Assembly: GCA_021810725.1 (NCBI GenBank)
Contig: JAJZIE010000003.1
Location: forward strand, 1 to 38,200
Source: Bacillota bacterium
GTDB lineage: Bacteria > Bacillota > Sulfobacillia > JAJZYS01 > JAJYTV01
DNA: 38,200 nt
Direction of reading: 5' to 3'
The notes beneath the pieces are model-generated. The model saw only the letters and a list, made by a program, of their open reading frames with translations. It was not told the origin of the DNA and searched no databases. A program made the position numbers and the translations under genes. Shown piece by piece: positions 1 through 38,200 of this stretch; position 1 is the stretch's first letter; each line of letters begins with the position of its first letter.

Positions 1-45
1 CGGTATGGAATAAGAGTGATGCCGGCACCACTTGGCGAAGCTGGC

Positions 46-61
46 TGTGATATTAACCACA
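46..61. promoter_or_regulatory. CRP/FNR-superfamily-type palindrome upstream of nuo operon
   Basis: TGTGA-TATTAA-CCACA matches the CRP-type TGTGA-N6-TCACA half sites at 9 of 10 positions; lies in the intergenic region before nuoBCD. Confidence 0.45.
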
Positions 62-68
62 ACATATG

Positions 69-84
69 GGTGATACATATCACA
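69..84. promoter_or_regulatory. Second CRP/FNR-superfamily-type palindrome upstream of nuo operon
   Basis: GGTGA-TACATA-TCACA, 9 of 10; contains the perfect inverted repeat GTGATA-CA-TATCAC (70-83). Confidence 0.5.
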
Positions 85-133
85 ATAGAGGACTCCCTAC
101 TCCCGTGGTGAACGCTCCCATGGGGGTGTGTGG

Positions 134-2407
134 ATGTCCGTTGACGCAACACGGCGGGATTTTATCACGACACGCCTCGATGCGCTGGCGCGCTGGGCGG
201 AAAGCGGATCCATGTGGCCGCTGCCCTTCGGTACCGCGTGCTGCGCCATCGAGTTCATGGCGGTCGGCTCCTCCCGGTACGACATCGCGCGCTTCGGTTC
301 CGAAGTGCTGCGTTTCAGCCCCAGGCAGTCCGACCTGCTCCTGGTGATGGGCACGATCACCGACAAGATGGTGCCGATCCTGAAGAACGTGTACGAACAG
401 ATCGCGGACCCCAAGTGGGTCATCGCGATGGGCGCTTGCACGGTCTCGGGCGGCTTTTACCGTTCCTACCACGTGGTCCAGGGCATCGACGAGTTCCTGC
501 CGGTGGACCTCTACATTCCGGGGTGCCCACCGACGCCGGAAGCCGTGCTGCACGCCATCATGCGGCTGCAGCAGGGGATCAAGGACGGGACCTTCCGCCG
601 CGGCGCGAACCAGCGACCACTGCACGTCCGCACGGACGACGCGTCGGTCACGGAGCTCTCGCCGCCCGCCGCCGCGCTCGTGGCCTACTCGACCTCCTCG
701 TCCGACGTGGACGAGGCCTTGGCCGATCGGCTGCGCGCGGCGTTCGGTCCCGGCGTGCTCGGCACGCGCGCCTTCCGCGGCGACCTCACGGTGCGCCTCG
801 AGCGCACCACCCTGCTAGGCGTCGCGCGGCTCCTGCGCGACGACCCGGAGATGCGCTTCGATATGCTGCTCGACGTCTGCGGTGTCGACTACCTCACCCG
901 CACGCCGCGCTTCGACGCCGTCTACCACCTCTGCTCCACCACCACCGGCCATCGGATCCGCCTTGAGGTGGGGGTGCCCGAGGACGACCCGACGGTCGCC
1001 AGCGTGACGCCGATCTGGGCGGGGGCGGGCTGGTTCGAGCGCGAGGCCTACGACCTCTACGGCATCCGCTTCCTTGGCCATCCGGACCTGCGGCGCATCC
1101 TGACGCACGACGGCTTCGGCAACATCCACCCGATGCGCCGGGACTACCCGCCCGGCCTCCGCCAGCCCTTCTTCCAGGCGGCGACGTTGCCCCTAGCCGA
1201 GCGCTCGCCCATCGGCGAGGACGGCCAGGAGATCGTGCAGCACCCGACGATTCTCAATATCGGTCCCTCGCATCCCGCGACGCACGGCACCTTCCGCATC
1301 GTCGCGAGGGTCGACGGCGAGAAGGTGCGCGAGGCGGACGTCGAGCTTGGCTACCTGCACCGCAACTTCGAGAAGATGGCCGAGACCCACACCTACCACA
1401 ACATGATCCCGTACTGCGATCGTCTCAACTACTGCTCGAGCTTCATGAACAGCTCCGGCTTCGCCATGGCCGTCGAAAAGCTGATGGGCGTCACCATCCC
1501 CGAGCGCGCGCAGTCCCTGCGCGTCATCCTGAGCGAGTTCAGCCGCATCATGGACCACGCGGTCTGCATCGGCACGAACCTCATGGACATGGGGCTGATC
1601 AGCAGCTTCTTCTACCTCTGGAACCTGCGCGAGGAGATCTACGACCTCCTCGAGGAGTGCTCGGGCGCCCGCATGATGGTGAGCTTCGTGCGCATCGGCG
1701 GGTTCGCGGAAGACGTGCCACAGGACTTCAGAGAGCGCGTCGAGGCGATCCTCGAGCACGTGCCACCGGTCCTGCGCGACACCGACCGCATGATCACCCG
1801 CAACGCCCTCGCCCGTGACCGCATGCGCGGCGTCGGGGCCATCTCGAAGGAGGACGCCATCGCCTACGGCTTCACGGGGCCGTGCCTGCGGGCCGCCGGC
1901 GAGCCCTACGACGTTCGCCGGGCCTATCCCTACTACCACTACGACGAGTTCGAGTTCGACATCCCGGTGGGCGCCCAGGGCGACGTCTACGACCGCTACC
2001 TCGTGCGGCTCGAGGAGATGCGCCAGAGCCTGCGCATCGTGCGCCAGGCGCTCGACAACCTCCCGGATGGCCCCGTGGTCGTCGATGACGGACGCGTCGC
2101 CCTGCCGCCGAAGCACGGCGTCTACACCAACATCGAGGACATGATGGACCACTTCAAGCTGATCATGGACGGGCATGGCATCCGCCCGCCGGTCGGGGAA
2201 GTGTACGGCTACAGCGAAGCGGCGAACGGCGAGCTCGGCTTCTACATCGTGAGCGACGGCGGCCAGCGACCCTATCGGGTCAAGGTGCGCCCGCCCTCCT
2301 TTGCCATCTACCAGGCCTTCCCCCAGATGATCCGCGGCATGAACCCCGCGGACGTCGTGGCCACCCTCGGCAGCCTCAACATCATCGCAGGAGAAAGCGA
2401 GCGATAG
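134..2407 (+). CDS. nuoBCD: NADH-quinone oxidoreductase subunits B, C and D as one fused polypeptide
   Basis: N-term NuoB motifs ([46 protein letters not shown]), then NuoC ([37 protein letters not shown]), then NuoD ([29 protein letters not shown]); no stop between domains. ORF opens at GTG 128; ATG at 134 is likelier. Confidence 0.93.
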
Positions 2408-2409
2408 CC

Positions 2410-2868
2410 ATGCTGTCCAAGGATGCGCTCCGGGAGATCGAAGCCGCCAGGGCGGAGGAGGATTCCCCCCGCCATGCGCTCCTCACGGCCCTGCGGGTCA
2501 CGCAGGGCGAGCGCCGCCAGGTGGGACCCGAGGAGATCACCTACATCGCGGACCTCCTGGGACTGAGCCCGGCGTTGGTGCAGGGCGTGGCGCGCTTCTA
2601 CGACCAGATCTCCGCTACCCCCACAGGCCAGCACGTCCTGAGCCTCTGCCGCGGCATCTCCTGCTACCTCTGTGGCGCGGACGAGGTGGCGGCGGCGGTG
2701 GGGGAGCTCCTGGGGATTCGGCCGGGCGAGACCACGGCGGACGGTCGCTTCACCCTGCGCCTCGTCGAATGCGTCGGCGACTGCGATCGCGCTCCCGCGG
2801 CCATGGTCGACGACCGCTTCGTCGGGCCCGTGGCGGCCGTCGCCATCGACAACCTGACCAAGATGTAA
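2410..2868 (+). CDS. nuoE: NADH-quinone oxidoreductase subunit E (2Fe-2S thioredoxin-like)
   Basis: VARFYDQIS, CRGISCYLCGA, VECVGDCDRAPAAMVDDRFVG motifs; lies between nuoBCD and nuoF. Confidence 0.9.
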   Translation: MLSKDALREIEAARAEEDSPRHALLTALRVTQGERRQVGPEEITYIADLLGLSPALVQGVARFYDQISATPTGQHVLSLCRGISCYLCGADEVAAAVGELLGIRPGETTADGRFTLRLVECVGDCDRAPAAMVDDRFVGPVAAVAIDNLTKM

Positions 2869-2879
2869 GGAGGTACGGC

Positions 2880-4244
<1,365 letters not shown>

Positions 4245-4253
4245 AAGGGGGCG

Positions 4254-5906
4254 ATGAGCGGTGCCGATCTGACGATCGATGGACGGCAGATCGAGGTGGA
4301 GCAGGGCGTAAGCGTGATCCAGGCCGCCGATCGCCTCGGCGTCGAGATCCCGCGCTTCTGCTACCATCCCGATCTCAGGCCCGAGGGCAACTGCCGCATG
4401 TGTCTCGTCGAGGTCGACGGCTTTCCGAAGCCCGTCGTGGCCTGCGCGACGCCGGTCGTCGACGGCATGGTGGTGAAGACGCCGCACACGAGCCCTGTGG
4501 CGTCGCGAGCCGCGCGTGGCGTGCTCGAGTTCCTGCTGGTGAACCACCCGCTCGACTGCCCGATCTGCGACCAGGCGGGCGAGTGCTCGCTGCAGGACTT
4601 CTACATGCACCCGGACTACGGCCAGCACAGGAGCCACGTCGACCCCGAGGAGAAGATCCACAAGCGCAAGCGGGTCAACCTCGGCCCGCGCATCGTGCTC
4701 GACGCCGAGCGCTGCGTGATGTGCTCGCGCTGCGTCCGCTTCTCGGAGGAGGTCTCGGGCTACGCGGAACTGCAGTTCGTCCGCCGCGGCAACCACGTCG
4801 AGCTGACGGCGTTCGAGGACCGGGTCCTGGAGGACCCCTACGCCGGCAACCTGGCCGACGTCTGCCCGGTCGGCGCACTGACGTCGCGGGACTTCCGCTT
4901 CAAGCGACGCGTCTGGCATCTGAGTCACACGGACTCCGTCTGCGCCGGCTGCAGCACCGGCTGCAACGTGCGCATCGACCATTTCGACGGCCACATCGAG
5001 CGCGTCGTGCCGCGGCGCAATCCCGAAGTGAACCGGAGCTGGATCTGCGACGAGGGTCGTCTCAGCTATCAGAGCCTCACGTCGATTCCTCGCCTCACGC
5101 ATCCGCGCGAGGGCGACCGGCGACTCCTCTGGGCCGAGGCCATCGCCCTCGCGCACGAGACCCTGCACAGCGCGGGCGCCGTCACGGGGCTGCCGCTCGC
5201 GGCGCTCGCCTCGGCCTCCGCCACCAACGAGAGTCTCTGGCTCTTCCGGCAGTACGTCGAGGTGGCATTCCCCCAGCACCTTCTCGAGTTCCGTCTGGGC
5301 CGCGAGATGGAGACGGTCGCCGAGCGCGAGGACAAGCTCCTGCGCCGTGCCGACAAGCACCCGAACACGATGGGCGCCCTCCATCTCGGCTACGGCCGCG
5401 GTCTCGGGCTTAAGGGCCTCCTGGACTTGGCCGAAAAGGGCGAGCTGTCTCGGCTCCTCATGCTCTACTATCCGCCGCTCGTCGGACAGGAGGCCGAGGA
5501 GACGAAGGAGCGGATCGCGGGCCTGCTCGCACGGGTTCCGGAGAGCGTCGTGCTGACGACGCACGAGCTGCCCTACTTGACTGGGGCGAAGCTTCTCCTG
5601 CCGGTGGCGGCGTGGTCCGAGGAGGAGGGCACCTACACGAACCACCAAGGGGTGACGCAGCACGTCGGCAAGGCGATTTCCTTGCGCGAGGCGGTGCGCC
5701 CCGCGACCGACATCCTGGGCGATCTCTGGCAGGTGGCCACCGCCGCCCGCCGCGAGACAGCCCCGGAGCGCCTCTTCCGCGAGATCGCGATGAGCGTGCC
5801 CGCGTTCCGCGGCCTTAGCTACGCCGGGCTCGAGAGCCGGGCGGCGACGGTCTACCCACCGGAAGGGAGGATGCACTATGGCCAGGAAGGCTTCGCGGGT
5901 CGTTGA
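4254..5906 (+). CDS. nuoG: NADH-quinone oxidoreductase subunit G (short form)
   Basis: Cys/His cluster motifs FCYHPDLRPEGNCRMCLVEVDG, HPLDCPICDQAGECSLQD, CVMCSRCVRFSEEVSG, CPVGALTSRDFR, and an N7-like CAGCSTGCNVRI. Confidence 0.92.
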   Translation: MSGADLTIDGRQIEVEQGVSVIQAADRLGVEIPRFCYHPDLRPEGNCRMCLVEVDGFPKPVVACATPVVDGMVVKTPHTSPVASRAARGVLEFLLVNHPLDCPICDQAGECSLQDFYMHPDYGQHRSHVDPEEKIHKRKRVNLGPRIVLDAERCVMCSRCVRFSEEVSGYAELQFVRRGNHVELTAFEDRVLEDPYAGNLADVCPVGALTSRDFRFKRRVWHLSHTDSVCAGCSTGCNVRIDHFDGHIERVVPRRNPEVNRSWICDEGRLSYQSLTSIPRLTHPREGDRRLLWAEAIALAHETLHSAGAVTGLPLAALASASATNESLWLFRQYVEVAFPQHLLEFRLGREMETVAEREDKLLRRADKHPNTMGALHLGYGRGLGLKGLLDLAEKGELSRLLMLYYPPLVGQEAEETKERIAGLLARVPESVVLTTHELPYLTGAKLLLPVAAWSEEEGTYTNHQGVTQHVGKAISLREAVRPATDILGDLWQVATAARRETAPERLFREIAMSVPAFRGLSYAGLESRAATVYPPEGRMHYGQEGFAGR

Positions 5907-6477
5907 CGTGCGGAGGGCCGCCGAGGCCAGGACGGACGTCCTGAGCACGGCGGCCGGAACGCTCGCCGGCATGGAAGTGACCCTGCGCAACATGGTGCGC
6001 GCGACCGTAGGGCGCGAGCACGTCACGATCCAGTACCCCGAGCAGCGCAAGCCGTACTCCAGGCGCTTCCGGGGCGTGCATGTCCTGACGCATCGCGCCG
6101 ACGGCAGCCTCAAGTGCACGGCCTGCTACCTCTGCGAGACGGTCTGCCCCGCCCAGTGCATCACGATCGAGGCCAAGGACGTGGACGACCCGAGGGTGGA
6201 GAAGGCGCCGTCCCGCTACGAGATCGACCTGGCACGCTGCATCTTCTGCGGCTTCTGCGTCGAGGCGTGCCCGGAGGAGGCCCTGATCATGAGCCGCGAG
6301 TATGACCTCACGGCCATCACGCGCGGCCCAGAAACCCTGACCTACGGCATCGACCGGCTGACCGAGCGCCCGGAGATCGCGGCCTATGGCGCGGGCTTTC
6401 GGCCTCACATGCAGTATCCGCTGGTGGAGAGCTACCTGCCCGGCGAAGGACCGGAGAAGGCAGCCGCCGAGGAATAG
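5878..6477 (+). CDS. nuoI: NADH-quinone oxidoreductase subunit I (2x[4Fe-4S])
   Basis: CTACYLCETVCPAQCITIEA and CIFCGFCVEACPEEAL; overlaps 3' end of nuoG. Confidence 0.92.
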   Translation: MARKASRVVDVRRAAEARTDVLSTAAGTLAGMEVTLRNMVRATVGREHVTIQYPEQRKPYSRRFRGVHVLTHRADGSLKCTACYLCETVCPAQCITIEAKDVDDPRVEKAPSRYEIDLARCIFCGFCVEACPEEALIMSREYDLTAITRGPETLTYGIDRLTERPEIAAYGAGFRPHMQYPLVESYLPGEGPEKAAAEE

Positions 6478-6500
6478 GATCGGGCTCGACAAAGACCGTC

Positions 6501-6535
6501 GCGCCCACGCCGCTCCGTGCGTGGGCGCTTTCGTT
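6501..6535 (+). terminator. Rho-independent terminator after nuoI
   Basis: Perfect 10-bp stem GCGCCCACGC / GCGTGGGCGC with 8-nt loop followed by TTTCGTT. Confidence 0.85.
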
Positions 6536-6696
6536 AGCAGACGGGCCACGGATCCGCCGAGCCAGCGTGTGCATGCATAACAAGGGCCAATCGGTCCATA
6601 GAACGCGGACCCTTTGCCCCGGTACCAAAGTGACCTGGAACACCTCCCGCCCATCCGCGAGCGACAACGCTTTAAGGAGCAGTGGGAGGTGCCTTT

Positions 6697-7185
6697 GTGC
6701 CTATGGGACCTTCTTTGGTGGACCCGCACGCGCATCAGGACATCCATGACGCCGCGCGGGCCGAGATGGAATTCGGCACGGAGATCCTGCTGATGTCCTT
6801 GCGCGGCCAGGACGCCGCCACGTCCGTGCGCCTCGCCTCGGAGCTCCTCTGCGCGTGGCGGGAGCGTGTGCTGACGCACGCGGACGCCGAGGAGAAGGAC
6901 GTCTTCCCGCAGGTGCTCGCGGCGTCACCCGAGCTGGCGTCCGAGGTGGCCGCGCTCGTGCGGGACCACGATCTCATGCGGCTCCTCGTCGACGAGACCG
7001 AGCAGGGACTCGCCCGCGAGGGTTCGGTGACGGGGGCCGCGCTTGGGCGCCTGCAGGCACTCCTGCACATCCAGCGTCTGCACGCCCTCTACGAGGAGCA
7101 GACCTTCCTGCCTCAGGTTTCCGACGTGCTGGCTCAGGCGAAGACACCTTCCGAGGGGGCGGCTGAACATTGGCCAAACGCGTGA
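6697..7185 (+). CDS. Hemerythrin (HHE)-domain protein
   Basis: HADAEEKDVFP, RDHDLMRLL, HIQRLHALYEEQTFLP His/Glu pattern; GTG 6697 sits 7 nt after GGGAGG; overlaps narG start. Confidence 0.75.
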   Translation: MPMGPSLVDPHAHQDIHDAARAEMEFGTEILLMSLRGQDAATSVRLASELLCAWRERVLTHADAEEKDVFPQVLAASPELASEVAALVRDHDLMRLLVDETEQGLAREGSVTGAALGRLQALLHIQRLHALYEEQTFLPQVSDVLAQAKTPSEGAAEHWPNA

Positions 7186-10100
7186 ACGCACTAGGTAACG
7201 CACTCACCTACCTGCGCCGCGGTCCAGGCCTGAACGGGGGCTGGAGCGAGGAGAGCCCGCGCGGGCGACAGTGGGAGCGGCTCTACCGGGACCGCTGGCA
7301 GCACGACAAGGTGGTGCGCTCGACGCACGGCGTCAACTGCACCGGCTCCTGCAGCTGGAAGATCCACGTCAAGGATGGCGTGATCACCTGGGAGACGCAG
7401 CAGACCGACTACCCGTCGCTCGGTCCCGACACCCCGGAGTACGAACCGCGCGGCTGCCCGCGCGGGGCAAGCTTCTCCTGGTACGAGTACAGCCCCTTGC
7501 GCATCCGCTACCCCTACGTGCGCGGCAGCCTCATCACCGCCTGGCGGGAGGCGATCGCCGAGACCAAGGATCCTGTCGCTGCCTGGCGTCTCCTCACAGC
7601 GAGCCCCGAGCGCCGGGCGGCGTATCGGTCCCAGCGTGGCAAGGGCGGCTTCGTGCGGGCCAGCTGGGAGGAGATCTCCGAGCTGATCGCGGCCGCCACC
7701 CTCGAGACGGTGCGCCACTACGGACCGGACCGCGTCATCGGCTTCACGCCGATCCCGGCGATGTCGATGGTCAGCTACGCCGCCGGCACGCGTTTTCTCT
7801 CGCTGATCGGCGGCACGATCCTCAGCTTCTACGACTGGTACGCGGACCTGCCGATCGCGTCGCCCCAGATCTGGGGCGAGCAGACCGACGTGCCCGAGAG
7901 CGCGGACTGGTTCAACGCGGAGTACATGATCGTCTGGGGCACGAACCTGCCGATGACGCGCACCCCGGATGCCCACTTCATGGTGGAGGCGCGCTACAAG
8001 GGCACGCGCGTCGCCGCCGTCAGCCCGGACTACGCCGAGTACGTCAAGTTCTCGGATCTCTGGCTGCCGGCCAAGGCCGGCACGGACGCGGCCCTCGCCA
8101 TGGCGATGATGCACGTCATCCTGAAGGAGTTCTACGTCGACCGCCAAGTGCCGTACTTCCAGGACTACGCCCGCCGCTTCACAGACCTTCCCTTCCTGGT
8201 GCGGCTCGTCGAGCGGGACGGCAGGCACTACGCGGACCGCTTCCTGCGCCTGTCGGACCTCGGCGAGGGCGGTGACGCGGACGCCTGGAAGACCGTCGTC
8301 TGGGACGAGGCGGAGAACGCGCCCGCCTGCCCGAACGGGAGCCTCGGCTACCGCTGGGACGGGTCGGGGCGCTGGAACCTGAAGCTCGAAGGGGACGGCG
8401 GCGCGCCGATCTCCCCCGCCCTCACGTTCCTCGGCGGCGAGGACCGCACAGTCGAGCTCGACTTCCCCTACTTCGGCGGCGGCAAGGGCGAGACTCTTCG
8501 CCGCCACGTCCCGGTGCGGCGGATCGAGGGCAGCGCGGGACCGCAGATCGTCACGACCGTCTTCGACCTGCTCCTCGCGAGCGCCGGGGTGGGCAGAGGC
8601 CTACCCGGAGACTATCCCCAGGACTACGACGACCCGCGCCCCTACACGCCGGCCTGGCAGGAGGCGATCACGGGCGTTGACCGCAAACTCGCGATCCAGG
8701 TGGCGCGCGAGTTCGCCGAAGTGGCCGAGAAGACCCGCGGCCGCGCCATGATCGCGATGGGCGCCGGCATCAACCACTGGTACCACAGCGACGTGATCTA
8801 CCGCGCCATTGTCGGCCTTGTCCTCTTGACGGGCTGCGAAGGGGTCAACGGCGGCGGCTGGGCGCATTACGTCGGCCAGGAGAAGGTGCGGCCGCTCGAG
8901 GGCTGGGCCACGCTCGCCTTCGCAGGCGACTGGGTGCCCGCCGCGCGGCAGCAGAACGGCACCTCCTTCTTCTACTTCGCCACCGACCAGTTCCGCTACG
9001 AGGACATGGGCACGGACGAGCTCACCTGGCCCGGTGGCGGCACGTTCTCCTCGATGCACCCGGCGGACGTCAACGCGCTCGCGGCTCGGCTCGGTTGGCT
9101 GCCGTCCTATCCGCAGTTCCGCGAGAACTCGCTCGAGACGGCGAGGAAGGCGAGGGCGGATAGCCAGGACGACCTCGGGGCGGTGCGCTCCGTCGCGCGG
9201 CGGCTCCAGGATCGGGACCTCGAGCTGTCGGTCGACGCGCCGGATCTCGAGGAGAACTTCCCGCGCGTCTTCTTCCTCTGGCGGGCGAACCTCCTCACCT
9301 CAAGCGGCAAGGGGCACGAGTACTTCCTCAGGCACCTCCTCGGCGCCGACGGCCACGTGCTCTCCGGCGAGGAGGGCAAGCGCCGTCCGCAGACGGTGGC
9401 CTGCGAGGGCGAGGCACCGCGCGGCAAGCTGGACCTCCTTGTCGACATCGACTTCCGCATGACGGGCAGCGGCCTCTACGCCGATATCGTGCTGCCCGCC
9501 GCCACCTGGTACGAGAAGCACGACATCTCGAGCACCGACATGCATCCCTTCGTCCATCCCTTCAATCCGGCGATCTCGCCTCCCTGGGAGACGAGGAGCG
9601 ACTGGGACACCTTCCGCACGATCGCGCGCAGGTTCTCGGAACTCGCCAGGGACCACCTGCCCGCGCAGGAGGACCTTGTGATGGCGCCTCTCCTGCACGA
9701 CACGCCGCAGGAGACCGCCCAGCCTTTCGGCGAGGTGCGGGACTGGCGCAAGGGCGAGGCGGAGGCGGTGCCGGGGAGGACGATGCCGCGCTTCCTCTTC
9801 GTCCAGCGCGACTACCCGCACGTCTACGAGCAGATGACGACGCTCGGCCCGCGCGCGGAAGGCCAGATCGTGCAGAAGGGCATCACCATCCCGACGCAGC
9901 ACGCCTACGCTGCGCTCCGCCAGGAGCTCGGAGCGAGCCGACGCGAAGGGCCCGGCAAGGGCCGGCCGCGGCTCGAGACGGCCGAGCAGGCCGCGAACGC
10001 GATCCTCAGGCTCTCCGGCGCGACGAACGGTCACCAGGCGGTGGCGGCCTGGAAGGCGCTCGAGCCGGCGACGGGCCTGCGGCTCGAGGACGTCGCGAAG

Positions 10101-10844
10101 GGCCGTGAGGAGGACGTCTACACCGTCAAGGACCTGACCGTCCAGCCGCGGCTCGCGATCGCCGCACCGGTCTGGAGCGGGCTCGAGGCCCACGGCCGGC
10201 GCTACGCGCCCTTCACGGCCAACGTCGAGCTCGAGATCCCGTGGCGCACGCTCACTGGGCGCCAGCACTTCTATGTCGACCACGCGATGATGCTCGACTT
10301 CGGCGAGGGGCTGCCCCTTTATAGGCCGCCGCTCACCGCGCACCCGTTCCCGGCTGGCCAGGCGCCCCCCGGGGAGGGCAGGCAGCTCACGCTGCGCTAC
10401 CTGACGCCGCACGGCAAGTGGGGCATCCACTCCACCTACACCGACACCCTGACGATGCTCACCCTGTTCCGCGGCGGCCCGACGATCTGGCTGAGCCCGC
10501 AGGACGCCGAGGCGCTCGCGGTCAAGGACAACGACTGGCTCGAGGCCCTGAACCGCAACGGCGCCGTCGCGGCCCGGGCGGTGGTGAGCCACCGCATCCC
10601 CGAGGGCGTCGCCATCATGTACCACGCCCAGGACCGCACGATCGCCGTGCCCGGCACGAAGGCGACCCAGGACCGCGGCGGCGCGCACAACAGCCTGACG
10701 CGCGTTCTCCCGAAGCCGACCCACATGATCGGCGGCTACGCGCAACTCAGCTACGGCTTCAACTACTACGGCCCGACAGGACACCAGCGGGACGAGATGA
10801 CCGTGGTGCGACGCCTTGGGGAGGTGGACTGGCTTGCGGATTAA
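7170..10844 (+). CDS. narG: Respiratory nitrate reductase, alpha subunit
   Basis: RWQHDKVVRSTHGVNCTGSCSWKIHVKDG (HxxxCxxxC), EPRGCPRGASFSWY, IPAMSMVSYAAGTRFLSLIGGTILSFYDWYADLP (Asp Mo ligand region), WGEQTDVPESADW, TPHGKWGIHSTYTDTL; TTG start. Confidence 0.97.
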   Translation: MAKRVNALGNALTYLRRGPGLNGGWSEESPRGRQWERLYRDRWQHDKVVRSTHGVNCTGSCSWKIHVKDGVITWETQQTDYPSLGPDTPEYEPRGCPRGASFSWYEYSPLRIRYPYVRGSLITAWREAIAETKDPVAAWRLLTASPERRAAYRSQRGKGGFVRASWEEISELIAAATLETVRHYGPDRVIGFTPIPAMSMVSYAAGTRFLSLIGGTILSFYDWYADLPIASPQIWGEQTDVPESADWFNAEYMIVWGTNLPMTRTPDAHFMVEARYKGTRVAAVSPDYAEYVKFSDLWLPAKAGTDAALAMAMMHVILKEFYVDRQVPYFQDYARRFTDLPFLVRLVERDGRHYADRFLRLSDLGEGGDADAWKTVVWDEAENAPACPNGSLGYRWDGSGRWNLKLEGDGGAPISPALTFLGGEDRTVELDFPYFGGGKGETLRRHVPVRRIEGSAGPQIVTTVFDLLLASAGVGRGLPGDYPQDYDDPRPYTPAWQEAITGVDRKLAIQVAREFAEVAEKTRGRAMIAMGAGINHWYHSDVIYRAIVGLVLLTGCEGVNGGGWAHYVGQEKVRPLEGWATLAFAGDWVPAARQQNGTSFFYFATDQFRYEDMGTDELTWPGGGTFSSMHPADVNALAARLGWLPSYPQFRENSLETARKARADSQDDLGAVRSVARRLQDRDLELSVDAPDLEENFPRVFFLWRANLLTSSGKGHEYFLRHLLGADGHVLSGEEGKRRPQTVACEGEAPRGKLDLLVDIDFRMTGSGLYADIVLPAATWYEKHDISSTDMHPFVHPFNPAISPPWETRSDWDTFRTIARRFSELARDHLPAQEDLVMAPLLHDTPQETAQPFGEVRDWRKGEAEAVPGRTMPRFLFVQRDYPHVYEQMTTLGPRAEGQIVQKGITIPTQHAYAALRQELGASRREGPGKGRPRLETAEQAANAILRLSGATNGHQAVAAWKALEPATGLRLEDVAKGREEDVYTVKDLTVQPRLAIAAPVWSGLEAHGRRYAPFTANVELEIPWRTLTGRQHFYVDHAMMLDFGEGLPLYRPPLTAHPFPAGQAPPGEGRQLTLRYLTPHGKWGIHSTYTDTLTMLTLFRGGPTIWLSPQDAEALAVKDNDWLEALNRNGAVAARAVVSHRIPEGVAIMYHAQDRTIAVPGTKATQDRGGAHNSLTRVLPKPTHMIGGYAQLSYGFNYYGPTGHQRDEMTVVRRLGEVDWLAD

Positions 10845-12351
10845 GGCGCAGGTGGCCATGGTGATGAACCTCGACAAGTGCATCGGCTGCCACACCTGCA
10901 GCGTGACCTGCAAGAACACGTGGACGAACCGGTCCGGGGCCGAGTACATGTGGTTCAACAACGTCGAGACGAAGCCCGGCGTCGGCTATCCGAAGCAGTG
11001 GGAGAACCAGGAGCGCTACCGCGGCGGCTGGCAGCTTCGAGACGGCAAGCTCAGCTTGCGCGCCGGCGGGCCGATCGAGAAGCTCGTCCACATCTTCCAC
11101 AACCCCGACCTGCCCGAGATCGACGACTACTACGAGCCCTGGACCTACGACTACGAGAACCTGATCGACAGCCCTGAGCGCCGCTACCAGCCGGTGGCGA
11201 GGCCGCGCTCGCAGCTGACCGGCGAGCCGATGGATCAGCCTTCCTGGGGCCCGAACTGGGAGGACGACCTCGCCGGAGCGCCGGAGCACGCCCTCTCCGA
11301 CCCGAACCTGAGGGGACTCGAGGAGCACATCGCCTTCGAGTATGAGCAGGCCTTCATGTTCTACCTGCCGCGCATCTGCGAGCACTGCCTGAACCCCGCC
11401 TGCGTCGCCGCCTGTCCCTCCGGGGCGATGTACAAGCGCGAGGAGGACGGCATCGTTCTCGTGGACCAGGACGCCTGCCGCGGCTGGCGCTTCTGCGTCA
11501 GCGCCTGTCCATACAAGAAGGTCTACTTCAACTGGCAGACCCACAAGGCGGAGAAGTGCACCTTCTGCTACCCGCGCATCGAGGCCGGCCTGCCGACGGT
11601 GTGCTCCGAGACCTGCGTCGGCCGCATCCGTTACCTCGGCGTCGTCTTCTACGACGCGGACCGCGTCAAGGCGGCGGCGTCGGTGGCGGACGAGAAGGAG
11701 CTCCTCGCGGCGCAACTCTCCGTCTTCCTCGATCCGAGCGACCCGGAAGTCATCCGGGCGGCGCATGAGGCGGGCATCACCGACGCCTGGATCGAGGCGG
11801 CGCAGCGCTCGCCGGTCTACAAGATGGCGGTGGAGTGGGGCATCGCGCTGCCGCTGCACCCGGAGTACCGCACGTTGCCGATGGTCTGGTACGTGCCGCC
11901 GCTGAGCCCGATCATGAGCCACGTCGAGGAGACGCGTCCCGCCACCACGGCGGACGAGATCCTTCCCGCGATCGAGGCGATGCGCATTCCGATGGAGTAC
12001 CTCGCGAACCTGCTCTCGGCCGGTGACGTGGACGTCATCCGCACGGTGCTGAGGCGCCTCGCGACGATGCGCGCCTTCCTGCGCGGCCGGGCGCTCGGCC
12101 TGCCTGAGGACGGCCGGATGCTTGAGGCCGCGGGGCTCACCGCGCAGCAGGTGGAGGACATGATGCGGCTTCTCGGCATCGCGAAGTACGACGAGCGCTT
12201 CGTCATCCCGACGGCCCGCAGGGAGGGCGAGCGGGACCTTCAGGCCCTGCAGGGCGGCTGCAGCCTCGACGACGTGCTGCCGCCCGAGGGCGCCTTCGCG
12301 AAGGGACGCCAGCCGATCGAACTGCGCGCCTGGACGGGGGAGCCGCGATGA
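10834..12351 (+). CDS. narH: Respiratory nitrate reductase, beta subunit
   Basis: LDKCIGCHTCSVTCKNTWTNR, EHCLNPACVAACPSGAMYKREEDGIVLVDQDACRGWRFCVSACPYKK (Trp-substituted Cys motif typical of NarH); TTG start after GGGGAGGTGG. Confidence 0.96.
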   Translation: MRIKAQVAMVMNLDKCIGCHTCSVTCKNTWTNRSGAEYMWFNNVETKPGVGYPKQWENQERYRGGWQLRDGKLSLRAGGPIEKLVHIFHNPDLPEIDDYYEPWTYDYENLIDSPERRYQPVARPRSQLTGEPMDQPSWGPNWEDDLAGAPEHALSDPNLRGLEEHIAFEYEQAFMFYLPRICEHCLNPACVAACPSGAMYKREEDGIVLVDQDACRGWRFCVSACPYKKVYFNWQTHKAEKCTFCYPRIEAGLPTVCSETCVGRIRYLGVVFYDADRVKAAASVADEKELLAAQLSVFLDPSDPEVIRAAHEAGITDAWIEAAQRSPVYKMAVEWGIALPLHPEYRTLPMVWYVPPLSPIMSHVEETRPATTADEILPAIEAMRIPMEYLANLLSAGDVDVIRTVLRRLATMRAFLRGRALGLPEDGRMLEAAGLTAQQVEDMMRLLGIAKYDERFVIPTARREGERDLQALQGGCSLDDVLPPEGAFAKGRQPIELRAWTGEPR

Positions 12352-12917
12352 GCGGGCGGACGCTGCGCAAGGTCGGCGCTCTGCTCCTCGGCTACCCGGA
12401 CCGGAACCGGTTCGGACTCGTGCTCTCCGCGCTCGACGACGTGGAGGATCCCGGCGCGCGGGACCTCCTGCGCCGCTTCCTCGAGGAGTCCCTCGCCTTG
12501 CCGGACGCGGAGCGCGAAGGGCGCTATGTCGCCACCTTCGACTTCCGCGAGGATCTCTCGCTCTATCTCACGTTTCAGGAGCTCGGAGACGCCCGGGACC
12601 GCGCGCCGCAGCTGCTGGCCCTGAAGCGGGAGATGCGCCATTGCGGCTTCCTCTGCCCGAAGGACGAGCTGCCGGACTACATCCCGCTGCTGCTCGAGTT
12701 CCTGGCGGAATGCCCGGACGGCTACGACGATCGGCCGCTTTCCTATCGCCTCGCGCGAGCCCTCGCGGGCATCGCGGAGCGCCTTGGGGAGGATCACCCG
12801 TACCTGCCGCTGCTGCGGGCGATCCTCACGGCCCTGCCGTCCGACGCCGCGGCTCAGGAGAAGCCCATGGGCGAAGCGGAAGACCTCGAACTGCCGTATC
12901 CCTTGCGCTACCTCTAG
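12348..12917 (+). CDS. narJ: Nitrate reductase assembly chaperone
   Basis: YVATFDFREDLSLYLTF..GD, LPDYIPLLLEFLAE; ATGA overlap with narH. Confidence 0.9.
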   Translation: MSGRTLRKVGALLLGYPDRNRFGLVLSALDDVEDPGARDLLRRFLEESLALPDAEREGRYVATFDFREDLSLYLTFQELGDARDRAPQLLALKREMRHCGFLCPKDELPDYIPLLLEFLAECPDGYDDRPLSYRLARALAGIAERLGEDHPYLPLLRAILTALPSDAAAQEKPMGEAEDLELPYPLRYL

Positions 12918-12935
12918 CCTTAGGGAGGTGATCCG

Positions 12936-13640
12936 TTGAGCGAATTCCTCTGGGTCGTCTACCCGTATCTCTGCCTGATGGTGCTGGTGGTGGGCATGCT
13001 CACCCGCTACAACTACGACCAGATCGGCTGGACGTCGAAGTCCAGCGAGATCCTGGAGAAGAGACTGCTCGGGCTGGGCAGCCCGCTCTTCCACTGGGGG
13101 ATCATCTTCGTCTTCCTCGGCCACGTCGCGGGTCTTCTCGTGCCGATCGAGGTCTACCAGGCCCTCGGCGTCTCGGAGCACCTCTACCACATGGGCGCGA
13201 TGGCCATGGGCGGCATCACCGGTCTCATGACCCTCGTCGGGCTCCTGCTGCTGCTTTGGCGCCGCCTCAGCGTCCGCCGCGTCAAAAGCCACACATCCAC
13301 GGGAGACTGGGTTGCGCTCGGCTTCCTCATCGCCACGGTGGCGCTCGGACTGTCGATGACGCTCGTCTACAACGTCAGCCACGTCGCCTACGAATACCGC
13401 ACGACGGTCGGGCCGTGGATCCGTGGCGTCATCCTGCTGCATCCGCAGGCGGCCCTGATGGCCCACGTGCCGCTCGTGCTGCAGCTGCACATCCTGACGG
13501 CGCTCGCGCTCTTCGCGGTTTCGCCGTTCACGCGGCTCGTCCACATCTTCAGCCTGCCGCTCGCGTACCTGAGGCGCAGGCCGATCCAGTACCGACGGCG
13601 CACGCCCGCCGTGCCCTGTGAACCGGCTCCGCGAGATTGA
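12936..13640 (+). CDS. narI: Respiratory nitrate reductase, gamma subunit (cytochrome b)
   Basis: Five TM-type hydrophobic segments, SPLFHWGIIFVFLGHVAGLLVP, HIFSLPLAYLRRRPIQYRRR; TTG start after GGGAGG. Confidence 0.93.
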   Translation: MSEFLWVVYPYLCLMVLVVGMLTRYNYDQIGWTSKSSEILEKRLLGLGSPLFHWGIIFVFLGHVAGLLVPIEVYQALGVSEHLYHMGAMAMGGITGLMTLVGLLLLLWRRLSVRRVKSHTSTGDWVALGFLIATVALGLSMTLVYNVSHVAYEYRTTVGPWIRGVILLHPQAALMAHVPLVLQLHILTALALFAVSPFTRLVHIFSLPLAYLRRRPIQYRRRTPAVPCEPAPRD

Positions 13641-13670
13641 GCTTGCGCGCCAAGTGAGGGAGGTGGCCGG

Positions 13671-13946
13671 ATGGCGGCCGATCGGCAGGAGACGACGGAG
13701 GAGCGCAGGCGGCAGATCCTCCGGGAGGATCTCGAGGACCTGAGGGCCGTGCTGACGCTGCGCTTCGGCGCGATTCCGGACGACATCGAGCAAAAGCTCG
13801 CGCGGCTTCAGGACATCGAGCAGACCAACCGGCTCGTGCTCGTCGCCGCGAACGCCCCGGACATGGATACCTTGCGCCGTGAATTCGCGTCGGAGATACC
13901 GGCGTTTCGCATCCTCTCGGGTTCCTTCGAGCAGCGCCCGCAGTAA
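13671..13946 (+). CDS. Small protein, weakly DUF4351-like
   Basis: RAVLTLRFGAIPDDIEQKLARLQDIEQTNRLVLVAANAPDMDTLR resembles LxxRFGxLpxxxxxxLxxaxxxxLxxxxxxxLxA; RBS GGGAGGTGG. Confidence 0.55.
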   Translation: MAADRQETTEERRRQILREDLEDLRAVLTLRFGAIPDDIEQKLARLQDIEQTNRLVLVAANAPDMDTLRREFASEIPAFRILSGSFEQRPQ

Positions 13947-13970
13947 CCCGGACCGGAAGGAGGATGCCGT

Positions 13971-15038
13971 CTGGCAGAAGCCCGGAAGGCCCCGCGTAGA
14001 GCTCTTGACGGCCTCTATCCGGGCTACTTCGCGTATGTGATGGCGACCGGCATCGTCTCGACCGCGGCCGGTCTCTTCCGGCTGCGGGACTTCTCCCTCG
14101 TCCTGCTGGCGGCGGCGACCGTGGGCTACCTCGTGCTCATAGGGCTCTACGCCCTGCGCTTCGTCACGGCGGCCGCCGCGGTGCGCGAGGATGCCCGCTC
14201 GCCCGGCAGGGCGTTCGGCTTCTTCACCTTCGTCGCCGCGTCGAACGTGCTCTCGGCGCGCTACGCGGCGGCGGGCGACCTTCGCATCGCCGCGGGCCTC
14301 GCTCTCGTCGGCGCGGTCTCCTGGGTCGTGCTCACCTACACCATCCCGGTCGGGCTGATGCTGGGGAGCTCCGATCGCCCCCTTGGAACGAGCGTCAACG
14401 CTTCCTGGCTGATCTGGGTGGTGGCGACGCAGTCGGTCTCGACGGCGGCGTCCGTGCTGTCGTCCGCGGGCCTGGACCGTGCCCTGCTCGGCTTCCTGGC
14501 GGCGGTCTTTTGGGGCATCGGCTCGCTGCTCTACCTCATCCTGATCACGATCGTCACCGCGCGCATGCTGCTCGCCGCGATGCCCGCGACCGAGATGACC
14601 CCGCCCTACTGGATCAACATGGGCGCCACGGCGATCACCGTCCTCGCGGGGGTGCGCCTCCTTGCGACCCACCTGCCCGGGCGCCTGCACGAACTCGCGC
14701 CGGTCGTGACGGGCATCTCGTTCATGTTCTGGGCCTTCGGCAGCTTCTGGATCCCGGCGGTGGTGCTGTTCGGCGTCTGGCGCTATGGCCGCGGCGGGCA
14801 TCCCGTCGTCTACGAGCCGGCGCTCTGGAGCATCGTCTTCCCGATGGGCATGTACGTCACCGCGACCGACCTCCTCGGACATGTGGCGAGACTCCCATGG
14901 CTGCCTCCGCTCGCGGGCGGAGCGAGCTGGGGCGCGTATGCGGCATGGGTGGCGGTCTTTCTTTTCATGCTCTACGACCTGCTCGACCGGCGTGGCCCGA
15001 CCGCCGCGCCGGCGGCATCCCCGGGCCAAGACCTTTAA
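13971..15038 (+). CDS. TDT/SLAC1-TehA family transporter
   Basis: Multi-TM protein with YPGYFAYVMATGIVSTAAGL near N-terminus. Reading frame extends upstream of the listed GTG (14037) to CTG 13971, which lies 7 nt after AAGGAGG. Confidence 0.75.
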   Translation: MAEARKAPRRALDGLYPGYFAYVMATGIVSTAAGLFRLRDFSLVLLAAATVGYLVLIGLYALRFVTAAAAVREDARSPGRAFGFFTFVAASNVLSARYAAAGDLRIAAGLALVGAVSWVVLTYTIPVGLMLGSSDRPLGTSVNASWLIWVVATQSVSTAASVLSSAGLDRALLGFLAAVFWGIGSLLYLILITIVTARMLLAAMPATEMTPPYWINMGATAITVLAGVRLLATHLPGRLHELAPVVTGISFMFWAFGSFWIPAVVLFGVWRYGRGGHPVVYEPALWSIVFPMGMYVTATDLLGHVARLPWLPPLAGGASWGAYAAWVAVFLFMLYDLLDRRGPTAAPAASPGQDL

Positions 15039-15157
15039 GGACACGCGGGAGCAGGGAACCGTCCTCGTCCGGGTTTTCGCGTCACAGATCGCCTGCATCA
15101 TCGGTCACAGTCGGGACAGGCTTTCGGTGGCATCCTGCCAAGGGGGGGCGAGGACAG

Positions 15158-16333
15158 ATGGCCATCGATGTCGCGGGCGACGCCGAGGTGCAGATGCTCA
15201 GGGAGGTCGCGCACGAGTTCGCCTTGCGCACCCTGCGTCCGGCGGGGCAGGAGGCGGACGAGACCGGCGAAACGCCCTGGCAGGCCGTGCGGGCGGCAGG
15301 CGAGCTCGGACTCATGGGCGCGAACGTGCCACAGGCCTACGGCGGTCCGGGGCTCAAAGCCACGACGCTGGCGGCCGTGATGGAGGAGCTCGGCTGGGGC
15401 AACTTCGGCATCACCGCGACGATCGGCGCCGCGTCGCTCGTCGCGGCGGCTCTGCTCATCGCCGGCAGCGAGGAGCAGAAGGGACGGTACCTGCCACGGC
15501 TTTGCAGCTCCGAGAGCCCGCTCGTCGGGGCACTGGCGCTAACGGAGCCGGAATCGGGGTCGGAGGCGGAGATTGAGCTCGAGGGTCAGGCGCAGACCCT
15601 GCGCACGCGCGCCGAGCGCACGACCGGCGGCTACCGGCTGCATGGCGCCAAGCGCTTCATCACGAACGGCGGCCCCGCCGACCTGACGCTGCTGCTCGCC
15701 GACATCGACGCCGATTCCGACGGCGGCTGGAGCCTCTTCCTGATCGAGCGGGGTCAGGAGGGTTTCCGGCCCGGCCGCCAGATCCCCACCATGGGCCTGC
15801 GCGGCTCCTACACCGGCGAGCTCTTCCTCGAGAATTGCGAGCTGCCTGAGCGGGCCGTTCTCGGCAAGCCCGGCGAGGGAATGGGGATCGTGCTCAAGGT
15901 GCTCGCGGTGGCGCGCACCATGATCGCCTCCGCGGCGGTCGGGCTGGCGAGAGCCGCCTACGAGACGGCCCTCGCCTACAGCGGCGAGCGGCGCCAGTTC
16001 GGCAGGCCGATCCGGGACCACCAACTCGTCGCGGGCCGACTGGCCACGATGCGGCTCGAGATCGACGCCGCCCGCCTTCTCGTGGCGAAGGCCGCCGAGG
16101 AGCTCGACGCCGGCCGGGACGCGGCGCTTGCCGCCGCGGAGGCGAAGCTCTTCGCGAGCGAGATGGCCGTCCGGGTGACGCAGGCCGCCCTGCAGATCCA
16201 CGGCGGGTACGGCTTCACGCGCGAATTGCCGCTCGAGATGTGGGTGCGCGACGCGATCATCAGCCGCATCTTCTTCGGCACGAGCGAGATGCAGCTCCTG
16301 GAGATCGCGCAGCACCTGGACCAGGGGAGATAG
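15158..16333 (+). CDS. Acyl-CoA dehydrogenase superfamily flavoprotein
   Basis: ALTEPESGSEAE, GAKRFITNGGPADL, GERRQFGRPIRDHQLV, QIHGGYGFTRELPLEMWVRDA, GTSEMQ; listed 607-aa ORF begins too far upstream, ATG at 15158. Confidence 0.88.
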   Translation: MAIDVAGDAEVQMLREVAHEFALRTLRPAGQEADETGETPWQAVRAAGELGLMGANVPQAYGGPGLKATTLAAVMEELGWGNFGITATIGAASLVAAALLIAGSEEQKGRYLPRLCSSESPLVGALALTEPESGSEAEIELEGQAQTLRTRAERTTGGYRLHGAKRFITNGGPADLTLLLADIDADSDGGWSLFLIERGQEGFRPGRQIPTMGLRGSYTGELFLENCELPERAVLGKPGEGMGIVLKVLAVARTMIASAAVGLARAAYETALAYSGERRQFGRPIRDHQLVAGRLATMRLEIDAARLLVAKAAEELDAGRDAALAAAEAKLFASEMAVRVTQAALQIHGGYGFTRELPLEMWVRDAIISRIFFGTSEMQLLEIAQHLDQGR

Positions 16334-16364
16334 AGACCGGGGACCATCAAGGAGGGTGAGCATC

Positions 16365-16823
16365 ATGGATCGGAACACCGAGGCCATAGCGAAGATCCGC
16401 CGGCACCACGCGGCGCTCCTCGAGGGGCTGCGCGAGCCTTCGGAAGTCCTGCTCGCGGAGGTGTCCCAGGGCAGGAGGGGTGAAGAGGCCCATCGCGAGT
16501 TGGCGGCCTTCCTCGCGGAGGAGATCCTGCCGCACGCCGAGGCCGAGGAGGCCACGATCTACAAGCGCGGCCGCGAGGTGGCGGAGCTCGGGCCACTGCT
16601 CGAGGCGATGATCGCGGAGCACGGGCGGCTGCGACGGCTCGCGTCGGATCTCAAGGACGAGACCGACCCCGCGCGGGCCGCCGCGATCGGCTACACGATC
16701 ACGGAGCTCTTCTCGATCCATGCCGACAAGGAGAACGATCTCTTGTTGCCGCGGCTCGCCGAGGAGCCGGACGTCAGCGTGCACGACCTGCTCGGCGACA
16801 TGCACGAGCGGCTCGAGGGCTGA
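16365..16823 (+). CDS. Hemerythrin (HHE)-domain protein
   Basis: RRHHAALLEGL, ILPHAEAEEATIYKRG, IAEHGRLRRL, IHADKENDLLLPRL; AAGGAGG 9 nt before ATG. Confidence 0.82.
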   Translation: MDRNTEAIAKIRRHHAALLEGLREPSEVLLAEVSQGRRGEEAHRELAAFLAEEILPHAEAEEATIYKRGREVAELGPLLEAMIAEHGRLRRLASDLKDETDPARAAAIGYTITELFSIHADKENDLLLPRLAEEPDVSVHDLLGDMHERLEG

Positions 16824-16939
16824 GCCGGGAAAGCGTATCCCGCCGGAAGTCCAGACCCGGGACCCGGGGGCAACCGAGGCCCGCACGAGACAGGCCGCGG
16901 GTTCCCGGACCCTTTCGCTGAAATACGGGAGGTAATGCT

Positions 16940-17407
16940 GTGGAGCCGAGGATCGAGTATGGCAAGGTGGCCCCTGGCGCCATGCAGGCGATGCAGGGCC
17001 TCGAGGCGTATGTGCGGGGCAGCGGTTTGCCCCAGGGCCTCTTGGAACTTGTCCGCACCAGGGCGTCGCAGCTCAATCGCTGCGCCTATTGCCTCGACAT
17101 GCACACGAAGGACGCCAGGGCAAACGGGGAGACCGAACAGCGCCTCTACGCCCTCAGCGCCTGGCGCGAGACCCCGTTCTATTCGGACCGCGAGCGGGCG
17201 GCGCTCGCCTGGACGGAAGCGCTTACCCTCCTGCCCGGGGACCCGGTGTCCGACGAACTCTACGCGGAAGTGGCGGCGCAGTTCAGCGAGCGCGAGATCG
17301 TCGACCTGACGCTCGCGATCGTCGCGATCAACGGCTGGAACCGGCTCGCGGTCGGGCTGCGCAGCGTGCCTGGCACCTACCAGCCCCGTCCGCGGCCAGA
17401 GGACTGA
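16940..17407 (+). CDS. Carboxymuconolactone decarboxylase / AhpD-like family protein
   Basis: RTRASQLNRCAYCLDMHTKDAR (CxxC..H active-site motif), FSEREIVDLTLAIVAINGWNRLAVG. Confidence 0.85.
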   Translation: MEPRIEYGKVAPGAMQAMQGLEAYVRGSGLPQGLLELVRTRASQLNRCAYCLDMHTKDARANGETEQRLYALSAWRETPFYSDRERAALAWTEALTLLPGDPVSDELYAEVAAQFSEREIVDLTLAIVAINGWNRLAVGLRSVPGTYQPRPRPED

Positions 17408-17428
17408 TCCCAGGGGGAGGCATCCGAC

Positions 17429-17869
17429 ATGCCGGAAGACCTTAGCTTCGAGATCGACGCTCGCTGGTCGGGCACCGGACGCGACGGGCGCGGCACGATC
17501 CGCACGGGCGGGCTCGAGATCGCCTATTCGGCGCCGGCCAGCATGGGTGGCCAGGGCAGCGGCACGAGCCCGGAGGAGCTGCTGATGTCCGCCGTTACAG
17601 CCTGCTACAGCGGGACACTCTTCCGCGTCCTGCAGCAGAGGGAACTGCCCGTGCGGGAGATCGAGATCAGGACGACCGGCCTCGTCACCGGGTACCCCAG
17701 GGAGACGCGCTTTCAAAAGATCGCCGTGCATCCCAAGGTCCTTGGCGGCGACCCTGGGCGCCTCGGCGACTACCGGGCGGCGGCCGAGACCGCCCGCGAT
17801 CGCTGCTTCATCGGTGGCACGGTGCGAGACAGCCTCGAGTATGTGGTCGGGGAGGTTTCGGTCTCGTAG
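17429..17869 (+). CDS. OsmC/Ohr family protein
   Basis: SGTSPEELLMSAVTACYSGTLFRVL and second Cys in ARDRCFIGGTVRDSLEY. Confidence 0.8.
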   Translation: MPEDLSFEIDARWSGTGRDGRGTIRTGGLEIAYSAPASMGGQGSGTSPEELLMSAVTACYSGTLFRVLQQRELPVREIEIRTTGLVTGYPRETRFQKIAVHPKVLGGDPGRLGDYRAAAETARDRCFIGGTVRDSLEYVVGEVSVS

Positions 17870-17880
17870 CAGGCGCTCCG

Positions 17881-18981
17881 CTAGGATCCCGCCGGGGGCA
17901 GCCGCACCCACCGAAGGCCATGGGGCGTCACGTAGGTGAGAAGATTGCCGTAGAGCTCCGGCATCTGGCCGGGGATGCGGTAGAGGCGGTCCGCCCGGAT
18001 GTCGAGCAGCTCCGGGCTGCTGGCCCAGAAGGCGAGATAGCCGTCGCCATAGCTCGGGTTCGAGGGGAAGACGCCCGGCGGGGTGATGCGGATCATGGTC
18101 TTGCCTTCCCTGAGGTAGAGGCCCTCGTCGACGCCGAAGTCCTCGGTGAAGGCGAGAAGGCCGGCACCAGGCACCATGGAGGTCAGGATGCCGGCGGTGC
18201 GCCAGAGGGTCCGGGGGTGACCGCCCTGGATCGGCACTTCCACGATGTCGCCCTGCACCTTGTCCTCGGGGTCGGCGGGCTTGAGCGCCAGGTAGACGCT
18301 TCGGCTGTCCGTGCCGATCGCGATCACGTCGAGGGACGAGGCGGAACTCTGCTCCCGGAAGAGGTCGCGGCAGTTGCCCGACGGCAGATGGCAGGCGACG
18401 ACGCTTGTCAGGTCGTTGTCGCCGACACTGCGCGTGCTGAGGAAGATGAGCTCGTGACCCTCGAAGTGGAACGAGGTGTCGATGCTGCGCAGATCGCCGG
18501 GGGGCAACTGGAGCGCGGCCGGCTTTCCACCGCCGACGGGCCATAGCTCGACGGGCGCGTTGCGCGGTCCGGACTCGGGCCCCACCTGGTAGGCGATGCC
18601 GTCCTGGCCCAGGGCCGACGCCGTCGCGATGTCGCGCTTCCTGCCTGGCGTGATCGGCACCACCAGACGCTCCCGGCCCGTCCCGGGATCGCCGAGGTAG
18701 AGTCCGTCGGCGAGACCACCCCTGGTCGGCTCGGTGGACAGGAGAACGCCCTGTCCGGGACTGTAGCCCGACGCCGGCATGGTCACGCCGGGGAAGGTGC
18801 CCGTCGGCCACGCCGCCGGCAGGTCGACTGGCTTCAGCGCGCGGTAGAGGTCGATGACGCCTGGGGGCGGCTCAGGCCCTGCCGATGGGATGAACGAAGG
18901 TTCGGGGTATGTCTTGCAGCCTGCGAGCACGAGGCCCGCGGCCGCGATCAAGGCGATGCGTGGCAGGAGGCTTTTCTGCAC
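17881..18981 (-). CDS. Lipoprotein with probable beta-propeller domain
   Basis: Signal peptide with lipobox LLPRIALIAAAGLVLAGCKTY; repeated propeller-like strands; GTG 18981 after GAGGAGG on the minus strand (listed ORF starts upstream). Confidence 0.65.
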   Translation of the reverse strand: MQKSLLPRIALIAAAGLVLAGCKTYPEPSFIPSAGPEPPPGVIDLYRALKPVDLPAAWPTGTFPGVTMPASGYSPGQGVLLSTEPTRGGLADGLYLGDPGTGRERLVVPITPGRKRDIATASALGQDGIAYQVGPESGPRNAPVELWPVGGGKPAALQLPPGDLRSIDTSFHFEGHELIFLSTRSVGDNDLTSVVACHLPSGNCRDLFREQSSASSLDVIAIGTDSRSVYLALKPADPEDKVQGDIVEVPIQGGHPRTLWRTAGILTSMVPGAGLLAFTEDFGVDEGLYLREGKTMIRITPPGVFPSNPSYGDGYLAFWASSPELLDIRADRLYRIPGQMPELYGNLLTYVTPHGLRWVRLPPAGS

Positions 18982-19228
18982 AGGATCCACCTCCTCTGCA
19001 TGTGCAGCGTACCATGCGATACTTTGCGCGCATGCGTCCTGCATCACACAAAGGATCGTCACGGCTCACGGCCTGATTGAGGCACGCGCACCGCGGCCTT
19101 TGGTTTGCGTAAGGGTGACCCTGGTCCCGCCGAAGATTTGGACACACCCCCGACCTTTCGTCCCATGGCAGGCATGCCCGGCGTGCACTGTTCGCCGAGC
19201 TTTCGCATCCTGTATCGTCGCATTGGGG

Positions 19229-20281
19229 GTGAACTTCCTGTCGCATCAATACTTGCGGCGTAAAGAGCCGCAAGTTTCGGATAGGCTCGGACGGCCCCTC
19301 AGAGATCTGCGCATTTCCCTGACGGACCACTGCAATTTCCGCTGCGTCTATTGCATGCCGAAGGCCGTATTCGGCACGCGTTACCGTTTTGTCGACCATG
19401 CCGGACTCCTGACGTTCGCCGAGATCGAACGCCTCGTCCACCTCTTCGCGCAGCTCGGCGTCGGCAAGCTCCGCCTCACGGGCGGCGAACCGCTGCTTCG
19501 CCCGCACATCGAAGACCTGATCGCCGCGCTCGTCGCGGTGCCCGGCATCGAGGACATCGCCGTGACGACGAACGGTTCGCTCTTGACGGCAAAGAAGGCC
19601 AAGGCCCTCAAGGACGCGGGCCTTCGGCGCATCACGATCAGCATCGACTCCCTGCAGGACGAGACCTACCAGGCGATGAACGACGTCGGCTTCCCGGTGG
19701 CGAAGGTGCTCCAGGCGATCGACCACGCCGAGGCGGCCGGGCTGCCCGTGAAGCTCAACATGGTCGTGCGGCGCGGCCTGAACGACCAGGACATCCTGCC
19801 GATGGCGGAGCACTTCCGGCATACGCCGCATGTCCTGCGCTTCATCGAGTACATGGACGTCGGCAACATGAACGGCTGGCGTCCCGAGGATGTCGTGCCG
19901 TCCCGCGAGATCATGGCCCGCATCGGCGAGCGCTGGCCGCTCGAGCCGCTCGAGCCGAGCCGCTACGGCGAGGTGGCCTCCCGCTACGGCTACAAGGACG
20001 GCCAGGGTGAGATCGGATTCATCTCCTCGGTCTCGCAGCCCTTCTGCCAGACCTGCACGAGAGCCCGGCTGTCGCCCGAAGGCACGCTCTACACCTGCCT
20101 CTTCGGCACGTCCGGCAAAGACCTGCGCGAGCTTCTGCGCGGCGGCGCCGGCGACGACGAGATCCTCCAGGACCTCAAGCAGGTCTGGGGCTCACGCGAA
20201 GACCGCTACTCCGAGCTCAGGAGCCTGCTGCGCGGGCGTGGCGACGGCCAGAAGGTCGAGATGTTCCACATCGGCGGCTGA
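19229..20281 (+). CDS. moaA: GTP 3',8-cyclase, molybdenum cofactor biosynthesis
   Basis: RPLRDLRISLTDHCNFRCVYCMP radical-SAM motif, RLTGGEPLLRP, CQTCTRARLSPEGTLYTCLF second cluster, C-terminal GG; GTG 19229 or TTG 19223 start. Confidence 0.93.
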   Translation: MNFLSHQYLRRKEPQVSDRLGRPLRDLRISLTDHCNFRCVYCMPKAVFGTRYRFVDHAGLLTFAEIERLVHLFAQLGVGKLRLTGGEPLLRPHIEDLIAALVAVPGIEDIAVTTNGSLLTAKKAKALKDAGLRRITISIDSLQDETYQAMNDVGFPVAKVLQAIDHAEAAGLPVKLNMVVRRGLNDQDILPMAEHFRHTPHVLRFIEYMDVGNMNGWRPEDVVPSREIMARIGERWPLEPLEPSRYGEVASRYGYKDGQGEIGFISSVSQPFCQTCTRARLSPEGTLYTCLFGTSGKDLRELLRGGAGDDEILQDLKQVWGSREDRYSELRSLLRGRGDGQKVEMFHIGG

Positions 20282-20332
20282 AGGGCTGTGGGAACGCCCA
20301 TGGCCTTGGCGGGAGAGGGGAATCCGCCGGAA

Positions 20333-20348
20333 TGTGATCTGCGTCACC
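20333..20348. promoter_or_regulatory. CRP/FNR-superfamily-type palindrome upstream of LuxR-type regulator
   Basis: TGTGA-TCTGCG-TCACC, 9 of 10 half-site positions; flanks AA..TTTT; about 57 bp before ATG 20405. Confidence 0.5.
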
Positions 20349-20404
20349 TTTTCCGCCATGTGGCGCGGCTAGCATGACGGCGCAGACAGCTGGAGAGTGA
20401 CGGC

Positions 20405-21028
20405 ATGAGTGGACCGATCCGCGTCTACCTCGTCGATGCTCGCTCTATTTGGCGCTCCGGCCTGCGCGAGGCACTGGAAGCGGACCTGGCCTTCCTCGTC
20501 AAGGGCGAAGCGCCGGACCATGCTGCCGCCCGGCAGGATCCGGAGTTTGCGCGTAGCGATGTGCTCGTGACAAGCTGGCCGCCTCTCAGGTCGGGAGATC
20601 TGCCGGACCTGGGGCGGATACCCACGCTGGCGCTGATGCGTGAAGGGGCCGAACCGGGTGCAGGCATCAGGGCCTTGCAGGGCGGCGCCGCTGCCTGCCT
20701 TTATGACGATCTGGGCGCCAAGGACTTGCGCTCGGCGGTCCGCTTCGTGCACGAGGGCGGCTGCCTCGTCGACCCGCTGGTCGCCGCTGCCGTCACGCAG
20801 CGGATCCACGAGCCGCAGCGAGCCGTGCCCCAGCTCAGCGAAGTCGAAGCCAAGGTGGCCGCCTGTATCGCGCGCGGCTGCACCAACCGCGAGATCGCGA
20901 GCGAGACGGGGCTGGCCGAGCGCACCGTCGTGACGATCATCTCCTCCTTGCTGCAAAAGCTTGGCGTGCCCACGCGCAGCGCCGTGGCCGCATGGTGGAT
21001 CAGGCAAGGGAGCCACCCGGGCGACTGA
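20405..21028 (+). CDS. LuxR/NarL-family regulator with degenerate receiver domain
   Basis: C-term HTH LSEVEAKVAACIARGCTNREIASETGLAERTVVTIISSLLQKLGVPTRSAVAAW; N-term receiver-like IRVYLVDARSIWRSGLREAL. Confidence 0.82.
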   Translation: MSGPIRVYLVDARSIWRSGLREALEADLAFLVKGEAPDHAAARQDPEFARSDVLVTSWPPLRSGDLPDLGRIPTLALMREGAEPGAGIRALQGGAAACLYDDLGAKDLRSAVRFVHEGGCLVDPLVAAAVTQRIHEPQRAVPQLSEVEAKVAACIARGCTNREIASETGLAERTVVTIISSLLQKLGVPTRSAVAAWWIRQGSHPGD

Positions 21029-21036
21029 AGCGGAGA

Positions 21037-21070
21037 AGCCGCAGCGATCTCGCTGCGGCTCTCTTTTTCT
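21037..21070 (+). terminator. Rho-independent terminator after LuxR-type gene
   Basis: AGCCGCAGCGA-TC-TCGCTGCGGCT stem followed by CTCTTTTTCT. Confidence 0.85.
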
Positions 21071-21076
21071 GCGTGC

Positions 21077-21277
21077 CTAGGCCTTGTTCTCGCTGGGCGG
21101 CTCCTGCTTGGCCTCCACCGCTAGGTCGTGCTGGACCTCATTCATGGACTTGCGGAATTCCTTGATCGTCTTGCCGATGCCCGCGCCGATTTCGGGCAGG
21201 CGCTTCGGCCCGAAAAGCAGCAGGGCGATGACAAGGATGATGACCAAATGCACCGGTGTGAGTAGATCCAAAATCAC
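21077..21277 (-). CDS. tatA: Sec-independent protein translocase TatA
   Basis: LLTPVHLVIILVIALLLFGPKRLPEIGAGIGKTIKEFRKSMNE; GTG start 21277 on minus strand. Confidence 0.9.
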   Translation of the reverse strand: MILDLLTPVHLVIILVIALLLFGPKRLPEIGAGIGKTIKEFRKSMNEVQHDLAVEAKQEPPSENKA

Positions 21278-21343
21278 GCCTCCCTTGCGTCGGGGGCTTC
21301 TCCGACACCGCCAGTCTAGCAGAGGCGCTTTGCAAGGCAGCCG

Positions 21344-21436
21344 TCCGTAAGGGTGCAGCGCCACGCGTAAGGTTGGACCATTCGACAAAGTAGAAACGCC
21401 GCGAAGCGGCCATGGGATACTGAACGCCCTTACGGA
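21344..21436. promoter_or_regulatory. Inverted repeat pair in tatA/molybdoenzyme divergent promoter region
   Basis: TCCGTAAGGG (21344-21353) and its exact reverse complement CCCTTACGGA (21427-21436), with a third CGTAAGG at 21366-21372. Confidence 0.4.
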
Positions 21437-21561
21437 TGCCATGTGCGGTCTGACGACGCCGGTCCACTTTCGGACAATAAAGGCGGAGCCAACGCCGGAT
21501 GAGGACACGGGCACACCTTTGGAAGAATGTAGCCCGTAGACATGTCGGGAGGTGGCTCACA

Positions 21562-24036
21562 ATGCCGAAAATCCGTCGGCGGACATTCCTCAAGGGAGTC
21601 GCGGGCGGCGTCGGCCTTGCCGCACTAAGCACCCCGAGCTTCCGCCTGCTGGAGGCCGCAGCCGCGGGCAAGAGCAAGCCGCAGGGGAGTCGGGACCAGA
21701 CGTTCCGCACCGGCCACTCGAACAACTGCGACGGCTCGTGCGGACATCTCGTGCACGTGCGGGATGGACGTGTACGCTTGATCGAGGGTGCCCCCTGGGA
21801 CGACACGACCGTATCGGGAGCGCAGGCGCCGGACTACCACGCTCGCATCTGCCTGCGTGGCATCTCGCAGATCCAGAACACCTATAGCCCCGACCGCATC
21901 CGCTATCCCTACAAGCGGATCGGTCCGCGCGGCTCCGGCCGCTGGCAGCGCATCACCTGGGGAGAAGCCACCTCGACCATCGCCCAGAAGTTCCAGGAGA
22001 TCCAGCAGAAGTACGGCAAGACGGCGATCTGGATCCCGCCGTACACGGGTTCGCTCAGTGTTCTCGAGGGCGTGATCGGAGCGGGCTACCGCTTCGCGAG
22101 CGTCATCGGCGCGTCCGGTGGGGACTTCGAAGGAGACAACGAGGGCGACTCCGCGACTCCGGCCGGCTTCAACTACGTCCTGGTCGACCCGACGAACCCC
22201 GCGAACGGCGGCGGCTTTCTCGACGGTCATGAATTCACGGACTTCATGAACTCCAAGGTTATTTTCCTCTGGGCCAACAACCTCGCGGAGACGTCGATCC
22301 CCGACTGGCGCACGGTGATGGCCGCCCGCAAGAACGGCACGAAAGTGGTCGCGCTGGACCCGCGCTTCACGCCGACCTCGGCCTCCGCCGACGTTTGGGT
22401 GCCGATCCGACCGGGTACGGACCCTGCGCTAGTGGACGGCATGATCCGCGACATCCTGCAACGGAACATGATCAACGAGGACTATCTGAGGTCCTACAGC
22501 GTCGCTCCGTTCCTGGTGCGCGAGGACACGAAGCTCTTCCTGAGGGAGAAGGACGTGACGCCGGGCGGATCCGACGCGTACATGGTCATGGACAAGGACG
22601 GAAGCCTGAAGGCGGTCACGGACCCGAACCTCAAGCAGGCGCGGCTCTACGCCGCCACGACCGTGGGCAAGATGCGTGTGCGCACGGCTTTGCAGGCGCT
22701 ACGCGACGCCATGGAACCCTACACGCCCGAGTACGTCGCGAAGATCACCGACGTCAAGCCCGAGATGGTGACACAGCTCGCCGAGCTGTACGCCCAGGCG
22801 AACCCCGCGGCGATCAAGTGCGGCTTCGGCCTGTCGCACTGGTACCGGGGTGACCTCACCTACCAAGCGATGCTCACGATGGCGGCCCTGACGGGCAACA
22901 TCGGCGTGCACGGCGGCGGCGTGACCACATACAGCGGCGCCCTGCTCACCACCGCTTACGACCTCGGCGACTGGCTCTTCCCAGATGGCAAGAGCTACAC
23001 CTACCTACCGCCGATGCAAGCCTGCGACGCAATGCTCAAGAACGACCCCTATCCCGTGCGGGCCGCCTGGTTCGTCGTGGACAACTACGCCCAGCAGATG
23101 TCGGACAAGAACAAGGTGCGCAAAGCGCTCGAATCCCTCGACTTCCTCGTTGTCTCGGACTATGTCATGTCGGCGACGGCCGACTTGGCGGACATTGTCC
23201 TGCCGAGCTGCACCTACCTCGAGAAGACCGACCTCCTTGGCAGCGGCAATTACTATCTGCAGTACATGCCCAAGGTGATCGAACCGCTTTGGGAGTCGAA
23301 GTCAGACCTCGACCAGTTCACTATGGTCGCCCGCAAGATGGGCTACGGCAAGTACTTCGACAAGACCCCCGACGAGTACATCACCCAGATCCTGCGCATC
23401 GGCCAGAAGGATGCGGACGCGACGGTGGCCGGGCTGACGTGGGACCAACTGAAGAACGGAGCTCCGCATCTCAACACCGCAACGGTGCCCTACGTGCCGT
23501 TCTTCAACAAGCAGTTCCCGACGAAGTCCGGGCGGATCGAGTTCTACGTCGAGCTGCTGGTGCCGTACGACCAGGAGCTCTGCGGCTACAAGGAACCGAT
23601 CGAAGCGACGCCCTCGAATCCGCTCTACAAGAAGTACCCGCTCGTCTTCCTCTCCACCCACACGCGCTTCCGCACGCACTCGCAGTACACGCACCTGCCC
23701 TGGCTTGACGAGATCAACAACCAGGGCCAGGGCTTCCTGGAGATCAACCCGCGGGACGCCAGGGCGCGTGGCATCGCTGACGGCGCGGTGGTCCGGGTCT
23801 TCAACGACCGTGGCGAGATGAAGGTGCACGCGCGGTACACCGAAGGCATCAAGCCCGGCGTCGTCAACTGCTACCAGGGCGGTTGGGACACGGTCCGCGT
23901 CAAGCAGTACGTCGAGGGCCATCCGAACAACCTGACGCACCAGATTGCGAACCCGGCCCAGTCCATCATCCCGAACTTCCGCTCGAACGCGGCGTACTAC
24001 GACTGCCTCTGCCAAGTCGAACCGGTGGGAGTGTGA
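21562..24036 (+). CDS. Tat-exported DMSO-reductase-family molybdopterin oxidoreductase, substrate unassigned
   Basis: Twin-arginine leader MPKIRRRTFLKGVAGGVGLAAL; HSNNCDGSCGHLVHVRDGRV FeS motif; CLRGISQIQNTYSPDRIRYPYKRIGPRGSGRWQRITWGEA; C-terminal THTRFRTHSQYTHLPWLDEI; RBS GGGAGGTGG. Confidence 0.92.
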   Translation: MPKIRRRTFLKGVAGGVGLAALSTPSFRLLEAAAAGKSKPQGSRDQTFRTGHSNNCDGSCGHLVHVRDGRVRLIEGAPWDDTTVSGAQAPDYHARICLRGISQIQNTYSPDRIRYPYKRIGPRGSGRWQRITWGEATSTIAQKFQEIQQKYGKTAIWIPPYTGSLSVLEGVIGAGYRFASVIGASGGDFEGDNEGDSATPAGFNYVLVDPTNPANGGGFLDGHEFTDFMNSKVIFLWANNLAETSIPDWRTVMAARKNGTKVVALDPRFTPTSASADVWVPIRPGTDPALVDGMIRDILQRNMINEDYLRSYSVAPFLVREDTKLFLREKDVTPGGSDAYMVMDKDGSLKAVTDPNLKQARLYAATTVGKMRVRTALQALRDAMEPYTPEYVAKITDVKPEMVTQLAELYAQANPAAIKCGFGLSHWYRGDLTYQAMLTMAALTGNIGVHGGGVTTYSGALLTTAYDLGDWLFPDGKSYTYLPPMQACDAMLKNDPYPVRAAWFVVDNYAQQMSDKNKVRKALESLDFLVVSDYVMSATADLADIVLPSCTYLEKTDLLGSGNYYLQYMPKVIEPLWESKSDLDQFTMVARKMGYGKYFDKTPDEYITQILRIGQKDADATVAGLTWDQLKNGAPHLNTATVPYVPFFNKQFPTKSGRIEFYVELLVPYDQELCGYKEPIEATPSNPLYKKYPLVFLSTHTRFRTHSQYTHLPWLDEINNQGQGFLEINPRDARARGIADGAVVRVFNDRGEMKVHARYTEGIKPGVVNCYQGGWDTVRVKQYVEGHPNNLTHQIANPAQSIIPNFRSNAAYYDCLCQVEPVGV

Positions 24037-24042
24037 CGAACG

Positions 24043-24750
24043 ATGGCCCGCTGGGGAATGGTGATTGACCAGAGCAAGTGCGTCGGCTGCTGGACATGCG
24101 CTGTCGGCTGCAAGGCCATCAACGACGAGCCGCTCGGGTACTGGTGGAACCGCGTGCTTACGACCGAGCCCGACAGCTCGGCGCAGGTCGCCGCGCCCGC
24201 CACGCCGGCGGTGGACGTCCCGCACGGCACGTACCCGAACCTCGAACTCGCCTATCTGCCGCTGGCGTGCCAGCACTGCAACGACGCGCCCTGCGAGAAG
24301 GTCTGTCCGGTCGGGGCCACCTTCCGGCGCGACGACGGGCTGATCCTGATCGACTACGAGCGCTGCATCGGCTGTCGCTACTGTGTCGCAGCCTGCCCCT
24401 ACGGTGTACGCATCTTCAACTGGGGTCCCGCGAAGCGCGAGCCCGACTTCGTGATCGGCTACGGCGAGGAGTACCGGACGGGCGGACGGCTCGTGTTCGA
24501 GCCGGTACGGCCTGTGGGGATCGTGGAGAAGTGCACGCTCTGCGTCGAGCGTGTCGACGCGAACGAGCAGCCGTTCTGCGTGGACGTCTGCCCTGTCGGG
24601 GCACGTGTCTTCGGCGACCTCGACGACCCGAAGAGCGAGGTCTCGGTGCTGGTCAACGACGAAGGAGCGGAACAGCTTCTCGCGGAGCTCGGCACGAACC
24701 CTAACGTCTATTACCTGCCGTCCTCGCATCCGAGCAAGGTATCCGACTGA
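24043..24750 (+). CDS. DmsB/NrfC-like 4x[4Fe-4S] electron-transfer subunit
   Basis: KCVGCWTCAVGCKAIN, CQHCNDAPCEKVCPVGAT, CIGCRYCVAACPYGVRIFNW, KCTLCVERVDANEQPFCVDVCPVGAR. Confidence 0.92.
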   Translation: MARWGMVIDQSKCVGCWTCAVGCKAINDEPLGYWWNRVLTTEPDSSAQVAAPATPAVDVPHGTYPNLELAYLPLACQHCNDAPCEKVCPVGATFRRDDGLILIDYERCIGCRYCVAACPYGVRIFNWGPAKREPDFVIGYGEEYRTGGRLVFEPVRPVGIVEKCTLCVERVDANEQPFCVDVCPVGARVFGDLDDPKSEVSVLVNDEGAEQLLAELGTNPNVYYLPSSHPSKVSD

Positions 24751-24769
24751 AGGAAGGGGTTGGCGAACC

Positions 24770-25990
24770 ATGGTCAACAGCAGCGTCCGAACAGACCTGC
24801 CTAGGGCACCCGGCCTAGCGCGCAGCCCCTGGACCTGGCTTCTCGGCGTCCTGGTGCTGCTCGGTCTCGTCGCCTGGGTCTACGAGCTCGGGCACGGGCT
24901 CGCGGCTACAGGCATGCGCGACGTGGTCTCCTGGGGCATGTACATCTTCACCTTCGCCTACCTCGTCGGCCTCTCCGCGGGCGGACTGATCGTCGCCTCC
25001 TCGTCGGAGGTCTTCCACATCGAGGCCCTCAGGCCGCTCGCGCGCCTGGGCGTCCTCACGGCCGCGGTCTTCTCCGCCGCCGCGGGGCTGATGATCATCC
25101 CGGACCTCGGCCAGCCGATCCGGGTGCTGAACCTGTTCATCTTCCCGAACTGGACGTCGCCACTCGTGTGGGACGTCACGATCATCACGATCTACTTCCT
25201 CTTCTCCGTCCTGGAACTCTGGGTGATGGTGCGCCGCCCCGAGAAGAAGAAGACGCTCACGACGCTTGCGTTCATCGGCCTGCCGCTCGCCGTGCTGCTC
25301 CATTCGATCACAGCCATCATCTTCGGCCTGCAGATGTCGAGGCCATGGTGGAACACGGCGCTCATGGCGCCCATCTTCGTGGCGTCCGCGATCCTCTCCG
25401 GCACCGCGCTGATCGTGCTGATCGCCTGGATCCTGCAGCGCTACAACAACCTGCGCATCCCTGCGGCCACCTGGCGCTGGCTTGCCGGGCTCATGGTCAT
25501 GGCGCTGTTCGTCGACCTCTTCTTCGTGGCCTCGGACTACGTGACCATCGCCTGGGACAACATCCCGAAGGACCGGCAGGTACTGGACCTCATCCTGCCC
25601 GGTGGCCCCTACCAGCTCACCTTCTGGTTCGAGTGGGTCCTCGGCGGCGTGATCCCGTTTGTCATCCTCGCCTCCTCGAAGTTGCGCGCCAAGGCCAGCA
25701 ACCTGGCGCTCGCCGCCGCGCTGATCCTGATGGGCGTCTACGCCTTCCGCATCGAGCTCGTCATTCCGGCGTTCGTCAACCCGCTGATCCAGTTGCCACC
25801 GGGCACCTCGCTCGGAGCCGTCTCGACGAGCGGATCCTTCCAGCTCGTCGGGCACTACAGCCCGACCTGGGTGGAGTATCTGATCACCGTCGGCCTCTTC
25901 GCGCTGACCGCTCTGGCGATCGCGATAGGGTATCGCCGCCTGCATCTCGGACGCACCATCCAGGAGGCGGCGGAGCATGTCGCGGACTGA
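24770..25990 (+). CDS. nrfD: NrfD/PsrC-type membrane anchor subunit
   Basis: Multi-TM protein; SWGMYIFTFAYLVGLSAGGLIVASSSEVF, LGQPIRVLNLFIFPNWTSPLVWDVTIITIYFLFSVLELW; ATG 24770. Confidence 0.88.
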   Translation: MVNSSVRTDLPRAPGLARSPWTWLLGVLVLLGLVAWVYELGHGLAATGMRDVVSWGMYIFTFAYLVGLSAGGLIVASSSEVFHIEALRPLARLGVLTAAVFSAAAGLMIIPDLGQPIRVLNLFIFPNWTSPLVWDVTIITIYFLFSVLELWVMVRRPEKKKTLTTLAFIGLPLAVLLHSITAIIFGLQMSRPWWNTALMAPIFVASAILSGTALIVLIAWILQRYNNLRIPAATWRWLAGLMVMALFVDLFFVASDYVTIAWDNIPKDRQVLDLILPGGPYQLTFWFEWVLGGVIPFVILASSKLRAKASNLALAAALILMGVYAFRIELVIPAFVNPLIQLPPGTSLGAVSTSGSFQLVGHYSPTWVEYLITVGLFALTALAIAIGYRRLHLGRTIQEAAEHVAD

Positions 25991-26618
25991 CCCGGCCGAC
26001 ATGGGCCTGACGCCGTACGCCGCCGCCTCCGCGGCCGCGGCCGCCCTGGCGGCATTCTGGGGAGAACCGGAGCTGAAGTCGCTGCGGCTCTGGCGGAGCG
26101 AGGCGCTCCAGAGTGACCTCGCTCTTCTGGCCGGAATGCTCGAGGCGGGCAAGCACCTTCTTGACCCCCTGCGCGCCGCGCTCAAGTCGCCACATCGGGT
26201 TCTGGCGGAGGAGTACGAACGGCTCTTTGTCGGGCCGGGAACCGTGCCGTGCCCACCCTACGAGGCGCTCTGGCGCAAGGATCGGCCGAAGCTCGAGCAG
26301 GGGACGGTGTTCGGTGCCGTCACCGGCCGGGTGGCGGACCTCTACGACGACATTGGTGTGCAGATGCGCGCGGACCTGCGCGAACTCCCGGACCACGTCT
26401 CGGCGGAGTGGGAGGCGGTCGCCCACGGCCTCAAAGGCGGCGCCGAGCAGCGCCGGGCGGCGCGGGAACTTGTCACGGATCACCTGCGGGTCTGGCTGCC
26501 GCCGTTCTGCGGCCAGGTCCGGGAGGCCGCAAGCCTGCCGTTCTACGGACTCGTCGCCAGCTTGACCGAAGCATGGCTCCCTGCGCTTGCGGAGCTTCCA
26601 GGCGGGGACGAAGACTGA
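25977..26618 (+). CDS. TorD/DmsD-like molybdoenzyme maturation chaperone
   Basis: EEYERLFVGPGTVPCPPYEALWRKDRP signature; overlaps 3' end of nrfD-type gene. Confidence 0.85.
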   Translation: MSRTDPADMGLTPYAAASAAAAALAAFWGEPELKSLRLWRSEALQSDLALLAGMLEAGKHLLDPLRAALKSPHRVLAEEYERLFVGPGTVPCPPYEALWRKDRPKLEQGTVFGAVTGRVADLYDDIGVQMRADLRELPDHVSAEWEAVAHGLKGGAEQRRAARELVTDHLRVWLPPFCGQVREAASLPFYGLVASLTEAWLPALAELPGGDED

Positions 26619-26636
26619 AAGGCCCTGGGGAGGACG

Positions 26637-28031
26637 GTGGCCGTGCCGGAGCTCGAGATAGCCATCGACCCTGAGCTGCCGAGCGATCTCGCGCTGGATC
26701 TGCGCCGGCACCTTGAGGAGCGCTGGCCGGACGTCGCGGTCACCCCGCTGCGGCTGCCGGCCCCCCAGCGTGACGCCCGCGACGGGCCGCTGCTCGTACT
26801 GCTTCGGCCTGATGCCACACCGCCTCCAGCCGACCCGGGAACACTGGCCGTGGTGCCATGGGACAGGGCAGCCGACGCGCAGGGCAGGGGCCCCCTGTTC
26901 CGTCAGGTGGACGTCGAGATCGCCCGCGTCACGGCGCAGCGTCGAGGACGCCCTCCCGAGCGCGATGTCTCGCCGCCACCGCGGGAGATGACACGGCGCG
27001 CCCTCCTGCGCATTCCGCTGCCGATCGGCCGGCCACTTCCGCCCGTCCCGTGGTTCGAGGCCGGGCTTTGCCTACAGGCGGAGGGCTGCGACAAGTGCGC
27101 CGCCTGCTGCCCGCAGGGAGCGTTCAGCCTCTCCGCCGGAGAAGCGGTCATCGACGCCGCGGCTTGCACCGGTTGCGGCGTCTGCGTCGCGACGTGCCCG
27201 ACAGGCGCCGTCGAAAGCGCCCATCTTGGCGACGGCCAGTGGCGCGCGGCTCTCGGTGTCCTCAAAGCAGATCCTGGGGAACGACGTCTGGCTTTGCGCT
27301 GCCCACAGTCGTCGCCTGGTGTCCCGGACGACCGCCTCACCCTGCAGGTGGGCTGCATCGGCGAGGTCGGCTGGTATCACGTCCTGACCTGCCACGCGGA
27401 GACCGGGCACCTGCCCGAACTCTCGTGCGAAAGGCGCGACTGCCACCTGAGGCCGCAGGCAGAGGCTGCCCTGGCCCGCCTCGAGTTGGCCGCGGCGTCG
27501 TTGCCCGCGGGCTTGGCCGAAATGCCCACGGTGAAGGCAGCCGACACGCCCAGGGCTCCGCGGCGCGGCGATATCGCGACCGCCTTGCGGCGGCTGGGAA
27601 TGGCCATCGGCGAGGAGGCCAGACCGGAGATCTGGCCGCAGCTCGGGTGGACGCCGCAAGTGGGTGGCAACTGCACGCTGTGCGGCGGCTGCGTCCAGAC
27701 GTGTCCTGCGGGCGTGTTCGCCATCGAGGAGGAGGCACTCGCGACAAGCCTGCGGGTCGACGCGGCCTTGTGCACGGGCTGCGGTGCCTGTGCGCGAACC
27801 TGTCCCGAACAGGCACTGGAGGTCGTGCCTGCGCGCATCTCAGAGCTTCTGGGGTCCTTGGAGCGATTCCATGCGGCGAAGCAGCTCTGCAAGGGATGTG
27901 GGCAGCCTTACGAGTCGCCGACATTCGTCGCGGCATTGCGACAGCGCATGGTGAAGGCCGGCTTCGGCGGTCCACTCGTGGAGCGGCTCGACTATTGTCC
28001 GGAGTGCCGAGCAGCATTGCCGCGCGGGTGA
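26637..28031 (+). CDS. Polyferredoxin with two 2x[4Fe-4S] regions, central Cys-rich domain and C-terminal zinc-ribbon-like tail
   Basis: CLQAEGCDKCAACCPQGAF..CTGCGVCVATCPTGAVE; LQVGCIGEVGWYHVLTCHAETGHLPELSCERRDCHLRP; CTLCGGCVQTCPAGVF..CTGCGACARTCPEQALE; CKGCGQ..YCPECR. Confidence 0.85.
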   Translation: MAVPELEIAIDPELPSDLALDLRRHLEERWPDVAVTPLRLPAPQRDARDGPLLVLLRPDATPPPADPGTLAVVPWDRAADAQGRGPLFRQVDVEIARVTAQRRGRPPERDVSPPPREMTRRALLRIPLPIGRPLPPVPWFEAGLCLQAEGCDKCAACCPQGAFSLSAGEAVIDAAACTGCGVCVATCPTGAVESAHLGDGQWRAALGVLKADPGERRLALRCPQSSPGVPDDRLTLQVGCIGEVGWYHVLTCHAETGHLPELSCERRDCHLRPQAEAALARLELAAASLPAGLAEMPTVKAADTPRAPRRGDIATALRRLGMAIGEEARPEIWPQLGWTPQVGGNCTLCGGCVQTCPAGVFAIEEEALATSLRVDAALCTGCGACARTCPEQALEVVPARISELLGSLERFHAAKQLCKGCGQPYESPTFVAALRQRMVKAGFGGPLVERLDYCPECRAALPRG

Positions 28032-28070
28032 GCGTTCGGATCCGGCCGGACGATCACCAGCCATCTGCCA

Positions 28071-28107
28071 GAAGACGGACCGCCTCCCCGGGGGGAGCGG
28101 CCCGTCT
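28071..28107. terminator. Terminator-like hairpin after polyferredoxin gene
   Basis: AGACGGACCGC / GCGGCCCGTCT, one mismatch, followed by weak GGGTTT. Confidence 0.5.
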
Positions 28108-28118
28108 GGGTTTCCGGC

Positions 28119-28145
28119 GTCAGGTCGAGGGGGTGCCGTGACGGC
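28119..28145. repeat. Diverged copy of narK 3' end (left copy)
   Basis: CAGGTCG-AGGGGGTGCCGTGACGGCGC, near-identical to 29654-29681, same orientation. Confidence 0.7.
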
Positions 28146-28207
28146 GCAGGCAGCCGCGCCGCCCTCGGACTCCCACAAACGCATGGAACCGATGTATATG
28201 GGTATGT

Positions 28208-29377
28208 CTACGGTTGCTGGCTGTTGAGGAACTCCGCGAAGTGCGGCACGGTGAACGCCACGGTGCCGCGTTCGACGCTGTAGATCAGGCCCTTCCTGAG
28301 CAGACTGTCGCGGACGGGGGACAGGCTGCTCGGGCGCTTTTTCAGGTGTCCCGCAACTTCCGCCGTCGACACGCGGTCCGCGCCTAAAGCGGCCACCGCC
28401 TTGAGATAAGATCGCTCGGCCTGGGTAGCCCGCTCATAGCGTGAGCCGAAAAAGCCTGAGGCAAGCTCCTGGCGTGCGAGGCCTTCACTCGTCCGTACAT
28501 CGTCCTCAGTGATCGGACTTTTTGGTGCCACATCCCAGGCTTCCTTGGCGAACATCTGAATGAAGAATGGGTACCCGTCCGTCAGGGCCGCGAGGAGGTC
28601 GAGAGCCCCGCCGGTGTACGCTACGCCTTCACGTGCAGCCGGTGCGGTCACGGCGCGGTCTGTGTTGGATCTGCTCAGCCTGTCGACGGGGACATATTCG
28701 AACAGGCGCTCCGTATAACTCTTGGCGTCGCTCAGAACCGCGGGAAGGTGCGGCAGGCCAGCCCCCACGACCAGGATTCTGCCTCGGGTCTGGCTCATCT
28801 CGTGGCAGGCGACGGCCAACGAAGTGAGGTCTTGCTGGCTTGCATCCTGCAACTCGTCCATGAACAGACCGACACCGCCACCGACGCGCCGGACCAAAGC
28901 GTCTGCTTCCGCAAACAGCAGCGTCAGGTCGGCGGCGAGGTCGCCGGAATCAGCGCTGCCACGGGCGGCGTCGACATCAATGGCCAGTTGCCAGGTGCCG
29001 TCCGGGGACACCTTGAGCGAAAACGCTTTCAGCACGGCCAGGAACTGCCTGACCGCCCCTTTGGCACGCGATTCGGCCGCAAAGCGTCGCATCGCGACAT
29101 GCATGCTCTCAGCGATCTGCTGTCTAAGCGAGACGTCGCTGCGAACCTCCAGCTTGGCCGTGGTCCAGCCCTGCTCCAGGGCGACCGTTCGGAACCTGTT
29201 GAGTAGAACGGTCTTGCCTACACCACGAAGTCCCACGAGCATGACGCCGCGCACGGGACGGTCCTGCGCCGCCCGTGCGACCACTTGCTCAAACATGCGG
29301 ATCTCGCGATCCCTGCCCGCCAGTTCCGGAGGCTGCTGTCCAGCCCCAGGGGCGTAGGGATTGGTGACTGGATTCAT
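28208..29377 (-). CDS. AAA+ ATPase with C-terminal winged-helix-like region
   Basis: NPYAPGAGQQPPELAGRDREI leader, Walker A GLRGVGKTVL, Walker B-like GVGLFMDELQD; ATG 29377. Confidence 0.8.
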   Translation of the reverse strand: MNPVTNPYAPGAGQQPPELAGRDREIRMFEQVVARAAQDRPVRGVMLVGLRGVGKTVLLNRFRTVALEQGWTTAKLEVRSDVSLRQQIAESMHVAMRRFAAESRAKGAVRQFLAVLKAFSLKVSPDGTWQLAIDVDAARGSADSGDLAADLTLLFAEADALVRRVGGGVGLFMDELQDASQQDLTSLAVACHEMSQTRGRILVVGAGLPHLPAVLSDAKSYTERLFEYVPVDRLSRSNTDRAVTAPAAREGVAYTGGALDLLAALTDGYPFFIQMFAKEAWDVAPKSPITEDDVRTSEGLARQELASGFFGSRYERATQAERSYLKAVAALGADRVSTAEVAGHLKKRPSSLSPVRDSLLRKGLIYSVERGTVAFTVPHFAEFLNSQQP

Positions 29378-29425
29378 GTATAGCATTGTATAGCGTTGTA
29401 TTGGTTTTTCGCAATAGAGTCGAAT
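29377..29425 (-). promoter_or_regulatory. Putative promoter of AAA+ ATPase gene, possibly leaderless
   Basis: Minus strand reads TTGCGA-N16-TATACA-ATGC-TATACATG; two 10-bp near-repeats (GCTATACA) abut the ATG. Confidence 0.4.
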
Positions 29426-29585
29426 GCATCGTCGCGGCCCTCCGCGTTGACGCGGGGCAGCGGGTGGGCGCGAGATGGCCAGCGGTGTTGGCGGGGCGTT
29501 CCAGAACCCGCTGGGGGCCACGGACCGGGGTTTTGCTTCGGCACAACGCGGACGCGCCGGCAGTTGCCCCAGGATCGAGCCGGTG

Positions 29586-29623
29586 CAAAAGGGCCGCCTC
29601 CCTCCCGGGAAGCGGCCCTTTGC
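29586..29623 (-). terminator. Terminator after narK-type gene
   Basis: AAAGGGCCGC / GCGGCCCTTT stem; minus strand continues CCCTTTTGC. Confidence 0.75.
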
Positions 29624-29638
29624 CCCTCGCAGCCCGTC

Positions 29639-30955
29639 TCAGCTTACGGCGGTCAGGTCGGCGGGGGTGCCGTGACGGCGCGCGAGGTTTCCCAGCCACC
29701 CGACGACCAGCATGTCGACGAGGATGACAGCCACCACGGCCAGAAGCCCGAGCGGATAGGTGCCGGTCTGGCCGGCGATGTAGCCCATCAGCGGTGGCAG
29801 CACAAAGCCGCCGAAGGCGCCGAGTCCCCCGACCCAACCCGACGCTCCGCCGACGGCCTGCGGTACGTAGCGCGGGACGAGCTTGAACACGACGGCGTTC
29901 TGCAGGCCGATACCGACCGCTAGCACCACCTCGCCGCCGACCGCCACCGCGACGCTCGGGGCGAAGGCCATGACGAGTGCCCCTACCAGCATGATCGCGA
30001 GGTTGCCCATCAGGGCGAAGCGCACCGTGACCCGGTCCGCCAAGAGACCGCCCGGTACGCGCACCAGCGACGCGAGCAGGGAGAAGGTCAGGGTGAGCAC
30101 GCCACCGGTGGTCAGGGACTCCTTGTAGGCGACGTGCCAGAGAGACGGCAGCCAGGTGGTGAGGGCGAGGAAGCCGCCGAACGAGAGGAAGTAGAGGAGG
30201 ACGAGCGCCCAGGTCTCCGGCACCCTGGCCGCCTCGCGCAGGCCCTGCCAGGTGGAGCCGGCCGGCATCATGTCCTGGCGCAGGCTGCGCATCGTCGCCG
30301 CGATCTCCTTGTCGCCGGCCCCCTGGCGCCTCAGCTGGAACCAGGGCGCGTCCTTGATGAAGACGGCGTAGAGGATCGCGATGACGAGCAGGAGGCCGAA
30401 CCAGATGCTGTAGGCGGAAAGGAGCCCGAGGCCGCCCACCGCCACCGGCAGGAGCCACGACGAAAGGCCCGGCGCCGCGTTGCCAAGACCCGCATAGACG
30501 CCGAGCGGACCGCCTTGGCGGCTCTTCGGGAACCAGTACGAGACCTGCGCGATGCCGACCGAGAAGGTGGCGATGCCGGACCCGATCAGCATGCCGAGGA
30601 TCAGGAGGATGGGGTAGAGTCCGGCCATGTGGTTCGGATAGTCCGCCCGGAGCAGGAGCAGCAGCAAGGCGATGCCGAGCAGGGTGATGCCGAGCAGGAT
30701 GAGGAAGGGGCGCTTGCCGCCGCGGCTGTCGACCCATGCGCCGAAGGGGATGCGCAGAAGCGAGCCGGTGAAGTTCGGGATGCCGGAGAGAAGGCCTGCC
30801 GCGGCTGGCGTCAGGCCAAGCAGCAGCGTGAACTTGGGCACCAGCGGTCCGAAGATGGCGACGCCCGCGAAGCCGCCGAAGAAGCCGAGTGTCGCGATCC
30901 AGAGCGCCTGGTTCATGGAGCCGGCGATGCGATACTTCCGTTGATCGGTGGGCAC
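29639..30955 (-). CDS. narK: NarK/NasA-type nitrate/nitrite MFS transporter
   Basis: MFS protein with FTGSLLRIPFGAWVDSRGGKRP and nitrate-signature-like GLGNAAPGLSSWLLP and GGLGAFGGFVLPPLMG; GTG 30955 after GGGAGG. Confidence 0.88.
   Translation of the reverse strand: MPTDQRKYRIAGSMNQALWIATLGFFGGFAGVAIFGPLVPKFTLLLGLTPAAAGLLSGIPNFTGSLLRIPFGAWVDSRGGKRPFLILLGITLLGIALLLLLLRADYPNHMAGLYPILLILGMLIGSGIATFSVGIAQVSYWFPKSRQGGPLGVYAGLGNAAPGLSSWLLPVAVGGLGLLSAYSIWFGLLLVIAILYAVFIKDAPWFQLRRQGAGDKEIAATMRSLRQDMMPAGSTWQGLREAARVPETWALVLLYFLSFGGFLALTTWLPSLWHVAYKESLTTGGVLTLTFSLLASLVRVPGGLLADRVTVRFALMGNLAIMLVGALVMAFAPSVAVAVGGEVVLAVGIGLQNAVVFKLVPRYVPQAVGGASGWVGGLGAFGGFVLPPLMGYIAGQTGTYPLGLLAVVAVILVDMLVVGWLGNLARRHGTPADLTAVS
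29654..29681. repeat. narK 3' end (right copy of direct repeat)
   Basis: CAGGTCGGCGGGGGTGCCGTGACGGCGC. Confidence 0.7.
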
Positions 30956-31013
30956 GATGCGACCTCCCCAGAGGCAGTTGCCGACGGGCCCTGTCGGCCT
31001 TTCTCCTCCCATG

Positions 31014-31025
31014 TACCCTTGGGTA
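31014..31025. promoter_or_regulatory. Palindrome upstream of narK
   Basis: TACCC-TT-GGGTA inverted repeat about 60 bp upstream of narK start. Confidence 0.35.
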
Positions 31026-31270
31026 GAGCCGTCCTTTTGTGGCGCAGGTCACCAAAACCGGCCCGCTGGCCAGGAAGGGCCGCTTGGTTGGGCCGTCCGT
31101 CGGATGGCCACTCCTCCAACCGGCCGAACCGCCGTCCGAGAGGTCAAGAACATTGGGACGGGTCGAGGGGCGAGTCCGGCGTTCGCCCCTGCACGCAGAG
31201 CCCGCACCTCACCGTAAGTACCTGGAGGGAATACGGTGTAGCAATGTTCTGTCGGGAAGGAGAGATAGCT

Positions 31271-32752
31271 GTGGCCGATCACGCCATCGTCGAGTTTCCG
31301 ATTCCGACGCCCGGGAGCAACCCGTGGGACGTGGCGGTCGCCTCCGGGCCAGACGTCTGGTTCACGGAGTTCAACGCAAACAAGGTGGGGAGGTACCACG
31401 TTCCTACGGGGACGTTCACCGAACTCGAGCTGCCCACCCCGGACAGCCAGCCCGCAGGGATCACCGCGGACCCTTACGGCGTCATTTGGTTGGTGGAGGC
31501 GAACGGTAACAATCTGGCGCGCATCGATCCCGCGACCCTGGACATCCTCGAAGTGCCAATCCCGACACCGGACAGCCGTCCCCTCGCCATCGCCGTAGGG
31601 CCGGACGGCAACCTCTGGTTCACGGAAGCGTTCGCCTCGCAGGTCGGCCGTCTCGAGCTCTCGAGTACGAGCATCACCGAGTTCCCCACGCCGACGCCGA
31701 ACGCCACGCCGATGGGCATCGCCGGAGGACCGGCAAGCGTCTGGTTTACCGAATCGCACCCCGGGGCCGCCGCCATCGTGCAGATCGTCCTGGCCACCAT
31801 GGGCATGGCCGAGGTGAAGTTGCCGGATCCGGACAGTTCGCCGCTAGCGATCACGCTGGGACCTGACGGCAACATGTGGTTCACGGCGCCAGGCACCACC
31901 GGGCTCGGCAGCGGCCTGGGCAAGGTCAGTCCGGTCTCGCTCGCGGTCACCATGCTCTCGACCCCGACGCCCAAGTCGGCGGTGGCCGGCATCGCGGCGG
32001 GGCCCGACCACAATGTCTGGTTCACCGAGGGCATCGGCAATCTCGGCTTCGTGAATCCGGACACCCTGGCCATCACCGAGATCCCCGCGGGGGCCGGACG
32101 CAGTCCGTTCCTGCTCACGACCGGCTTCGATGGCACGCTCTGGTTCACGGACCCGGCCACGAACAGTCTGGGCGAGGTCTTCGTGCGGGTCGCTCCGGGG
32201 CCGTGCGGACCTGGCGGCTGCCCGGCTCCGACCGAGATCGCCTGCATCGTCGTCGACAAGGTTTTCGACTACTGCTACCAGCAGGACACGTCGCCGATGG
32301 TCTGCGCTCCTCTGCTGGAGGACCCGCCGCCAGGCCCTGTCGTCAGTTGCACCGTGTCCGCCGTCAGCTGCACCTTCGCGAGCAGCGTGCCTGCCGCCAG
32401 CACCGACTACGTCAACGCCACCTTCGTGCTGAGCGCCACGGTCACGTTCAGCGTCCAGTTCGACGCCATCTGCTACGTCGCCCAGGAACCGGTCAGCCTG
32501 TTCAAGACGGTGACGCTCTGCGGCCCAACGGGAACCACTCCGTCGTGCGCGGTGGTCAGCGCGACATGCATCCCGCCTGTCGTCATCGACGAGGAGGTCT
32601 GCACCACCGTGACCTTCTGCGCGACCTTCGCCTCGACCGCCCAGGTCCAGCTGCTCGTACCCGCCTACGGCTACTGCACGCCCGCGCCCTGCGTGACCCT
32701 GCCCCTGGGCGCATGCCCCCCGTCGCCCATCTTCCCGCCTCAGTGCACCTGA
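31271..32752 (+). CDS. Vgb/streptogramin-lyase-like seven-blade beta-propeller fused to Cys-rich C-terminal domain
   Basis: Seven [VIML]WF/LxE-type blade motifs (VWFTEFNANKVGRY, IWLVEANGNNLARI, LWFTEAFASQVGRL, VWFTESH, MWFTAP, VWFTEGIGN, LWFTDPATNSLGEV); then about 17 Cys; GTG 31271 after GGAAGGAGAG. Confidence 0.8.
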   Translation: MADHAIVEFPIPTPGSNPWDVAVASGPDVWFTEFNANKVGRYHVPTGTFTELELPTPDSQPAGITADPYGVIWLVEANGNNLARIDPATLDILEVPIPTPDSRPLAIAVGPDGNLWFTEAFASQVGRLELSSTSITEFPTPTPNATPMGIAGGPASVWFTESHPGAAAIVQIVLATMGMAEVKLPDPDSSPLAITLGPDGNMWFTAPGTTGLGSGLGKVSPVSLAVTMLSTPTPKSAVAGIAAGPDHNVWFTEGIGNLGFVNPDTLAITEIPAGAGRSPFLLTTGFDGTLWFTDPATNSLGEVFVRVAPGPCGPGGCPAPTEIACIVVDKVFDYCYQQDTSPMVCAPLLEDPPPGPVVSCTVSAVSCTFASSVPAASTDYVNATFVLSATVTFSVQFDAICYVAQEPVSLFKTVTLCGPTGTTPSCAVVSATCIPPVVIDEEVCTTVTFCATFASTAQVQLLVPAYGYCTPAPCVTLPLGACPPSPIFPPQCT

Positions 32753-32762
32753 AAGCGGGGCG

Positions 32763-32800
32763 CGAAGGACCGCCTCTGGCGCACGCCAGGTGGTCCTTCG
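32763..32800. terminator. Long hairpin downstream of propeller gene
   Basis: CGAAGGACCGCCT..AGGTGGTCCTTCG, 13-bp arms with one G-U-type mismatch and a nested TGGCG/CGCCA; no clear U tract. Confidence 0.5.
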
Positions 32801-32976
32801 TGTCCCTTGGCCCACATCGGCGGCGGGCGCACCTGCAGCTCCGTGGCGCGAGCTGCCACACGGCTGGAGCAGCGGGGACCGCCATGCGAACCGCGGGAGG
32901 AGTCCTGGTCGCCAGCGGACGTACGTTGCCAGTGGACCAGGCACCGTCTAGCATGGCAGCGTAGGCGGTGATCTGG

Positions 32977-33597
32977 ATGTTCCTGCTGGTCGACAACTAC
33001 GACTCCTTCACCTACAACTTGGTGCAGCATCTTGGTCGCCTCGGCGTGGAGACCAAGGTGCTGCGCAATGACGCATGCACTGTTGAGGATGTAAGGAACT
33101 CGGCTGCCGAGGCGGTTGTGCTCTCGCCTGGCCCGGGCAGGCCCGAAGACGCCGGCGTGTGCGTACCGCTCGTACAGGCACTCTTCTCTCGTCTGCCGAT
33201 CTTCGGCGTCTGCCTCGGCATGCAGGCGATCGCGGCCGCGTTTGGCGGCCAGATCATCGGCGCGCAGCGCCCGCTTCACGGCAAGCAGGCACCCGCCTGG
33301 CACGTCGGCGAGGGCAGCCTGCGCAGTCTGCCTTCGCCACTGACGGTCTGCCGCTACCACTCACTCGTCGTGGATCCCAAGACGCTGCCTCCCGAGCTGG
33401 CGGTGACGGCCTGGAGCGCCGAGGGCGAGGTGATGGCCCTGCGCCACCGCGGGGCCCCCGTCGAAGGTCTCCAGTTCCATCCGGAGTCCGCCTTCACCGT
33501 GCACGGCATCGACATTCTGGCGAACTTCGTGGCCGAGGTGCGCGGCCTTTGCCCAGAGCCACCCCTTCCGGAACGGCGTGAGGCGCACCATGTCTGA
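32977..33597 (+). CDS. pabA: Aminodeoxychorismate/anthranilate synthase glutamine amidotransferase
   Basis: LLVDNYDSFTYNLVQHL, LSPGPGRPEDAG, GVCLGMQAIAAAFGG, LQFHPES. Confidence 0.92.
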   Translation: MFLLVDNYDSFTYNLVQHLGRLGVETKVLRNDACTVEDVRNSAAEAVVLSPGPGRPEDAGVCVPLVQALFSRLPIFGVCLGMQAIAAAFGGQIIGAQRPLHGKQAPAWHVGEGSLRSLPSPLTVCRYHSLVVDPKTLPPELAVTAWSAEGEVMALRHRGAPVEGLQFHPESAFTVHGIDILANFVAEVRGLCPEPPLPERREAHHV

Positions 33598-35005
33598 GAG
33601 GCCGGTGGTCATCGCCAGGGTACAGGGACAGTTCGACCCCTCTGGCCTCTTCGACCGGCTGCCACCGTCCCAAGACCGGTTTCTCCTGGAGTCTGGACCG
33701 ACCGGACCGGAGGAGACGCGTCGCTGGTCGTTCCTTGGCAGCCGGCCATTTGCCGTCTTCACGCTGCACGACGGCGAAACCCGCTTAAAGACGCAGGATG
33801 GCGAGCGTCTGCTGCCCGGGGATCCCTTTGCCGCTCTCGATGCCCTGCTTTCGCAGTGGCGCCTTGAACACGTGGCCGGCCTGCCGCCGCTCGCGGGAGG
33901 CTTCGTCGGCTATTTCGCCTACGATAGCGGACGCTACATCGAACGGCTGCCCGCGACCGCCCTGAACGAATCTTCACTCCCGGACATCTACCTCTGCGCC
34001 TACGATGCGCTGCTTGCCATCGACCACTCAGGCGGCGAGGCGTGGGTGATCGCGTCACCCCTGCCGGGGCGCGAGGAGGCCGCGGCAAGGCTGGCGCAGG
34101 AATTGGCCCGGGTTGTGACCGAGACCGTGCCGGCCCGGGAAATGGCGCCGAAAGAAGCCGTGCCGGAGGCGGCCATCCGGGTCCGGTCGAACTTCGACCG
34201 CGCGGGCTACAGCAGTGCGGTGGAACGTGCGCGGGACTACATTCGGGCCGGCGACATCTTCGAGGTGAACCTGTCGCAGCGCTTCACAGCAGGCGTGCCT
34301 TTCCCCGCACGCAGGCTCCACGAGCGACTGCGCGCTCTTAGCCCGGCGCCTTTCAGCGCGTACCTGGACGCCGGAAGGTTCCAGGTCGTGAGTTCGTCGC
34401 CAGAGCGCTTTCTCCGTGTCGACGAGCTGCGCCGCGTGGAGACGCGCCCGATCAAGGGAACGCGGCCGCGCGGCAAGGGAGCGCGGCAGGACGCCGAGCT
34501 TGCCAGGGAGCTGCTCGCGAGCGAGAAGGACCAGGCGGAGCTCAACATGATCGTGGACCTTTCGCGCAACGATCTTGGCCGCGTCTGTCAGATTGGTACG
34601 GTACGTGTCAGCGCGGCCCGCAGGCTAGAGCGCTACGCGAACGTCCACCATGCGGTGGCGGTGATCGAGGGGGAGCTGATGCCCACCGCGACCATGGGGG
34701 ACCTTCTGCGGGCGACACTGCCTGGGGGATCGATCACTGGCGCACCGAAGATCCGCGCCATGGAGATCATCGAGGAACTCGAGGGCGTACGCCGCAACGC
34801 CTACTGCGGCGCCTTGGGATACCTCGGCTTCACGGGGCAGCTCGATCTGAGCATCATGATCCGCACCATGGTCTGCGCCGACGGCCGCGTGACCTTCGGC
34901 GCGGGCGGTGCCGTCGTGCTCGACTCGGACCCGGATGGGGAGTATGACGAGACCCTGGCCAAGGCGAGCGCGATGCTGCAGGCGCTGGGCGCAGAGGTTG
35001 TCTGA
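33590..35005 (+). CDS. pabB: Aminodeoxychorismate synthase component I
   Basis: FEVNLSQRF, ETRPIKGTRPRG (PIKGT motif), DLSRNDLGRV, LPGGSITGAPKIRAMEIIEELE; overlaps pabA. Confidence 0.92.
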   Translation: MSERPVVIARVQGQFDPSGLFDRLPPSQDRFLLESGPTGPEETRRWSFLGSRPFAVFTLHDGETRLKTQDGERLLPGDPFAALDALLSQWRLEHVAGLPPLAGGFVGYFAYDSGRYIERLPATALNESSLPDIYLCAYDALLAIDHSGGEAWVIASPLPGREEAAARLAQELARVVTETVPAREMAPKEAVPEAAIRVRSNFDRAGYSSAVERARDYIRAGDIFEVNLSQRFTAGVPFPARRLHERLRALSPAPFSAYLDAGRFQVVSSSPERFLRVDELRRVETRPIKGTRPRGKGARQDAELARELLASEKDQAELNMIVDLSRNDLGRVCQIGTVRVSAARRLERYANVHHAVAVIEGELMPTATMGDLLRATLPGGSITGAPKIRAMEIIEELEGVRRNAYCGALGYLGFTGQLDLSIMIRTMVCADGRVTFGAGGAVVLDSDPDGEYDETLAKASAMLQALGAEVV

Positions 35006-35050
35006 AGGCCGTGGTGTGGTCCTGGGTCACGCGAAGGAGCTGGTGGAGCT

Positions 35051-35965
35051 TTGAGCCCGCAAGGTCCCGGTGGCAACCGGGGGGGACCCGTCGTCTGGGT
35101 GGCTTCATCGGACGCTCGAGCCCGGTTCTTGCCCAGCCATGCCGTGTCCGTGCCGCTCGATGACCGTGGTCTGCGCTACGGCGACGGACTCTTCGAGACG
35201 ATGCGGGTCCAACGTGGCGGTTTGCCGTTCATCGAGCGTCACGTCGCGAGACTGCGCGACGGGCTGAGGTCGCTGCGTTTTCCAGAGCTCGCTCTGAGCG
35301 ACCGGGAGATCGTCCAGGGCTGTGTCGACACGGCCCGCCGAAACGGAGTCGAGAATGGTTTCCTGCGCCTCGCCGTGAGCCGCGGCAGTGGACCGCGCGG
35401 TTTCGGACCACCCGCCGCGGCATCCTGGCGGCTGACGGCCGAGGTGGGAACGGGCGAGGGCGGGCCCGATATGCCGGACCCACTGACCTGCGTCGTCGCC
35501 CCCTGGCGGCTGGACGCCGGCTACCCCGGCAACCGGCTGAAGTCGTGGAGCGCGTTGGACAAGGTACTCGCGATGCAGCACGCGCAGGCCCAGGGCGCGG
35601 ACGAGTGCCTCTTTTTGAACATGGACGGTCAGCTCGTCGAGGGCACCCGGGCGAACCTTTTCCTTGTGGCCGGGAGCGACATCGTCACGCCGGACCTGGC
35701 TTCGGGCCCACTCCCCGGCATCGCTCGCGGTCTCGTGCTGGAGTTGGCAAGGCTGGCCGGCATGACGGTTCGGGAGGCGAAACTTCCGCTGAGTTCCGTG
35801 TCCGAGGCGAGCGAGATGTTCGTGACGAGCGCCTTTCGGGGCGTCGTGCCCGTGCGGGCGGTCGCGAATCTGGCCCTGCCGTCCGCACCAGGGCCTGTGA
35901 CGCGCGCGGTTCGGCAGCTCGTGGAGGCGGCCATGGACAAGGCGGCGACACACGCCAAGCCCTGA
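35051..35965 (+). CDS. pabC: Class IV PLP enzyme, probable aminodeoxychorismate lyase
   Basis: DDRGLRYGDGLFETMRV, NRLKSWSALDKVLAMQHA, DECLFLNMDGQLVEGTRANLFLV; follows pabAB; TTG start. Confidence 0.85.
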   Translation: MSPQGPGGNRGGPVVWVASSDARARFLPSHAVSVPLDDRGLRYGDGLFETMRVQRGGLPFIERHVARLRDGLRSLRFPELALSDREIVQGCVDTARRNGVENGFLRLAVSRGSGPRGFGPPAAASWRLTAEVGTGEGGPDMPDPLTCVVAPWRLDAGYPGNRLKSWSALDKVLAMQHAQAQGADECLFLNMDGQLVEGTRANLFLVAGSDIVTPDLASGPLPGIARGLVLELARLAGMTVREAKLPLSSVSEASEMFVTSAFRGVVPVRAVANLALPSAPGPVTRAVRQLVEAAMDKAATHAKP

Positions 35966-35966
35966 C

Positions 35967-36224
35967 CTAGGACCGGGGCGCGCGCGGTGGCCTCACGCGA
36001 CGGCTGGCGGCGATGACGACGCTGAGGCTGACGCCCTCCATCAGCACCAGGGCCGCTACCCCGATCCACTGCTCCGTGCTGAGCGGACGTGGCTGCCTGA
36101 AGACCATGACGAAGAGCGCGACCAGGATCACGAGGGACAGAGACTGCAGCGCGACACTCCAGGCCAGTCCGCGACGTGGCAAGGCTCCGCCGGGACGCCG
36201 AGGAACGGACGTGTCAGGAGCCAC
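35967..36224 (-). CDS. Small predicted membrane protein
   Basis: Two hydrophobic segments (WSVALQSLSLVILVALFVMVF; WIGVAALVLMEGVSLSVVIAA); GTG 36224; weak RBS. Confidence 0.45.
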   Translation of the reverse strand: MAPDTSVPRRPGGALPRRGLAWSVALQSLSLVILVALFVMVFRQPRPLSTEQWIGVAALVLMEGVSLSVVIAASRRVRPPRAPRS

Positions 36225-36278
36225 CCTGAGTCCATGACACCTCTTGACAAGGCATGATGAACACCACACGATGGGAAT

Positions 36279-36926
36279 ATGAACCAGGAACAGATGCTGT
36301 CCACTGGGCAGGTCGCGGAGCGTCTCGGCATGACCGTGCGCACTGTCTACCGTTGGGAAAAGGCGGGGCGGTTGCATCCTGTGCGGCTGCCGACGGGACA
36401 GCGGAGATTCCCGGCGAGCGAAGTTGACGCGCTCCTTCACGCAAAGGCACGGGCGGTGCCGCGTTGCGTCGTCTACGCTCGCGTCTCCAGCGGGAAGCAG
36501 GCGGAGGCTGGCAACCTCGATCGGCAGCGCGAACGATTGGTCGCGGCGGCAGCAGAGCGACGCTACAAACTGGTCGCAACCGTCACGGAACGGGCCTCGG
36601 GATTGAACGAGAAGCGCAAGGGTCTGCACCGCCTGTTCCACATGGCCGCTGCCGACGAGATCGACGTGGTGCTGGTGGAGTTCAAGGATCGCCTGGCGCG
36701 TTTCGGCTTCGCCTATGTGGTCGAAGCGCTGGCGGCACACGGCGTCCGCGTCGAGGTGCTGGACGGACCGGTCGCAACCGACGCGACCCAGGAACTTGTG
36801 CAGGACATGCTCGCGATCGTCGCCGTGTTCGCCGCAAGGCTCTACGGGGGACGGCCACAGCGATTCCGCCACAAAGTCCAGGAGGCGGCGCAGGAACTGG
36901 ATGACGAGGTGATGGGCGATGCCTGA
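36279..36926 (+). CDS. tnpA: IS607-family serine recombinase (TnpA)
   Basis: N-term MerR-like HTH STGQVAERLGMTVRTVYRWEKAGRLHPVRLPTGQRRF; catalytic VVYARVSSGKQ; FKDRLARFGFAYV. Confidence 0.93.
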   Translation: MNQEQMLSTGQVAERLGMTVRTVYRWEKAGRLHPVRLPTGQRRFPASEVDALLHAKARAVPRCVVYARVSSGKQAEAGNLDRQRERLVAAAAERRYKLVATVTERASGLNEKRKGLHRLFHMAAADEIDVVLVEFKDRLARFGFAYVVEALAAHGVRVEVLDGPVATDATQELVQDMLAIVAVFAARLYGGRPQRFRHKVQEAAQELDDEVMGDA

Positions 36927-38200
36927 TCCGATTCTCGTCGGCGTCACCCGCACCGTCCGCCTGCGCATCGCCGAGGGTGCGGACCCCGTCGCGACCCGGG
37001 CGATCGCGAGCACGCAGATCGAATGGGCCAAGGCCATACGTTTTTACACGGACCTGTTCCTCGAACACCCCGACGTCTACGAGGAGAAGAAAACCGTCAG
37101 GGCGCGCAAGGGCGGGGAACACGAGGTCTCCTGGACCGGGAAGGACCTGCTCACTTGGGCTGAGCGCGTGAGCGTGCGCACGGAGGATCACCCCACGGTA
37201 CTCCACGACTTCAGCGAGGTTTGCCCCCAGATGCCCGTCACGCTGCGCCGTGCGGCGCTCAATGCGGCCTCGGGTGCCGTCGCGAGCCATCTCACGAACC
37301 ACAAGCAGTGGGAGAAGGCGAGCCCTGCGACGCGTGGCAAGGAGCCGGGGGAGCCCGACCCGCACCCCAACCTGACGCTCTATGGCGGCATGTACCATCT
37401 GGATGTGGAGCGGCTGCGCAAGGGCGGGTGCCGGCTGAAGGTCTTCGCGGACGGTCGCTGGCGATGGACCGACGTGCCATTGCAGATGCCTCCCTATGCG
37501 CTCGACCTCTTTACCCAGTCGGAAGCGGAGCAGGCGCGCATCGCCGCGGAGCGGGCGGAGCAGAACGCCCGGATGATCGCCGAGGGGAGAGAACACCGCT
37601 CTGGTGAAGAAAGGGAGCGCCTGAGAGCGACTCCCGGCGTTTGGGTCGCGCAGTCACCGACGCTGGTCGCGAAGCCGGAGGGACTCTATCTGCACGTCCC
37701 CTTCGAGAAGCGCGTCGAGATCAAGGGCAAGGCGGAGGAGCGTCGTCTCGCGGAACCCGATCTCAAGGTGGGCACGATCGATCTCAACGCTGACTCAACC
37801 GTGGCCGCCGCCTGGGAAGGCGAGCGCTGCAAGGGTGTAGAGACCGTCTGGCACGCAGAGGAGAACGCAAAGCGCGAGCGTGCGCTCCGCAAGGTGGCGC
37901 GCAAGCAGAAGGCGTCGGGAACCCCGATCAAGGGTGAGCGCTCGAACCAAGACCTCTGGGGCTACATCCGCAACCTCGACGCCTCCCTGGCCTGGCAAGT
38001 CGCCGCGCGCATCGTCGCCTGGGCGGTCGCCCTCGGGCTGCAGGTCCTCGTCTTCGAGCACCTGCGCCCGTACCGTCCAGAGCGGGGTCTTTCCTCGAGT
38101 CGAAGGACGAACCGCAAGCGCTCCTACTGGCTGCGGGGGCAGGTCCTGAGGCATGTGCGTGATCTGGCCTTGCGCGAAGGGATCCTGGTCGTCGAGCGGA
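36919..38200 (+). CDS. tnpB: TnpB-type RuvC nuclease of IS607 element (truncated by window edge)
   Basis: ATG 36919 overlaps tnpA stop; open to the window end in my translation; RuvC-I-like KVGTIDLNADSTVAAAW, RuvC-II-like LQVLVFEHLRPYR, SSSRRTNRKRSYWLRGQVLRHVRDLALREGILVVE. Confidence 0.85.
   Translation, partial: MPDPILVGVTRTVRLRIAEGADPVATRAIASTQIEWAKAIRFYTDLFLEHPDVYEEKKTVRARKGGEHEVSWTGKDLLTWAERVSVRTEDHPTVLHDFSEVCPQMPVTLRRAALNAASGAVASHLTNHKQWEKASPATRGKEPGEPDPHPNLTLYGGMYHLDVERLRKGGCRLKVFADGRWRWTDVPLQMPPYALDLFTQSEAEQARIAAERAEQNARMIAEGREHRSGEERERLRATPGVWVAQSPTLVAKPEGLYLHVPFEKRVEIKGKAEERRLAEPDLKVGTIDLNADSTVAAAWEGERCKGVETVWHAEENAKRERALRKVARKQKASGTPIKGERSNQDLWGYIRNLDASLAWQVAARIVAWAVALGLQVLVFEHLRPYRPERGLSSSRRTNRKRSYWLRGQVLRHVRDLALREGILVVER

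Follow-up and report, generated by a model that had tools for sequence, protein, structure and literature searches.

An acyl-CoA dehydrogenase-fold protein with phenylalanine in place of the catalytic glutamate, probably repurposed within one uncultured bacterial family

The window, i.e. the whole 38,200-nucleotide stretch of DNA analysed here, encodes a 391-residue protein with the fold of the acyl-CoA dehydrogenases (ACADs) that lacks glutamate at both positions where these enzymes are known to carry their catalytic base, one of the two being occupied by a phenylalanine. Across one uncultured family of bacteria the catalytic acid has given way to a bulky aromatic residue, which indicates that this is probably a repurposed enzyme and not a fat-burning one. 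Taken as a whole, the reading that we lean towards, if only slightly, is of a repurposed ACAD-fold flavoprotein which binds FAD, works by base-free chemistry or at least carries out no classical dehydrogenation, and acts in a stress setting. The features of the gene itself are as follows.

15158–16333, forward strand: ACAD-fold FAD protein of family A, 391 residues, without either catalytic Glu (Pfam, AlphaFold model and PDB folds)
15566–15589, forward strand: clade-specific insertion of about 8 residues (approximately 137–144) after LTEPESGSE in the middle domain (alignment; a low-confidence loop in the model)
15911–15913, forward strand: codon of Ala252, at the position of the catalytic Glu of IVD and LCAD (alignments)
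16271–16276, forward strand: codons of Phe372-Phe373, at the positions of Tyr375-Glu376 of MCAD (alignments and DNA pattern)

The reading frame opens with an ATG at 15158, contains no internal stop and closes with a stop codon ending at 16333. All three Pfam domains of the superfamily, Acyl-CoA_dh_N (PF02771), Acyl-CoA_dh_M (PF02770) and Acyl-CoA_dh_1 (PF00441), score well above their cut-offs, giving the N-terminal helical, middle beta and C-terminal helical arrangement of the ACADs. The AlphaFold model, built from 16 related sequences and containing neither FAD nor substrate, has a mean pLDDT of 88 and a pTM of 0.89, and the solved folds nearest to it are canonical ACADs, with TM values of about 0.9. 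Sequence comparison with the PDB likewise gives ordinary short- and medium-chain enzymes as the best matches (1ws9, 5lnx, 4n5f, 2dvl and 4m9a). The protein has the fold, length, three Pfam domains and flavin contacts of the Thermus enzymes 1ws9, 1ukw and 2dvl and of Bacillus subtilis MmgC (5lnx), at 38–42% identity; it differs from them in having Phe for the catalytic Glu, Phe for the preceding Tyr (Phe372), an 8-residue insertion in the middle domain, Thr211 for Lys and Glu382 for Val. None of the NCBIfam equivalog cut-offs was reached, the top score being to acryloyl-CoA reductase, at 284 of the 640 bits needed.

The first of the two catalytic positions lies in the segment RDAIISRIFFGTSEMQ (residues 364–379), where Phe373, encoded by 16274–16276, aligns with the Glu of the YEGT or GEGT motif of the best PDB homologues, the position of Glu376 in MCAD. 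The second lies in AVARTMIA (residues 250–257), in which Ala252 directly precedes the conserved Arg253 and stands where IVD has Glu254 and MCAD Thr255. The protein thus has neither the YEGT Glu of the MCAD/SCAD type nor the helix G Glu of the isovaleryl- and long-chain type, and both replacements, Phe373 and Ala252, recur in all eight orthologues, which confirms the original prediction that Glu is missing at both canonical sites. In a comparison set of 31 other ACADs, mostly from the same class, Glu occupies the 376 position in 30, while L020, the only exception, carries the isovaleryl-type Glu; loss of both residues was therefore seen in none of the 31, in contrast to the 15 members of family A and its paralogous family B, none of which has either Glu.

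A Glu placed elsewhere in the active site would have rescued an ordinary mechanism, and alignment columns suggest that there is none: a comparison of every column across families A and B and 27 canonical ACADs revealed no displaced catalytic Glu on the pocket helices, and helix G, loop JK and the pocket helix have gained no conserved acid. E377 of GTSE was considered as a substitute base and rejected, as ordinary YEGTSE enzymes carry the same Glu. Clade-specific acids do occur (E136, E138, D321, E328 and E382), and together with a general resemblance to enzymes of the SCAD/MCAD type (identity to 1ws9 is 42%), the acryloyl-CoA reductase model as the best, though far sub-threshold, NCBIfam score, and the possession of ETF by the hosts, they could be taken to indicate a dehydrogenase or reductase relying on a different pocket acid, or one whose substrate is so acidic that weak assistance suffices. 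We consider this rather improbable, since all five acids align off helix G, loop JK and the substrate-pocket helix, E136 and E138 fall within the low-confidence loop of the model, and an aromatic side chain at position 376 should crowd the substrate C-alpha.

The protein does appear to have kept its cofactor site. Thr129, Thr169, Arg278, Phe281 and Gly350 are invariant in the eight members of family A, and these align with the residues that contact the flavin in MCAD, namely Thr136, Thr168, Arg281, Phe284 and Gly353; the MCAD Gln349 position is Gln in six of the eight. With the flavin-contact residues largely retained, the sequence predicts that FAD is probably still bound. The expectation that the rest of the fold signature would be intact holds for the three domains and for most flavin contacts, but not for the 8-residue insertion, Lys to Thr211 or Tyr to Phe372. 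Several of the deviations are common to families A and B and absent from canonical enzymes: the insertion of about eight residues after the TEP motif, Thr211 in place of a nearly invariant Lys, Glu382 for Val, Met361 for Arg or Lys, and usually Glu328 for Met.

Family A comprises eight members, including that of the window, with one copy each in the window's genome (G000), G001 and G003–G008; the other seven share 61–86% identity with that of the window, and IFFGT, Phe372-Phe373 and Ala252-Arg253 are kept in all eight. Family B is paralogous, at about 45–50% identity, and reads Ala-Tyr-Gly at the motif, with Gly at the second position. The maximum-likelihood tree unites the two in a single clade (support 100/100), which branches from within the YEGT enzymes of the same class and has a stem of 0.92 changes per site; the fork joining the G007 copy to the remainder of family A is weakly supported (67/11). 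These sequences are most simply explained if the base was lost a single time, with a burst of change, and a duplication came afterwards: in an ancestor with a normal YEGT active site an aromatic residue would have replaced the base, and the later duplication would have produced families A, with Phe, and B, with Tyr.

One or both families are present in nine of the ten genomes of a single uncultured bacterial family, and a search of the class and phylum found neither family outside it, the remaining matches at E ≤ 1e-80 (L052, L053, L060 and L061) being canonical. No further ACAD with an FFGT motif was found in 399 Bacillota genomes; the sole extra match to the pattern, L074, does not look like one.

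Loss of catalytic residues could also be a sign of a decaying gene without function, an impression strengthened by the lower identity of family A (82–86%) than of the neighbouring narG (90–92%) between the same genomes. Decay is nonetheless very improbable, as the reading frame is open in every full-length copy, the FF pair and most FAD-site residues are invariant down to 61% overall identity, and dN/dS within family A lies well below 1, at 0.16–0.36 (Nei-Gojobori), which indicates a protein under constraint.

Considering whether the protein acts alone or as part of a pair, heteromeric ACADs provide the obvious precedent. In the steroid enzymes ChsE1-E2, ChsE4-E5 and the fused CasC, a Glu-less subunit or domain helps to bind FAD (PMC8399759), and these resemble the present case in having a Glu-less member and, in one genome, an adjacent pair: in L013 (G007) the family B gene directly follows the family A gene in tandem. 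Family A might accordingly be a non-catalytic partner in a heterotetramer with B, or with a Glu-containing ACAD, in which one subunit merely completes the FAD site. Seven of the nine genomes with either family have both, and family B has Val or Ala in place of the Thr168-type residue (the T169 position), so that it may not bind FAD normally, and in five of seven members has also lost the Phe284-type residue, yet it retains Arg at the cross-subunit Arg281 position. Unlike the steroid enzymes, however, A and B both lack the base, so a pair of the two would still be without one, and they are usually unlinked, family B in the window's genus lying after clpX and far from A. Only A is present in G008 and only B in G002; no adjacent or fused Glu-bearing ACAD was found beside A in any locus read, the L013 partner itself being Glu-less. 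On these grounds a partner-subunit role is unlikely. In several genomes the family B gene comes immediately after clpP-clpX (G000:C8 at L002:549-1694; L014–L018), with a gene for a MoxR-type ATPase or proC following it.

The surroundings of the family A gene in the window contain the following neighbours.

7170–13640, forward strand: narGHJI nitrate reductase genes, counted here as neighbours only (narG, narH and narI above NCBIfam cut-offs; narJ by position and size only)
14037–15038, forward strand: SLAC1/TDT-family channel, between narI and the ACAD gene (Pfam PF03595)
16356–16823, forward strand: hemerythrin-domain protein, 22 bp beyond the end of the ACAD gene (Pfam PF01814; neighbour conserved in L007, L008, L009 and L010)
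16940–17407, forward strand: AhpD/CMD-family protein with CxxC (Pfam PF02627 and NCBIfam ahpD_dom above cut-off; conserved in L007, L008 and L010)
17429–17869, forward strand: OsmC-family peroxidase-like protein, the neighbour with the widest linkage (Pfam PF02566)

The distance from narI to the ACAD gene is 1.5 kb, and the original prediction placed the latter in a nar operon, a description that now carries little weight. The gene order of the window, nar included, is repeated in L007, L008 and, up to the end of its contig, L009, and these three nearest relatives are the only others in which nar adjoins the ACAD gene. L010 keeps the ACAD, hemerythrin, AhpD and OsmC genes but has heme-copper oxidase genes upstream in place of nar; no nar genes were found within 8 kb on either side of the L010 and L013 orthologues, and neither nar nor the OsmC module was seen in L012 or L013, the upstream flanks of L011 and L012 being short. 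The OsmC gene lies downstream of the ACAD gene in L007, L008 and L010 and directly upstream of it in L011 and L021, the last containing only the first 110 residues of the ACAD. Across L007–L013 and L021, therefore, linkage to OsmC is the wider of the two and occurs in two gene orders, while linkage to nar is restricted to close relatives. The phylogeny that had been proposed to look for a nar-linked clade sharing the substitution was run, and members with and without adjacent nar genes have the substitution, which is thus not tied to nar. No sigma-70-type promoters or intrinsic terminators turned up in scans for them.

It had also been suggested, from the nitrate reductase genes, that the protein might be a nitroalkane oxidase or an N-oxide or N-hydroxylating enzyme tied to nitrate respiration. 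Such enzymes do exist within the ACAD superfamily and nar is adjacent in four genomes, but nitroalkane oxidase needs an acid, Asp, at the position of MCAD Glu376, which here is Phe373, and the nar linkage is not conserved; both points disfavour the idea. Similarity to the flavin monooxygenases of the superfamily is marginal (36 bits to DszC, against a cut-off of 850), acyl-CoA dehydrogenases come first in both sequence and fold comparisons, and no signature of either enzyme type was found, making this proposal the least credible of those considered. A role in complex I assembly, by analogy with human ACAD9 and with the nuo genes of the window in mind, was rejected because nuo proteins were unmatched beside any orthologue, several of the contigs being short.

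Other features of these loci were recorded in passing. Hemerythrin-domain genes at 6682–7185 and 16356–16823 bracket the narGHJI block, and a conserved 393-residue protein with no Pfam match (17881–19062, reverse strand) lies beside OsmC in L007, L010 and L011 (partial). A second molybdopterin-type oxidoreductase set, with large, 4Fe-4S and membrane subunits, follows a moaA-like gene at 21499–25990, with a TatA-like ORF on the opposite strand to it at 21077–21514, and an ORF combining a MerR-like helix-turn-helix with a serine recombinase at 36279–36926 resembles the resolvase of IS607-type transposons. Downstream of the ACAD orthologue in L011, the gene at 2837–3394 matches the GRDB family of glycine/betaine reductases, but only marginally.

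The OsmC, AhpD-like and hemerythrin neighbours would make peroxide or redox stress the likeliest setting for the protein, and weakly suggest a role there; the case is a weak one because the neighbouring genes differ among genomes, L012 and L013 lacking the OsmC module. A stress setting would have some precedent in the superfamily. The protein is too short, at 391 residues against about 540, to carry the extra C-terminal domain of AidB, and scores 42.5 bits (cut-off 545) with NF008594.0, which we take to be the AidB model. AidB, ACDH-11 and Bd2924, all longer proteins with that additional domain, have roles outside beta-oxidation, some of them in stress (PMC6851490, PMC3546729).

There are also precedents for ACADs without the YEG Glu. 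Benzylmalonyl-CoA dehydrogenase (IaaF), 3-sulfinopropionyl-CoA desulfinase, the butyrobetainyl-CoA enzyme CaiA and pimeloyl types are all already known to lack it; loss of CO2 in place of proton removal has been proposed for IaaF, and the desulfinase releases sulfite (PMC8360864). IaaF shares with the window's protein the ACAD fold without the YEG-motif Glu (PMC8360864), but has a GGG motif and sits in the iaa operon, neither of which is found here, where the motif is FFG and the neighbours are nar and the OsmC module; moreover, the Gly residues of IaaF open up space which the Phe should fill. The desulfinase, also of ACAD fold, has an AGG motif (PMC8360864) in place of FFG, and its profile (NF042439.1) matches the window's protein at 232 bits, far below the cut-off of 600.

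With both Glu residues absent, classical abstraction of the alpha-proton cannot start, and by analogy with these enzymes the best reading of the repurposed flavoprotein is one of base-free chemistry or of a non-catalytic role. Family A proteins would still bind FAD and probably still form the usual tetramer, but would not perform an alpha,beta-dehydrogenation that begins with removal of the C-alpha proton. If catalytic, they may carry out a base-free reaction in which CO2 or SO2 is lost in place of H+, as in the known Glu-less enzymes, or alternatively a flavin oxidation or reduction of a small or activated ligand. The presence of ETF genes in all ten genomes of the host family may count against base-free chemistry, leaving room for an ETF-linked dehydrogenase, and an acid might reach into the pocket from elsewhere in the protein. 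The original suggestion of a repurposed flavoprotein thus fits the single loss of the base, the long stem, the purifying selection and the retained flavin contacts, while the nitrogen chemistry based on nar is disfavoured. A bolder proposal, which we regard as doubtful, is that the paralogous pair with Phe or Tyr for the catalytic Glu performs a flavin reaction undescribed in the superfamily, either singly or as an A-B heterotetramer, under peroxide or respiratory-acceptor stress.

Loss of the Glu is in itself nothing new in the superfamily, and the deviating motifs GGG, GAG, AGG, SGG and YGG all have Gly or Ala at its position (PMC8360864). What appears to be new, judged from alignments and motif searches in the genomes used here, including the 399 of Bacillota, is that a bulky aromatic residue stands in its place and is fixed in both sister families. 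Such a change differs in kind from the Gly and Ala variants. ACADs are routinely annotated from sequence as enzymes of fatty-acid oxidation, and members of this clade would be too, despite the textbook mechanism being unusable to them; the clade offers a defined, testable case of the very common ACAD fold turned to other uses.
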